DNA of 53,769 nt from Oscillospiraceae bacterium (GTDB lineage Bacteria > Bacillota > Clostridia > Oscillospirales > Oscillospiraceae): positions 1-53,769 of the forward strand of contig SVLH01000008.1 in NCBI GenBank assembly GCA_015068025.1, in the 5' to 3' direction. The position numbers were made by a program, and so were the translations under genes. Positions 1-53,769 of the stretch are shown in pieces (within the stretch, counting starts at the first letter, position 1; each line of letters begins with the position of its first letter). The notes under the pieces were generated by a model. That model saw nothing but the letters and a program-made list of their open reading frames with translations. It was not told the DNA's origin and searched no databases.

Positions 1-45
1 CTCATAACCCGGAGGTCGCAGGTTCAAGTCCTGTCTCCGCAACCA
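1..45 (+). tRNA. initiator tRNA-fMet(CAT), 3' part only
   Basis: The window opens in the anticodon loop (CTCATAA, anticodon CAT at 3-5). The 3' side of the anticodon stem, the variable loop, the T arm (GCAGG TTCAAGT CCTGT) and the 3' acceptor strand CTCCGCA follow, with discriminator A and an encoded CCA. The stretch CATAACCCGGAGGTCGCAGG is the hallmark of bacterial initiator tRNA. The 5' half lies outside the window. Confidence 0.93.
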
Positions 46-46
46 T

Positions 47-84
47 AAAAGTCCTGAAATCGTAAGATTTCAGGACTTTTTCTT
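47..84 (+). terminator. intrinsic terminator of tRNA-fMet
   Basis: A perfect 15-bp stem (47-61 with 66-80) with loop GTAA ends in a run of T interrupted by one C. It sits directly behind the CCA end of the tRNA. Confidence 0.88.
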
Positions 85-167
85 TGTTTTCTGCCTCAAA
101 AGATCCCGTGCCAACCTCTGCCGTTTGTGCCTGACCCAAGCCTTGACCCATACGGGAAACAGTTCAG

Positions 168-216
168 AAAGCACCAGATGGACTATTTAGTGTGTCCTTC
201 TGGTGCTTTTCCTCTT
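168..216. terminator. hairpin, possible bidirectional terminator
   Basis: The stem 168-182 pairs with 195-209 (11 bp, one mismatch, 3 bp; core AAAGCACCAGA/TCTGGTGCTTT) around a 12-nt loop. A T-rich tract follows on the plus strand. It lies about 70 bp beyond the stop of the minus-strand gene ending at 281, so it could also end that operon, though its U-tract on that strand is only three bases. Apart from this hairpin I see nothing in 86-280. Confidence 0.5.
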
Positions 217-280
217 TTTTATCACTTTTTTCGGAATGTTGGGTCAAACGTTCGTGTCCACTTTTCAGGTATCGTTTGCG

Positions 281-751
281 TTAGGAATCACTTTCGATGT
301 AGTAATAGATGCTGGTGTCCAAATCGTAAGCATGAAAAGTGTAGTTTGTGTACTCTCCAAGACAATCCGCAGGGGATTCATCTTCAAACCACCACAAACT
401 GTTGGAAATATCGGCCGCCATACAGGTTTCGGGGTCGATCCGCAGTTGGTATTGAATCTCCTCTGGAACTGCCAAATCTGTAAAATTTCTTTCTTGCAAC
501 AATAGGGCAAACTCCCGCGAAGCGCTTTCTGGAATCTGCGCTGCCAAAAAAGCAACGCCATCACCATGGAAGCCGCCGTGGGAATCTCGCTCCTCGATGA
601 TTTGTGTTCCCTCTGGAAACAAGTAACGGAGCGGAGAACGCACATAGCCATCCCTATCCGTGTGCGCAATGAGCCAGCCAGCGAGCAGGGCAAACAACGC
701 AAACCCTGCCAGTGCACCATATAGCATAGAAAGGTCTTTCTTTTGTTTCAC
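281..751 (-). CDS. membrane-anchored protein of unknown function
   Basis: I do not recognise this 156-residue protein. It starts with a charged N-terminus (MKQKKDLS) and one hydrophobic segment at about residues 10-28 (GALAGFALFALLAGWLIA), then a polar, acidic extracytoplasmic domain rich in aromatic residues. This looks like a signal anchor. The start is a GTG overlapping the TGA of the upstream gene (GTGA, 748-751), so the two are probably translationally coupled. The extracellular part has no catalytic motif I can name. It is the last gene of the islet beside tRNA-fMet and is probably lineage-specific. Confidence 0.65.
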   Translation of the reverse strand: MKQKKDLSMLYGALAGFALFALLAGWLIAHTDRDGYVRSPLRYLFPEGTQIIEERDSHGGFHGDGVAFLAAQIPESASREFALLLQERNFTDLAVPEEIQYQLRIDPETCMAADISNSLWWFEDESPADCLGEYTNYTFHAYDLDTSIYYYIESDS

Positions 752-1356
752 AGATACACCCCGTTCAGTTCAATGGTCTTTTCAAAGTTGATATAGGTAT
801 CAAATATAGATATTACACTATCTGCCTGGGATAAAAGACCGAGGTCATTTGCCACATTTCCAAAATCGCCGAAATGGGTTTTAACTCCCGGCTCGATATC
901 CCAACTAATAGAACGAATATGATCGAAATTATATGTATCCTGGATTGAAAACCTGATCCGCACGGACGAAGAACTTCTTGCGCAGGTGTATTTTACCGCA
1001 CACCTACCAATTGCATAATATAAATCGGTATCGCCCGTTTCACCAAAATTCACTGTTGTTTCTCCGGATACGGCATTACATACAGGGTTTTCTCGTATGC
1101 TCTTCTCCAATTCACGGTAAGCTTTTTTAAATCCTTTGCTATTTATAAATTTTTGAGTGACCCAATGAGATTGAGAAAAATACAGATTGCCAGGAGATTT
1201 TTCAATTGAATGCTCTAATAAAAATGCCGCCACATCATAGCCTCGCGGACGTAAATAATATTCGGCACCTAATTTCCACACCATTCGCTGAAAAACTCGA
1301 CGGTTGTCAAACAACACGTTGGCGAGGTCTATTGCAATCTCGCCTGGAGTGACCAT
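748..1356 (-). CDS. unknown protein, possibly the C-terminal part of a frameshifted gene
   Basis: This 202-residue reading frame has no family I can name. It contains a block (WKLGAEYYLRPRGYDVAAF, about residues 27-45) followed by LLEHSIEKSPGNLYF, and ends in a beta-rich region. The ATG at 1356 has no Shine-Dalgarno sequence, and the frame stays open for at least 40 nt upstream, inside the preceding gene, encoding plausible sequence such as ALETGFFSQKQTP. It is therefore either translated by frameshift from the gene at 1329-1943 or the two are one gene broken by an indel. Its TGA overlaps the GTG of the next gene. Confidence 0.55.
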   Translation of the reverse strand: MVTPGEIAIDLANVLFDNRRVFQRMVWKLGAEYYLRPRGYDVAAFLLEHSIEKSPGNLYFSQSHWVTQKFINSKGFKKAYRELEKSIRENPVCNAVSGETTVNFGETGDTDLYYAIGRCAVKYTCARSSSSVRIRFSIQDTYNFDHIRSISWDIEPGVKTHFGDFGNVANDLGLLSQADSVISIFDTYINFEKTIELNGVYL

Positions 1357-1943
1357 TGGTGTCTGTTTTTGCGAAAAGAAGCCAGTTTCAAGCGCGAAGA
1401 AATACGATTTGCGACATAGTCCACCGCCGCGTTGTTCAGCAAGAAGCTCTCGAAATTTTCTAAGAGGCGTGCAACAATATGTTCTTCCGCCTCGGCGGTT
1501 TCCTTGCCATACACACCGTCTTCCAATAGTTGCGGCACTAATCCGGTTGCGTTCAGCAACCGCTGAAGTTCTCGGATTTTATCTGCATCGCCGCCCACGA
1601 ACCACGCGAGGTCATCTACCGTTCTTTCTAGAGAATAACACCGCACGCCGCAGCGTTCAAGCTGTTTTAGCGTGGTGCGCAGATTGTCTGCGTTTTCATC
1701 CCGTATGTAATCGTTATCCCGAAGCCCACGCTCCAGATCTCCCTCAAGCTCCTGAACAATTTGCTCCAGATTCGGCTTGAACAGATGACAAAAGCGGTTT
1801 TCGGCCAAAGTTTCCAGCGACCGGGCAAAATCGTCGCCTTGGGAGCAACGCAGTGTTCCGGGGAAATGTGCGTTGTGCAGCTTTTCAAAATATGCGGGGC
1901 TTCCAACAACTTCCCGATTACTTCCGATTAATTCTCTGCTCAT
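1329..1943 (-). CDS. unknown protein with peptidoglycan-binding-like repeat
   Basis: This 204-residue frame starts at an ATG preceded by GGAGGC at a 5-nt spacing, a good start. Residues of about 120-150 (IRELQRLLNATGLVP then LLEDGVYGKETAEA) resemble a PG_binding_1 repeat, whose signature is LQ..L...G....DG.YG..T. The last 20 or so residues (from RKNRHQW) look unlike a protein end. The -1 frame, which continues into the gene at 748-1356, reads better here. At 1365-1371 the minus strand has C AAA AAC, a partly slippery site at the right frame. I infer one frameshifted gene or a pseudogene. The function is unknown; a cell-wall or spore-coat role would be a guess. Confidence 0.6.
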   Translation of the reverse strand: MSRELIGSNREVVGSPAYFEKLHNAHFPGTLRCSQGDDFARSLETLAENRFCHLFKPNLEQIVQELEGDLERGLRDNDYIRDENADNLRTTLKQLERCGVRCYSLERTVDDLAWFVGGDADKIRELQRLLNATGLVPQLLEDGVYGKETAEAEEHIVARLLENFESFLLNNAAVDYVANRISSRLKLASFRKNRHQWSLQARLQ

Positions 1944-2091
1944 GAGATGCCTCCATTCCTGTTGAATGGAGACAGCTTAACAGAAATGTTGGTCGTATTC
2001 TCTGAATATGCTTCACAATACAGCGCCTATCGCAGCTCATTGGACGCCTCTTTTCCACCCCAAGAGAATCGCAGGAAAACCATGTTGCGGC

Positions 2092-2103
2092 TCTCCGCAA
2101 CCA
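2092..2103 (+). repeat. 12-bp copy of the tRNA-fMet 3' end
   Basis: TCTCCGCAACCA at 2092-2103 is identical to 34-45, the 3' end of the tRNA gene, in the same orientation. It is also one arm of a small palindrome, GTTGCGG CTCT CCGCAAC. The two copies bracket the roughly 2-kb islet. Confidence 0.6.
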
Positions 2104-2109
2104 GAAAGA

Positions 2110-2138
2110 AGCAGTCACTTTCGAGTGGCTGCTTTTTT
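2110..2138 (+). terminator. hairpin with T-tract
   Basis: A 10-bp stem, AGCAGTCACT (2110-2119) with AGTGGCTGCT (2124-2133), has loop TTCG and is followed by six T. It has the form of a plus-strand terminator, but no plus-strand gene precedes it. It sits between the two tRNA-like fragments. Confidence 0.6.
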
Positions 2139-2140
2139 AT

Positions 2141-2164
2141 CTCCGGGTTATGAGACCGACGAGC
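2141..2164 (-). pseudogene. inverted 24-nt fragment of tRNA-fMet
   Basis: On the minus strand this reads GCTCGTCGGTCTCATAACCC followed by GGAG. That covers the D-stem 3' strand through the anticodon arm of an initiator tRNA. Its last 14 nt are the exact reverse complement of window positions 1-14. The acceptor and T arms are absent, so it is not a functional tRNA. Confidence 0.7.
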
Positions 2165-2179
2165 GGAGCTCGTTATGAA

Positions 2180-2213
2180 AAAGCACCCTGACTTCGGTCA
2201 GGGTGCTTTGTTT
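2180..2213. terminator. bidirectional terminator of the CNNM genes
   Basis: The 13-bp stem AAAGCACCCTGAC (2180-2192) pairs with GTCAGGGTGCTTT (2197-2209) around loop TTCG, with A-rich and T-rich flanks. It lies just beyond the stop of the minus-strand transporter gene at 2216. Confidence 0.85.
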
Positions 2214-2215
2214 TG

Positions 2216-3499
2216 TCATTCGTCCGCGTCTTTCAGCAGATGGGGATGCTCCAAAATCAGCAGGCGGGTAATGCGGTGGTTGTCATCCACGTGCTTGACA
2301 AGAATGGTGAGATGCTGGTAGTCAAAGGAATCGAAGGCCACCGGCATGGCGCCGATGCTCTCGGCAGCCCAGCCGCCCAGCGTGGCGCAGTCGCTTTCCA
2401 GGTCCTCGTCGTCCAGATCGAGATTGTCGAAAAATTCGGTGAGGTTCATGTCGCCGCTGGCCTCATAGCGGTTCTTGCCCAGAGGCTGCCAGTCGTTGAC
2501 GATGTCGTCGTTTTCGTCCCAGATCTCGCCTACCAGCTGTTCCAGCACGTCCTCCATGGTGACAACGCCCATGATGCCGCCGTATTCGTCCGCCACGATG
2601 ACCATGTGGGTCCGGTGCGTGCGGAACTGATCCATGATGTCATGGAGGCGCATGGTCTTGGGGATGTAGACCGGCTCCAGCAGCAGGTCCTGCAGCTGCA
2701 CATCCTTGTTGTTCACCAGCTCCTTGAGCAGGTGCTTCACATACAGGATGCCCACCACATGGTCGATGGTGCGCTCGTAAACGGGGAAACGGGAGAACTG
2801 GGTCTCGGAGATGACCTGCAGGATGTGATCCATGCTGTCATGCAGCTCGAAGCCCGTTACGTCGATGCGGGGGGTGAGGATATCCGCCGCATCCAGATCG
2901 GTAAATTCCAGCGCCGACTGCAGCAGCTCGGTCTCGCTCTCGTCGATGACGCCCTCGTCCTCGGCGGTGTCCAGCAGGTTTTCAAACTCCTCCTCCGTGA
3001 TGGTGACGGCCTGCTCGTTCTTTTTCCACAGCAGGCTGACAAGATTCACGATACAGGTGGTGAGCCAGACCACGGGAGAAAAGAGGATCATCAGGATCAG
3101 CAGAGGCCATGCCGCCAGCTTGGCAAAGGTCTCGCTGCGCCGACGGGCTACCATTTTGGGGGAGATTTCACCGACAATAAGAATGAGGACGGTCATCACA
3201 ACGGTGACAATGGTAGAAGCACCGTCGTCGGAAAGGCGGCCGTCCATCCGTTGTGCCAGCTTCACCGCCAGCACCGTGGCCGCGGAGGTGGCGGCGATAT
3301 TGACCAGGTTGTTGCCTACCAGAACAGTGGACAGGGCGTAGTCATAGTGGTTGTAAATGTAGCTGACCAGCTTTTGAGCGGCGGAGGGGTCTTCGTTGTC
3401 CCGCTTCATCTTCAGCTTGCTCAAAGAGGTGTAGGCGATCTCCGTACCGGAGAAAAACGCCGAGCACAGAAGCAGGAACGCGATGAGAATGTATGCCAT
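2216..3499 (-). CDS. CNNM/CorC-family transporter with CBS pair
   Basis: This 427-residue protein has the full HlyC/CorC (CNNM) architecture. An N-terminal CNNM domain with about four membrane segments spans roughly residues 1-190, including SAFFSGTEIAYTSLS near the start and the GEISPK motif. Two CBS domains follow (about 205-330), with the conserved MVIVADEYGGIMGVVTMEDV. The C-terminal CorC_HlyC domain spans about 345-425. Family members export Mg2+ or Co2+ or resist divalent cations. The start ATG has GGAGGG upstream. It lies 12 nt downstream of a shorter paralogue transcribed the same way, so the two are probably one operon and could form a heteromer. The transported ion cannot be read from sequence. 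Confidence 0.93.
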   Translation of the reverse strand: MAYILIAFLLLCSAFFSGTEIAYTSLSKLKMKRDNEDPSAAQKLVSYIYNHYDYALSTVLVGNNLVNIAATSAATVLAVKLAQRMDGRLSDDGASTIVTVVMTVLILIVGEISPKMVARRRSETFAKLAAWPLLILMILFSPVVWLTTCIVNLVSLLWKKNEQAVTITEEEFENLLDTAEDEGVIDESETELLQSALEFTDLDAADILTPRIDVTGFELHDSMDHILQVISETQFSRFPVYERTIDHVVGILYVKHLLKELVNNKDVQLQDLLLEPVYIPKTMRLHDIMDQFRTHRTHMVIVADEYGGIMGVVTMEDVLEQLVGEIWDENDDIVNDWQPLGKNRYEASGDMNLTEFFDNLDLDDEDLESDCATLGGWAAESIGAMPVAFDSFDYQHLTILVKHVDDNHRITRLLILEHPHLLKDADE

Positions 3500-3511
3500 A
3501 TCCCGCCCTCC

Positions 3512-4513
3512 TTACTGCAGGCACAGGCCTTCGCCTGTGTCGCTTTCGTCCTGAATGTCGCCCACCAGTTCTTCCAGCAGGTCTTCCATGGTGATGATGC
3601 CCACTTTTTTGCGGGACTCATCGGTGACAAAGACCATGTGAAGCTTGTTCAGGCGCATTCGTTGCAGCAGGGCAGAGATCTCGGTTTTGCTGTCACACAC
3701 ATAGGGTTTCAGCAAAATTTTGCGCAGGACAATGGGTTTTCCGGCCACATAAAGACTCAAAAACAGGTTTACAGGCAGGATGCCCACGATATTGTCCTCT
3801 CGCCCTTCGTAAACGGGCAGACGGGAATAGGGGGTGGTTTTGGCTGCCTCCGCCAGCTTGCTGATGGAAATGGAGCTGCTTACACGGACAACGTCCTTGA
3901 TGGGGATCATTATATCCTCTGCCAACTTGTCCCGGAACTCCATGGCGGAGTTGACCAGCGCCTGCTTCTCCGGTTCCAGAACACCTTCGTCCTCGATGGT
4001 TTCGATGATGTTCAGCAGGTCTTCCTCCGTTACGGTCTGCGTTTCGTCGGCTCCGAAAATGAGGGACAGCAGATGGGACACGCCCGAAAACAGGGCAGAT
4101 ACGGGGGTGAGCAGACGAATCAGCAGGGACATACTGGGGGCAAACAGCAGGGCAATCTCCTCGCTGCGGGCCTTTGCCAGACTTTTGGGTAGCATCTCGG
4201 CAAACAGGTAGACGATCAGCGTGGTCACAATGGTGCCGTAGATGACATATTCTTCCGTGAGCTGCCGCAGCACCAGCAGGGCGGACAAAGACGCGCAGCT
4301 GGCGTGGAAGATGTTGTTGCCGATGAGAACGGTGATGAGCGTCTTGTCGAACCGCTCGCAGATCCACAGGGCTTTTTTCGCTCTGCGGTTGCCCTTGTCG
4401 ATCAACGTACGCAGGCGCACCTTGCTGACGGCGGTGTAGGCCGTTTCACAGCAGGCGAAATATGCGGAGCACAGCAGGAAGAAACAGTACAGTATACAAC
4501 TGGCCGGGTCCAC
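3512..4513 (-). CDS. CNNM/CBS transporter paralogue lacking the CorC_HlyC domain
   Basis: This paralogue of the next gene has a CNNM membrane domain (CSAYFACCETAYTAVSK near the start, EMLPKSLAKARSEE later) and a CBS pair (SRLPVYEGREDNIVGIL; HMVFVTDESRKKVGIITMED). It stops after QDESDTGEGLCLQ, without the CorC_HlyC domain. I place the start at a GTG (4511-4513), preceded by AAGGAG at 11 nt. The frame extends to an ATG at 4552, but that ATG lies within the -10 hexamer of a promoter and has no ribosome site. The GTG start gives about 333 residues beginning MDPASCILYCFFLL. It is first in the operon with its paralogue. Confidence 0.9.
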   Translation of the reverse strand: MDPASCILYCFFLLCSAYFACCETAYTAVSKVRLRTLIDKGNRRAKKALWICERFDKTLITVLIGNNIFHASCASLSALLVLRQLTEEYVIYGTIVTTLIVYLFAEMLPKSLAKARSEEIALLFAPSMSLLIRLLTPVSALFSGVSHLLSLIFGADETQTVTEEDLLNIIETIEDEGVLEPEKQALVNSAMEFRDKLAEDIMIPIKDVVRVSSSISISKLAEAAKTTPYSRLPVYEGREDNIVGILPVNLFLSLYVAGKPIVLRKILLKPYVCDSKTEISALLQRMRLNKLHMVFVTDESRKKVGIITMEDLLEELVGDIQDESDTGEGLCLQ

Positions 4514-4550
4514 GAAAAAACCAACTCCTTCATTGGATGATATTGCGTCC

Positions 4551-4578
4551 ATTATAGCATTGCGGCGGGAAAATGCAA
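4551..4578 (-). promoter_or_regulatory. sigma-A-type promoter for the CNNM operon
   Basis: On the minus strand TTGCAT (4573-4578), a 16-nt spacer and TATAAT (4551-4556) lie just upstream of the CNNM genes. The -10 box overlaps the upstream-most ATG of the frame, which argues for translation starting further in, at 4513. Confidence 0.6.
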
Positions 4579-4744
4579 GTATTGTGCCGAATATCTGGTG
4601 CTTTTTCGCAAAAAACCCCGGTTAGAAGGCCTGCGGGAGCGTTTGACCGGCAGAGCACGGCAACCGGGCGGGTCTCCTGTAAAAAAACACAAAAATTTGC
4701 CTCACAGAAAACCATATTTTTTTGCATCGCACATACGATTTTTC

Positions 4745-4774
4745 TATACAAACCCCCGGACAGCGTGGTATAAT
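4745..4774 (+). promoter_or_regulatory. promoter for nagB
   Basis: TATACA (4745-4750), an 18-nt spacer and a perfect TATAAT (4769-4774) stand 62 nt ahead of the nagB start. I see no other gene in 4579-4836. Confidence 0.6.
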
Positions 4775-4836
4775 CTCGGTGTTGTGAAGCAGACTGTATA
4801 GGCTGCACGTATCTTAAACTTTATGGAGGAATGTTT

Positions 4837-5571
4837 ATGCTGCATGTCAGAATGATTAAGGCCAAGAACCCCGAAGAAGTTGGAAAAATTGCAGCGGATC
4901 AGTTCGAAGCGCTGATCCACTCCAAACCCGCCTGCGTCATCGGTCTGGCCACCGGCTCCACGCCGCTGCCCCTGTACCGGGAACTGATCGAGCGTGAGCG
5001 CGCCGGCAAGATCGATTTTACCCGCGTCCGCAGCGCCAATCTGGATGAATACAAGGGTCTTGCCCCCGATCATCCCCAGAGCTACCGCCGCTTTATGCAG
5101 GAAAACCTGTTTGACCATATCTCCATTCGCCCTGAAAACACCATCGTGCCCGACGGTCTGGCCGAGGATGTGGACGCCATGTGCCGCGGCTATGAGGAGA
5201 AGATCGAAAACTGGGGCGGTGTTGACCTGCAGCTGCTGGGCATCGGCCACGATGGCCACATCGGCTTCAACGAGCCCGAGGATCATTTCCCCGTCATGAC
5301 CCACGAGGTCGCCCTGACCGAGATGACCCGCGAGGCCAACAAGCGCTTCTTCGACTCCATCGACGAAGTGCCCACCGCCGCATTCACCATGGGTATCGGC
5401 ACCGTCATGGCTGCCAAGAAGATCGTGATGGTGGTCACCGGCAAGGACAAGGCCGACATCCTCTACAAGTCCTTCTTCGGCCCCGTGACCCCCGAGGTCC
5501 CCGCCTCCATTTTGCAGATGCATCCCGACGTGACGGTCATCTTCGACGAGGCCGCCTGCTCCTGGGAATAA
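4837..5571 (+). CDS. nagB: glucosamine-6-phosphate deaminase
   Basis: NagB converts glucosamine 6-phosphate to fructose 6-phosphate and ammonia in the cytoplasm, linking amino-sugar use to glycolysis. The 244-residue length fits the family. Motifs visible are GLATGSTPLPLYREL (phosphate loop, about residues 36-50), SANLDEY with the catalytic Asp, and GIGHDGHIGFNEP with the catalytic His/Glu set at about 131-143. I start at ATG 4837, 7 nt after GGAGG; the in-frame ATG at 4831 is only 1 nt from that site. The gene is monocistronic, with its own promoter and a strong terminator. No nagA or GntR regulator is adjacent. Confidence 0.95.
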   Translation: MLHVRMIKAKNPEEVGKIAADQFEALIHSKPACVIGLATGSTPLPLYRELIERERAGKIDFTRVRSANLDEYKGLAPDHPQSYRRFMQENLFDHISIRPENTIVPDGLAEDVDAMCRGYEEKIENWGGVDLQLLGIGHDGHIGFNEPEDHFPVMTHEVALTEMTREANKRFFDSIDEVPTAAFTMGIGTVMAAKKIVMVVTGKDKADILYKSFFGPVTPEVPASILQMHPDVTVIFDEAACSWE

Positions 5572-5587
5572 GAACCAGTCTTCTGTT

Positions 5588-5618
5588 GCCGCCTCCGCGT
5601 TTGCGGAGGCGGCTTTTT
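5588..5618 (+). terminator. terminator of nagB
   Basis: A perfect 11-bp GC-rich stem (5588-5598 with 5603-5613), loop GTTT and five T lie 16 nt past the nagB stop. Confidence 0.92.
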
Positions 5619-5633
5619 GCGTTTCGGCACAGG

Positions 5634-5669
5634 AAAAACACGCCCCACACGAAAGTGCGGGGCGTGTTT
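5634..5669 (-). terminator. terminator of the SpoU methyltransferase gene
   Basis: The stem 5636-5650 with 5655-5669 (one mismatch) has loop GAAA. A run of A on its left gives a U-tract on the minus strand. It lies 14 nt beyond the stop of the gene at 5683. Confidence 0.85.
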
Positions 5670-5682
5670 GCGTGATAAGAGG

Positions 5683-6501
5683 TCATCTGGCACGCAGCTC
5701 CCAGAAGGCCACCGCACCGGCGGCTGCCACATTCAAAGAGTCCACTCCGTGGGTCATGGGGATGCGGGCGGTGTAGTCGCACGCGGCGATGGTGGCGGAG
5801 GCAAGGCCGTCCCCCTCGGTGCCCAGCACGATGGCCAGCTTCTCCTCCGCGGCAAGGCGGGGATCGTCGATGGAGAGGGAATCAGGGCGCAGCGCCATGG
5901 CTGCCGTCTTGAATCCCAAGGCGTTCAGCTGTGCAAGGCCGGCTTCCGGCCAGTCCGAAGCCTGCGTGCCGATCTGCGTCCACGGCACCTGAAACACCGT
6001 GCCCATGCTGACGCGAACGGCGCGGCGGTTCAGCGGATCACAGCAGGTGGGAGTCACCAGCACCGCGTCGATGCCCAGCGCGGCGGCGGAGCGGAAAATG
6101 GCACCGATGTTGGTGGTGTCCGACACGCCCTCCAGCACCGCGATGCGGCGGGCGCCGGCGCACACCTGCTTCACCATCGGCAAAGCCGGGCGGTGCATGG
6201 CGCACAGCACGCCCCGATGCAGCCGGTAGCCGGTCAGGGAGGCCAGCAGTTCTGCGTCTGCCGTATAAACAGGAATGTCACCGCAGCGCTCGATCAGTTC
6301 GGCGGCGTCGCCCGTGATGTGCTTGCGTTCCATCAAAAAAGAGATGGGACGGCAGCCGCCGTCCAGCGCCCGCTCAATGACCTTGGGGCTTTCGGCAATG
6401 AATACGCCCTGCTGCCGCGCTTTCAGCTGCCCCTCCGTCAGGCGGGCAAAGACATCCAGCTCCGGCAGGGACAGGTCGGCGACCTCAATGATGTTGGCCA
6501 T
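5683..6501 (-). CDS. SpoU/TrmH-family RNA 2'-O-methyltransferase
   Basis: This 272-residue SAM-dependent SPOUT enzyme probably methylates a ribose in rRNA or tRNA. It has an N-terminal substrate-binding domain (about residues 1-105) and a SpoU domain with the three family motifs: LEGVSDTTNIGAIFRSA (motif 1), ALVLGTEGDGL-like AIVLGTEGDGLA (motif 2) and IPMTHGVDSLNVAAAGAV (motif 3, the knot). The start ATG at 6501 follows GAGGGAAGC. The frame is open much further upstream, but that is only read-through opposite the terminase gene. It is divergent from that gene. The target nucleotide cannot be assigned from sequence. Confidence 0.92.
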   Translation of the reverse strand: MANIIEVADLSLPELDVFARLTEGQLKARQQGVFIAESPKVIERALDGGCRPISFLMERKHITGDAAELIERCGDIPVYTADAELLASLTGYRLHRGVLCAMHRPALPMVKQVCAGARRIAVLEGVSDTTNIGAIFRSAAALGIDAVLVTPTCCDPLNRRAVRVSMGTVFQVPWTQIGTQASDWPEAGLAQLNALGFKTAAMALRPDSLSIDDPRLAAEEKLAIVLGTEGDGLASATIAACDYTARIPMTHGVDSLNVAAAGAVAFWELRAR

Positions 6502-6550
6502 GCTTCCCTCGCTTTCCGGCGGGAGACCGCCGTTCGGGTTTGTTGGCACG

Positions 6551-6579
6551 ATTATACCACCGGCCGCGCCCCTTTGAAA
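6551..6579 (-). promoter_or_regulatory. promoter for the SpoU methyltransferase gene
   Basis: On the minus strand there is a perfect TATAAT (6551-6556), a 17-nt spacer and a weak -35, TTTCAA (6574-6579). Confidence 0.5.
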
Positions 6580-6601
6580 GAATTTCAGAAAATTTCTCCC
6601 A

Positions 6602-6625
6602 TTGTTGCATACGAAGGTGCAACAA
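6602..6625. repeat. 8-bp inverted repeat, operator-like
   Basis: TTGTTGCA (6602-6609) and TGCAACAA (6618-6625) form a perfect dyad with an 8-nt centre. It lies between the divergent methyltransferase and terminase genes, about 90 nt before the terminase start. No T-tract follows, so a protein-binding site is more likely than a terminator. Confidence 0.45.
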
Positions 6626-6711
6626 ACGGCAAAATCCGGGACATTGACAGAAGGAGCAATTCCTGCAGTTCCTTCCGGCGGATGACTGTCGTTTTGGGAA
6701 GGGAGGCGCCT

Positions 6712-8286
6712 ATGGACGAACAGGAAACAACACCGGTGGCAGAGAAGAGCGAGGCCTGCCGCCGGGCAGCGAAAGACCCGGCCTTTTTCGGGCGGCACTA
6801 TCTGGCTCACTATTTTACCCGCAGCGCACCGGCCTTTCACCGACAGCTGGACACCCTGTGGACGCGGCGGGTCATGAAACGCATGGATCCGCTGGAGCAG
6901 GCGGAGGAGATGAGGGCGGCCAAGGGCAGCCGCTGTGCCATTGCCGCGCCCCGCGGCCACGCCAAATCCACGGTAATGAGCCTGAAAAATGTGCTTCACG
7001 CCGCGCTGTACGGCTACAAGCAGTACATTCTGCTGATCTCCGACACGGAGACCCAGGCCGTGGGGTTTCTGGATGCCATCAAAAACGAACTGGAAACCAA
7101 CGAGCGCATTCTGGAGGACTTCGGCGATCAGGTGGGAAAGACGTGGAAATCCTCCTCCATTCTGCTGACCAACGGCTGCCGCATCGACGCCGTAGGCAGC
7201 GGACAGAAGCTGCGTGGACGCCGCAATTATCAGCGCCGTCCGGACCTCATCCTCTGCGATGACATTGAAAACGACGAGGGCGTGCGCACCGCAGAGCAGC
7301 GGCAGAAAACCGCCGACTGGTTCTGGAAGGCAGTGTGCAAATCCGGCGACAGCTACACGGATATTCTTTTCATCGGCACCATTCTGCACCACGATTCCCT
7401 GCTGGCCAACCTGCTGGAAAACCCCGGCTTCCGGGGGCTGACCTTCCGGGCGGTGATCTCCGAGGCTACCTCACCCCTCTGGCAGGAGTGGGAAAGGATG
7501 GCCACGGATCTGTCTGATCCGGAGCGGGAAAAGACCGCCCTTGCCTTCTTCCGCAAGCGGCGCAAGGTCATGCTGGAAGGCGCCAAGGTGCTGTGGCCGG
7601 CGAAATTCAGCTACTATGACCTGCGCCTGATGCGGCTGACGGAGGGCGAGGCGGCCTTCAACTCCGAAATGCAGAATCAACCCATCGACCCGTCTGCCTG
7701 CCTGTTTTCCAGTCAGTGGTTCCGCTATTATCAGCCCCATGAGGTGGACTTTGCCGCGCCGCGCTTTCGCTTTTACGGCTATTGCGATCCCTCGCTGGGG
7801 CGGTCGGCCTCCAGCGACTATTCCGCCATCATCACGCTGGCGGTGGACGGCGAGAGCGGCCTTTCCTATGTCTGGGACGCGGACATCCAGCGCCGGCACC
7901 CCGACCGCATCATTCAGGACATTCTGGATAAGGAACGGCTTTTGCGCCGGGAGACCGGACGGGGCTATACCCTCTTCGGTGCCGAGACCAACCAGTTCCA
8001 ATGGTTTCTCAAAGAGCAGCTTGCCCGGGAATCTGCCCGGCAGGGGTTGTATCTGCCCATTCAGGGTGTCCGCTCCACCGAGGACAAGACCATGCGCGTG
8101 GAGAGCCTGCAGCCGGACGTGAAAAACGGATACATCCGTTTCCGTGCCGACCAGAAACTGCTGCTGCACCAGCTTTCCCAGTTCCCGCTGGGCGCCCACG
8201 ATGACGGCCCCGATGCGCTGGAGGGCGTCCGCACCCTTGCCCGCAAGCAGAGTCGCGGCGCCGACGTGACCGGCCTGCGGGTGTGA
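6712..8286 (+). CDS. phage-type terminase large subunit, isolated
   Basis: This 524-residue protein has both halves of a terminase large subunit, the motor-nuclease that packages phage DNA. The ATPase half shows a Walker A variant APRGHAKST (79-87) and Walker B LILCDD with acidic residues 183-184. The RNase H-like nuclease half shows GYCDPSLG (Asp359), SSDYSAI (Asp369) and HDDGPDAL (Asp501). All catalytic acidic residues appear present, so the gene looks intact. The start ATG 6712 follows GGGAGGCG; upstream frame extension has no ribosome site. A Mor-like gene follows 23 nt later, but no portal, capsid, tail or integrase gene is nearby. It is a prophage remnant or a domesticated packaging motor. 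Confidence 0.88.
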   Translation: MDEQETTPVAEKSEACRRAAKDPAFFGRHYLAHYFTRSAPAFHRQLDTLWTRRVMKRMDPLEQAEEMRAAKGSRCAIAAPRGHAKSTVMSLKNVLHAALYGYKQYILLISDTETQAVGFLDAIKNELETNERILEDFGDQVGKTWKSSSILLTNGCRIDAVGSGQKLRGRRNYQRRPDLILCDDIENDEGVRTAEQRQKTADWFWKAVCKSGDSYTDILFIGTILHHDSLLANLLENPGFRGLTFRAVISEATSPLWQEWERMATDLSDPEREKTALAFFRKRRKVMLEGAKVLWPAKFSYYDLRLMRLTEGEAAFNSEMQNQPIDPSACLFSSQWFRYYQPHEVDFAAPRFRFYGYCDPSLGRSASSDYSAIITLAVDGESGLSYVWDADIQRRHPDRIIQDILDKERLLRRETGRGYTLFGAETNQFQWFLKEQLARESARQGLYLPIQGVRSTEDKTMRVESLQPDVKNGYIRFRADQKLLLHQLSQFPLGAHDDGPDALEGVRTLARKQSRGADVTGLRV

Positions 8287-8309
8287 GCCAAAAAAGAAAG
8301 GAGACCCTT

Positions 8310-8582
8310 ATGAATCATGCTGTGACCGACATCCGCTTTGAGGATATCCCCCCGGAGCACCGCGACATCGCAGAGACCATTGGAATGGAGGCATTTCTCC
8401 GCCTTACCTACCTCTGCGGCGGGCAGAATCTGTACATCCCCAAGCTGGAATCTCTGGAACGGGAGGGGCGCGACCGGGACATCCGCGCGCGCTTCGACGG
8501 CGGGAACTACCGTGCCCTCGCCGCCCAGTTTCGCCTGTCCGAGCGGCAGGTGCGCAAGATCATCAACGGACAGCGCCGATGA
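8310..8582 (+). CDS. Mor-like (Mu middle-operon activator family) HTH protein
   Basis: This 90-residue protein starts at an ATG after AAAGGAGA. It resembles the Mor transcription-activator family of Mu-like phages: an N-terminal dimerisation segment (DIAETIGMEAFLRLTYLCGG) and a C-terminal helix-turn-helix (YRALAAQFRLSERQVRKII, about residues 68-86). Mu Mor is about 129 residues, so this is a short form. It is probably co-transcribed with the terminase gene 23 nt upstream. It could regulate that pair, and the dyad at 6602-6625 is a candidate site, but that is inference. tRNA-Gly follows immediately. Confidence 0.75.
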   Translation: MNHAVTDIRFEDIPPEHRDIAETIGMEAFLRLTYLCGGQNLYIPKLESLEREGRDRDIRARFDGGNYRALAAQFRLSERQVRKIINGQRR

Positions 8583-8618
8583 GACGTTTCCGACCGGGCG
8601 TTACCGCCATTTTTCGTG

Positions 8619-8647
8619 TTGCTTTTTGGGAGGGGCTCTGCTATAAT
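8619..8647 (+). promoter_or_regulatory. promoter for tRNA-Gly
   Basis: TTGCTT (8619-8624), a 17-nt spacer and TATAAT (8642-8647) end 11 nt before the tRNA. Confidence 0.82.
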
Positions 8648-8658
8648 ACCTCCCAGAC

Positions 8659-8732
8659 GCGGATGTAGTTCATCGGTAGAACGGCAGCTTCCCAAGCTGC
8701 ATAGGCGGGTTCGACTCCCGTCATCCGCTCCA
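8659..8732 (+). tRNA. tRNA-Gly(CCC)
   Basis: A full cloverleaf can be drawn: acceptor GCGGATG with CATCCGC, anticodon stem GCAGC/GCTGC with loop TTCCCAA (anticodon CCC at 8691-8693), T arm with GGTTCGACTCC, discriminator T and encoded CCA. It has its own promoter and terminator. Confidence 0.95.
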
Positions 8733-8735
8733 CTT

Positions 8736-8769
8736 CGCCGCAAGCGGTTTTCCGCCTGCGGCGTTTTTT
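8736..8769 (+). terminator. terminator of tRNA-Gly
   Basis: The stem CGCCGCA (8736-8742) with TGCGGCG (8757-8763), an inner GCGG/CCGC and six T follow the tRNA by 3 nt. Confidence 0.9.
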
Positions 8770-8864
8770 GTGTCGCCCGTCGGAACGTTCGACAAAGCGG
8801 CGAGGCATGTGGTATACTGTGCATCATAAAATGATTTTCGGGGCACTGCCCGGGAGGGATACAC

Positions 8865-9335
8865 ATGGTAAAAATCCTATTCGTCTGCCACGGCAACATC
8901 TGCCGCAGCCCCATGGCGGAATTTGTGATGAAGGATCTGGTGAAAAAGGCCGGGCTGGGGGATGTCTTCGAGATCGCCTCCGCCGCCACCAGTGGCGAGG
9001 AGATCGGCTGCGGCGTCTATCCGCCTGCCAGACGCAAGCTGGCGGAGCACGGCATCCGCTGCGACGGCAAAACAGCGCGGCGGCTGACGGCGGCGGACTA
9101 CGGCTGCTGGGATCACCTGATCGGCATGGACAACGCAAATCTGAAGAATATGCAGCGGCTCTTTGGCGGTGATCCAGAGGGGAAGATCTCTCTGCTGCTG
9201 GACTGGACGGGCCGTCCCGGTCAGGTGGCCGACCCGTGGTACACCGGTGATTTTGACGCCACATGGCGGGATGTGAATGCCGGCTGCCGGGCGCTGCTGG
9301 CGCGGCTGCAGAAGGAGGAAACAGGCACATTTTAA
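8865..9335 (+). CDS. low-molecular-weight protein-tyrosine phosphatase
   Basis: This 156-residue cytoplasmic phosphatase carries the LMW-PTP P-loop CHGNICRSP at residues 8-16 (nucleophile Cys8, Arg14) and the general-acid loop VADPWYTGDF near the C-terminus. These enzymes dephosphorylate tyrosine (or arginine) residues of proteins. The start ATG follows GGGAGGGA. No tyrosine kinase or capsule genes are close, so the partner is unknown. prfB follows 118 nt later with its own promoter. Confidence 0.93.
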   Translation: MVKILFVCHGNICRSPMAEFVMKDLVKKAGLGDVFEIASAATSGEEIGCGVYPPARRKLAEHGIRCDGKTARRLTAADYGCWDHLIGMDNANLKNMQRLFGGDPEGKISLLLDWTGRPGQVADPWYTGDFDATWRDVNAGCRALLARLQKEETGTF

Positions 9336-9386
9336 GCCTTTGGGGCAGAAAACTTCCCGAAAATACGGCTTTCTGTCCGGTTTTCC

Positions 9387-9415
9387 TTTACAAATACGTT
9401 GGTGGTGGATATAAT
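9387..9415 (+). promoter_or_regulatory. promoter for prfB
   Basis: TTTACA (9387-9392), a 17-nt spacer and TATAAT (9410-9415) stand 38 nt ahead of the prfB start. Confidence 0.8.
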
Positions 9416-9453
9416 ACTATGGCTAATGAAATTCGGAAAATGGAGAACGAAAC

Positions 9454-10578
9454 ATGGCTTTGATCGAATATGACGTTTACAAGCAGAAGCTGAGAGACCT
9501 CGGCCCCGAGCTGGAAAAGATCTCTGCCGCGCTGGACATCGAAAGCGCCAAGCAGGAGGCCGCCCGTCTGGAAGCTGAAACCGCAATGGACGGCTTCTGG
9601 AACGATCTGGAGCGCTCCCAGAAGGTGCAGATGCGCCTGAAGCAGCTGCAGAACAAGATCGTCCGGCAGGAGAAGCTGATCGGCAGCTGGGAGGATCTGA
9701 CCGTCCTGTGCGAAATGGGACAGGAGGAGGACGACGCCGACATTCTGGAGGAGCTGAAGACGGAGTACGCCATGCTGGAAGAACGCGTGGAGGAGACCCG
9801 TATGACCACGCTGCTCTCCGGCGAGTATGACGGCGCCAACGTCATTATGCAGTTCCACGCCGGCGCCGGCGGCACCGAGGCACAGGACTGGACCCAGATG
9901 CTCTACCGCATGTACACCCGCTGGGTGGAGCGCCACGGCTTCACCTATAAGATTCTCGACTATGAAGATGGCGACGAGGCCGGCATCAAGTCTGCCGCCA
10001 TCTCCATCGAGGGCGAAAACGCCTACGGCCTGCTCAAAAGCGAAAACGGCGTCCACCGCCTGGTGCGCGTGTCTCCCTTCGACGCCAACGCCCGCCGCCA
10101 GACTTCTTTCGCCGCCATCGAGGTCATGCCCGAGATCGAAAACGATGATTCCATCGAGATCCGTGAAGAGGATATCGAGATGCAGGTCTACCGCGCTTCC
10201 GGCGCCGGCGGCCAGCACGTTAACAAGACCTCCTCCGCCGTCCGTCTGATCCACAAGCCCACGGGCATCGTGGTGGCCAGCCAGCAGGAGCGCAGCCAGT
10301 TCCAGAACAAGGACAACTGTATGAAGATGCTGCGCGCCAAGCTGCTGGAGCTGAAGGCACAGCAGCACGCCGAAAAGATCTCCGACATCAAGGGCGTCCA
10401 GCTGAAGATCGAATGGGGCAGCCAGATCCGTTCCTATGTGTTCATGCCCTACCAGATGGTCAAGGATACCCGCACCGGCCACGAAACCAGTAATATCGAC
10501 GGTGTCATGGACGGTGATCTGGACGGCTTCCTGAACGCCTACCTGACCCAGCTGGCCACCGGCGAGCTGAAAAAGTAA
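9454..10578 (+). CDS. prfB: peptide chain release factor 2
   Basis: RF2 ends translation at UGA and UAA. The 374-residue protein has the N-terminal coiled domain, the tripeptide anticodon Ser-Pro-Phe (207-209, in VRVSPFDANARRQTSF) and the catalytic Gly-Gly-Gln (252-254, in ASGAGGQHVNK). The frame is continuous from ATG to TAA, so the programmed +1 frameshift at an early UGA, found in many bacterial prfB genes, is absent. The start is the ATG after GGAGAACGAAAC. A weak terminator-like stem follows. Confidence 0.97.
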   Translation: MALIEYDVYKQKLRDLGPELEKISAALDIESAKQEAARLEAETAMDGFWNDLERSQKVQMRLKQLQNKIVRQEKLIGSWEDLTVLCEMGQEEDDADILEELKTEYAMLEERVEETRMTTLLSGEYDGANVIMQFHAGAGGTEAQDWTQMLYRMYTRWVERHGFTYKILDYEDGDEAGIKSAAISIEGENAYGLLKSENGVHRLVRVSPFDANARRQTSFAAIEVMPEIENDDSIEIREEDIEMQVYRASGAGGQHVNKTSSAVRLIHKPTGIVVASQQERSQFQNKDNCMKMLRAKLLELKAQQHAEKISDIKGVQLKIEWGSQIRSYVFMPYQMVKDTRTGHETSNIDGVMDGDLDGFLNAYLTQLATGELKK

Positions 10579-10584
10579 TGCTTT

Positions 10585-10615
10585 GATGTCGCTCCGAAAG
10601 GGGCGGCATCGTTTT
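10585..10615 (+). terminator. probable terminator after prfB
   Basis: The 11-bp stem GATGTCGCTCC (10585-10595) with GGGGCGGCATC (10600-10610), including G-T pairs, has loop GAAA and is followed by four T. Confidence 0.65.
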
Positions 10616-10665
10616 GCCGCGTCGGGCGCGGAAACTCTCCGTCTGTTTCAAAGGAAGGATTTGCA

Positions 10666-12057
10666 ATGGATCACAAAAATTCTGCCGCCGGTGCGGCGCC
10701 TCGGGAAAATAAAATGGGCGTGATGCCCGTGGGCAAGCTGCTGGCCAACATGGCGATTCCCATGATGATCTCCATGCTGTTTCAGGCGTTCTACAATGTG
10801 GTGGACAGCTACTTTGTGGGCAAGATCAGTCAGGACGCCTTCAATGCCGTGTCGCTGGCATTCCCGCTGCAGATGCTGATGATCTCTCTGGGCGGCGGCA
10901 CCGGCGTGGGCATGAATGCGCTGCTCTCCCGTTCGCTGGGAGAAAAACGGCAGGAGGCCGCTGACCGCGCCGCCAATACCGGCATTTTCCTCTTTTTGTG
11001 CAGCGCGGCGCTGTTCACCGTCATCGGCCTGACGGTCTCCCGCCCCTTCTTTCTCGCCCAGACCCGAAACATGGCCATCGTGGACTACGGCACGGCCTAC
11101 ACCATGATCTGCCTCGGCGGCTCTGTGGGCATTTTCGGTCAGTTCTGCATGGAGCGGCTGCTGCAGTCCACCGGCCGCACCAATCTCTCCATGGCCACCC
11201 AGATCGTGGGCGCTGGTATCAACATCATCATGGATCCCATTCTGATCTTCGGTTGGTTCGGTTTTCCCCGGATGGAGGTGGCCGGTGCGGCAGTTGCCAC
11301 CGTGCTGGGACAGATTGTGGCGGCGCTGCTGGCACTGTATTTCAACCTGAAGTTCAACCCCGACATCCACATCCGCCTGCGGCACATCCGTTGGCACGGC
11401 CCCACTGCCAGAGATATTTATCGGGTGGGTGTGCCCTCCATCATCATGCAGTCCATCGGCTCGGTGATGACCTTTACCATGAATCAGATCCTCATCGGCT
11501 TCACCGAGGCTGCCACGGCGGTGTTCGGTGCCTATTTCAAGCTGCAAAGTTTCGTCTTTATGCCCATCTTCGGACTGAACAACGGCATGGTGCCCATCGT
11601 TTCCTACAACTACGGCGCCGCCCGGATGGATCGGGTGAAGAAGGCCATCCGGCTGACGGTGATCGTTTCCGTTTCCATTATGACGGCGGGTATGCTGTTG
11701 TTTGAACTGCTGCCCGGTACGCTTCTGGGTATTTTCACGCCCTCGGAGGAAATGCTGGCCATCGGCCGGACGGCGCTGCGGATCATCGGCGTGCATTTCC
11801 CCATTGCCGGCTTCTGCATCATTGCCGGCTCGGTGTTCCAGGCCATCGGCAACCCGGTTCACAGCCTGATCAACTCTGTCTGCCGCCAGCTGGTGGTTTT
11901 GCTGCCGGCGGCGTGGCTGCTGGCACAGACGGGGCGGCTGGAGCTGGTGTGGCTGGCGTTTCCCATTGCGGAACTGATGAGCCTGCTGCTCAGCACCATC
12001 TTTCTCCGCAAGACCCTCCGCGCGGCAGACGAGCGCTTGGCGCGGCCGCAGGAATAA
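10666..12057 (+). CDS. MATE-family multidrug exporter
   Basis: This 463-residue integral membrane protein has about twelve hydrophobic segments and the MATE repeat pattern. Early on it has MPVGKLLANMAIPMMISML followed by NVVDSYFVGK, and in the second half VGVPSIIMQSIGS and AYFKLQSFVFMPIFGLNNG. MATE proteins export drugs or metabolites using Na+ or H+ gradients. The start ATG follows AAGGAAGG. It lies between prfB and a bidirectional terminator, probably as a single-gene unit. I see no adjacent regulator. The substrate cannot be inferred. Confidence 0.93.
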   Translation: MDHKNSAAGAAPRENKMGVMPVGKLLANMAIPMMISMLFQAFYNVVDSYFVGKISQDAFNAVSLAFPLQMLMISLGGGTGVGMNALLSRSLGEKRQEAADRAANTGIFLFLCSAALFTVIGLTVSRPFFLAQTRNMAIVDYGTAYTMICLGGSVGIFGQFCMERLLQSTGRTNLSMATQIVGAGINIIMDPILIFGWFGFPRMEVAGAAVATVLGQIVAALLALYFNLKFNPDIHIRLRHIRWHGPTARDIYRVGVPSIIMQSIGSVMTFTMNQILIGFTEAATAVFGAYFKLQSFVFMPIFGLNNGMVPIVSYNYGAARMDRVKKAIRLTVIVSVSIMTAGMLLFELLPGTLLGIFTPSEEMLAIGRTALRIIGVHFPIAGFCIIAGSVFQAIGNPVHSLINSVCRQLVVLLPAAWLLAQTGRLELVWLAFPIAELMSLLLSTIFLRKTLRAADERLARPQE

Positions 12058-12059
12058 AA

Positions 12060-12097
12060 AGCAGCAGACCCCGGACATTTGTCCGGGGTCTGTTTCA
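12060..12097. terminator. bidirectional terminator
   Basis: The perfect 12-bp stem CAGACCCCGGAC (12065-12076) with GTCCGGGGTCTG (12081-12092) sits between the convergent MATE and M23 genes, with A on the left and T on the right. Confidence 0.85.
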
Positions 12098-12099
12098 CA

Positions 12100-12834
12100 T
12101 TAATTCTTCAGAAATTCGTCGGGGTTTACTACGGCGCCGTCCTTTGTTACGGCGAAGTGCAGGTGGGGTTGCTGGGCGTGTTCTGCGGGAGCGGTGGTGC
12201 CCACCGCGCCGATGATCTGTCCGGCAGACACGGAGTCGCCGGCCTTCACGGTGGGGACGGGCTGCAGATTGGCGTAGGTGGTCTGGTAGCCGCCGCTGTG
12301 TTCCAGCACCACCGTGGTTCCCATCATGGAGTCGTTGAACACCGCGGCCACGGTGCCGGCAGAGGCCGCCATCACCGTGGTGCCGATGGCGGCGGCGATA
12401 TCCACGCCGTCATGGGTGCGCCAGTCTTCCATTGTTTCGCTGTAGATCAGATCGTCCACGGAAAAGGCTGCCAGAACCTCGCCCTTCAGGGGGGAGACCA
12501 CCAGTCTGGGCGGTTCAGCCTCCACGGGGGTGGTGTCGGGAATGGGTGTCGGGGCGCTTACGGGCTTGGATTCCGGGATGGGTTCCGGCTCCGGCAGAAG
12601 CTCCGCTGCGGGGGGTTCTTCCACCACAGGCGGAATGTCCACTGCGCCGGTAGGCGACACCTCCGGCATCGTTGTCTCTGTTTGGGGCACGTCTTCGTAA
12701 AATTCCTGGGGCGGGCGAGGCTCTCTGTCCGAGAGCAGAAAGTAGCCGCTGACGGCGATCGCCAGCAGGCAGAATGCCATGGTGGCATAAAAGCCGATGC
12801 TGCCCCGCAGGGCGTCCCATCGTTTGCTTGCCAT
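12100..12834 (-). CDS. M23 metallopeptidase-domain protein, SpoIIQ-like
   Basis: This 244-residue protein has one N-terminal membrane helix (about 14-34), a Pro/Glu-rich linker (about 40-105) and a C-terminal LytM/M23 domain. The zinc ligands look intact: HDGVD (HxxxD, near 141) and HLHF (HxH, near 222). Size, topology and the sequence before the domain (VSPLKGEVLAAFSVDDLIYS) resemble clostridial SpoIIQ, the forespore half of the engulfment channel, but ordinary M23 endopeptidases are an alternative. The start ATG 12834 follows GGGAGGAA; upstream extension has no such site. It lies downstream of the gpmI terminator. Confidence 0.85.
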   Translation of the reverse strand: MASKRWDALRGSIGFYATMAFCLLAIAVSGYFLLSDREPRPPQEFYEDVPQTETTMPEVSPTGAVDIPPVVEEPPAAELLPEPEPIPESKPVSAPTPIPDTTPVEAEPPRLVVSPLKGEVLAAFSVDDLIYSETMEDWRTHDGVDIAAAIGTTVMAASAGTVAAVFNDSMMGTTVVLEHSGGYQTTYANLQPVPTVKAGDSVSAGQIIGAVGTTAPAEHAQQPHLHFAVTKDGAVVNPDEFLKN

Positions 12835-12925
12835 GCAGATTCCTCCCTCAATATCGAGTATGAGGACAGTATGGACGGATTTTCCTGAACCTATACCTTT
12901 GACGACAAAAAAGAACGCCCAAACG

Positions 12926-12954
12926 CAAAAAAGAGCCCTCACAGAGGGCTCTTT
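12926..12954 (-). terminator. terminator of tpiA-gpmI
   Basis: The 11-bp stem AAAGAGCCCTC (12930-12940) with GAGGGCTCTTT (12944-12954) has a run of A on its left, giving a U-tract on the minus strand. It starts 10 nt beyond the gpmI stop. Confidence 0.88.
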
Positions 12955-12963
12955 CCTTGTTTA

Positions 12964-14481
12964 TTAGCTGATAATGAGTGTTTTGCCATCCATTTCCTCG
13001 GGGACGGCCAGACCCATCACGTCCAGCATGGTGGGTGCGATGTCGGCCAGACGGCCGTCGGTGCGCAGCTCCGTGCCGGCGCCGCAGAGGATAAAGGGCA
13101 CCAGATTGGTGGTGTGGGCGGTCATGGGGCTGCCATCGGGCTCTGCCATCTGCTCGGCGTTGCCGTGGTCGGCGGTGACCATGGCAATACCACCCATCTT
13201 CAGCGTGGCATCCACCACGCGGCCCACGCATTCGTCCACGGTCTCCACAGCCTTCACGGCAGCGTCGTACACGCCGGTGTGGCCCACCATGTCGCAGTTG
13301 GCAAAGTTCAGGATGATGACGTCGTAGGCGCCGGACTCGATGCGTTCCACGCACTTGTCGCAGACCTCCACAGCGCTCATCTCCGGCTGCAGGTCGTAAG
13401 TCGCCACCTTGGGGGAGGCGATCAGACAGCGATCTTCGCCGGGGAAGACGGTCTCGCTGCCGCCGTTGAAGAAGAAGGTCACATGGGCGTACTTCTCCGT
13501 TTCGGCGATGCGCAGCTGCGTCATTCCCAGCTGGCTGAGATACTCGCCCAGCCCGCGGCTGACGCTGATGCGGGGATAGGCTACCTCCACATTGGGCATG
13601 GTGGCGTCATACTCCGTGTTGCACACGAAGGTCACGGGGAAGTACTGACGGGTAAAGCCGTCGAAATCGGGATCCACCAGCGTCCGGGTAATTTCGCGGG
13701 CGCGGTCGGGACGGAAGTTAAAGAAGATCACGCTGTCGTTGTCGGAGATGGTGCCCTCGCGGTCGCAGACCACGGGCTCCACAAATTCGTCCGTAATGCC
13801 GGCGGCGTAGGAATCCTTCACCGCTGCCACAGGGAGAGGATTGTAGTGGACGCCGTCGCCGTAGACCATGGCGTCATAGGCCTGCTCCACGCGCTCCCAG
13901 CGCTTGTCGCGATCCATGGCATAGTAGCGGCCCATCACGGTTGCGATCTTGCCCACGCCGAGCTCGCGGCACTTCTCCACCGTCTGCGCCACAAAGTCGG
14001 CGCCGGAGGTGGGAGAGACATCACGGCCGTCCAGAAATGCGTGGATGTAGACCTTTTCCAGACCCTTCTCCTTTGCCAGACGCAGCAGGGCGAACAGATG
14101 CTCCAGATGGGAGTGCACGCCGCCGTCGGACAGCAGACCCATCAGATGCAGATTCGTGCCCTTTTTCAGGCACTGCTCCATAGCATGCAGATAGGCGGGG
14201 TTCTGGAAGAAATCTCCGTCACGGATGGACTTGGTGATACGGGGCAAATCCTGAAACACCACGCGGCCGGCGCCAATGTTGGTGTGACCCACCTCGCTGT
14301 TGCCCATTTGGCCTTCGGGCAGACCCACATCCAGGCCGGAGGCGGACAGCGTCGTATGGGCAAAGTTCTGGAAGAACTCGTCCAGACGGGGGGTCCGGGC
14401 GGCGTGGACAGCGTTTCCGGCGGTGCCGGAGGCCAGGCCGAAGCCGTCCATAATCACGAGAGTTGTCGGGGTTTTGTTCAT
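12964..14481 (-). CDS. gpmI: 2,3-bisphosphoglycerate-independent phosphoglycerate mutase
   Basis: GpmI interconverts 3- and 2-phosphoglycerate in glycolysis using two Mn2+ ions. The 505-residue length is standard. The alkaline-phosphatase-fold motifs are clear: IMDGFG near the start (metal Asp), MGNSEVGHTNIGAGRVV (about 60-76, catalytic Ser62-type residue), FLDGRDVSP, FNFRPDRARE and the C-terminal NFANCDMVGHTG and VTADHGNAEQM metal ligands. The start ATG follows GAGGAACAG. It lies 90 nt downstream of tpiA on the same strand and ends at a strong terminator, so it is the second gene of that operon. Confidence 0.97.
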   Translation of the reverse strand: MNKTPTTLVIMDGFGLASGTAGNAVHAARTPRLDEFFQNFAHTTLSASGLDVGLPEGQMGNSEVGHTNIGAGRVVFQDLPRITKSIRDGDFFQNPAYLHAMEQCLKKGTNLHLMGLLSDGGVHSHLEHLFALLRLAKEKGLEKVYIHAFLDGRDVSPTSGADFVAQTVEKCRELGVGKIATVMGRYYAMDRDKRWERVEQAYDAMVYGDGVHYNPLPVAAVKDSYAAGITDEFVEPVVCDREGTISDNDSVIFFNFRPDRAREITRTLVDPDFDGFTRQYFPVTFVCNTEYDATMPNVEVAYPRISVSRGLGEYLSQLGMTQLRIAETEKYAHVTFFFNGGSETVFPGEDRCLIASPKVATYDLQPEMSAVEVCDKCVERIESGAYDVIILNFANCDMVGHTGVYDAAVKAVETVDECVGRVVDATLKMGGIAMVTADHGNAEQMAEPDGSPMTAHTTNLVPFILCGAGTELRTDGRLADIAPTMLDVMGLAVPEEMDGKTLIIS

Positions 14482-14571
14482 AAAAACTGTTCCTCACTTC
14501 GCCGGAGATGCGGCGATCTTGATCCTGTTGGATGAAGCGAGGGGGAAACTCCCCCTCGCAGCATATGGAAC

Positions 14572-15345
14572 TTACTCCTGGTTGGCAGCGTTGATGATGT
14601 CCAGGAACTGCTCGGGCTTCAGGGAAGCACCGCCGATGAGGCCGCCGTCGATGTCGGGCTGGGCGAGCAGCTCTTCGGCGTTCTTGGGATTCATGGAGCC
14701 GCCGTACTGGATGGTGACGGAGCGGGCCACGCGGGCACCGTACAGGGCGCGGATGGTGGCACGGATGTTGGAGCAAACTTCGCCGGCCTGCTCGGCGGTG
14801 GCGGTTTTGCCGGTGCCAATGGCCCAGATGGGCTCATAGGCGATGATGCAGCGACGCATCTTGTCGGCGCTGACGCCGTTGAGGGCGCTCTTGACCTGCA
14901 GGGCGATCCATTCGTCGGTGATGCCGGTTTCGCGCTGAGCCAGGCTCTCGCCCACGCAGATGATGGGGTTCATGCCGGCGTTGAGAACGGCGTGAACCTT
15001 CTTGTTGACGGTCTCGTCGCTCTCGCAGAAGTACTCGCGGCGCTCGCTGTGGCCGACGATGACGTACTTCACGCCCAGATCCTTCAGCATATCGGCGGAA
15101 ACCTCGCCGGTGTAGGCACCCTTCTCCTCGAAGTAGACGTTCTCGGCACCCACGGAGATCCGCAGATCCTTGAAGGCCTTGATGGCGGTGGAGATGTTGC
15201 AGGAGGGCACGCAGATCACGGTCTCGCACCACTTGGCGCGGGGCATGATCTTCTTCATCTCCTCGGCAAACTTCTTGGTCTCGGTGGCGGTCATGTTCAT
15301 TTTCCAGTTGCCGGCAATAACAGTCTTACGATATCTGCGGTTCAT
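14572..15345 (-). CDS. tpiA: triosephosphate isomerase
   Basis: TpiA interconverts dihydroxyacetone phosphate and glyceraldehyde 3-phosphate. The 257-residue TIM barrel begins with VIAGNWKMNMT (Lys and Asn of the active site). It carries VIVGHSERRE (catalytic His) and IAYEPIWAIGTGKTA (catalytic Glu and loop 6), then the phosphate-binding YGGSMNPKN and GLIGGASLKPEQF. The start ATG follows AAGGAGATA. A near-consensus promoter lies 76 nt upstream (15421-15449). It forms an operon with gpmI. Confidence 0.97.
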   Translation of the reverse strand: MNRRYRKTVIAGNWKMNMTATETKKFAEEMKKIMPRAKWCETVICVPSCNISTAIKAFKDLRISVGAENVYFEEKGAYTGEVSADMLKDLGVKYVIVGHSERREYFCESDETVNKKVHAVLNAGMNPIICVGESLAQRETGITDEWIALQVKSALNGVSADKMRRCIIAYEPIWAIGTGKTATAEQAGEVCSNIRATIRALYGARVARSVTIQYGGSMNPKNAEELLAQPDIDGGLIGGASLKPEQFLDIINAANQE

Positions 15346-15420
15346 AATTTCATATCTCCTTTATGTGTCATCTGTCTATTCTATGGAATGTAAGCAGAGC
15401 TTAAAAACAAAACTTATTGA

Positions 15421-15449
15421 GTTATAGCAAAAAAACAGGGAAATGTCAA
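15421..15449 (-). promoter_or_regulatory. promoter for tpiA-gpmI
   Basis: On the minus strand there is a perfect TTGACA (15444-15449), a 17-nt spacer and TATAAC (15421-15426). It separates tpiA-gpmI transcription from pgk upstream. Confidence 0.85.
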
Positions 15450-15572
15450 GAAAAAATGCGCGTTTTTGAAAGAAAACCGAACAAAACGAGAAGATTATCG
15501 ATAATGTTCGGGAAGGGGACGCCGGAGAAAGGCAATCGTTTACTAGCAAAAGGCGGCGCAGAAAGGCCGCTT

Positions 15573-15597
15573 CACCCGGCAAGTGGCTTGCCGGGTG
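15573..15597. repeat. perfect hairpin between pgk and tpiA
   Basis: CACCCGGCAAG (15573-15583) and CTTGCCGGGTG (15587-15597) form an 11-bp stem with loop TGG. There is no strong T-tract on either strand, so it is a weak terminator, a processing site or a short interspersed repeat. The 15346-15761 gap otherwise holds the tpiA promoter, a second hairpin and a pgk-like tail. Confidence 0.6.
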
Positions 15598-15612
15598 AGG
15601 GGGAGAGATCGA

Positions 15613-15639
15613 TTAGGCGTCCAGCAGGCAGGCAACACC
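15613..15639 (-). pseudogene. possible remnant of a pgk 3' end
   Basis: On the minus strand this short stretch reads GVACLLDA followed by a stop, matching the last residues of the intact pgk next door (GVACLLDK, stop). Nucleotide agreement is partial (about 17 of 21). Similarity stops upstream, so this may be a duplication scar or chance. Confidence 0.3.
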
Positions 15640-15712
15640 TCGTCGGCGCGGACTTTGTATCATTTGTTTCGCCGCCAGCGGCAAAACGCATTCACGCCGT
15701 CGCGCCTCCTCT

Positions 15713-15752
15713 TCAAACGGCAAACGCTTTGCTGGTTTGCCGTTTGATTTTT
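15713..15752 (+). terminator. long hairpin beyond pgk
   Basis: TCAAACGGCAAAC (15713-15725) pairs with GTTTGCCGTTTGA (15735-15747), 13 bp with a 9-nt loop, followed by five T on the plus strand. On the minus strand it lies just after pgk but lacks a U-tract there, so its role is unclear. Confidence 0.5.
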
Positions 15753-15761
15753 GGGGGACGC

Positions 15762-17033
15762 TTACTTGTCAAGCAGGCAAGCCACGCCGGGGAGCTCTTT
15801 GCCTTCCATGAATTCGAGGGAGGCGCCGCCGCCGGTGGAGATGTGGGTCATCTTGTCGGCGTAGCCCAGCTGCTGCACGGCGGCAGCGCTGTCACCGCCG
15901 CCGATGATGGTGGTGGCTTCGGTTTTGGAGAGGGCTTCGGCCACGGCCTCGGTGCCCTTGGCAAAGGCGGCAAACTCAAACACGCCCATAGGGCCGTTCC
16001 AGATCACGGTGCCGGCGTCCTTCACGGCGTCGCAGTACAGCTTCACGGTCTCGGGGCCGATATCCAGGCCCTGCCAGCCGTCGGGGATCTCGCCGGCCTT
16101 GACCACCTGCTGCGCGGCGTCGGGGGCAAAGCGGTCGGCGATGACGGTGTCCACGGGCAGCAGCAGCTTCACGCCCTTTGCTGCGGCCTTGGCCACCATT
16201 TCATTGGAGTAGTCCATCCAGTCGGCCTCCAGCAGGGAGTCGCCCACCTTGCCGCCCTGTGCGGCGGAGAAGGTGTAGGCCATACCGCCGCCGATGATGA
16301 TGGTGTCGGCGATCTCTAGCAGATTGTTGATGACGCCGATCTTGGAGCTGACCTTGCTGCCGCCCAGGATGGCCACCAGCGGCCGCTTGGGATTGGCCAG
16401 TGCGCCGCCGATGAAGTCCAGTTCCTTCTGGATCAGGAAGCCGGAAACGGCAGGCAGATAGTCGGCCACGCCGGCGGTGGAGGCGTGGGCACGATGCACG
16501 GCGCCGAAGGCGTCGGACACGTAGAGATCGGCCATGTCGGCCATGGCACGGGCGAGAGCGGGATCGTTCTTGGTCTCGCCCTTTTCAAAGCGGGTGTTCT
16601 CCAGCAGCAGGATCTGGCCGGGCTGCAGCGCGGCGGCCTTGGCGCGGGCGTCCTCGCCCACCACATCGGCGGCCATGATGACGGGCATCTCCAGCAGCTC
16701 CGCAAGGCGCGCGGCCACGGGCTTCAGGGAGAGCTCGGCAAGGGACTTCTGCCACTTTGCCTCGGTGAGGGTGGCGGGATCCTTGCCCTTTTCGGTCTGC
16801 TTCTGCACCCACTTGTCAAAGCTGGGCTGGGGCTTGCCCATGTGAGAGCAGGCGATGACGGCCGCGCCGTTCTCCAGCAGATAGCGGATGGTGGGCAGGG
16901 CGGCCACGATGCGCTTGTCGTCGGTGATGACGCCGCTGCTGTCCTTGGCCATGGGAACGTTGAAGTCGCAGCGCAGCAGAACCTTTTTGCCTGCCACATC
17001 GATGTCGCGTACGGTTTTCTTGTTGTAGTTCAC
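15762..17033 (-). CDS. pgk: phosphoglycerate kinase
   Basis: Pgk makes ATP from 1,3-bisphosphoglycerate. The protein has 423 residues, slightly longer than the usual 390-400 because of an insertion after [12 protein letters not shown] ([20 protein letters not shown] region, about 70-95). Visible motifs are [13 protein letters not shown] (substrate binding, N-terminus), [12 protein letters not shown], the hinge, [13 protein letters not shown] and [13 protein letters not shown] (ATP side) and [13 protein letters not shown] near the end. It starts at a GTG 8 nt after AGGAGG. It follows trmL by 48 nt, so trmL-pgk may be one transcript. Confidence 0.96.
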
Positions 17034-17081
17034 AGAAAAAATCCTCCTGTTATGATTTTCGGCACAGGTGTGCCGTGGTGT

Positions 17082-17576
17082 TCAAAGGGTTTGCGCCATC
17101 TCGCCGGTATCTGTCAGGCCGGGGAAGCCGGTCTGGCGCAGGGCTTCGTAGACGCAGACGGCCACGGTGTTGCTCAGGTTCAGGCTCCGCGCCTCCGACA
17201 CCATGGGCAGCCGGATGCAGCGGTCACGGAACCGTTCCCGGAAGTCCATGGGCAATCCGGCGGTCTCCTTGCCGAAAAACAGCCAGCTGTCCGCCGTGAA
17301 GCGGGCTTCCTGATAGGAGCGGGGGGCTTTGGTGGTGGTGAGCCACGCCTGTTCCGCGGCTTCGGGATGGCGGCGGAACAGCTCCTCCAGATTTTCGTAG
17401 TCCGAGACCTCCACCAGATGCCAGTAGTCCAGCCCGGCGCGCTTCACGGCTTTGTCCGAAATGTCAAAGCCCAGCGGCCGCACCAGATGGAGGCGGCTGC
17501 CGGTGGCGGCGCAGGTGCGGGCAATGTTGCCGCAATTCTGGGGGATCTCGGGTTCTACCAGTACGATGTTCAGCAT
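17082..17576 (-). CDS. trmL: tRNA (cytidine(34)-2'-O)-methyltransferase
   Basis: This 164-residue SPOUT enzyme methylates the wobble ribose (position 34) of tRNA-Leu isoacceptors, using S-adenosylmethionine. It is a minimal SpoU-domain protein with the TrmL signatures: LVEPEIPQNCGNIARTCAAT (motif 1), LFFGKETAGLP (motif 2) and IRLPMVSEARSLNLSNTVAV (motif 3, the knot). I start at ATG 17576, preceded by GGGAGGC; the frame opens further upstream but without a ribosome site. It is upstream of pgk on the same strand. Confidence 0.93.
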   Translation of the reverse strand: MLNIVLVEPEIPQNCGNIARTCAATGSRLHLVRPLGFDISDKAVKRAGLDYWHLVEVSDYENLEELFRRHPEAAEQAWLTTTKAPRSYQEARFTADSWLFFGKETAGLPMDFRERFRDRCIRLPMVSEARSLNLSNTVAVCVYEALRQTGFPGLTDTGEMAQTL

Positions 17577-17864
17577 AAATGCAGCCTCCCGTGGTTTTGA
17601 AGAACGAACACCATTGTAAGGCATTATTTGCATAAATTCAACTATAATATGTGAATTAAGCGAACTTTTTATTGAAAAACATATCATAAAGCCGCTGCTT
17701 TTTGCGGGCAGCAAACACGGGCGGATGCCCCGGGGTGCGCTGCTGGGGAAAGGAACTTTTTCGAAAAACTGTTGGCTCTGTCAAAAAAGCAGAAAAAAGG
17801 CGGAAAGATTTGGGGGAAATTTTTGAACAATTTCCTTTGAGATACTGGATTTCCGGGAAAAGTT

Positions 17865-17873
17865 TGATATAAT
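17865..17873 (+). promoter_or_regulatory. extended -10 promoter for the GlmU-like gene and prs
   Basis: TGATATAAT is a perfect extended -10 box (TGnTATAAT) 41 nt before the start at 17915. The -35 region is poor. Apart from this I see nothing in the 338-nt gap 17577-17914. Confidence 0.55.
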
Positions 17874-17914
17874 GAACCTACGAATGTCCAAACGCTTGAA
17901 AGGAGGGCTGTGCC

Positions 17915-18415
17915 ATGATCCGTACTGAATCTGCCGTGATCTTTGCCGAGGCGCTGCCGGACGCGTCCGCACCCTCCAGACCGCTGATGCTGGAAGCCGT
18001 ACTCTCCTGCCCGATCTTGTCCTGGATGAGCAGTCAGTTGCTGGCCGATGGTGTGCAGCGGTTTTTCGTTGTGTGCGAACCCTGCTTTGAGGCGGACATC
18101 CGAAGCTGCTTCCCGGCGGATGCTGACGTCACGGTGTCAGACCGCCAAAGCGACCTGGCGGCGTTTTTGAACACGCCCGATCCCGTAACGGTGCTGAATC
18201 GCTCTGCCATCCCTCTGGCGGGCGCAGGTCTCGGTTTTGCCTATGCTGCGCCGGGCTATGAACTGCAGGAGGCGTGGAAGGTGAAGATGACCAACGCCGT
18301 GCCGGGTGCGCAGCTGCTTTCCGGCTGGCTTCCCGTTTACGGACCGGAGACCATCGCCGAGCTGGAGACCGCCCTTCAAAACATGGGCGTGACGCCTCCT
18401 GCCCGGGAAAATTGA
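17915..18415 (+). CDS. GlmU N-domain-like protein, signature degenerate
   Basis: This 166-residue protein looks like a shrunken N-terminal nucleotidyltransferase domain of GlmU. The hydrophobic start (AVIFAEAL), the helix-strand pattern ILSWMSSQLLADGVQRFFVV and the later VTVLNRSAIPL line up with GlmU features. The glycine-rich loop GxGTRM is missing, being replaced by PDASAPSRPL, so uridylyltransferase activity is unlikely. The left-handed beta-helix acetyltransferase half is absent. It lies 50 nt before prs, exactly where glmU (gcaD) precedes prs in Bacillus. I infer a relic or repurposed pseudo-enzyme. The start ATG follows AAAGGAGGG. Confidence 0.6.
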   Translation: MIRTESAVIFAEALPDASAPSRPLMLEAVLSCPILSWMSSQLLADGVQRFFVVCEPCFEADIRSCFPADADVTVSDRQSDLAAFLNTPDPVTVLNRSAIPLAGAGLGFAYAAPGYELQEAWKVKMTNAVPGAQLLSGWLPVYGPETIAELETALQNMGVTPPAREN

Positions 18416-18465
18416 TCCGAGTTTCATAATTCTAAATTCACAGAACATAGAAAGAGGATGTAGAA

Positions 18466-19425
18466 ATGATTGCTCACGGAAAAGACATTAAGGTATTTTG
18501 CGGCAACGCCAATCCCAAGCTGGCAGCGGACATCTGCAAGATCATGGGCACCAAGCTGGGCGAGTCCGAAGTGAAGTCCTTTGCCGATGGCGAAGTCTCC
18601 GTTTCCCTGTATGAGACCGTCCGCGGCAGCGACGTGTTTGTGGTGCAGTCCACCTGCAAGCCCGTCAACGACAATCTGATGGAGCTGCTCATCATGATCG
18701 ACGCCCTGCGCCGTGCCTCCGCCGGCCGCATCACCGCCGTCATCCCCTACTTTGGCTATGCCCGTCAGGACCGTAAGGCCAAGGCCCGCGACCCCATCTC
18801 CGCCAAGCTGGTGGCCAACATGATCACCGCTGCCGGTGCCGACCGCGTGCTGACCATGGATCTCCACGCACCCCAGATCCAGGGCTTCTTCGACATCCCT
18901 GTGGATAACATGTTCGGCAACCCCATCTTCGTGGACTACTATGCCAAGAAATTCGGCGAAAAGTGCGAGGATATGGTGGTCGTTTCTCCCGACGTGGGCT
19001 CCGTGGCCCGTGCCCGTGCCTTCGCCCAGAAGCTGCACATGCAGCTGGCTATCGTGGACAAGCGCCGTCAGAAGGCCAACCAGTGCGAGGTCATGAACGT
19101 CATCGGTGACGTGCAGGGCAAGGACTGCATCCTCTTTGACGATATGGTGGATACCGCCGGCTCTCTGTGCAACGCCGCCAAGGCGCTGGTGGAAGTGGGC
19201 GGCGCCAACCACGTGTACGCCTGCGCATCCCACGGCGTGCTCTCCGGCCCTGCCATCGAGCGCATCAACTCCAGCGCCATTCAGGAGCTGGCGCTGCTGG
19301 ATACCATCCCCGCCATCGACCCCGCCCTCAGCGACCGCATCAAGTATCTGACGGTGGCGCCCATGTTCTGCGAGGCCATCGAGCGCATCTATCAGGAGGT
19401 CTCCATCTCCAAGCTGTTCCGCTGA
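18466..19425 (+). CDS. prs: ribose-phosphate pyrophosphokinase
   Basis: Prs makes PRPP from ribose 5-phosphate and ATP, feeding purine, pyrimidine, His and Trp synthesis. The 319-residue length is typical. The protein shows SFADGEVSVSLYE, the flexible-loop YFGYARQDRKAK (about 98-109), DLHAPQIQGFFDIPVDNM (metal/ribose region, about 130-147) and the PRPP-binding loop DDMVDTAGS (about 220-230). The start ATG follows GAAAGAGGA. Gene order prs-pth-mfd follows the Bacillus pattern. Confidence 0.97.
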   Translation: MIAHGKDIKVFCGNANPKLAADICKIMGTKLGESEVKSFADGEVSVSLYETVRGSDVFVVQSTCKPVNDNLMELLIMIDALRRASAGRITAVIPYFGYARQDRKAKARDPISAKLVANMITAAGADRVLTMDLHAPQIQGFFDIPVDNMFGNPIFVDYYAKKFGEKCEDMVVVSPDVGSVARARAFAQKLHMQLAIVDKRRQKANQCEVMNVIGDVQGKDCILFDDMVDTAGSLCNAAKALVEVGGANHVYACASHGVLSGPAIERINSSAIQELALLDTIPAIDPALSDRIKYLTVAPMFCEAIERIYQEVSISKLFR

Positions 19426-19510
19426 TCGGGACACCGTTTTGAATACGCATGAAGAGGCGGGGGAGGAAACTTCCCCGCCCTTGTGCCTTGTCTTGTAAGG
19501 AGAGCTTTTT

Positions 19511-20101
19511 ATGCTGTTTGGAAACCGATCCTCTGCCGTGGACTGGCTGATCGTCGGCCTTGGAAATCCGGGCGCGAAGTACGAGAACAGCCGCCACAAT
19601 ATGGGCTTTCTCACCGTGGAGCTGCTGGCGGAAAAGGCCGGCGTGAAGCTGAACAAGGTGAAATTCAAGGCGGCGTACAACATTGTGAACTTCGCCGGCT
19701 GCAAGTGCCTTGTCATGAAACCCCAGACCTATATGAACCTCTCCGGCGAGGCGGTGCGGGAGGCGGCGCAGTTCTACAAGATCCCTGCCGACCGCGTGCT
19801 GGTGATCTACGACGATGTGTCCCTGCCGGTAGGCAAACTGCGTGTGCGTCCCACCGGCTCTGCCGGCGGACACAACGGCATCAAGAACATCATCGCCCAT
19901 CTGGGCACGCAGGACTTCCCCCGGGTGAAGATCGGCGTGGGCGCACCGGAGGGTGCGGATAAGGACATGGCGGACTTTGTGCTGGCGACTCCCTCCCAGG
20001 CAGACCGCAAGCTGCTGCTGGAATCCTTTGAAAAGGCCATCGAGGCGGTGGAGTGCATCATCAAAAACGGCTGCCAGACGGCCATGAACCGCTTTAACTG
20101 A
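19511..20101 (+). CDS. pth: peptidyl-tRNA hydrolase
   Basis: Pth releases peptides from stalled peptidyl-tRNAs. The 196-residue protein has the family core GLGNPGAKYENSRHNMGF with the catalytic His, KPQTYMNLSGEAV (Asn ligand), IYDDVSLPVGKLRVR (catalytic Asp) and GSAGGHNGIKNII. The start ATG follows AAGGAGAGC. A short GC-rich inverted repeat in the 85-nt gap after prs might reduce read-through, but the genes probably share a transcript. Confidence 0.96.
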   Translation: MLFGNRSSAVDWLIVGLGNPGAKYENSRHNMGFLTVELLAEKAGVKLNKVKFKAAYNIVNFAGCKCLVMKPQTYMNLSGEAVREAAQFYKIPADRVLVIYDDVSLPVGKLRVRPTGSAGGHNGIKNIIAHLGTQDFPRVKIGVGAPEGADKDMADFVLATPSQADRKLLLESFEKAIEAVECIIKNGCQTAMNRFN

Positions 20102-20229
20102 CAGAAATTGCCGCTGTCAAAACGCAGTGCGTCCGCAGGATGGGGGATTTTCCCCCACCCTGTGCATAGATATGAAACTGCGTGGCGGCATACCCATAAT
20201 TTCCAGATTTTTACAGAGAAAGGCGCTCT

Positions 20230-23200
20230 ATGAAACAGCTTCTGCAAAAACTGCATAGCCTGCCGGAGACGGCGGAACTGATCCGCCGTGTGGAGGAGGG
20301 CGGCTGCCCTGCGGCAGTCACCGGCTTGCAAGTGGTGCAGCGCGCCTGCGTGGGTGCGGCGGTGGCAGAGGCTGTGGCGCGTCCGGCGGTGTTCGTCTGC
20401 GGCGATGAACGGGAGGCCCGGGCGCTGGCGGGCGATCTGCGGGTTCTGACCGGGGAAGAGCCGGTGCTGCTGCTCGCCCGTGAGTGGAAGTTCCGTCCCG
20501 GCGCCGTGGGTTCTCGGGATTGGGAGCGGAGCCGGCTGGCGGCGCTGTATGACCTCTTGCAGGGGAATGTGCAGACGGTAGTCGCCACTGCCGACGCCCT
20601 CATGGCTCGCACGCTGCCCCCGGAACTCCTGCGCGCACTGTCCTTCACCCTGACGGTGGGGGAGCGGCAGGATCTGAAGCAGCTGACGGAAACGCTGCTT
20701 TCCGCCGGCTACACCCGCTGCGATCAGGTGGAGGGTGTGGGTCAGTTTGCCCTGCGCGGCGGCATTCTGGATGTGTTTTCTCCCATGATGGAGCAGCCGG
20801 TGCGCTGCGAATTTTTCGACGATGAGATCGACTCCATGGGCGTCTTTGACCCCGCCACCCAGCGGCGGACGGCCAATGTGTCCTCCGTCACGGTGCTGCC
20901 GGCGGCGGAAGTGCTGCCCCGCTGTGCCGAAGGGGGGCTGGTCGGTCTCGGTGAGAAGCTGCTGACTTTGGCGGAAAAGCTGGAGCGCAGACAAAAGATG
21001 GAAGCGATCGTTTCCCGCCTGCGTGAGGACGGCGAGCGGCTGCGAAACGGCGGGTCTGTGGACGGCATGGATCGCTATCTGGCCGCCGTGTATACGGAAG
21101 TCACTGCGGGCGTGCATTACCTGCCGCCGGACGCGGTGGTGTTTTTCAGCGAGAGCGGCCGCGTGGACGAGCGGGTGAAGGCCACGGTGCTTGCCAACAA
21201 GCAGGATACCGAGGTGCTGCTGGAAGCCGGCATTCTGGCGGGCGAGTACGCTCGCCTGCTCCTCTCGGCAGAGGAGCTGTACGCTGCGCTGGAGGAATTT
21301 CCCATCATTATGACGGACTCCCTGCCAACCTCCCGCCATCCCCTGAAACCCAGAGGTTTGCTGCACATCAATGCACGGCAGCTGTCCTCCTACGGCGGCA
21401 GTCTGGAAACGGCGGTCACCGATTTGGAGCAGTATCGGGAAAGCGGTACCGCTGTGCTGGTGTTGTGCGGCAGTGAGAACCGGGCGAAAAACCTCCACCG
21501 GATGCTGGAGGAGCGGAACATTCCCGCCGTGCCGGACTGGAACCTGACCGCCATGCCCGGAAAGGGCGAGATCCGCATTTCTGTGGGTGCCCTGTCGGCC
21601 GGCAGCGAGTGGCCGGTGCTGGGATTGGCGGTTCTGACGGAGGGGCAGTTCACCTCCGCGGCAAAACCGCGGCAGGCGCGGCTGAAAAAAGATTCCAACC
21701 GCCAGAAGCTGCAATCCTATACGGATCTGTCCCCCGGCGATCTGGTAGTGCACGTCCACCACGGCGTGGGGCGCTTTGTCGGTATCCAGAAAATGCCGGT
21801 GGACGGCGTGATCAAGGACTATATTAAGATCGCCTACGCCGGGGAGGACTGCCTGTATGTCCCCGCCACGGCGCTGGATCTGGTGAGCAAATACATCGGC
21901 GGCGGCGAGGATGCCGACAGCCGGAAGCTGAACAAGCTGGGCGGCACCGAGTGGGCGAAGCAGAAAACCAGAGCGAAATCAGCGGCAAAGGATCTGGCAA
22001 AGGGGCTGACGCAGCTCTATGCCGAGCGCCAGCGCCGACCGGGTTTTGCCTTTTCACCGGACTCGCCGTGGCAGCGGGAGTTTGAGGATGCTTTTCCCTA
22101 CGCGGAGACGGAGGATCAGCTCCGGGCCGTGGAGGAGATCAAAAAGGATATGGAACGCCCCCGCCCCATGGATCGTCTGCTATGCGGCGACGTGGGATAC
22201 GGCAAGACGGAAGTGGCACTGCGGGCAGTGATGAAGTGCATTCTGGACGGCAAGCAGGCCGCCATTCTGGTGCCCACCACCGTTTTGGCGCAGCAGCATT
22301 ACGCCACCGCCATGGGCCGCTTCAAAGACTTTCCCGTGAAGATCGAGGTGCTCTCCCGTTTCACCTCCCCAAAGGAGCAAAAGCGGATTTTGAGCGCCCT
22401 GCGTACCGGCGGCGTGGATCTGCTCATCGGCACCCACAAGCTGCTGCAAAAGGATATGGCGTTCAAGGATCTGGGCTTGCTTATCATCGACGAGGAGCAG
22501 CGCTTCGGCGTCAGCCACAAGGAGCGGCTCAAGGAGATGAGCCGGCAGGTGGACGTGCTGACGCTCTCCGCTACCCCCATCCCCCGGACGCTGAACATGG
22601 CGCTCTCCGGCCTGCGGGACATGAGCACCATCGAAGTGCCCCCCTCCGACCGCCAGACCGTCCAGACCTATGTGCTGGAACACGACATGGCCATTCTGGA
22701 AGACGCCATGCGCAAGGAATTGGCCCGTGGCGGTCAGATCTACTACCTCCACAATCGGGTGGAGAGCATCGACGTCACCGCCGCCCGCATCCAGAAGCTG
22801 CTGGGGGCGGAGGTGCGCGTGGTCACTGGCCACGGCAAGATGGGCGAGCAGGAGCTGTCCGCCGTGATGCAGGCCATGGTGGACGGCGAGGCGGATATTC
22901 TGGTCTGCACCACCATCATCGAGACCGGCATCGACATTCCCAATGTCAACACCCTCATCATCGAGGACGCCGACCGCATGGGCCTTGCCCAGCTGCACCA
23001 GATCCGCGGCCGCATCGGGCGCAGTGCCCGCCGCGCCTACGCCTATCTCACCTTCCGCAAGGGCAAGATCCTGCAGGAGACGGCGGCCAAGCGGCTCTCC
23101 GCCATCCGGGAATATGTGGAGTTCGGCTCCGGCTTCAAGATCGCCATGCGGGATCTGGAGATCCGCGGCGCCGGCAACCTGCTGGGGCCGGAGCAGTCCG

Positions 23201-23745
23201 GCTACCTGATGAGCGTGGGCTACGACCTGTACCTGAAGCTGCTGGAGGAAGCCGTTCTGGAGGAGCGGGGCGAGGAGCGCAGGATTGAAACGGAGTGTGC
23301 CGCCGACCTGACCATCAACGCCAACATCCCCGACAGCTATATCCCCGCCCCGGAGCAGCGCATGGATCTCTACCGCCGCATCGCCGCCATCCGCAGCGAC
23401 GAGGACGCCTCCGACCTGCTGGATGAGATGCTGGATCGCTACGGCGAGGCACCGAAATCGGTGCTGGCGCTGCTGGATGTGGCGCTGCTGCGTGCCGCCG
23501 CGGCGAAGGCCGGCGTGTCCGACATCTCCCAGAAGAAGGATGTTTTGAAATTCACGCTGGGCATTTTCCGCCCCGAGGCGCTGGTGGCGGTGTGCGCCCT
23601 GGCCAAATACAAATTCCGCCTGACCCTGGCGGCGGGGGAAGTCCCCGCTTTGAGCCTGAAGCTCCGCCCCGGCGAGGACGTGCTGGAAACGGCGCTGGCG
23701 CTGGTGGAGGATCTGAAACTGGCGTCCGAAAAGGGCGAATCCTGA
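20230..23745 (+). CDS. mfd: transcription-repair coupling factor
   Basis: Mfd pushes stalled RNA polymerase off damaged DNA and recruits UvrA. All parts of the 1171-residue protein are visible: the UvrB-like N-terminal module (about 1-350), the RNA polymerase-interacting domain starting near SPGDLVVHVHHGVGRFVGI (about 500-520), the RecG-like translocase with Walker A GDVGYGKTE (about 653-661), the DEEQ box in LLIIDEEQRFGVSHKERL (about 753) and TLSATPIPRTLNMAL, and the C-terminal TRCF domain from about 1020. The start ATG has a weak ribosome site (GAAAGGCG). It is followed by a foldase lipoprotein gene, the usual neighbour. Confidence 0.97.
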   Translation: MKQLLQKLHSLPETAELIRRVEEGGCPAAVTGLQVVQRACVGAAVAEAVARPAVFVCGDEREARALAGDLRVLTGEEPVLLLAREWKFRPGAVGSRDWERSRLAALYDLLQGNVQTVVATADALMARTLPPELLRALSFTLTVGERQDLKQLTETLLSAGYTRCDQVEGVGQFALRGGILDVFSPMMEQPVRCEFFDDEIDSMGVFDPATQRRTANVSSVTVLPAAEVLPRCAEGGLVGLGEKLLTLAEKLERRQKMEAIVSRLREDGERLRNGGSVDGMDRYLAAVYTEVTAGVHYLPPDAVVFFSESGRVDERVKATVLANKQDTEVLLEAGILAGEYARLLLSAEELYAALEEFPIIMTDSLPTSRHPLKPRGLLHINARQLSSYGGSLETAVTDLEQYRESGTAVLVLCGSENRAKNLHRMLEERNIPAVPDWNLTAMPGKGEIRISVGALSAGSEWPVLGLAVLTEGQFTSAAKPRQARLKKDSNRQKLQSYTDLSPGDLVVHVHHGVGRFVGIQKMPVDGVIKDYIKIAYAGEDCLYVPATALDLVSKYIGGGEDADSRKLNKLGGTEWAKQKTRAKSAAKDLAKGLTQLYAERQRRPGFAFSPDSPWQREFEDAFPYAETEDQLRAVEEIKKDMERPRPMDRLLCGDVGYGKTEVALRAVMKCILDGKQAAILVPTTVLAQQHYATAMGRFKDFPVKIEVLSRFTSPKEQKRILSALRTGGVDLLIGTHKLLQKDMAFKDLGLLIIDEEQRFGVSHKERLKEMSRQVDVLTLSATPIPRTLNMALSGLRDMSTIEVPPSDRQTVQTYVLEHDMAILEDAMRKELARGGQIYYLHNRVESIDVTAARIQKLLGAEVRVVTGHGKMGEQELSAVMQAMVDGEADILVCTTIIETGIDIPNVNTLIIEDADRMGLAQLHQIRGRIGRSARRAYAYLTFRKGKILQETAAKRLSAIREYVEFGSGFKIAMRDLEIRGAGNLLGPEQSGYLMSVGYDLYLKLLEEAVLEERGEERRIETECAADLTINANIPDSYIPAPEQRMDLYRRIAAIRSDEDASDLLDEMLDRYGEAPKSVLALLDVALLRAAAAKAGVSDISQKKDVLKFTLGIFRPEALVAVCALAKYKFRLTLAAGEVPALSLKLRPGEDVLETALALVEDLKLASEKGES

Positions 23746-23813
23746 AAAGTTGGCATAACGTGTCCCTCTCCCGCATATAGATGGAAAGATGACCGGAGAG
23801 AGGAGCGTGTGCC

Positions 23814-24842
23814 ATGAAAAAATGCGTGATCGCGCTGACCCTGTTGCTGTGCCTGACACTCTCCGCCTGCGGCGGCGAGACGAAGGACGAACAGGGTCAG
23901 CAGTCGTTTTTGGGGAAGGCCGTGGGACTGGCGGAGGATGCGGTGCTGCTGAAAGTGGACGGGCGGGAGATCGCTGCCTGGCAGTACCTCTACTGGCTGA
24001 ATCGCGGCTGGGAGGATGTGTGCCGGCAGTATCGCTCCGCTGACGCCGGCGTGGACTGGGAGACCTCTGTGGAGGGCGGCACGCTGGCAGGTTACGTGAA
24101 GCAGCAGGCGCTGGAGAACACGGTGCTGTATGCCACCGTGGAAAACTGGGCGGAGAAATACGGCTGCACCCTGACGGAGGCAGAGAAACAGGAAGTTTCT
24201 GCGGACTGGGACACGCAGGCCGCAAGCCGCGGCGGCGAGGCCATCTATCTGGCGGAACTGGCAAAGCAGGGGCTGGATCGCGTCCGCGCCGAGGCGCTTG
24301 CCGCCGTGAGCGTGCAGTATGGCAAGCTCCGTGATTTTTGCCGGAAGGAGGACAGCCCGCTCCTCCCCGATGACGCCGCGCTGGCCGACTACGCTGACAC
24401 CGTGGGCGTCCTGACTGTGGATCGCATCCTCATCGCCGCCGGAGCAGATCGGGAAGGGGCGCGACAGCGGGCGGCGGAGGTGTTTTCGGCGCTGAACAAT
24501 GCGCCGGATCAGGCGGCGGCATTTGACGCGCTGGCAAAGGAGGGGGACGATCCTCTTGGCGCGCGCACCGTCACCCGGGGGGACGGAACGCTGCCTGCCG
24601 CACTGGAGGAGGCTGCCGCTATGCTGGAGGTGGGGCAGTTTTCCGGGATTTTGGAGTCGGAGGAGGGCTTTTCCATCCTCAAACGGCTGCCGCCGGCGCG
24701 GGATGCCCTGCTGGACGGATACTTTGACGCGCTGCTGCTCTCCGCAGCGGCGGAGGCCTTCGTGACCCAGACGCAGGAATACGCGGAGCTGGATGTGGTG
24801 GACTTTGACATTGGAAGACGGGCGCTGGAAATCGTGCCCTGA
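23814..24842 (+). CDS. SurA/PrsA-like peptidylprolyl isomerase lipoprotein
   Basis: This 342-residue protein has a lipoprotein signal (MKKCVIALTLLLCLTLSACG, lipobox LSAC, Cys19), so it is anchored outside the membrane. The middle is a SurA_N-type helical chaperone region (about 45-180). The C-terminal half (about 195-300) is a divergent parvulin domain with VDRILIAAGADREGARQRAA, FDALAKEGDDP and LPAALEEAAAMLEVGQFSG. PrsA proteins fold exported proteins. The start ATG follows GAGAGGAG. It closes the prs-pth-mfd block. Activity of the parvulin domain is not certain from sequence. Confidence 0.85.
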   Translation: MKKCVIALTLLLCLTLSACGGETKDEQGQQSFLGKAVGLAEDAVLLKVDGREIAAWQYLYWLNRGWEDVCRQYRSADAGVDWETSVEGGTLAGYVKQQALENTVLYATVENWAEKYGCTLTEAEKQEVSADWDTQAASRGGEAIYLAELAKQGLDRVRAEALAAVSVQYGKLRDFCRKEDSPLLPDDAALADYADTVGVLTVDRILIAAGADREGARQRAAEVFSALNNAPDQAAAFDALAKEGDDPLGARTVTRGDGTLPAALEEAAAMLEVGQFSGILESEEGFSILKRLPPARDALLDGYFDALLLSAAAEAFVTQTQEYAELDVVDFDIGRRALEIVP

Positions 24843-24906
24843 CGCCGCATGCCCCGCAGGGGGAAGAAAAACCCGGAATGTTCCGGAAAAGTGACAAAGA
24901 ATGGCA

Positions 24907-24935
24907 TTGACGCACAGGAAAAAACCGCATATAAT
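24907..24935 (+). promoter_or_regulatory. promoter for the thiolase gene
   Basis: TTGACG (24907-24912), a 17-nt spacer and TATAAT (24930-24935) lead into a 5' UTR of about 110 nt. Confidence 0.85.
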
Positions 24936-25054
24936 CAAAAATGAGGAAATCTGCGGCCTGCCTGCAAAGTATATAGCCGCAACCCACACAGTTTGTAAAC
25001 CGGAGCGGACGTGTGATCCGCTCATGAAAAACAACAGAAAACGGAGGATTATCC

Positions 25055-26308
25055 ATGAAAGACCTGTACATCGTGAATTGCTGCAGAACCGCCATCGGTT
25101 CCTTCGGCGGCTCCCTGAAGAACACTCCCGCTGCCGAGATGGGCGCCATCGTCGTTAAGGAAGCCCTGAACCGCGCCGGCGTGAAGCCCGAGCAGGTTGA
25201 CGAAGTCATGTTCGGCTGCATCCTGACCGCAGGCATCGGCCAGAACGTTGCCCGTCAGGTCGCCGTCAAGGCCGGCATCCCTTATGCTGTTCCCGCCTAC
25301 ACCGTGGGCATGGTCTGCGGCTCCGGCATGAAGACCGTCATCGAAGGTGCCCGCTCCATTCTGGCCGGCGACGCTGACGTCGTGGTCTGCGGCGGCACCG
25401 AGAACATGAGTGCTGCTCCCTATGCGCTGCCCGCAGAGCGCTGGGGCGCCCGTATGGGCAACGGCAAGGTGGTCGACACCATGATCAACGAGGGCCTGTG
25501 GGACGTGTTCAACAACTACCACATGGGCACCACCGCCGAGAACATCAACGACATCTGGGGCATCACCCGCGAGGAGCAGGACGCTTTCGCTGCCGCTTCC
25601 CAGCAGAAGGCTGAGGCTGCTCAGGCTGCCGGCCGTTTTGACGACGAGATCGTTGCCGTCCCTGTGAAGGTCAAGAAGGATATCGTGGAGTTCAAGCGCG
25701 ACGAGTATCCCAAGGCCGGCGTCACCGCCGAGAGCGTTGCCAAGCTGCGCGGTGCATTCCCCGTTCTGCCCGAGACCGTGAACGTTGTTCACACCTTCGA
25801 GCCCACCGGCATCCACGCCGAGGACGCTGACAAGCACGTCCAGCGCGTTACCGCCGCCAACGCCTCCGGCATCAACGACGGTGCTGCTGCCATCATCCTG
25901 GCTTCCGGCGAGGCTGTTGAGAAGTACGGCCTGAAGCCCATGGCCAAGCTGACCGGCTGGGGCCAGGGCGGCGTCGATCCCCAGATCATGGGTGTCGGCC
26001 CCGTGCCCGCTTCCCGTGCCGCTATGGCCAAGGCCGGCGTCACCATCGATGAGATCGACCTGATCGAGGCCAACGAGGCCTTCGCCGCACAGTCCATCGC
26101 TGTGGGCCGTGAGCTGGGCTTCGACATGGCCAAGGTCAACGTCAACGGCGGCGCCATCGCTCTGGGTCACCCCGTCGGCGCTTCCGGCGCCCGCATCATC
26201 GTCACTCTGGTGCACGAGCTGGCCAAGCGCGAGGATGCCAAGCGCGGTCTGGCTACCCTGTGCATCGGCGGCGGTCAGGGCACCGCAGTCGTGGTGGAGA
26301 AGTGCTGA
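25055..26308 (+). CDS. thlA: acetyl-CoA C-acetyltransferase (thiolase) with extra loop
   Basis: This thiolase condenses two acetyl-CoA to acetoacetyl-CoA, the first step of clostridial butyrate formation, or runs in reverse. The catalytic residues are present: Cys88 (GMVCGSGMK), His372 ([10 protein letters not shown]) and Cys403 (TLCIGGGQG). It has 417 residues, against about 392 in the family. The difference is a segment at about 236-264 (starting [17 protein letters not shown]), where other thiolases have about five residues before VTAANASG. No butyrate genes (hbd, crt, bcd) are adjacent. It has its own strong promoter and terminator, and its codon use looks highly expressed. Confidence 0.94.
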
Positions 26309-26342
26309 TCCACTTCCCATACGCACAAGGCTGAATCAACGA

Positions 26343-26374
26343 CCGGGCGGAGCAGCAGCTCCGCCCGGCTTTTC
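26343..26374 (+). terminator. terminator of the thiolase gene
   Basis: The perfect 11-bp stem CCGGGCGGAGC (26343-26353) with GCTCCGCCCGG (26358-26368) is followed by a T tract. Confidence 0.88.
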
Positions 26375-26393
26375 TATGGGATACAATTCACGC

Positions 26394-26426
26394 AAAAAAC
26401 CGGAGCAGCGCGTTGCTGCTCCGGTT
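26394..26426 (-). terminator. terminator of the Na/Pi cotransporter gene
   Basis: The 12-bp stem AACCGGAGCAGC (26398-26409) with GCTGCTCCGGTT (26415-26426) has a run of A on the left, a U-tract on the minus strand. It lies 24 nt beyond the stop at 26451. Confidence 0.88.
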
Positions 26427-26450
26427 CGTTTATGTATTGAGGCTTGTCCC

Positions 26451-28199
26451 TTACACTTCGGGAAGCTTGTATTTTGCCATGTCCTTTTCCAGAGAGGAAA
26501 CAAAGCTGCCGGCGTCCTTCACGTTGTGCAGATATGCGTGACGATCCATCTCCTCGCCGCGCTCCTCGATGACGGAAACGGCCAGGTTGGAGCAGTGGTC
26601 GGAAACGCGCTCCCAGTTGGTCAGCAGGTCGTTGAGCACGAAGCCCAGCTGGATGGTGCACTCACCCTTCTGCAGGCGGTGGATGTGGCGCAGACGGATC
26701 TCCTCGCTGAGGTGGTCGATGGTCTCCTCCAGGGGCTCGACGGTGGCGGCCATGGCGGGATCGTCATTGGCGAAAGCGGTGAAGGCACGATCCATGATGT
26801 CCTCCAGAGCGGCGAGCATCACGGTCAGCTCGCGTTTGGCAGCCTCGGAGAAGTGCAGATCCTTCTCCTCCATCTCCTGGGCGGCTTCCTGCAGGTTCAG
26901 GGAGTGGTCGCCGATACGCTCGAAGTCGCCGATGGCGTGGAGCAGCAGGGACACGGTGCGGATGTCGTCCATGGACACGCCGTGCTGGGAGATCTGCACC
27001 AGATAGTTGCCCAGACGATCCTCGTAGATGTCCAGCTTGTCCTCGTTTTCAAAGATCTCGGTGGCGCGGCCCTCGGAGTAATCCGTCAGCTGACGGACGG
27101 CGAGGAGCGTGTTTTCATGTGCCAGCTCGGCCATGTGCTTGGTCATGGCAACGCACTCGCTGACGGCAACGCCGGGGGTGCGCAGCAGGCGGGGATCCAG
27201 GAAGGCAAACTGCTCGGCGGCAGCCTCCTCGGGGATGGCTCTCCGCGCCAGCTTTTCCAGCTGGCGGGAGAAAGGCAGGAGCAGCACGGTGGTGAACACA
27301 TTGAAGATGGTGTGGCACAGGGCGATGCCGCCAGCACCGATCACGCTGTCCATAAAGGGGAAGTGGAAGATCATATCGCCGCCGAAGAACAGGATCAGGC
27401 AGACGACAGTACCGATGACATTAAAGGAGATATGCACAACGCTCACCCGCTTGGCATTGCGGTTGACCCCGATGGAGGAGATCAGCGCAGTGACGCAGGT
27501 GCCGATGTTCTGACCCATAATGATGGGGATGGACATACCGTAGGTAATGGAACCGGTGAGGGCCAGCGCCTGCAAAATACCCACGGAAGCGGCGGAGGAC
27601 TGAATGATGCCGGTGAACACCGCGCCCACCAGAACGCCCAGCAGGGGGTTATTGAAGGCGGTCATCAGCTGGGTAAACTCGGGCATATCGGCCAGAGGAG
27701 CCACGGAGCCGCTCATCAGTTCCATGCCGTACATCAGGATGGAGAAGCCCATCATGATGCGGCCGATGTCGCGGCGCTTCTGCTTCTTGGACATCATGAT
27801 CAGCAGGATGCCGATGAGTGCCACCACGGGGGAGAAGTTCTTGGGTTTGAGGAGGTTGAGGAAGATGTTCTGGCTCTCAATGCCAGTCAGGGACAGGATC
27901 CACGCCGTCAGGGTGGTGCCGATGTTGGAACCCATAATTACACCGATGGTCTGACCCAGCTCCATCACACCGGAGTTGACCAGACCCACCAGCATCACGG
28001 TCATGGCAGAAGAAGACTGGATAGCAATGGTGATGCCGGCGCCCAGCAGCAGGCTCTTGAAGGGATTGGAGGTCATCTGCTTGAGCAGACGCTCCAGCTT
28101 GCCGCCGGCCATTTTTTCAAGGCTCTTGGACATGACGGTCATGCCGTACAGGAAGAAGGCAAGGCCGCCGCATAAGGTAAAGAGGGAGAAGATATTCAT
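26451..28199 (-). CDS. Na/Pi cotransporter family protein with PhoU-like domain
   Basis: This 582-residue protein has an N-terminal Na/Pi-cotransporter II membrane domain (about 1-330) with the paired family repeats, including GAGITIAIQSSSAMTVMLVG and the matching GIIQSSAASVGILQALAL (QSS motifs). A C-terminal helical PhoU-like domain follows (about 345-570; IGDFERIGDHSLNLQEAAQE, WERVSDHCSNLAVSV). It probably takes up or exports phosphate with Na+, with the PhoU part regulating it. The start ATG follows AAGGAGT. It is monocistronic and convergent with the thiolase gene. Confidence 0.93.
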   Translation of the reverse strand: MNIFSLFTLCGGLAFFLYGMTVMSKSLEKMAGGKLERLLKQMTSNPFKSLLLGAGITIAIQSSSAMTVMLVGLVNSGVMELGQTIGVIMGSNIGTTLTAWILSLTGIESQNIFLNLLKPKNFSPVVALIGILLIMMSKKQKRRDIGRIMMGFSILMYGMELMSGSVAPLADMPEFTQLMTAFNNPLLGVLVGAVFTGIIQSSAASVGILQALALTGSITYGMSIPIIMGQNIGTCVTALISSIGVNRNAKRVSVVHISFNVIGTVVCLILFFGGDMIFHFPFMDSVIGAGGIALCHTIFNVFTTVLLLPFSRQLEKLARRAIPEEAAAEQFAFLDPRLLRTPGVAVSECVAMTKHMAELAHENTLLAVRQLTDYSEGRATEIFENEDKLDIYEDRLGNYLVQISQHGVSMDDIRTVSLLLHAIGDFERIGDHSLNLQEAAQEMEEKDLHFSEAAKRELTVMLAALEDIMDRAFTAFANDDPAMAATVEPLEETIDHLSEEIRLRHIHRLQKGECTIQLGFVLNDLLTNWERVSDHCSNLAVSVIEERGEEMDRHAYLHNVKDAGSFVSSLEKDMAKYKLPEV

Positions 28200-28569
28200 T
28201 CCAATACTCCTTTTTATTATGATCGGTCTTATAGCACAAGAATTATTTTTCCATTTTTACCTATTTTATATTATATCGTCAAAGCAGTAATTTGAGAAGT
28301 GGCGGAATCAACAAATAGAAGTTTTTGCAGTAAAAGAGCAAAAAACGAAAAATTCCGAACAAAGCAGAGGAAAAAAGCCCCTGCGCAGCGGGAAAAACGC
28401 AAAAAAGCAGAGCGTGCAACGAGTTTTTCTGGCGCTGTGCCTGCACTTTTTTCACAGAACTTTGTCAAGGATCCGTCAAGAAGGAACGTGGCGGAAAGCC
28501 GTACTTGAAAGGCCTCTGCATCCATGATAAACTATATCAACCAATCGTTTTGAGGAAAGGACTCCCACC
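28200..28569. other. 370-nt divergent intergenic region
   Basis: This gap separates the divergent Na/Pi transporter and DUF1538 genes. It is A-rich in its middle part. A plausible promoter for the DUF1538 gene lies at 28505-28533. I find no coding frame, RNA gene or clear riboswitch. Confidence 0.6.
28505..28533 (+). promoter_or_regulatory. promoter for DUF1538/PII pair
   Basis: TTGAAA (28505-28510), a 17-nt spacer and TAAACT (28528-28533) lie 37 nt before the start. Confidence 0.5.
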
Positions 28570-30114
28570 ATGCTGGAACGCCTGAAGAAAAAGTGGATCG
28601 AGCGGGTAGGCAGAACCAGAACCATCCTGTGGGAAAAGGTGCGGGAAGCGCTGGCTTCCGTGCTGCCCATCACGGTGATCGTTCTGGTGTTGTGCTTCAC
28701 CATTGCGCCCATCCCCAATGCGGCGCTGCTGGCGTTTTTGGTGGGCGCGGTGCTGCTGATCGTGGGTATGGGTCTGTTCACGCTGGGTGCAGACACCGCC
28801 ATGACCCCCATCGGCGAGCGCGTGGGCGCCGCCATGACCCGATCCAGAAAGCTCGGGGTCGTGGTGATCGTGGGCTTCCTCATCGGCGTCGTCGTCACCG
28901 TGTCCGAGCCGGATCTGCAGGTGCTGGCCCAGCAGGTGCCGGGCGTGCCCAATGCTTTGCTGGTGGGCGCGGTGGCTGTGGGCGTGGGCGCGTTCCTTGT
29001 GGTCGCCCTGCTGCGCATCCTGTTCCGCATCCCGCTGAACCGCCTGCTGGTGTTCTTTTACATCATTGTGTTCGCTCTGGCGGCCTTTGTGCCCGGAGAC
29101 TTTCTGGCGGTGGCGTTTGACTCCGGCGGCGTGACCACCGGCCCCATGACCGTGCCCTTTATCATGGCGCTGGGGCTCGGCGTGGCCTCCATCCGAAGCG
29201 ACGAAGGCGCCTCACAGGATAGTTTCGGTCTGGTGGCGCTGTGTTCCGTCGGCCCCATTCTGGCGGTGATGATCCTCTCGCTGGTGTTCCCGGCGGCAGG
29301 TGCCTATACCCCCGCTATCCTGCCTGACGCGGCGGACAGCCGGGAACTGTGGCAGTTGTTTGCCCACGACTTCCCCGAGTATTTTGTGGAAGTGGCGGTA
29401 TGTCTTGCTCCCATTGCGGCGTTTTTCGCCATTTTCCAGGTGATCTCCCTGAAGCTGCCCCGGAAAAGAGTGCTGAAGATCGTGGTGGGCATCTTCTATA
29501 CATATCTGGGTCTGGTACTGTTCCTTACCGGCGTCAATGTGGGCTTTATGCCGGCGGGCAGTTTTCTGGGGCGCCAGATTGCGGGATCGTCCTATGCCTG
29601 GATCCTGATCCCCATCGGCATGCTGATGGGCTGGTTTATCGTGCAGGCGGAGCCTGCCGTCCACGTGCTGAATAAGCAGGTGGAGGAGATCACCTCCGGT
29701 GCCATCCCCGGAAAGGCCATGAGCACCAGTTTGTCCATCGGTGTGGCGGTCTCCGTGGGTCTTGCCATGGTGCGGGTGCTGACCGGCATCTCCATCTTCT
29801 GGCTGCTGATCCCGGGCTATCTGGCCGCCATCGTGATGTCCTTCTTCGTTCCCAAGATCTTTACCGCCATCGCCTTCGACTCCGGCGGTGTCGCCTCCGG
29901 CCCCATGACGGCCACCTTCCTGCTGCCCTTTGCACAGGGCGCCTGCGACGCGCTGGGCGGCAACATCGTCACCGACGCCTTCGGTGTTGTGGCCATGGTC
30001 GCCATGACGCCGCTGCTGACCATCCAGATGCTGGGCCTTGTCTATCAGTGGAAGCTGAAGCATGCCGCACAGACCGAAGCGGAAGATCTGGACGAGGAGA
30101 TCATCGACCTTTAA
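28570..30114 (+). CDS. DUF1538-family integral membrane protein
   Basis: This 514-residue protein has about 12-14 hydrophobic segments and two homologous halves, each with the DUF1538 hallmark FDSGGV.(T/S)GPMT: FDSGGVTTGPMT at 183-194 and FDSGGVASGPMT at 436-447. Each hallmark is followed by a region ending in a membrane helix. The repeated glycine-rich motif inside helices suggests an inverted-repeat transporter, but the substrate is unknown. It is followed 27 nt later by a PII-like protein, so the pair probably works as a channel and its nitrogen- or nucleotide-sensing regulator, like AmtB with GlnK. The start ATG follows GAGGAAAGGA. Confidence 0.88.
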   Translation: MLERLKKKWIERVGRTRTILWEKVREALASVLPITVIVLVLCFTIAPIPNAALLAFLVGAVLLIVGMGLFTLGADTAMTPIGERVGAAMTRSRKLGVVVIVGFLIGVVVTVSEPDLQVLAQQVPGVPNALLVGAVAVGVGAFLVVALLRILFRIPLNRLLVFFYIIVFALAAFVPGDFLAVAFDSGGVTTGPMTVPFIMALGLGVASIRSDEGASQDSFGLVALCSVGPILAVMILSLVFPAAGAYTPAILPDAADSRELWQLFAHDFPEYFVEVAVCLAPIAAFFAIFQVISLKLPRKRVLKIVVGIFYTYLGLVLFLTGVNVGFMPAGSFLGRQIAGSSYAWILIPIGMLMGWFIVQAEPAVHVLNKQVEEITSGAIPGKAMSTSLSIGVAVSVGLAMVRVLTGISIFWLLIPGYLAAIVMSFFVPKIFTAIAFDSGGVASGPMTATFLLPFAQGACDALGGNIVTDAFGVVAMVAMTPLLTIQMLGLVYQWKLKHAAQTEAEDLDEEIIDL

Positions 30115-30141
30115 CCGACACCACAGAGAGGAGAAACTGCC

Positions 30142-30816
30142 ATGGGCGGAGCCGTTCTCATGATTACGATCACAGACCGCAGCCGCGGAGAAGAGTTTGC
30201 GGCCTGGTATGAAAGACAGGGAGCCCCTCTGGTGCTGACGGCGCTGGGACGGGGCACAGCCACCACGGAAGTGCTGGACTATTTGGGACTGGAAGCGACG
30301 GAAAAAGCGGTGCTGTTCTGCGTGGCGCCGCACTGGCCCCGGCTGGTGCGCCGGGCGGCCAAGGAGCTTTGGCTGGACGTTCCCGGGCGCGGCATTCTGA
30401 TGACCGTGCCGGTATCCAGCGTGGGCGGCGCAGCCGCCAAAGAATATTTGCTGCATGCCGAGCATGAGGAGGCGGAGGAAATGACGGAAAAAGAACTGAC
30501 CCACGAGCTGATCGTGACGATTACCAATCAGGGCCACACCGATCAGGTGATGGATGCCGCGCGCTCTGCCGGTGCTACCGGCGGCACCTCCGTCCATGCC
30601 AAGGGCACAGGCACGGAGCTGGCACGGAAGTTCTTCGGCGTGTCCATCGCTGCAGAAAAGGAGATCGTGCTGATCCTCGCCCGCGCCGAGGATCGCAATG
30701 CCATCATGAAAGCCATCATGGCACAGGCCGGTATGCGGACGGCTGCACAGTCGCTGGTATTCTCCCTGCCGGTCAGTGACATTGCGGGCCTGCGTCAGCT
30801 GGAAAACGAAGCATAA
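30142..30816 (+). CDS. tandem PII-like (GlnB superfamily) regulator
   Basis: This 224-residue protein has about twice the length of a PII subunit and seems to contain two ferredoxin-like PII folds. The second (about 113-215) is clearer: HELIVTITNQGHTDQVMDAA, then the loop GATGGTSVHAKGTG and VLILARAEDRNAIMKAIM. The first (about 1-105) is degenerate. PII proteins bind ATP/ADP and 2-oxoglutarate and often plug a transporter. The Tyr-bearing T-loop consensus is not obvious. It follows the DUF1538 gene by 27 nt with its own AGAGAGGAG site, so the two are co-expressed. Its ligand and its target are inferred. Confidence 0.82.
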   Translation: MGGAVLMITITDRSRGEEFAAWYERQGAPLVLTALGRGTATTEVLDYLGLEATEKAVLFCVAPHWPRLVRRAAKELWLDVPGRGILMTVPVSSVGGAAAKEYLLHAEHEEAEEMTEKELTHELIVTITNQGHTDQVMDAARSAGATGGTSVHAKGTGTELARKFFGVSIAAEKEIVLILARAEDRNAIMKAIMAQAGMRTAAQSLVFSLPVSDIAGLRQLENEA

Positions 30817-30843
30817 CGAACCGCAGCCGAAGGGGTGCGAAAA

Positions 30844-30878
30844 GAGGGGAACGGATGACCGTTCCCCTCTGTTTTTTG
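30844..30878 (+). terminator. terminator of the DUF1538/PII operon
   Basis: The 12-bp stem AGAGGGGAACGG (30844-30855) with CCGTTCCCCTCT (30860-30871) has loop ATGA and six T. Confidence 0.92.
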
Positions 30879-30880
30879 CA

Positions 30881-30913
30881 AAAAAGTTCCGCCGCCCAAT
30901 GGGCGGCGGAACG
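30881..30913 (-). terminator. terminator of the SMP-30/aminotransferase operon
   Basis: The 12-bp stem GTTCCGCCGCCC (30887-30898) with GGGCGGCGGAAC (30902-30913) is preceded on the plus strand by six A, the U-tract of the minus strand. Confidence 0.92.
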
Positions 30914-30924
30914 ATGGGTGAGAA

Positions 30925-32211
30925 TTACTTCTTCATTTCCTTCAGAGTATCCTCGGCAGCCTGGAACAGACCGTCGATGTCCTCCTTGGTGTGAGAATAC
31001 ATCAGGCACAGGCGCTTGACGTCGCCGGGCACCAGATAGTAGCCGCGCTTGACCAGACCCTTGCGGAACTCCACGACCTTGGCCATGTCGGAACGCATGA
31101 TGTCGTCCTGGCAGGTGAAGGGGCCCTTGGCGAACAGGGGGATGGCGATGGAGCCGTAGCCGGTCATCTCGGCCTCGTAGCCCTGCTGCTCGAAGATCTT
31201 GTTCATGCCGCTGCGCAGATAGTCGCCCAGATCGAACAGGTAGTCGTGAACCTTGTCGCGCTCCAGGATCTCCATGGTCTTCAGGCAGGCAGCCATGACG
31301 AAGGGGCCGCCGTTGAAGGTGCCGCCGTAGGCAACGTTGCCGTTGGGGGCGGTGTTGAACATATCCATGTACTTGGCCTTACCGGCAACGATGGCGATGG
31401 GATAGGTGTTGCCGATGGCCTTACCGATGGTGCACAGGTCGGGGGTCACGCCGCAGATGCCCTGATAGCCGTGCATGCCGACACGCAGACCGGTGATAAC
31501 CTCGTCGAAGATCAGCAGGATGCCGTTCTCGTCGCACAGCTTGCGCAGGCCCTTGAGGAACTCGTTCTGCAGCTGCACGCAGCCCAGGTTGTGCGCCACG
31601 GGCTCGGTGATGATGGCAGCGATCTGATCGGGATAGGCCTTGATCTTGGCTTCCACGTCCTCCAGGTCGTTGAAGCGGCAGATGATGGTCTCGTCAACGG
31701 CGGAGTCCAGCATGCCCTTGGAACCCAGGTCGCGGGTGTACATCAGCTCTTCCTTGTTGTACAGGTTGCGCAGAACGAAGTCATGCCAGCCGTGATAGCC
31801 GCCCTGGAACTTGATGATCTTGTTGCGGCCGGTAGCGGCACGGGACAGACGGATGGCGTGGTAGGTAGCCTCGGAGCCGCAGGTGGAGAACAGGGCTCTG
31901 TCGGCGCAGGGGAAGTTCTCCACGATCTTCTCGGCCAGCGCCACTTCGTACTCGGTGGTGCCCAGACCGATCAGGTCGCAATCCTTGATGGCGTCGATGA
32001 CGGCGTTGTCGACCTCATCGTAGCGGTGACCCAGGATGCAGGCGGCCCATGCGGCGTTCAGGTCGACATACTTGTTGCCGTCCATATCCCACAGGTAAGC
32101 GCCCTTGGCGGTCTTCCAGCCGAAGCAGGGCTCGATCTTACGAACGGAGGAGTTGACGCCGCCGGGAATGACTTTTCTTGCTCTCTCCATGAGATCCATG
32201 CTCAAAGACAT
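30925..32211 (-). CDS. class III PLP aminotransferase, HemL-like
   Basis: This 428-residue protein resembles glutamate-1-semialdehyde aminomutase and related class III aminotransferases: IPGGVNSSVRKIEPCF at the start, STCGSEATYHAIRLSRAATG, KFQGGYHGWHD, IFDEVITGLRVG (Asp236) and the PLP Lys264 in TIGKAIGNTY. No haem genes are nearby; it lies 84 nt downstream of an SMP-30-type lactonase gene and shares its terminator. A catabolic amino acid or amino-sugar-acid pathway is therefore more likely than tetrapyrrole synthesis. The start ATG follows GAGGAAATAACT. The substrate is unknown. Confidence 0.85.
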   Translation of the reverse strand: MSLSMDLMERARKVIPGGVNSSVRKIEPCFGWKTAKGAYLWDMDGNKYVDLNAAWAACILGHRYDEVDNAVIDAIKDCDLIGLGTTEYEVALAEKIVENFPCADRALFSTCGSEATYHAIRLSRAATGRNKIIKFQGGYHGWHDFVLRNLYNKEELMYTRDLGSKGMLDSAVDETIICRFNDLEDVEAKIKAYPDQIAAIITEPVAHNLGCVQLQNEFLKGLRKLCDENGILLIFDEVITGLRVGMHGYQGICGVTPDLCTIGKAIGNTYPIAIVAGKAKYMDMFNTAPNGNVAYGGTFNGGPFVMAACLKTMEILERDKVHDYLFDLGDYLRSGMNKIFEQQGYEAEMTGYGSIAIPLFAKGPFTCQDDIMRSDMAKVVEFRKGLVKRGYYLVPGDVKRLCLMYSHTKEDIDGLFQAAEDTLKEMKK

Positions 32212-32295
32212 AGTTATTTCCTCATTTCTTTAAAATTTTGTTTTATGGCGAAGCGTGGGGTACACGCGTCGGCTTACGGAATGTCAGTGCGGGGG

Positions 32296-33174
32296 TCAGG
32301 TTTCTTTGAAGCGGGTGGTGGGGAACCCGTGCACGCCGGGCTCTGCCACATATACGCCGCCGCCGGGCTCACCGCTGATGGAAGCGGTGGTGATGTACAG
32401 CTTGTCGAAGTTCTTGCCGCCGAAGGTGCAGCAGGTCACATGCTCCACGGGGAGGGAGATGCGGGCGATCTGCTCGCCGGTGCGGGGATCGTAGCAGGCC
32501 ACGCAGTAGTTGCCCCACTCGGCGATCCAGAGGTTGCCGTTTTCGTCGATGGCCATACCGTCGGGCAGGATGCCGGACTTGGCCTTCTCGGTGAAGTCCA
32601 CGGCCTGACGGCGGTTGGAGGCGGCACCGGTGGCGGGGTCGTAGTCAAAGGCGGAAATGACGCTGGGGGAGAAGTCCAGCGTGTCCACGTGGTACATCGT
32701 CTTGCCGTCCAGGCTCCAGGCCAGACCGTTGGAGCAGCCCAGGCCGTCGCACAAAACCTGATAGCTGTCCCGGCCGTCCACGGAAACCAGACAGCCCTTT
32801 TCGGAGTCGTTGGGTTCCACGGAGGTGCCCAGAACGAATCTGCCGAAGGGGTCGCACTTGCCGTCGTTATACCGGGTGTCGGGGGGACGGAGACCCTCCG
32901 CGGGTTTGCAGTAAGGGATGCAGCGGGGACCGTCCAGAATGTAGATGCCGTCATTCAGACCAGCCACGATCCGGCCCTTGTCTGTCAGGGCAAAGCAGCC
33001 CAGATTCCGTCCAATGTGCAGATAGTTGTGCTCGCCGGTCTCCAGATCCATAAAGTGGAGGCGTCCCGTGGTGATGTCGGTCCAATACAGGCCGTGGCAG
33101 GTCTCATCGTAGACCGGGCCCTCACCCAAAACGCACTTGGAGTCGGCGAGAAGCGTTGCCTGAATCTCTTTCAT
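32296..33174 (-). CDS. SMP-30/gluconolactonase-family protein
   Basis: This 292-residue six-bladed propeller of the SMP-30/LRE family is usually a Ca2+- or Zn2+-dependent sugar lactonase. Visible metal-site motifs are CVLGEGPVYDE (Glu ligand), DTRYNDGKCDPFGRFVLGT (Asn/Asp), CSNGLAWSLDGKTMYHVD and SGILPDGMAIDENGNLWIAEW. I start at ATG 33174, 6 nt after GAGGTG; an in-frame ATG 18 nt upstream is less well placed. It is the first gene of a two-gene unit with the aminotransferase. The combination of a lactonase and a class III aminotransferase suggests sugar-acid or hydroxy-amino-acid breakdown, which is inference. Confidence 0.86.
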   Translation of the reverse strand: MKEIQATLLADSKCVLGEGPVYDETCHGLYWTDITTGRLHFMDLETGEHNYLHIGRNLGCFALTDKGRIVAGLNDGIYILDGPRCIPYCKPAEGLRPPDTRYNDGKCDPFGRFVLGTSVEPNDSEKGCLVSVDGRDSYQVLCDGLGCSNGLAWSLDGKTMYHVDTLDFSPSVISAFDYDPATGAASNRRQAVDFTEKAKSGILPDGMAIDENGNLWIAEWGNYCVACYDPRTGEQIARISLPVEHVTCCTFGGKNFDKLYITTASISGEPGGGVYVAEPGVHGFPTTRFKET

Positions 33175-33387
33175 GTTGCACACCTCGTCCAAAGCAAAAA
33201 TGTTTCAAATGTGCCATTTCCGGCGCATTCTTACACAGCTTAAAAGTAGCACCGCTTCAGGCGCTTTGCAAGAGGCACCTTTTTTCAAAAGATGCAAATT
33301 TTCACCTGCGGCCGCCGCCGAAAAAATTTGCACCCTTTGGAAAAACAAAGGGAAAGCGGGCGCTTTTTGTGACTTACGCGTGCGGCA

Positions 33388-33415
33388 CATATCTCGCCCG
33401 GCCGGCGCATAGGAT
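33388..33415 (+). promoter_or_regulatory. possible sigma-E promoter for spoIIID
   Basis: CATATCT (33388-33394) and CATAGGAT (33408-33415), 13 nt apart, resemble the mother-cell sigma-E consensus (KMATATT / CATACAMT). The site is about 30 nt ahead of spoIIID, a known sigma-E target in Bacillus. The match is partial. Confidence 0.4.
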
Positions 33416-33445
33416 GGAGCAACAAAGGGCAGGGAGTGAGGGTGC

Positions 33446-33694
33446 TTGAAAGAAAATATGGAGGAGCGGGCAGAACGCCTGGCTCTTTACATCATAGAGA
33501 ACCGGACGACCGTCCGTGCCGCCGCCCGGAAATTCGGCATCAGCAAATCCACAGTACACAAGGACATTTCTGAACGGCTGCCGCAGTTCAATCGCCCGCT
33601 GTATCTGCAGGCCAAGGAGGTTTTGGATGTCAATAAGGCCCAGCGGCACATCCGCGGCGGCATCGCCACCCGCAACAAATACCGCGGTGGCTGA
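33446..33694 (+). CDS. spoIIID: sporulation transcription regulator SpoIIID
   Basis: SpoIIID is a small mother-cell DNA-binding protein that switches genes during sporulation. The 82-residue protein has the characteristic helix-turn-helix TVRAAARKFGISKSTVHKDI (about residues 22-41), then ERLPQFNRPLYLQAKEVL and the basic tail AQRHIRGGIATRNKYRGG. I start at a TTG at 33446, placed after GTGAGGG; the next in-frame ATG (33458) has only a weak site. It stands alone on the plus strand and shows the organism is, or descends from, a spore former. Confidence 0.94.
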   Translation: MKENMEERAERLALYIIENRTTVRAAARKFGISKSTVHKDISERLPQFNRPLYLQAKEVLDVNKAQRHIRGGIATRNKYRGG

Positions 33695-33835
33695 GGGCGT
33701 GTCCGCTCCGTGGTTTTCCGGGGCGCAGCGCAGGCTTTGGGGCAGCGGGGAAGGCTTAAACGGCGCAGGGCGTTCTGCCCTGCGCCCGGCGGGCGCGGCG
33801 GAGAAAGAGGATGGCGAAAAGCGGCGATTTTTCTC

Positions 33836-33864
33836 TTGTGTTTTGTGTGGACGGGCTATATAAT
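33836..33864 (+). promoter_or_regulatory. promoter for the LCP gene
   Basis: TTGTGT (33836-33841), a 17-nt spacer and TATAAT (33859-33864) lie 44 nt before the LCP start. Confidence 0.72.
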
Positions 33865-33908
33865 GAAGCCAGTGTTATGTAAATCACCCGTTGAAGGAGT
33901 GCTGTGTT

Positions 33909-34910
33909 ATGGCCGGTTCCCGCCTTCGTCCCCGGCAGAGAAAACTGAACAAGACCCAAAGTCTTTTGATCGCGGTGGCGCTGATTCTGGCGCTGCTTTT
34001 GCTGGGGTATTTTCTTTTGTTCCGGGAACCGGAACAAAAACCGCAGCTGCCCCAGGACATGCTGGAGGAAGTCATGGGATCCGGCGACCTGACCGAGGAG
34101 GAAGTGGAAGCGCTGCGCTCCCACTATGAGCGCAAGAATGATTTCTACACCATCCTTCTTTCCGGTGTGGACAGCGGCAGCGGCGGCAGCGACACCAATA
34201 TTCTGGTGGCGGTGGATGCCGGCAGCGACCGCATCTACGGCGTCAGTATTCCCCGGGACACCAAGGCGATCATTAACGGAAAAGAGCGGAAGCTCAACGC
34301 CGCCTATGCCATCGGCGGTATGGAGCTTCTGGCAGAGGTGGTTTCCGAGCAGCTGGGCGTTCCGGTGGACTATACCGTAAAAGTGGATCTGAAGGGCTTT
34401 GAAGCGCTGGTGGACGAGATCGGCGGTGTGGAGTTCAACATCCCGATCGACATGGATTACGATGACCCCTATCAGGATCTCTCCATCCATTTCACCAAGG
34501 GAGTCCGGCACCTGAACGGCGAGGAAGCGCTGAAGGTGATCCGCTTCCGCCACAACAACGACGGCACCGGCTACGGCAGCGAGGACATCGGCCGTATGCG
34601 AACCCAGCAGAACTTCCTGAAATCCGTGGCCAAGCAGACGCTGACGGTGTCCAATCTGGGCAAGATCGATGAGTTTGTGAAGATCTTCAAGGCGTATGTG
34701 GAGACGGATCTGACCATCCGCAATCTGGCCTGGCTGGGCAAGGAGGCCATCAGCATCGGCTCGGACAATCTGGAATTTTCCACACTTCCCGGCCAGTGGG
34801 AAAACCCCTATATCCATCTGGATCGGGAAGCGACGCTGCAGCTGATAAACGAACATCTGAACCCCTATGTGGAAGACCGGAGGATGGAGGATTTGAAGAT
34901 CCCGTCCTGA
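33909..34910 (+). CDS. LytR-CpsA-Psr family cell-wall polymer ligase
   Basis: LCP enzymes attach teichoic acids or polysaccharides from undecaprenyl carriers to peptidoglycan outside the cell. This 333-residue protein has a basic N-terminus and one membrane helix (about 20-38), then an LCP domain (about 85-285) with ILLSGVDSGSGGSDTNILVA (lacking the usual Arg after Asp), YGVSIPRDTKAII, VIRFRHNN and GRMRTQQNFLKSV, the Arg/Asp residues that bind the pyrophosphate. The start ATG 33909 follows GAAGGAG. It is followed 15 nt later by an SLH-transglutaminase gene, probably the same operon. Confidence 0.92.
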   Translation: MAGSRLRPRQRKLNKTQSLLIAVALILALLLLGYFLLFREPEQKPQLPQDMLEEVMGSGDLTEEEVEALRSHYERKNDFYTILLSGVDSGSGGSDTNILVAVDAGSDRIYGVSIPRDTKAIINGKERKLNAAYAIGGMELLAEVVSEQLGVPVDYTVKVDLKGFEALVDEIGGVEFNIPIDMDYDDPYQDLSIHFTKGVRHLNGEEALKVIRFRHNNDGTGYGSEDIGRMRTQQNFLKSVAKQTLTVSNLGKIDEFVKIFKAYVETDLTIRNLAWLGKEAISIGSDNLEFSTLPGQWENPYIHLDREATLQLINEHLNPYVEDRRMEDLKIPS

Positions 34911-34925
34911 TGAAAGGAGAAAGCG

Positions 34926-36359
34926 ATGCATAAACGCGTTGCCTGCCTGCTTTTGCTGCTGTGCCTGCTGCTTCCGGTGCATGCCATGGCAACGGAAGAC
35001 GGGACAGCCCCCTTTGCGCGGACAAAGACCTATGACGGCCGGTTCGCCGATGTGGCGGAAAGCTCTGCCTTTTATGAAAACGTGGCTGCGCTCTACGAGT
35101 ACGGCCTGACCGTGGGCAGAACGGAGAACAATTACGCCCCCAAGGACGATATGACGGTAGGGCAGGCGGTGATTTTTGCCGGCCGTGTCCGCAGTCTGTA
35201 TGACAACGGCGACCCCGAACAGGGTGCGGCGGCATTTCGGGCGGAGGGACTGCCCACCGCGATTCCCTATCTGCACTACCTGCAAAGTGAAGGTGTGCTG
35301 GGGGCGGAGCTGGGCAGCGGATCTCTCGGCGTTCCGGCGACCCGGGCGCAGGTGGCGCACATTCTGGCAAATCTGCTGCCGGAGGAATTTCTGCCCTCCA
35401 TCAATGAAAGCGCTGTGGCCGAGGGATACACCCGCGGCATGTACATCACCGACGTCACCGGCACCACCCTCTACGAACAGGATATTTTAAAGCTGTACCG
35501 CTGCGGCATTCTGCAGGGTGCGGATCAAACCGGCTCCTTCTTCCCCGACGCTTACATCACCCGCGGCGCGGCGGCCGCCATGCTCACCCGGATGATGGAT
35601 CCGGCGCTGCGCATCACGCTGGATTGGGAGATTCCCAAGGCCTATTCCGCCGCCGGCACGACCTACGCGCAGCTGGTGCCGCCGGGTCAGGCCGTCACCG
35701 CGCCGACAACGGAGGCGGAGATGGATCTTGCCGTGCGCCACATGTTCTCGCGCGGGGAAAATTTTATGGAGCTGAAATACGACAGCCTGACTACCGATGA
35801 CGCCCGAAAGACCATGGAACTGGCGCTGCGTGTGGTGCGGCACTACTGCGAACAGGGCTATAACCATGTGAATTGTACCTATAACTACGGCGGCGGGATG
35901 CGGCTGCAATTCAGCGCCACCGCTGAAGGCGACACAGAGGCTCACCGCGCCGCGGCGCTTGCCTGTGCCATCGAAGTGCATGACAGCCTGTGGGCGGAGG
36001 GGAAACTGTCCGCCGGCATGACCCAGACAGAAAAGGCCCGCGTGTATTTCGACTGGATCTGCGCCAACACCGTCTACGATCACGGCGCCGACGGCGACTC
36101 CGCCAGCCACCTTGCCTACGGCCTGTTTGAAAACGGAACGGCGGTGTGCGACGGCTATACCGGCGCATACAACCTCTTCCTGCGGCTGGAGGGGATCCCC
36201 TGCTCGACGCTGGGCAACGACGATCACATCTGGACGGTGGCAACGCTGGACGGCACCGCCTGCCACATCGACGTCACCTGGGGCGATGTGGAGCCGGGCC
36301 CGGATCACTCCCGTTTTGCCATGACCGCCGAGGAGTCCTACCAGCTGCACCCGTGGTAA
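34926..36359 (+). CDS. secreted SLH-domain transglutaminase-like protein
   Basis: This 477-residue protein has a signal peptide (residues 1-22, cleavage after HAMA), an S-layer-homology region (about 35-225; units such as RFADVAESSAFYENVAALYE and GTTLYEQDILKLYRCGIL) and a C-terminal transglutaminase-like domain. The latter shows the triad: Cys in GTAVCDGYTGAYNLFLRL, His in GNDDHIWTVATL and Asp in CHIDVTWGDVEPG. SLH units hold proteins to the cell-wall polymer, the kind of polymer the upstream LCP enzyme attaches. Such domains can crosslink or cleave proteins or act as peptidases. The start ATG follows AAAGGAGA. It ends at a strong terminator. Confidence 0.9.
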   Translation: MHKRVACLLLLLCLLLPVHAMATEDGTAPFARTKTYDGRFADVAESSAFYENVAALYEYGLTVGRTENNYAPKDDMTVGQAVIFAGRVRSLYDNGDPEQGAAAFRAEGLPTAIPYLHYLQSEGVLGAELGSGSLGVPATRAQVAHILANLLPEEFLPSINESAVAEGYTRGMYITDVTGTTLYEQDILKLYRCGILQGADQTGSFFPDAYITRGAAAAMLTRMMDPALRITLDWEIPKAYSAAGTTYAQLVPPGQAVTAPTTEAEMDLAVRHMFSRGENFMELKYDSLTTDDARKTMELALRVVRHYCEQGYNHVNCTYNYGGGMRLQFSATAEGDTEAHRAAALACAIEVHDSLWAEGKLSAGMTQTEKARVYFDWICANTVYDHGADGDSASHLAYGLFENGTAVCDGYTGAYNLFLRLEGIPCSTLGNDDHIWTVATLDGTACHIDVTWGDVEPGPDHSRFAMTAEESYQLHPW

Positions 36360-36373
36360 AAGCGCATTTTTGA

Positions 36374-36410
36374 AAAGACCCGTGACCGCTGTCACGGGTC
36401 TTTTTTTCAA
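36374..36410 (+). terminator. terminator of the LCP-SLH operon
   Basis: The 13-bp stem AAAGACCCGTGAC (36374-36386) with GTCACGGGTCTTT (36391-36403) has loop CGCT and is followed by more T. Confidence 0.93.
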
Positions 36411-36535
36411 ACGCCGTCCCCTGCTCTGGGGCGGCGCGGCGGTCTCGATCCGGATGTAAACGATTGCGCCGGTTTTTGCCCAAAATCCGGTGTGAAAATC
36501 CGGCGGTTGTGTGCAAAGGGACAGGTGGAATCAGA

Positions 36536-36564
36536 TTGACAACAGATTCCGGGGTCGGTATAAT
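36536..36564 (+). promoter_or_regulatory. consensus promoter of the ferredoxin-AOR operon
   Basis: Perfect TTGACA (36536-36541) and TATAAT (36559-36564) boxes are 17 nt apart. The 5' UTR is about 85 nt and holds a small hairpin, ATGGG/CCCAT at about 36603-36618. It seems too short for the known molybdenum-cofactor riboswitch. Confidence 0.9.
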
Positions 36565-36656
36565 TATAGGGGTAAAACAGCGTGTGTGCGGCCCCTGAAA
36601 AATGGGAGTTCGCCCATGCGCAGACTCTATCAAAGCAAAGGAGTTGAAGGTGTATT

Positions 36657-37139
36657 ATGAAATACGATCACATTGTACAGTACCCTGATGCGTATAGCCA
36701 CTGCATCGGCTGTTCCAGCTGTGAACTGTTCTGCGCGCTGGTCCACGACGGCGTGACCGGCCCCTGCCACGGCGGCATCAAGGTCGAGCTGGGCAAGCTT
36801 GACCAGCTCAAGCATACGATTTACGTTTGCCAGCACTGCGAGGATCATCCCTGCTACGAAAAGTGCCCCAAGAAGGACAAGGCCATGTGCGTGGATGAAA
36901 ACGGCATCGTCTACATCAACGAGGCCGAGTGCATTGGCTGCGGTCTGTGCGCCAAGAACTGCAAGTTCACCCCCTCCCGCATCACCATGGACAAGAAGGC
37001 CCGCAAGGCTCACAAGTGCGACCTGTGCCGCACTCGCGAAGGCGGCCCCCAGTGCATCAAGGAGTGCCCCGTGGTCTGCCTGGGTCTGGCCTCTGATCCC
37101 CTGCCCTATGATCCTGAAACACTGGGAGGTGCCAAGTAA
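36657..37139 (+). CDS. ferredoxin-like protein with four [4Fe-4S] motifs
   Basis: This 160-residue iron-sulfur protein resembles the electron-transfer subunits of molybdopterin enzymes (DmsB/HycB/YdhY type). Cys groups lie at CIGCSSCELFC (about 16-26), CQHCEDHPCYEKCP (about 58-71), CIGCGLCAKNCKF (about 92-104) and CDLCRTREGGPQCIKECP (about 121-138), enough for four clusters. There is no signal peptide, so it is cytoplasmic. Its TAA shares one base with the ATG of the AOR gene (TAATG), indicating tight coupling. It probably passes electrons between the AOR and a soluble ferredoxin or membrane partner. Confidence 0.93.
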   Translation: MKYDHIVQYPDAYSHCIGCSSCELFCALVHDGVTGPCHGGIKVELGKLDQLKHTIYVCQHCEDHPCYEKCPKKDKAMCVDENGIVYINEAECIGCGLCAKNCKFTPSRITMDKKARKAHKCDLCRTREGGPQCIKECPVVCLGLASDPLPYDPETLGGAK

Positions 37140-39253
37140 TGTCCAAGAAGGTGTTTTTTGAAAAGCTGCCCTCCTGTTATGCGGGCAAGATCCTGAAGAT
37201 CGACCTGACCACCAAGACCACCTCCGTCATCCCCACCGAAAAGTACGCCAACGACTATGTGGGCGGCCGCGCCATGGCCAACCGCCTGTACTGGGATGAG
37301 GTGAAGGACGGCAATGTGCCTGCCCTCTCTGCGGAGAACACCATCATTTATATGACCGGCCCTCTGGCCGGCACCGGCCTGCCCTATTCCGGCCGTTCCA
37401 TCATGACCGGCGTTTCCGCCAAAAACATTCCCGAGCAGTACACCCACGCCTGCAGCGGCGGTTACTTTGGCTCTGTCCTGAAGTGGGCGGGCTATGACGG
37501 TTTCATGATCACCGGCAAAGCAGATTCCCTTACTTATGTTCTCATCGACGACGATAAGATCTCCTTCGAGGACGCAAGCGAGCTGAAGGGCTCTTATGTC
37601 CAGGCAACGCAGGAAAAGCTGTTTGAAAAGTACGGCAGAAAGTCCTCCGCGCTGGTCATCGGCCCCGCAGGTGAAAACTGCTGCCGCCACGCCTCTGTCG
37701 TCAACCACGCCGACAGCGCCTTCGCTATGCCCGGTTTCGGTGCCGTGTGGGGCTATAAGAACCTGAAGGCCATCGTGGCCCGAGGCACCGGCACCATCGC
37801 GCCCATGGATCTGGAAAAGGTCCTGGAGATTCACGCCTGGCGCGATACCCCCGAAAAGGGCAAGCCCTATCCTCCCAAATATTGCGACAACTTCGCGGAG
37901 GACTCCGGTGAGTTCACCGCCTTCACCGAGCCCCATTTCGAGGAGTTCAACTCCTGCAACCCCGGCTGCAACCACATCTGCATGGTCAGCAGAAGCGGTG
38001 TGACCAATCCCCTGGATCCCAACGGCGGAAAGGTCACCATGGTGGGCAAGTGCCTGGACATGTTTGCCTCCATCATGAAAACCGACAACCGTTATCCCAT
38101 CGGTGCCTATATCGACTTCAAACGGCAGTCTGTGCCCGGTATGTACAAGTGGCAGGATCCCATCCTCTGCGACCCGGATGATCCGCAGAAGGACGAATAT
38201 CTCCAGTGCTATCTGGGCAACTATGTGAACATGTGGGGCCCGAACTTCGAGTTCGGCAAGATGATCACATGGTGCTGCAACGAGTATGGCCTGGACAAGT
38301 GGGATATCACCCTGTGGCTGTTCACCTGGCTCTACCAGTGCGAGGCGGAAGGCCTGTTCAAGGAAGGCGGCATTGACTTCGGCCGTCCCATCGACTTTGA
38401 AGATCCCCAGTTTGCCAAGTACATTCTGGACTGCATGACCTACCGCACCGGCCCCATGGGCGACCTGCTGGCAGAGGGCGTGGGCAGAATGATCCGCGCT
38501 CTGGGCAAGGAAAAGTTCGGCGACACCATCCGCCACGGCACCTACAACCGCGACGGCGAGGAGCGTCTGGTTCCCGTCAGCTGGGAGACCAACTGGGGCG
38601 AGTGCTCTCACTGGCAGGGCCGCGGCTTCCAGGGCTGCGAGAAGAACATCTGGGTGTCCATGAACATCTTGCATATGATCGGCTCCCGCGATGAGGCCAA
38701 CGGCGCTCACTCCCACGATCACTACGAGAACTATCTCCAGTATAAGGACGATCCCTGCCATCACCCCCTGATGGTGGACGCCACCGTCTACAACATCCGC
38801 AGAAACGAGATGAAGGACTCCCTGCTGCTGTGCGAGTTCAAGGATCCCGATCCCGGCCGCCCCAACATGGAGCTGGAGATGTACCGCGCCGCTACGGGCG
38901 CCAAGCACGCCACCGCCGAGGATATCGACCATCTGGCCGACCGCGGCAAGATCATCGAGCGCGCCATCTTCATGCGCGACCACGCAAGAAATCGCGATAT
39001 GGAGATCGTGCAGGTCTATCCCTGGATGACCTATCCCGATCCCTGGGGCGACACTGTGACTTGGGACGAGTGGAACGACTTTGTGGATCTGTTCTACACC
39101 GACCGCAAGTGGGATCTGGAAACCGGCTGGCCCACCCGCGAGGCGTGGGAGGACGTGGAACTGGATGACATTGCCGACTTCTTCGAGAAGGAAGGCAAGA
39201 TCCCCACGGCCAACCCCAACTATGTGAGAAAGCCCAATCCCTTTGACCGATAA
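37139..39253 (+). CDS. aldehyde:ferredoxin oxidoreductase family protein (YdhV-like)
   Basis: This 704-residue enzyme belongs to the tungsten/molybdenum bis-pyranopterin AOR family. Features are the N-terminal AGKILKIDLTTKTTS and YVGGRAMANRLYWDEV, cofactor-binding GPLAGTGLPYSGRSIMTGVS, VIGPAGENCCRHASVVN and GFGAVWGYKNLKAIVARG. The [4Fe-4S] ligands appear to be Cys273, Cys277, Cys281 and Cys565, giving CxxxCxxxC instead of the usual CxxCxxxC. Its length, ending and ferredoxin partner resemble the YdhV/YdhY pair of Escherichia coli, whose substrate is unknown. It may oxidise aldehydes or reduce carboxylates. A terminator separates it from the cofactor genes that follow. Confidence 0.92.
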   Translation: MSKKVFFEKLPSCYAGKILKIDLTTKTTSVIPTEKYANDYVGGRAMANRLYWDEVKDGNVPALSAENTIIYMTGPLAGTGLPYSGRSIMTGVSAKNIPEQYTHACSGGYFGSVLKWAGYDGFMITGKADSLTYVLIDDDKISFEDASELKGSYVQATQEKLFEKYGRKSSALVIGPAGENCCRHASVVNHADSAFAMPGFGAVWGYKNLKAIVARGTGTIAPMDLEKVLEIHAWRDTPEKGKPYPPKYCDNFAEDSGEFTAFTEPHFEEFNSCNPGCNHICMVSRSGVTNPLDPNGGKVTMVGKCLDMFASIMKTDNRYPIGAYIDFKRQSVPGMYKWQDPILCDPDDPQKDEYLQCYLGNYVNMWGPNFEFGKMITWCCNEYGLDKWDITLWLFTWLYQCEAEGLFKEGGIDFGRPIDFEDPQFAKYILDCMTYRTGPMGDLLAEGVGRMIRALGKEKFGDTIRHGTYNRDGEERLVPVSWETNWGECSHWQGRGFQGCEKNIWVSMNILHMIGSRDEANGAHSHDHYENYLQYKDDPCHHPLMVDATVYNIRRNEMKDSLLLCEFKDPDPGRPNMELEMYRAATGAKHATAEDIDHLADRGKIIERAIFMRDHARNRDMEIVQVYPWMTYPDPWGDTVTWDEWNDFVDLFYTDRKWDLETGWPTREAWEDVELDDIADFFEKEGKIPTANPNYVRKPNPFDR

Positions 39254-39262
39254 CAAAGGAAA

Positions 39263-39297
39263 GAGGCGCTTCTGCCGCGCAGAAGCGCCTCCTTTTT
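39263..39297 (+). terminator. terminator of the ferredoxin-AOR operon
   Basis: The 12-bp stem GAGGCGCTTCTG (39263-39274) with CAGAAGCGCCTC (39280-39291) is followed by a C and five T, 10 nt past the AOR stop. Some read-through into the cofactor genes is likely, as they lie just 31 nt further on. Confidence 0.88.
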
Positions 39298-39327
39298 CCC
39301 TGATTACCCAAATTCGGAGGAGTTTCC

Positions 39328-40035
39328 ATGATCCACAACGCCTTTTCCGACCGCACCTTATACACGCCGGTGCCCTGCTGCCGCCATACGGGAGCGGAGC
39401 GCGCCGCCATTGCACCCTGCCTGACGGCGGAGCATGTGCTGACGCTGTCCTCCGGTGAGGCGCCGCTGCAGCGCTTCACCTGCTCCCCGGCGCAGCTGGC
39501 GGAGCTTTGCCTCGGCTGGCTCTGCGCGGAGGGATATATCGCATCCGCGGAGGATGCGGAGGAATTGCACATTTCCGCAGACGGCGGCACCGCCGAGGTC
39601 ATTTTGAACGGCCTGCGGCAGCGCTCTGCGGCGCCCTTTTCTGCCCTTGCGGATGTGGATGAGACGCTTTGCGCCCGGGCTGCCGACATTTTGCTCAAGG
39701 GCGATACCATCTACACCAAAACCCGCGGCACCCACGGCTGCGTCTTTGTGTCCCATGACGGAACTGCCGTCTTCTGCGAGGATATTGGCCGGAACAACGC
39801 CATGGATAAAACCATCGGCAGCCTTCTCCTGCAAGGGAAAGCGCCGGGGCAGGGTCTGCTGTTTTCCAGCGGACGGGTCACGGCGGACATCGTGCGGAAA
39901 GCAGTGCGTGCCGGGATCCCTGTGCTGGTCACCAAGGCCACGGTCACGGCGGATGCCGTTGCCGCCGCCGCGCAGTACCGCCTGCGGCTGGCCTTTTTTG
40001 CAGACGGCGAGACCTTCGTTCTGCCGCCTGCCTGA
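39328..40035 (+). CDS. fdhD: FdhD-like protein without the CxxC
   Basis: FdhD carries sulfur from IscS to the molybdenum or tungsten cofactor of formate dehydrogenase. This 235-residue homologue has the family core: HVLTLSSGEAPLQRFTCSP, LCLGWLCAEGYI, YTKTRGTHGCVFVSHDGT, FCEDIGRNNAMDKTIGSLL and LLFSSGRVTADIVRKAVRAG. The reactive CxxC loop (usually CGxCG) is missing: the stretch before TKTRGTHG carries only one Cys (DETLCARA), and a separate Cys lies in GTHGC. It may still bind cofactor but not transfer sulfur in the known way. No formate dehydrogenase is near, so it probably serves the AOR. The start ATG follows GGAGGAG. Confidence 0.87.
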   Translation: MIHNAFSDRTLYTPVPCCRHTGAERAAIAPCLTAEHVLTLSSGEAPLQRFTCSPAQLAELCLGWLCAEGYIASAEDAEELHISADGGTAEVILNGLRQRSAAPFSALADVDETLCARAADILLKGDTIYTKTRGTHGCVFVSHDGTAVFCEDIGRNNAMDKTIGSLLLQGKAPGQGLLFSSGRVTADIVRKAVRAGIPVLVTKATVTADAVAAAAQYRLRLAFFADGETFVLPPA

Positions 40036-40079
40036 CGCGGACATTGCAGAACTTCGGACGCAACAGAAAGAGGTGTTCC

Positions 40080-41786
40080 ATGAAGATCCCTGTCTTTACC
40101 CTCGCTGCCTACTCCGGCGTGGGAAAAACAACATATCTGGAGAAACTGATCCCGTGCCTGAAAGCGGCAGGGGTGCGGGTGGCCGTCATCAAGCATGACT
40201 GCCACGGCATCGCGCTGGACGCCGACGGCAAGGATACCGACCGGCTGGCAAAAGCAGGCGCTGACCCGGTCGCCATCGCCTCCCAAGCCGGGTTTGCCTA
40301 TTTTCAGGCCGGCGAGACGGATCTGGCCGCGTGCCTGTCCCACATCAAAGATGTGGACCTGATCCTGACTGAGGGCTTTAAGCAGGAGAAATTCCCCAAG
40401 ATCGCCCTGTATCGCAAGAGCTCCGGGCAGCCGCTGGCCGTAGAGCCGGAGCGGTGCTTTGCCATCGTGACGGATACGCCGCAGGAGGCATCCTGCCCCC
40501 AGTTCCCGTTGGACGATGCCGCCCCGCTGGCGGCATATCTTGCAGAATATCTGCAGGGTGGGACAACGGTGGCAGGCAGTCGAAAGGGGCGGCTCTCCGT
40601 GGAGGAAGCGACGGAGCTGGCGCTGAAAAGCGTCCGCCGATTGGGAGAAACCATGCTTCCTCTGGCACAGGCGCTGGGCCGCATTGTGTCCCGTGACATC
40701 TATGCGACCATGATGCAGCCGCCCTTTGACCGCTCTCCGCTGGACGGATATGCGGTGCGGGCGGCGGACATTGCCGGTGCTGCGCCGGACGCGCCGGTCA
40801 CTCTCACAGTGGTGGACAGGATCGTTGCCGGTGACAACGCCGCTGTTCCCGTAAAAGAGGGGCAGGCTGTCCGCTTGATGACCGGCTGCATGATCCCCTC
40901 CGGCGCCGACCATATCGTCCGGCAGGAGGATACGGATCTGGGCGAAACGACCGTAAAGATTTTCAAATCCGGTGCGGCGTATACCAACTATTGCCACGCC
41001 GGCGAGGATTACCGGCAGGGCGAGCTGCTGCTTGCGGCAGGGCAGAAAGTTGATGCCGCAGCGCTGGCTGTGGCGGCAGGCGCAGGACTGACGGAACTGC
41101 CTGTCACAGGCGGCGCAAAGGCGGCTGTCCTTTCCACGGGAAATGAGCTGCAGCTGCCGGGAAGTCTGCTGGCCCCCGCCAAAATTTACGATGCAAACAC
41201 GGCGTACCTGACCGCGCGGCTGACCCAGCTGGGCGCGGAGGTGACGGAGACCCGCCTGATGGGCGATGACCGGCAGGGCATCGCGGACACGCTGCGTGCC
41301 TGTCTGAACGGCGCGGATATCGTGATCTCCACCGGCGGCGTGTCCGTGGGTGAGATGGATCTGATGGAACGGGCGGTGCTGGACATCGGCGCGGAAATTT
41401 TGTTCCACGGCGTGGATGTGAAGCCCGGTATGCCCACCATGCTCTCCGCGAAGGACGGAACGCTGATCCTGTCCCTCTCCGGCAATCCCTTTGCCGCGGC
41501 AGTCCCCTTTGAACTGCTGATCCGGCCTGTGCTGGCAAAGATGACGGATGACAGCGCGCTGAAACTGCGCTGGGAAGTGGCGACGGCGGCCAACGGCTTC
41601 GGCAAGGCCAGTCCCACCCGGCGTTTTTTGCGGGGATTTGTGGACGATGCGGGTCTGGTGCAGATCCCTGCCGCCCAGGCCAACGGCCAGATGCGCAGCA
41701 TGATCGGCTGCAACTGTCTGATCGACATCCCCGGCGGCTGCGGCGAAATTCGCCCCGGCCACCGCCTGCGGATCCTGCGCCTGTGA
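40080..41786 (+). CDS. moeA: MobB-MoeA fusion, molybdenum cofactor assembly
   Basis: This 568-residue protein joins two cofactor enzymes. Residues of about 1-160 are MobB-like, with a P-loop FTLAAYSGVGKTTYLEKL, VAVIKHDCHGIALDADGKDT and DLILTEGFKQEKFPKIALYR. Residues of about 180-568 are MoeA, which inserts molybdate or tungstate into adenylylated molybdopterin: MQPPFDRSPLDGYAVRAADI, VRLMTGCMIPSGAD, AVLSTGNEL, VISTGGVSVGEMDL and LSLSGNPFAAAVPFELL. I start at ATG 40080 after AAAGAGG; an upstream in-frame start lacks a site. It follows the FdhD-like gene by 44 nt and ends at a terminator. It likely supplies the cofactor for the AOR. Confidence 0.93.
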   Translation: MKIPVFTLAAYSGVGKTTYLEKLIPCLKAAGVRVAVIKHDCHGIALDADGKDTDRLAKAGADPVAIASQAGFAYFQAGETDLAACLSHIKDVDLILTEGFKQEKFPKIALYRKSSGQPLAVEPERCFAIVTDTPQEASCPQFPLDDAAPLAAYLAEYLQGGTTVAGSRKGRLSVEEATELALKSVRRLGETMLPLAQALGRIVSRDIYATMMQPPFDRSPLDGYAVRAADIAGAAPDAPVTLTVVDRIVAGDNAAVPVKEGQAVRLMTGCMIPSGADHIVRQEDTDLGETTVKIFKSGAAYTNYCHAGEDYRQGELLLAAGQKVDAAALAVAAGAGLTELPVTGGAKAAVLSTGNELQLPGSLLAPAKIYDANTAYLTARLTQLGAEVTETRLMGDDRQGIADTLRACLNGADIVISTGGVSVGEMDLMERAVLDIGAEILFHGVDVKPGMPTMLSAKDGTLILSLSGNPFAAAVPFELLIRPVLAKMTDDSALKLRWEVATAANGFGKASPTRRFLRGFVDDAGLVQIPAAQANGQMRSMIGCNCLIDIPGGCGEIRPGHRLRILRL

Positions 41787-41807
41787 AAGACATCTTCAGA
41801 GAAAAGA

Positions 41808-41846
41808 ACAAAAAAACCTGTAACCTTTTGGTTACAGGTTTTTGTT
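41808..41846. terminator. bidirectional terminator between moeA and tRNA-Ser
   Basis: The 12-bp stem AAACCTGTAACC (41814-41825) with GGTTACAGGTTT (41830-41841) has loop TTTT and A and T runs on either side. It serves the MobB-MoeA gene and, on the minus strand, tRNA-Ser. Confidence 0.9.
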
Positions 41847-41938
41847 TGGCGGAGAAGGAGGGATTCGAACCCTCGAGACCCTTTAGGAGCCTACATGATT
41901 TCCAATCATGCGCCCTCGACCAACTAGGCGACTTCTCC
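41847..41938 (-). tRNA. tRNA-Ser(GGA)
   Basis: On the minus strand the acceptor GGAGAAG pairs with CTTCTCC; the discriminator is G and CCA is encoded. The anticodon loop TTGGAAA (anticodon GGA, plus-strand 41901-41903) sits in stem CATGA/TCATG. The long variable arm expected of tRNA-Ser is present, as is the T arm GGTTCGAATCC. Confidence 0.95.
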
Positions 41939-42089
41939 ATAGCTGTCAAGCGTTTCCGCGATGCAGTTTTCAGTACCGTCAAAGGACAGCGTTGTTATTA
42001 TAAGCACAGAATTTCAAAAAGTCAAGACCTGTTTTTCGTTTTTTCATCAAAGAAGCAGGAAGACGTTTGCCTTCCTGCTTCTTCCGCGC

Positions 42090-42269
42090 TCAGCGCATTT
42101 CGGAAACAATGTTGTCCACGGCGTGATCCACGGCGACACCCAGTTTGTGGATGCTTCGGCCCACCTGAGTTTTCATGGGGTCCTTGCCGCAGGGCAGCAT
42201 CATTCCCGCCACGGCGCCTGCCACCAGGCCGGCGCTCATACCGAACCAGAATCCGGCACACAATTTCAT
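42090..42269 (-). CDS. small YtxH-like membrane protein
   Basis: This 59-residue protein has a GGAGTGA ribosome site 5 nt from its ATG. A glycine/alanine-rich hydrophobic segment (FWFGMSAGLVAGAVAGMMLP, about residues 7-26) is followed by a charged amphipathic tail ending HAVDNIVSEMR. This layout matches small YtxH-type or general-stress membrane proteins, but the family assignment is loose. It is divergent from the phosphatase-GNAT gene. Function is unknown. Confidence 0.68.
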   Translation of the reverse strand: MKLCAGFWFGMSAGLVAGAVAGMMLPCGKDPMKTQVGRSIHKLGVAVDHAVDNIVSEMR

Positions 42270-42339
42270 TCCAGTCACTCCTTTTCCGGCACAAAACCAG
42301 TATGCCCGATGCGGCGGCAAAAAAACGCCCCCAAAGAAA

Positions 42340-42368
42340 TTGCCAAAAAATACGCATTGCGATATACT
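42340..42368 (+). promoter_or_regulatory. promoter for the phosphatase-GNAT gene
   Basis: TTGCCA (42340-42345), a 17-nt spacer and TATACT (42363-42368) lie 27 nt before the start. Confidence 0.75.
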
Positions 42369-42395
42369 GATAAAAAACGAAAGTGTGGAGGCGCC

Positions 42396-43499
42396 ATGAC
42401 GACCATTTATCTGATCCGACACGCGGAGGCGGAGGGAAACCTCTACCGCATTGCGCAGGGGCAGGGGAACAGCAACCTGACCGAACGGGGCTGGCGGCAG
42501 GTTCAGGCGCTGGAGCGGCGGTTTCGGGATATTCCCATCGACGCCGTGTATGCCAGTGACCTGTACCGCACCTGCGCCACGGCCAGCGCGGTATACAAAT
42601 CCAAGGGCCTGCCCCTGAACCGCCGAACCGATCTGCGGGAGATCGGCGTGGGCTGCTGGGAGCATCAGACCTGGGGCGAGATCTGCCGTACCCATCCGCA
42701 GGAGATGGAGCATTTCAGCCACAAGCCATCCCTCTGGTCGGTGGATGGAGGAGAATCCCCATCTGTGGTGCTGGAACGGGTGCGCCGTGCTGTCACGGAG
42801 ATCGCGGCAGAGAACGAGGGGCGCACGGTGGCCGTTTTTTCCCACGGCTACGCCATCCGGCTGCTGCTGGGCGCGCTGGAGGGCTGTGCGCTGGATGATC
42901 TGGACAAGACGCCCACCGGCGACAACACAGCAGTTTCCTGCCTCGCGTGGGAGGACGGCAAGCTGCGCGTTGTGTTTCGGGACGACACCGCTCATTTGAA
43001 AACGCCGGAATTCCTTGCAGAGGAAAAGGGCTTCAAGCGAGCGCACGCGTTGGAACCGGGGCTATGGTTCCGCCCGCCGGTCACGGTGGAGGAGCAGGCG
43101 GTTTTTGCGGAACTGGCGGGCGACCTCTGGGTGGAAAGTGGAGAAAAACGGGCCTTTTCCCGGGAAACACTGCTTTCAGACGCTGCGGGACGAACCACCC
43201 TGCTGGGATATCTGCGGGAGACCCCGGTGGGTCTGGTGCAGCTGGAGCCGGACGCCGGGCGCATCACCTACTTGTACATCAAAGAAGAGCGGCGTAAGCA
43301 GGGCTTTGGCGCCCAGCTTATCGGGCAGGCGGTGCAGCACACCCGCGCCGCCGGCGGCAGTGCACTGCGGGCTGCGGTCCGGCCGGGAAGCGCGGCGCAG
43401 CAATTCCTTGCGGAGTACGGCTTCCACCCAACGGAAACGGCGGCGGACGGCCGAACCGTCATGGAGAAGGACATCGCCTTCGATCCAGAGTTCCTGTAA
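42396..43499 (+). CDS. histidine phosphatase-GNAT acetyltransferase fusion
   Basis: This 367-residue protein joins two enzymes. Residues of about 1-200 are a phosphoglycerate mutase-like histidine phosphatase: LIRHAEAEGN with catalytic His9, YASDLYRTCATAS, LREIGVGCWEHQTWGE and the second His in FSHGYAIRLLLG. Residues of about 225-367 are a GNAT acetyltransferase, with YLYIKEERRKQGFGAQLIGQ (acetyl-CoA loop) and AQQFLAEYGFHPTE. I start at ATG 42396, after GTGGAGG. It has its own promoter and terminator. The substrates of both halves are unknown. Fusion suggests one metabolite or protein is both dephosphorylated and acetylated, which is inference. Confidence 0.9.
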   Translation: MTTIYLIRHAEAEGNLYRIAQGQGNSNLTERGWRQVQALERRFRDIPIDAVYASDLYRTCATASAVYKSKGLPLNRRTDLREIGVGCWEHQTWGEICRTHPQEMEHFSHKPSLWSVDGGESPSVVLERVRRAVTEIAAENEGRTVAVFSHGYAIRLLLGALEGCALDDLDKTPTGDNTAVSCLAWEDGKLRVVFRDDTAHLKTPEFLAEEKGFKRAHALEPGLWFRPPVTVEEQAVFAELAGDLWVESGEKRAFSRETLLSDAAGRTTLLGYLRETPVGLVQLEPDAGRITYLYIKEERRKQGFGAQLIGQAVQHTRAAGGSALRAAVRPGSAAQQFLAEYGFHPTETAADGRTVMEKDIAFDPEFL

Positions 43500-43513
43500 C
43501 CCATCATGGAAAA

Positions 43514-43553
43514 AGAAAAACCGCGGCAAGGCTGGTGCCTGCCGCGGCTTTTT
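43514..43553. terminator. bidirectional terminator
   Basis: The stem CCGCGGC (43521-43527) with GCCGCGG (43541-43547) and inner AGGC/GCCT is flanked by A and T runs. It lies between the convergent phosphatase-GNAT and Nudix genes. Confidence 0.82.
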
Positions 43554-43558
43554 GCGTC

Positions 43559-44167
43559 TTATTCCCGGACCAGTTCCTGCACGATGCGGGCGGTCATGCC
43601 CCAGATCGCGTGCCCGTCTGCCTGCCAGATCGGGATCTCCACCTGTCCGCTGCTCCACGGATAGCCCCGGGAGATGCCTACGGCCTCGTAGGGGAAATCC
43701 TCCGGCATCCGGGGGATTAGATCATAGGCGTATTGCTGGGGCGAATGGGTGCAGAAGAAGTCCAGCGGCACGGTAAAGACCTCCGCCACCTCGGCCTCTG
43801 CGGGGCGGACGGCGGCAAAGCCTTCGGGAGAAACAAGACCCACCACGGGCTGAAGCAGAAAACCCCGGTGGTTGCAGATGAAATCCGTCTTCCCCAGCAG
43901 GGTGACGGTCTCCGGCGGAATGGAAAGCTCCTCCGTGGTTTCGCGCAGGGCGCACTGCTCTGCGGATTCGCCGATTTCCGCACGGCCTCCGGGGAAGCAG
44001 ACCTCGCCGCCCTGCCGGATGCCTTCGGCACGAACCTCAAAAAGCAGATGCAGACCGTCCGGCCGCTCCACCAGCGGGCAGAGGACGGCATAGCGCTGCC
44101 GGGCGCCCAACAATCCCGGCTCGTGACCGCCGAACCGGCGGCGCAGGCGTTCCAGTTCCGTCCTCAT
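43559..44167 (-). CDS. Nudix hydrolase, probable CoA pyrophosphatase
   Basis: This 202-residue Nudix enzyme carries the box GGRAEIGESAEQCALRETTE followed by EL, fitting GX5EX7REUXEE with the later Gly replaced. Just before it, GGEVCFPGG matches the extra motif of the NudL/YeaB CoA-pyrophosphatase group, which cleaves coenzyme A to 3',5'-ADP and phosphopantetheine. Its ATG overlaps the stop of the lipid kinase upstream (ATGA, 44164-44167), so the two are translated together. The C-terminal part (YPWSSGQVEIPIWQADGHAIWG) also fits that group. The substrate is inferred from motifs only. Confidence 0.88.
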   Translation of the reverse strand: MRTELERLRRRFGGHEPGLLGARQRYAVLCPLVERPDGLHLLFEVRAEGIRQGGEVCFPGGRAEIGESAEQCALRETTEELSIPPETVTLLGKTDFICNHRGFLLQPVVGLVSPEGFAAVRPAEAEVAEVFTVPLDFFCTHSPQQYAYDLIPRMPEDFPYEAVGISRGYPWSSGQVEIPIWQADGHAIWGMTARIVQELVRE

Positions 44168-45054
44168 CCCAGCAGCATGGGCAGCGCCTGCCGGCGGTTT
44201 GCAATGTCGACCACCGGCGTGCTGGGGGCGTATTCGCCGTCCAGAGACCAGGGGAGCTCCTCCGCGGTCTCCAGATGGACGGAAGAGACATGGCGGAACA
44301 CCAGTCCCTCCCGGTCGTACTGCTGATTCAGCAGGGCAAGAGCCAGATTCTGCAGCTGCTGCGGCGTTTTTGGATTGGGGATCAGCAGCAGCTCAAAGAG
44401 GCCGTCGTCCAGCACCACCCGCTCCGGGTTCAGCTTCATCAGGCCGCCGATGGAGGTGGAGTTGCACACGGCGCCGAACAGGTATTCGCCATCCAGAGTT
44501 TCTCCGTCGGCGGTCATTTTCAGGCGGTAGGGACGCAGGGTGCCGAGATCCTTCATGCCCTCCAGAATATAGGCGAAATGGCCCAGGGCGTTTTTGGCTG
44601 TCTGGGGCGCGGAGTAGGAGCTGCGGGTAAAGGCGCCGAAAGACGCCACATAGACGAAGGTCCGCCCGTTCCAGCTCCCCACATCCAACCGGCGGGGGGT
44701 GCTGTTGACGATGAGGTTTGCGGCATCCACGGGAGCTTTGGGGATGCGCAGGCTGGTGGCAAAGTCATTGGTGCTGCCCCGGGGGATATAGCCAACCGGC
44801 GGCAGCTGTTCCAGCTGCAGCAGACCGGAGAGGACTTCGTTCAGCGTGCCGTCGCCGCCTACGGCCACCACCGCATCGTACTGCCCGCCCTCCTCCGCGG
44901 CGATGCGGAGGGCGTCGCCACGCGCGGCGGTGGTGCGGACGGAAAGCAGATAGCCGGCGGCGGAAAAGACAGCAGCAGCGTCGAACAGCGGGGCGTGGGA
45001 ACGGCTTCGTCCGGCGCGGGGATTTACAATCAGCAGAAGCTTCTTCTGTTCCAT
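44164..45054 (-). CDS. diacylglycerol kinase-family lipid kinase
   Basis: This 296-residue protein of the DagK/YegS family phosphorylates diacylglycerol or a related lipid at the membrane. It shows LLLIVNPRAGRSRS at the start, the ATP-binding VAVGGDGTLNEVLSGLL (about 60-76), PPVGYIPRGSTNDFATSL and the C-terminal domain ending with SLDGEYAPSTP. I start at ATG 45054 after AGGAGGTG; the longer frame upstream lacks a site. It is the first gene of an operon with the Nudix hydrolase. Confidence 0.92.
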   Translation of the reverse strand: MEQKKLLLIVNPRAGRSRSHAPLFDAAAVFSAAGYLLSVRTTAARGDALRIAAEEGGQYDAVVAVGGDGTLNEVLSGLLQLEQLPPVGYIPRGSTNDFATSLRIPKAPVDAANLIVNSTPRRLDVGSWNGRTFVYVASFGAFTRSSYSAPQTAKNALGHFAYILEGMKDLGTLRPYRLKMTADGETLDGEYLFGAVCNSTSIGGLMKLNPERVVLDDGLFELLLIPNPKTPQQLQNLALALLNQQYDREGLVFRHVSSVHLETAEELPWSLDGEYAPSTPVVDIANRRQALPMLLG

Positions 45055-45192
45055 AAACACCTCCTGCATAAGGCGAAAAAGCGTGTTAAACCGGTGTAAA
45101 AGACAGTATAACATGGCAAAATCAGGATTGCAATTCTCTGGGATGCCGTGTAGAATAAATTTAAAAATCGTTCAAATTCAGGAGGGAGAAGC

Positions 45193-46428
45193 GTGACACA
45201 GAAAGACAGATATGTGAAACTGGGTTTTGCGGTGTTCTGCACTGTGGGCGCCATTTTGCTGTTTTATGATACGCTGTTTGGCGGCAAGGCGCTTTTGCGC
45301 TTTGGCGGGGAACTGCTCTCTGCGGTGGAGCCTATTCTCTACGGCGCATTCATGGCATATCTGCTGGCACCGGTGGTTAACTTCTTTGAAAAGCGCCTGT
45401 TCAGCACCGCAAAAAAGAAGCCCCGTCGCCAGTGGCGCAAGGTGTCCTGGGGCGTGCGCGCCCTGAGCATCCTTCTGACCTGGGCTGTCATTGGCGTATT
45501 GCTGTTTCTGCTGGGCTATGTGCTGCTGCCTGAACTGTATAAGAGCATCACCCAGCTCATCGCCAATGTGGAGGCCTATTACACCACCGTCAGCCGCTGG
45601 CTCCACAACCTGTTTGAGACCTATCCCCAGCTGGAGGAGTGGGCGGTGACCCGGCTGGACAGCTACTTTGCCTCCATGACCGCCAACGTCCAGAACCAGC
45701 TGCTGGAGTGGGCAACCTCTCTGATGTCTCTTGTTTCCGGCGGTGTGTTCGGCGTGATCGGCTTTTTCGGCGACCTGCTGGTAGGCGTGATCGTGTCGGT
45801 TTACTTCCTGGCTACGAAGGAGGGCGTCGCCGCCCATGCCCGCAAGGTGGTCTGCAGCCTGTTTTCCAGGGAAAAGGGGTACTGGATCTTCCGCGGTTCC
45901 CGTAAGGTGGACAGCATCTTCTCCGGCTTTGTCCGCGGCAAACTGCTGGACTCCCTGATTATCGGTATTCTGTGCTTTATCGGCTGTTCGATTCTGCGCT
46001 TCCCCTACACACCGCTGGTGTCCGTCATCGTGGGCGTGACCAATGTGATCCCCTTCTTCGGCCCCTTCCTGGGTGCCATCCCCAGTATTTTCCTCATTCT
46101 TCTGGTGTCGCCTTTGCGGGCGGTGTATTTTGCCATCTTCATTCTGGGCCTGCAGCAGCTGGACGGCAATGTGATCGGCCCCGCCATCCTGGGCGAAAAG
46201 ACAGGCCTCCCCAGCCTGTGGGTCATTCTGGCCATTCTGGTGGGCGGACATTTCTTCGGATTTGTCGGCATGTTCTTCGGCGTGCCGGTGTGTGCCTGCC
46301 TCTACAATGCCGCGACCTTCTATGTGGAGTGGCGGCTGAAGAAGAAAAATATGCCCTCCGATACCGCGAGCTATACAGCGCGCCCCTCTGTGGCCGAGGA
46401 GAAGCCGGCAGAGGAGGAAGCGCCGTAA
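45193..46428 (+). CDS. AI-2E family membrane protein (TqsA/PerM-like)
   Basis: This 411-residue protein starts at a GTG after GGAGGGAGA. It has about seven to eight membrane segments in the pattern of the AI-2 exporter superfamily: two N-terminal helices, a long amphipathic stretch (about 115-170), then GVIGFFGDLLVGVIVSVYFL, LLDSLIIGILCFIGCSILRF, NVIPFFGPFLGAIPSIFLIL and QLDGNVIGPAILGEKTGL, the family hallmark. The last 30 residues are polar and acidic. Substrates in this family are diverse (autoinducer-2, ions), so none is assigned. It is probably monocistronic. Confidence 0.93.
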   Translation: MTQKDRYVKLGFAVFCTVGAILLFYDTLFGGKALLRFGGELLSAVEPILYGAFMAYLLAPVVNFFEKRLFSTAKKKPRRQWRKVSWGVRALSILLTWAVIGVLLFLLGYVLLPELYKSITQLIANVEAYYTTVSRWLHNLFETYPQLEEWAVTRLDSYFASMTANVQNQLLEWATSLMSLVSGGVFGVIGFFGDLLVGVIVSVYFLATKEGVAAHARKVVCSLFSREKGYWIFRGSRKVDSIFSGFVRGKLLDSLIIGILCFIGCSILRFPYTPLVSVIVGVTNVIPFFGPFLGAIPSIFLILLVSPLRAVYFAIFILGLQQLDGNVIGPAILGEKTGLPSLWVILAILVGGHFFGFVGMFFGVPVCACLYNAATFYVEWRLKKKNMPSDTASYTARPSVAEEKPAEEEAP

Positions 46429-46443
46429 AAACGGCGGCAGCCC

Positions 46444-46472
46444 TTGCATTTTCTGCGTTTTTGATGTAGAAT
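46444..46472 (+). promoter_or_regulatory. promoter-like sequence just before a hairpin
   Basis: TTGCAT (46444-46449), a 17-nt spacer and TAGAAT (46467-46472) lie downstream of the AI-2E gene. Transcription from it would begin inside the adjoining terminator hairpin, so its use is doubtful, but it is the best promoter-like site before the ABC operon. Confidence 0.4.
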
Positions 46473-46473
46473 G

Positions 46474-46514
46474 AAACCCTGTGGGAAACGAAATGGTCTC
46501 CCACAGGGTTTTTT
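46474..46514 (+). terminator. terminator of the AI-2E gene
   Basis: The 13-bp stem AAACCCTGTGGGA (46474-46486) with TCCCACAGGGTTT (46499-46511) has a 12-nt loop and six T. Confidence 0.88.
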
Positions 46515-46605
46515 ATAAAAAGTAAATAGGCCAAAAATCAAAGCCGGGCGGACGGCCCGCCCGACACCGACCCTTCCGGGCGGTGATGAAAAGGAGTAAC
46601 CGACG

Positions 46606-48138
46606 ATGAAAAAACGACTTTTGGCATTCCTTCTTGCGGGACTGATGATCGCTGCGCTGACCGGCTGCGGAGGCGACGGCACGGAGCAGTCCGGCGGAGA
46701 GGAAACCAAGCGCGCCCAGGCGAACGAGATCGCCGTGGGCATTGCACAGGATCTTGACGATAGTCTTGACCATCACAAAGCGGTGGCGGCAGGAACCAAG
46801 GAAGTCATGTTCAACGTATTTGAAGGCTTGATGAAGCCCACCTCTACGGGTGATCTGATCCCTGCGGTCGCCGACCACTATACGATTTCCGAGGACAAGC
46901 TGACCTACACCTTTACCCTGCGCCAGGGTGTGAAGTTCCATAACGGAGATGCGGTGACGGCAGAGGATGTGAAATATTCCATCCAGCGCGTTGCCGCCCC
47001 TACCGAAGCAGGTGTTGTTCCGGTGGAGGCGCTTTCTATTATCGAGGGCATTGAAATTCCGGATGCGGAAACCGTCGTCATTAAGCTGACGGAGCCCAGC
47101 AACGAGTTCCTCTCCTACATGACCGTTGCCATCGAGCCTGCCGGCTATACCCAGCAGGACACCGCCCCCGTGGGCACCGGCCCGTTCAAATTTGTATCCC
47201 GTACGGCGCAGGAATCCATTGTACTGGAACGGTTTGACGAGTACTGGGGCACCCCCGCCTATCTGAATCGCGTGACCTATAAGATCATCGAAAACGCCGA
47301 GGGTCTGCTGATGGGTCTGCAAAGCGGCGCGCTGGACATCGTGTCCCACCTGAGCACCACCCAGGTCGCCCAGCTGGGCAGCGAGTTCCATATCGAGGAA
47401 GGCGCCATGAATCTGGTGCAGGCCCTCTACCTCAACCACGCCGAAAAGCCCTTTGACGACGTCCGCGTCCGTCAGGCGCTGTGCTACGCCATCGACCGTC
47501 AGGAGATTCTGGACATCGCCTTCGACGGCTACGGCAGCATCATCAATTCCAGCATGTACCCCGCCTTCGGCAAGTACTTCGTGGAGGAGATGAACGACTA
47601 CTACACGGTGGACATCGCAAAGGCCAAGGCGCTGCTGGCCGATGCCGGCTATCCCGACGGCTTTTCTATGACCATCACCGTGCCCTCCAACTATAAGCCT
47701 CACATCGACACGGCGGAGGTCATTGTCGAGCAGCTCAAGGACATTGATGTGACGGCGGAGATCAAGTTGGTGGAGTGGGAGAGCTGGAAGGCGGATACTT
47801 ACGCCGGCCGCAAGTTCCAGTCCACCGTGGTGGGCTTCGATGCCAGCACCATGACAGCCCGCGCCCTGCTGGAGCGCTGGACCTCCGATTACGGCAAGAA
47901 CATGATCAACTACAACGACTCCGCGTATGATGCGCTGTTCGAACAGGCACAGACCTGCTACGACGACGCCGAGCAGACGGAGATCTACAAGGAGATGCAG
48001 AAGAACCTCACCGTCAACGCCGCCAATGTCTACATTCAGGACCTGGCGGATCTGGTGGCGGTGCGCAGCAATCTGGAGGGTTTGCAGTTCTATCCCATCT
48101 ATGTGCTGGATCTTTCCGCCGTTCGCTACGCCAAATAA
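46606..48138 (+). CDS. oligopeptide-type ABC transporter, substrate-binding lipoprotein
   Basis: This 510-residue family 5 solute-binding protein (DppA/OppA/NikA type) has a lipoprotein signal with lipobox LTGC (Cys23). Family features are NVFEGLMKPTSTGDLIPAVA, TYTFTLRQGVKFHNGDAVTA, GTGPFKFVSR and DVRVRQALCYAIDRQEI. It captures the substrate outside the cell for the permeases and ATPases that follow. The ligand is not evident: dipeptide, oligopeptide and nickel-chelate proteins share this fold. The start ATG follows AAAGGAG. It is first in a five-gene ABC operon. Confidence 0.95.
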   Translation: MKKRLLAFLLAGLMIAALTGCGGDGTEQSGGEETKRAQANEIAVGIAQDLDDSLDHHKAVAAGTKEVMFNVFEGLMKPTSTGDLIPAVADHYTISEDKLTYTFTLRQGVKFHNGDAVTAEDVKYSIQRVAAPTEAGVVPVEALSIIEGIEIPDAETVVIKLTEPSNEFLSYMTVAIEPAGYTQQDTAPVGTGPFKFVSRTAQESIVLERFDEYWGTPAYLNRVTYKIIENAEGLLMGLQSGALDIVSHLSTTQVAQLGSEFHIEEGAMNLVQALYLNHAEKPFDDVRVRQALCYAIDRQEILDIAFDGYGSIINSSMYPAFGKYFVEEMNDYYTVDIAKAKALLADAGYPDGFSMTITVPSNYKPHIDTAEVIVEQLKDIDVTAEIKLVEWESWKADTYAGRKFQSTVVGFDASTMTARALLERWTSDYGKNMINYNDSAYDALFEQAQTCYDDAEQTEIYKEMQKNLTVNAANVYIQDLADLVAVRSNLEGLQFYPIYVLDLSAVRYAK

Positions 48139-48192
48139 GATAAAACCAATGGGGCCTGATACGGGCCGCCCCCACAGAAGGGAGATGATGAC

Positions 48193-49140
48193 ATGAAATA
48201 TGCCGCAAAGCGCGTGCTGCTGCTGGCTGTTACCATGCTCATCGTTTCCCTTCTTGCATTTGTGGCATTTGACCTGATCTCCGGCGACGCCGCCTCTGCC
48301 ATGCTGGGGCTGGAAGCCACGGAGGAAGAGCTTGAGCTGCTCCGGGAAGAGCTGGGGCTCAACCGCCCGCTGCTCGTCCGGTACGCCGACTGGATCTCCG
48401 GCTTCGTTACCGGCGATCTGGGCATTTCTTACAGCTACAATCTGCCGGTGTGGGAGCTGGTCGCCCCCAAGATTCTGGTGACGCTGTGCCTGAGCCTGAT
48501 GAGCTTTCTGCTCATCGTGGCGGTGTCCATCCCGGTGGGACTGGTCTCCGTCCGCAGCACCGGCGCGGCGGCGGGCGCCCAGACCGCCCTCAACCAGCTT
48601 TGTATGGCAGTACCTCCGTTTTTTACCGGCATCATCCTCTCCTGGGTGTTCGGCATCACGCTGAAATGGTTCACCCCCGGCGATTTCCCCGGCCTGACGC
48701 AGGATTTCGGCGGTGCCATGCGGCATATGTTCTTTGCTGCCGTGGCCATTGCCATTCCCCGCATCGCCATGACGGTGCGGATGCTGCGCAGCACCATTGT
48801 CAGCGAGATGGAGAAAAGCTATGTCCGCACCGCCATCTCCCGCGGCAACGACCGCGGCGCCGTACTGCGGCGCCACGTGCTGAAAAATGCGCTGGTGCCG
48901 GTGGTGACCTTCCTCGCCCAGACCATGGCGGAGATCGTTGCCGGCAGTATTGTGGTGGAGCAGGTCTTCGGCATCGCCGGTCTCGGCCGGCTGCTGGTGG
49001 CCTCCATCGCCAACCGGGACTATCCTGTGGTGCAGACGCTGGTGGTGCTGCTGGCGCTGTGGGTGGTGCTCTCCGGCACCATCGCCGACCTGATCAATCT
49101 GCGGCTTGACCCTCGCCTGAAGTTAGGAGGGGACGCATGA
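48193..49140 (+). CDS. oligopeptide-type ABC permease, DppB-like
   Basis: This 315-residue inner-membrane permease has six predicted helices, and the N-terminal KYAAKRVLLLAVTMLIVSLL is typical of DppB/OppB. The region around VRTAISRGNDRGAVLRRHVL is the coupling (EAA) loop that contacts the ATPases, and EQVFGIAGLGRLLVASIANR follows as in the family. The start ATG follows AAGGGAGATG. Its stop overlaps the next permease gene by four bases (ATGA). Confidence 0.95.
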   Translation: MKYAAKRVLLLAVTMLIVSLLAFVAFDLISGDAASAMLGLEATEEELELLREELGLNRPLLVRYADWISGFVTGDLGISYSYNLPVWELVAPKILVTLCLSLMSFLLIVAVSIPVGLVSVRSTGAAAGAQTALNQLCMAVPPFFTGIILSWVFGITLKWFTPGDFPGLTQDFGGAMRHMFFAAVAIAIPRIAMTVRMLRSTIVSEMEKSYVRTAISRGNDRGAVLRRHVLKNALVPVVTFLAQTMAEIVAGSIVVEQVFGIAGLGRLLVASIANRDYPVVQTLVVLLALWVVLSGTIADLINLRLDPRLKLGGDA

Positions 49141-49946
49141 AGCAGAAGAATTGGTATCTGCGTGCAGGTCTGTTTCTGACCGCTGCGCTGGCGCTGCTGG
49201 TGCTGGTGGGCTGTTTCTGGACACCCTATGACCCGTCGGCGCTCATGTCCGGCCCCAAGCTGCAGCCACCTACGCTCCAACATCTGATGGGAACAGACAA
49301 GTTCGGCCGCGACATTTTCAGCCGCGTGCTGAAAGGCACATGGACGACGTTTTCCATTGCGCTTGGCACCGTTGCCGTGGGCGCGGTGCTGGGTACCGTG
49401 GTGGGCGCGCTGACTGGCTATTTCGGCGGTCTGGTGGATGACGCCCTCATGCGCATCAACGACGCGCTGACCGCTTTCCCCAGCATTTTGCTGGCGCTGG
49501 TGGTTATCAGCGTGGCGAAACCCAACAGTAAATTCGGCATCATTGCGGCGCTGGGCGCAGTGTTTATCCCCAGCTTTGCCCGCGTTTCCCGCACGGCCTT
49601 TGCTGCGCTGCGGGATGTAAACTATATTAAGAGCGCCCGGCTTATGGGCGCAGGCAGCGGACGGATTTTGTTGGTACATATTCTGCCCAACACCATGCCG
49701 GTGCTGCTGCCCGCCATCACCATCGGCTTCAACAACGCTGTGCTGGCGGAGGCCTCCATGAGCTATCTGGGCATCGGCGTGACCCCCACCGACCCTTCAC
49801 TGGGCTATATGCTCTCCGAGGCGCAGGGGCTGTTCACCGCCGCTCCTTGGTACGCGCTGTGTACCGGCCTTGTGCTGGTGCTGCTGGTCTTTGGCGTTGG
49901 CCTTCTGGGTGAAGGCTTACAGCGCCGCGGCAGGGAGGTGGAATGA
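49137..49946 (+). CDS. oligopeptide-type ABC permease, DppC-like
   Basis: This 269-residue permease is the partner of the preceding one. It has the DppC/OppC landmarks [20 protein letters not shown] near the start, [20 protein letters not shown], the EAA loop [20 protein letters not shown] and [19 protein letters not shown] near the C-terminal end. Overlaps of four bases on both sides (ATGA at 49137 and 49943) show tight translational coupling. It is a slightly short DppC, with only a brief cytoplasmic N-terminus. Confidence 0.95.
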
Positions 49947-50740
49947 TGCTTGAGATCCGTGATCTGCATGTAAAGTTCCACAACAGCGCCCGGGAGGCCG
50001 TGGGCGGCATCTCCCTGACCATCCGGGACGGAGAAATTCTGGGTCTTGTGGGCGAGTCCGGTTCCGGTAAGACCGTCACCGCCATGAGCGTGGCAGGCTT
50101 GCTGCCCCGGAAACGGTGCGACTATTCCGGTGAGATCCTGCTGGACGGCAAGGATCTGCTCCACTCCCGCCGTTCCGAGCTGCGCAAGCTCCACGGCCGG
50201 GAGATCGGCGTGGTCTTTCAGGAGCCTATGAGTTCCATGGATCCGCTGATGAAGATCGGCCATCAGGTGGAGGAAGTCCTCCTCATCCACACAGATTTGA
50301 GCCGGGAGGAGCGCAAGCGCCTTGCGCTGGAGGCCATGGAGGCCGTGGAACTGGAAAATCCCGCCGAAATCTATGAAAAATATCCCCACGAACTCTCCGG
50401 CGGCATGCTGCAGCGCGCCATGATCGCCGCCGCCATCGTCATCAAACCCCGCCTGCTGCTGCTGGATGAGCCGACGACGGCGCTGGATGTCACCATTCAG
50501 GCGCAGATCCTGGAACTGCTGAAAAAGCTGAATCGGGAGTCCGGTATCTCCATGCTGTTCATCTCCCACAACCTGAATGTGGTGCGCAAGCTCTGCGGCC
50601 GTGTGGCGGTGATGCAGCGGGGCGCTCTGGTGGAGAAGGGAGACACGGAGGCCGTGTTCCACAACCCGCAGCACCCCTATACCCAGCGGCTGGTTGCCGC
50701 CATTCCCACCCGCCGGCGGAAGGAGGAGACCTATGAGTGA
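49943..50740 (+). CDS. oligopeptide-type ABC ATPase, DppD-like
   Basis: This 265-residue ATPase has Walker [18 protein letters not shown] (about 33-49), Q-loop [12 protein letters not shown], signature [15 protein letters not shown] and Walker [14 protein letters not shown]. It is a little short of the usual 320 or so residues: the C-terminal oligopeptide-transporter zinc/Cys tail is reduced, with only [19 protein letters not shown] left of that region. It overlaps both neighbours. The start ATG follows GGGAGGTG. Confidence 0.94.
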
Positions 50741-51467
50741 AGATCTGGTACTGTCCCTCCGTCATGTGACCAGCGGCTACCGAGAAGGCGGCGTTTTCGG
50801 CAAGAAAGTCTATCAGGAAGTGCTGCACGATGTCAGTTTCGACGTCTGCCGCGGTGAGATTCTGGGGCTTGTGGGGGAATCCGGCACGGGAAAATCCACC
50901 CTTGCCCGCACGATCCTCGGCATCGTGCGGCCGGATGAGGGCGAGGTTGTCCACTACACCAAGCGCCCCCAGATGATCTTTCAGGATCCCTACAGTTCCC
51001 TGAACCCCGCCTACACCGTGGGCTGGATTTTGGAAGAACCCCTGCGCATTTACGGAAAATACGACGCCGCCGAGCGCAAGCGCCGGGTGCGCGCCATGCT
51101 GGAACGGGTGGAGCTGCCCCCGGAAGTGCTGGATGTCAAGCCCCACGAGCTTTCCGGCGGCCAGCGGCAGCGGGTGTCCATTGCCTGCGCCCTGATCCGC
51201 AGACCCCGCTTCATCATCGCGGACGAGCCGGTTTCTGCGCTGGATGTCACCATTCAGGCCCAGATCCTGGAGCTGCTGAAACAACTGCGCTCCGAGTTGG
51301 ATTTAAGTTTTCTGTTCATCTCCCACGACCTGAACGTGGTCTATCAGCTCTGCGACCGGGTGCTGGTGATGAAGTCCGGCCGCATCGTGGAGCAGGGAAG
51401 TGTGAACGAGATCTTCGATCATCCCAAAGAAGACTACACCCGGCAGCTGCTCGCTGCCGCCGAATAA
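50733..51467 (+). CDS. oligopeptide-type ABC ATPase, DppF-like
   Basis: This 244-residue second ATPase shows Walker [19 protein letters not shown] (about 46-63), Q-loop [12 protein letters not shown], signature [17 protein letters not shown] and Walker [15 protein letters not shown] start at ATG 50733, after AGGAGGAG; it overlaps the previous stop by 8 bases. Longer frames upstream lie inside the DppD-like gene. It completes a canonical transporter of one binding protein, two permeases and two ATPases. Confidence 0.94.
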
Positions 51468-51471
51468 ACCC

Positions 51472-52581
51472 ATGAAAGCATTGTTACAGAAATACAAAAA
51501 ACTGCATGTCTGGCTGCTGGCGAACCTGTTGCTGCTGGCGGCATGGTTCCTGTTTCGCGGGCAGAAGACGTGGATGACCGCACTGGCGGAAAACATCACC
51601 AACCCACTGCGGCAGGCTGTCGGCCGCCTTTGCTACCTGACGGAGGTTTCCGTCATGGAGGTGCTGTGCGTGCTGCTGGCGGTGGCTGCCGTGGTCTACA
51701 CGGCGTGGAGCATCGCGGCTGTCGTGCGGGCGAAGGGGTGCCGCAAGCGCTGCGCATACGGCGCGGCGCTGGGCGCGGTGAATGTCGCGCTGACCATCTG
51801 CGTGGGCTTCTGCCTGCTCTGGGGCATCAACTACTGGACGGAGAGCTTTCAGGACAAGTCCGGCATCCGTGCCGAGCCTGTGGCCTACGAGGATCTGGTG
51901 TCGGTGACCGCCTATTTCGCCCAGCAGCTTTCGCTGGCGGCGGATGATGTGCCCCGGGATGAAAACGGCGTGTTCGCCGTCCCGAGAGAGGAAATTCTCG
52001 CCGCTGCCCCCACTGTCTATGACGCGGCGGAGCAGGTGTTTCCCTTTTTGGAATTTGACGACCCCGGCGTGAAAGCCATGGCCTTCTCCCGCGTTATCAG
52101 CGCCATGGAGTTTACGGGGTTCTACTGCCCCTATACCGGCGAGTCCAATGTGAATGTGGACAGCCCTGCCTGTCTGCTGCCCTCCACGGTGGTCCATGAA
52201 CTGGCGCACCAGCGGGGCATCGCCTCGGAGCAGGAGTGCAACTTCCTCGCGGTCATGGCCTCCGTCATCAGTGGTGAGTCGGCCTACGAATACGCCGGCT
52301 GGCTGAAAGGCTATATCAATCTGGGCAACGCGCTGTATGCGGTGGACAGGGAGGCCTACTGGGCGATCCGTGACATGCTGCCTGAAACGGTGGCGGCCGA
52401 CCTTGCCTACAACAACGCCTACTGGGCGCAGTTCGCGGACACAGCGGTGCAGAAAGTGTCCAACACCGTTTACGACGGGATCCTGAAAGCCTATGGCGAT
52501 GAGCGGGGCGTCCAATCTTACGGCACGGTGGTGGACATGCTGGTGGTCTATTATCGGGACGCCGCCCTGGCCGGCGGCTGA
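51472..52581 (+). CDS. DUF3810 membrane protein with HExxH motif
   Basis: This 369-residue protein has three hydrophobic N-terminal segments (about 10-30, 60-85, 100-125) and a DUF3810 domain. The HELAH motif (about residues 243-247, in STVVHELAHQRGIASEQE) with the downstream Glu-rich helix suggests a zinc metallopeptidase, and NVNVDSPACLLPST precedes it as in the family. It starts 4 nt after the DppF-like stop with no clear ribosome site, so translation is probably coupled. Whether it processes peptides for the transporter is inference; the position is suggestive but the family is uncharacterised. Confidence 0.87.
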   Translation: MKALLQKYKKLHVWLLANLLLLAAWFLFRGQKTWMTALAENITNPLRQAVGRLCYLTEVSVMEVLCVLLAVAAVVYTAWSIAAVVRAKGCRKRCAYGAALGAVNVALTICVGFCLLWGINYWTESFQDKSGIRAEPVAYEDLVSVTAYFAQQLSLAADDVPRDENGVFAVPREEILAAAPTVYDAAEQVFPFLEFDDPGVKAMAFSRVISAMEFTGFYCPYTGESNVNVDSPACLLPSTVVHELAHQRGIASEQECNFLAVMASVISGESAYEYAGWLKGYINLGNALYAVDREAYWAIRDMLPETVAADLAYNNAYWAQFADTAVQKVSNTVYDGILKAYGDERGVQSYGTVVDMLVVYYRDAALAGG

Positions 52582-52962
52582 CCGCCGGGAAAAACGTCCC
52601 TCCGAAAGCCGCTGCACCGATGAAAGATATGGACAAAATGGCAGGGAGACTTCCTGAACGGATGCTGCGGATCGGACCCGGAAAGTGCAAATGATTTTCT
52701 TGGCGCCGGATCGCCGGACGGCGTGTCAAAGGCTCTTTTTTTGGCAAAAAACCTCCGCGCGCAAAGATTTTTCTGTAAAGCATTTGTAAATTTAGTGCTT
52801 TTTTGGGCGAAAAAACGGTAAAAATATCCTGCTGTGCAGATGCAGTTTTGTCAGGAAAACGACGGGTTCTGTGTGCTTATCCAAATCTTTTGGGGTTTTT
52901 TCGGACAGAAAGTTCATCTCTTCGCGCCGTAAAAAAATGGAGGTTGGATAAAAAAACGAATA
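52582..52962. other. intergenic region, A/T-rich, no gene seen
   Basis: Between the DUF3810 stop and the promoter at 52963 I see no coding frame with a ribosome site, no clear terminator and no RNA gene. The right part is A/T-rich with runs of A. Confidence 0.55.
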
Positions 52963-52991
52963 TTGCGCCAGAAATCCCCATCCAATATACT
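52963..52991 (+). promoter_or_regulatory. promoter of the structured leader and sugar transporter
   Basis: TTGCGC (52963-52968), a 17-nt spacer and TATACT (52986-52991) predict a transcript starting near 52998, about 290 nt before the permease ATG. Confidence 0.75.
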
Positions 52992-52997
52992 AGTACA

Positions 52998-53260
52998 TAT
53001 ACAATCCGGGCATTCTCTGCGCCGGAGGCGACGGCCTCTTTGCGGGAGTGTCGGGTACATTGGCGAAAAACTGCCCCGCCTGCGGACCGCAAACGGAGGA
53101 CCCCTCCGCGACCGAAAATGCAGGCGGCTTCATAGGACACGTGGTATGCGAACGGCTGCCGGCGTGTATCTATGAAGCGTAGGGAAGGACCTCGGCGGAC
53201 GCGAGCGAAGCCGGGAGACAAGACTCGCAAGGATCGGTTCGGTTGTTGGGCCGGTTCTGC
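52998..53260 (+). ncRNA. large structured leader RNA, possibly raiA motif
   Basis: The region after the promoter has several perfect stems: GAGGC/GCCTC (53025-53029 with 53034-53038), CGCCTGC/GCAGGCG (53077-53083 with 53120-53126) enclosing CGGAGG/CCTCCG (53094-53099 with 53103-53108), GCTTCATAG/CTATGAAGC (53127-53135 with 53170-53178) enclosing ACACG/CGTGT, and CTCGGC/GCCGGG (53191-53196 with 53210-53215). GCGAG/CTCGC (53201-53205 with 53224-53228) crosses the last stem, a likely pseudoknot. No terminator follows, so it is probably co-transcribed with the permease. Size, density and multi-stem layout recall the raiA-motif RNA of Firmicutes, from memory only. The exact ends are not known. Confidence 0.65.
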
Positions 53261-53288
53261 GAAGCAAAGTTTCGAAGGAGAGATAAGC

Positions 53289-53769
53289 ATGAAAACGGCG
53301 ACCAATGCGACATTAAGTGTCGAACCTCAGGCCAACGTTCCTCTGACTGCAAGTCAGCGGCGTTGGGTGAAGTTCCGCAGACAGCTGCCCTTCTATGTGA
53401 TGGCGGCGATCCCTGTGGTGTACTTCATTCTGTTCAAGTACTGGCCTATGTTCGGTGTGTCCATCGCATTCCAGAACTACAAGATCGGTGCTCCCTTTAT
53501 CAGCGCCGAGGCCAAGTGGGTCGGTTTGAGATGGTTCAAGCAACTGATCAACAGCCCCTTCTTCGGCCGTTGGGTCAGAAACACTCTGGCGATCAGTTTC
53601 TGGAACATCGCTCTGATCTTCCCCATGTCCATCCTCATGGCCCTGATGCTCAACGAGATCCGCAACAAGAAACTCAAAGGCTTCACCAGCAACCTGAGCC
53701 TGCTGCCCCACTTCATTTCCACCGTGGTTATCGTTGGCGTGGTCGTCAACTTCTTCTCCGTGGACGACG
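53289..53769 (+). CDS. sugar ABC transporter permease, LplB-like, truncated by window end
   Basis: The gene starts at an ATG 6 nt after GAAGGAGAG and runs off the window without a stop, giving 160 residues. After a soluble N-terminus of about 30 residues come the hydrophobic LPFYVMAAIPVVYFILFKYW and PMFGVSIAFQNYKI, typical of LplB/YtcP permeases, and WVRNTLAISFWNIALIFPMS. This group serves ABC importers of oligosaccharides or uronates, together with a YtcP-like second permease and a large lipoprotein, both presumably downstream. The sugar is unknown. Confidence 0.88.
   Translation, partial: MKTATNATLSVEPQANVPLTASQRRWVKFRRQLPFYVMAAIPVVYFILFKYWPMFGVSIAFQNYKIGAPFISAEAKWVGLRWFKQLINSPFFGRWVRNTLAISFWNIALIFPMSILMALMLNEIRNKKLKGFTSNLSLLPHFISTVVIVGVVVNFFSVDD

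Follow-up and report, generated by a model that had tools for sequence, protein, structure and literature searches.

A strand-specifically folded segment 5' of a CUT1 sugar permease gene in an Oscillospiraceae bacterium: a possible narrow operon leader, distinct from the raiA motif

Introduction

Translational riboswitches and structured 5' leaders precede transporter operons, and the 5' hairpins of bacterial leaders can stabilise mRNA. Riboswitch-like classes normally occur in many species. In an Oscillospiraceae bacterium, a densely paired segment lies directly before a gene encoding a CUT1 ABC permease, which we take to be of the LplB type. Is this segment a member of a known RNA family, a new regulatory RNA, or a chance accumulation of stems? 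A preliminary description proposed either a raiA-motif RNA or an undescribed regulatory leader of an LplB-type transporter. Here, we follow up both proposals, together with the alternatives that the locus raises.

Results

The segment lies between a weak promoter-like pair and a permease gene

The window, that is, the whole stretch of 53,769 nucleotides that was analysed, is an entire contig (C6) of a 1.54-Mb genome that is 71% complete (G000). The upstream neighbour of the folded segment is a DUF3810 gene (PF12725, 51472-52581), and downstream the contig ends within the permease gene. More of the operon is present in a congener (G014, contig SVKT01000029.1, "Oscillospiraceae bacterium isolate SIG468"), whose copy encodes two permeases and a solute-binding protein in succession (PF00528, PF00528, and PF01547), the last gene being cut by the contig end. 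The coordinates of all features are collected in Table 1.

Table 1. Features of the locus, with mean pair probabilities for helices where calculated.
Feature	Position	Strand	Description
Promoter-like pair	52963..52991	+	-35 TTGCGC (52963-52968), 17 bases, TATACT (52986-52991)
Folded leader	52998-53288	+	Between the promoter-like pair and the permease Shine-Dalgarno site
Hairpin P1	53009..53052	+	GGCATTC/GAGTGTC, CTGCG/TGCGG, GGAGGC/GCCTCT; 0.96, 0.86, 0.98
Hairpin P2	53077..53126	+	CGCCTGCG/TGCAGGCG around an inner CGGAGG/CCTCCG hairpin; each stem 0.99, the two intervening pairs 0.82; includes the 8-bp perfect stem
Hairpin P3	53127..53178	+	GCTTCATAGG/TCTATGAAGC and ACACGT/GCGTGT; 0.91-0.99
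Possible H-type pseudoknot	53191..53228	+	CTCGGC/GCCGGG with GCGAG (53201)/CTCGC (53224); not above chance
Hairpin P5	53215..53273	+	Base GAGAC/GTTTC, then TCGCA/TGCGA, then GGATCGGTTCG/TGGGCCGGTTC; 0.80, 0.85, 0.98 (leader folded alone)
Alternative hairpin	53269..53284	+	GTTTC/GAGAT (53280-53284), Shine-Dalgarno bases in the loop; excludes the P5 base
Shine-Dalgarno site	53275-53280	+	AAGGAG, 8 bases 5' of the permease ATG; good site, read from the sequence
CUT1 ABC permease	53289..53769	+	ATG at 53289; truncated by the contig end
Tract identical to G014 (SIG468)	52924..53509		586 bases, spanning the leader and coding DNA

A structured 5' leader is expected to lie between a promoter and the first gene of its operon, on the strand of that gene, and to be more stable than shuffled sequence; the position and fold of the segment agree with this, the promoter being only weakly supported. 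Of the promoter with 17-nt spacing that had been proposed, the TATACT hexamer and the 17-base spacer are present, but the -35 hexamer agrees with TTGACA at only 3 of 6 positions and a consensus promoter scan called no promoter at this pair. If the pair is used, transcription would start near 52998 and the leader would be transcribed.

No terminator-like site was found on the + strand of 52580-53420, both sites called there being on the - strand, so that the segment lacks the intrinsic terminator between leader and gene that a transcription attenuator requires. One of these - strand sites (53098-53074) falls inside the leader; two such sites in the region compare with 1.1 expected.

The claim that the segment lacks a protein frame largely holds: five frames from the leader region were compared with Pfam, and none matched at E up to 1. 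However, the entire leader is overlapped in antisense by a 142-codon ORF on the - strand (52877-53305), likewise with no Pfam match at that threshold, and the permease frame stays open back to an ATG at 53172. At the other end, the contig seems to start partway through a tRNA gene, of which positions 1-45 resemble the 3' portion (GGTTCAAGTCC...CCA); the Rfam scan made no call there.

Folding exceeds chance moderately and on one strand

The + strand of the leader has a minimum free energy of -128.2 kcal/mol. None of 200 shuffled sequences was as stable (z -3.86) and only 1 of 500 was (z -3.65); the z-score was -3.94 with 50 shuffles and -2.57 with just 25. The reverse complement is near chance (z -1.04, with 28 of 200 shuffles as stable; z -0.75 with 60 shuffles), so the excess of folding sits on the strand that would be transcribed. 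The perfect stems reported previously are indeed present, including the 9-bp stem GCTTCATAG (53127-53135)/CTATGAAGC (53170-53178) and an 8-bp stem CCGCCTGC (53076-53083)/GCAGGCGG (53120-53127), which have base 53127 in common. The leader contains 3 perfect stems of at least 7 bp, 2 of at least 8 bp, and 1 of at least 9 bp, numbers matched by 21, 8, and 14 of 300 shuffles, respectively. Taken in parts, segment 52998-53127 has a z-score of -3.37 and the hairpin 53127-53178 alone -6.09, and segment 53179-53288 folds only slightly better than its shuffles (z -1.3).

The segment might nevertheless have no specific RNA function: its stems could be products of chance or drift in a G+C-rich intergenic stretch that was carried along with a transferred operon. 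We regard this as a possible, though somewhat doubtful, explanation. The strand-specific z-scores of -3.6 to -3.9 speak against it, as does the adjacent intergenic stretch just upstream (52582-52923), which shows no such excess (z +0.43). On the other hand, when windows sampled across the contig were folded in the same way, 7 of 168 had z-scores below that of the leader (50 shuffles each; lowest -5.9), and at least 12 of 168 did so in a noisier scan with 25 shuffles. A stem density of this kind had been called rare; the leader does beat its own shuffles, but those 7 windows fold further below theirs. Six low-z windows were viewed by eye, of which five have terminator-like hairpins and one is coding-like. 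The two lowest-scoring windows, 46401-46691 and 1921-2211 (-5.6 and -5.9 with 50 shuffles), show, by eye, the features of intrinsic terminators, namely perfect hairpins with T runs after them. Taken together, the folding of the leader exceeds chance moderately and is strand-specific.

Three hairpins are robust in the energy model

In the energy model, P1, P2, and P3 are predicted as three robust hairpins and P5 as a less certain 3' hairpin. P3 directly abuts P2, and thus the two may stack on each other. With the leader folded alone, a weak closing helix joins the 5' end with 53277-53285 at a probability of 0.38-0.64. The base of P5 is formed by GTTTC (53269-53273) and GAGAC (53215-53219). Once the first 62 bases of the gene join the fold, GTTTC instead pairs with GAGAT, at pair probabilities of 0.74-0.81.

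The crossing GCGAG/CTCGC pairing, taken previously to form a pseudoknot, exists in the sequence but is not significant. Of 300 shuffles, 260 contain one or more H-type pseudoknots of this size, and 104 have as many as the leader's four, or more. This pairing was rejected as evidence of structure, and its chance-level occurrence is in line with a segment devoid of RNA function.

The segment matches no known RNA family

In Rfam 15, no family exceeded its gathering score in the leader region, and the whole window gave two tRNAs only. The preliminary description had itself counted such an outcome against its proposal. A comparison of the + strand of 52580-53420 with 4227 families gave no match at E up to 10; the sole match listed for this region is STnc410, which lies on the - strand outside the leader (12.2 bits, E 7.1).

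The raiA motif, suggested by the length and stem count of the segment, was assessed with the RF03072 covariance model (209 positions, gathering score 101.3 bits). The model had no match at E up to 10 in the region and none in the bacterium's own genome, which is 71% complete. As a positive control, 8 of 60 class genomes scored above the cut-off, at 119-186 bits; we relied on these 60 genomes, the 14 built-in control genomes having given no raiA match. With the control working, raiA identity was rejected. As far as the Rfam models can tell, membership of this or any other known Rfam family is refuted, and we give it hardly any credence. In the genus, 2 of 86 genomes matched the raiA model at E up to 0.001 and none exceeded 101.3 bits. 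These two matches, in congeners (L110 and L111), score 24.8 and 23.5 bits over 141 bases aligned to model positions 1-209 and are either diverged or due to chance.

The raiA RNA, named ModT in Clostridioides difficile, is likewise structured, of comparable length, and present in this bacterial class. ModT is described as acting in trans (PMC11706538), whereas the leader directly precedes a gene. A literature search combining lplB and riboswitch found no paper.

The leader is restricted to two genomes

To search genomes for the leader, a covariance model of 276 positions (R1) was built from two identical input sequences, effectively one. Full-length matches were found in 2 of 86 genus genomes (G000 and G014) and in 1 of 400 family, 1 of 394 order, and 1 of 398 phylum genomes, each time the own genome; these samples overlap, and batches of more than 40 genomes are filtered more strictly, at the cost of some weak matches. 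Counting weaker matches, the tallies were 4 of 86 in the genus at E up to 1, 2 of 400 in the family at 0.1, 1 of 394 in the order at 0.02, and 1 of 398 in the phylum at 0.01. Three side hits (L107, L108, and L109) score 15-22 bits and are centred on hairpin P2. All are within stop-free frames of at least 321 codons, L107 being antisense inside a 565-codon ORF that presumably encodes a carbon-starvation (CstA-type) protein. These short hits were taken as chance matches.

In DNA searches, an E-value cut-off of 1 gave matches in 81 of 86 genus genomes, but beyond G000 and G014 none was better than E 0.004 (over 23 bases). In the family, 264 of 300 genomes had matches under this cut-off; the strongest besides the own genome, of 32 bases (E 3e-4), sits inside a 632-codon stop-free frame. 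Conservation beyond close strains, the lack of which the preliminary description counted against its proposal, was absent within the genomes searched, the only other carrier being one other species of the genus. That the homologue search found just one identical copy also fits a segment without RNA function. Since only one distinct leader sequence is known, no pair is backed by covariation.

The narrow distribution bears on two further explanations. The first is an undescribed ligand-binding riboswitch or protein-bound attenuator that senses the transported sugar or its product. Its position before a transporter operon, its high structure, and the alternative pairing at the Shine-Dalgarno site would suit such an element. 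However, full-length matches are confined to the two genomes, the terminator needed for transcriptional attenuation is missing, and a conserved unpaired core cannot be shown, which makes this reading improbable. The second is a small RNA gene independent of the operon, or a structured mobile element that was inserted 5' of it, as the compact hairpins and the lack of a homologue nearby might suggest. We consider this unlikely as well: there is no terminator on the + strand, the leader has one strong match each in its own genome and in G014 (both incomplete), no leader match was found in phages and plasmids at E 1e-5, and a 23-base piece of it had no exact match among viral contigs.

The leader appears to travel with the operon

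The leader lies within the tract that is identical between G000 and G014. Alignment of the two genomes on the 5' side of this tract (10,472 columns) gives 86.7% identity (87.7% if the tract is counted). The 260 bases that remain on its 3' side differ at 5 positions, and four of these mismatches are silent. Because the identity is common to coding and non-coding DNA and stops sharply, we read it as a recently shared or recombined tract and not as constraint on an RNA; it was rejected as a sign of such constraint. The boundary suggests a recent exchange of the front part of the operon, and may alternatively be an assembly join.

The DUF3810 gene, matched in 73 of 86 genus genomes, provides a reference point for the site in other congeners. 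Sixteen neighbourhoods were returned, of which two are those of G000 and G014, and the remaining 14 were examined. In none of the 14 was a permease (E 1e-3), or a leader match exceeding 21 bases, located closer than about 1.5 kb to the DUF3810 gene. Together with the identical tract in G014, this points to a leader that travels with the operon.

The nearest relatives of the permease (G038, 61%; L075, 60%) do without the leader and have coding-like sequence close upstream, as would be the case for a leader without function. A 396-codon frame ends 106 bases 5' of the permease match in L075; the contig of G038 starts 230 bases 5' of the match, and this stretch is, by eye, a gene end followed by a Shine-Dalgarno site. 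Of 41 other permease loci listed, 40 were scored for folding (L093 was too short), in upstream windows that run up to where the protein match begins; this point is not in every case the ATG, so the windows include some coding DNA. One of them, L074, is G014's own leader (z -3.18, 60 shuffles). Among the remaining 39, three had z-scores of -3.0 or lower (L077, L078, and L087); by eye, their folds start with T-rich hairpins resembling terminators of the gene upstream. Scanning 13 permease loci against Rfam yielded a single hit, part of a group II intron (RF02005, 65.9 bits) at 4387-4498 of L087, a Lachnospiraceae contig, downstream of the related permease.

Discussion

The leader is an orphan structured leader; it is not a raiA RNA, and it is not a demonstrated new RNA class. 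Our preferred reading, to which we assign a probability of roughly 45%, is a narrowly distributed 5' untranslated leader of a CUT1 sugar-transporter operon that was acquired or exchanged with the operon and acts in cis. It lies directly 5' of the permease Shine-Dalgarno site and ATG, on the same strand. The lower z-scores of 7 of 168 contig windows, the weak promoter, and the leaderless nearest permease relatives count against this reading. The proposal of an undescribed leader of an LplB-type transporter therefore survives in part: position, a strand-specific fold, and a compatible Shine-Dalgarno site agree with it, but it rests on one distinct sequence.

As a cis-acting operon leader, the segment would probably affect translation or mRNA stability. 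The hairpins on the 5' side would protect the long transcript, and the 3' part would tune translation through the choice of GTTTC between two partners. Pairing with GAGAC would close P5 and leave the ribosome-binding site free, whereas pairing with GAGAT would hold it in a small hairpin. Both pairings appear in the predictions, the former without coding sequence in the fold and the latter with it. This choice could set translation, a hypothesis built on energy models of one sequence. Against such a switch, folding is least significant in the 3' part of the leader, and a 5-bp alternative pairing of GTTTC easily arises by chance. Going one step further, the leader might be an undescribed translational switch of very narrow distribution. 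Its signal would be a product of glycan breakdown imported by the CUT1 transporter, and GTTTC would move between its partners to free or hide the ribosome-binding site. We view this version as a long shot.

The leader resembles translational riboswitches and structured transporter leaders in its 5' position, its high structure, and the possible masking of the Shine-Dalgarno site, but it differs from them in having no known aptamer family and no conservation or covariation seen. It shares with mRNA-stabilising 5' hairpins a strong hairpin near the putative transcript start and would need no ligand for such a role, although its three successive hairpins exceed what that role needs.

Many stems in a single G+C-rich leader are not enough to make a new RNA class. 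If functional, this leader would be a structured element regulating carbohydrate uptake that comparative pipelines would miss, owing to the near absence of homologues among the genomes searched.
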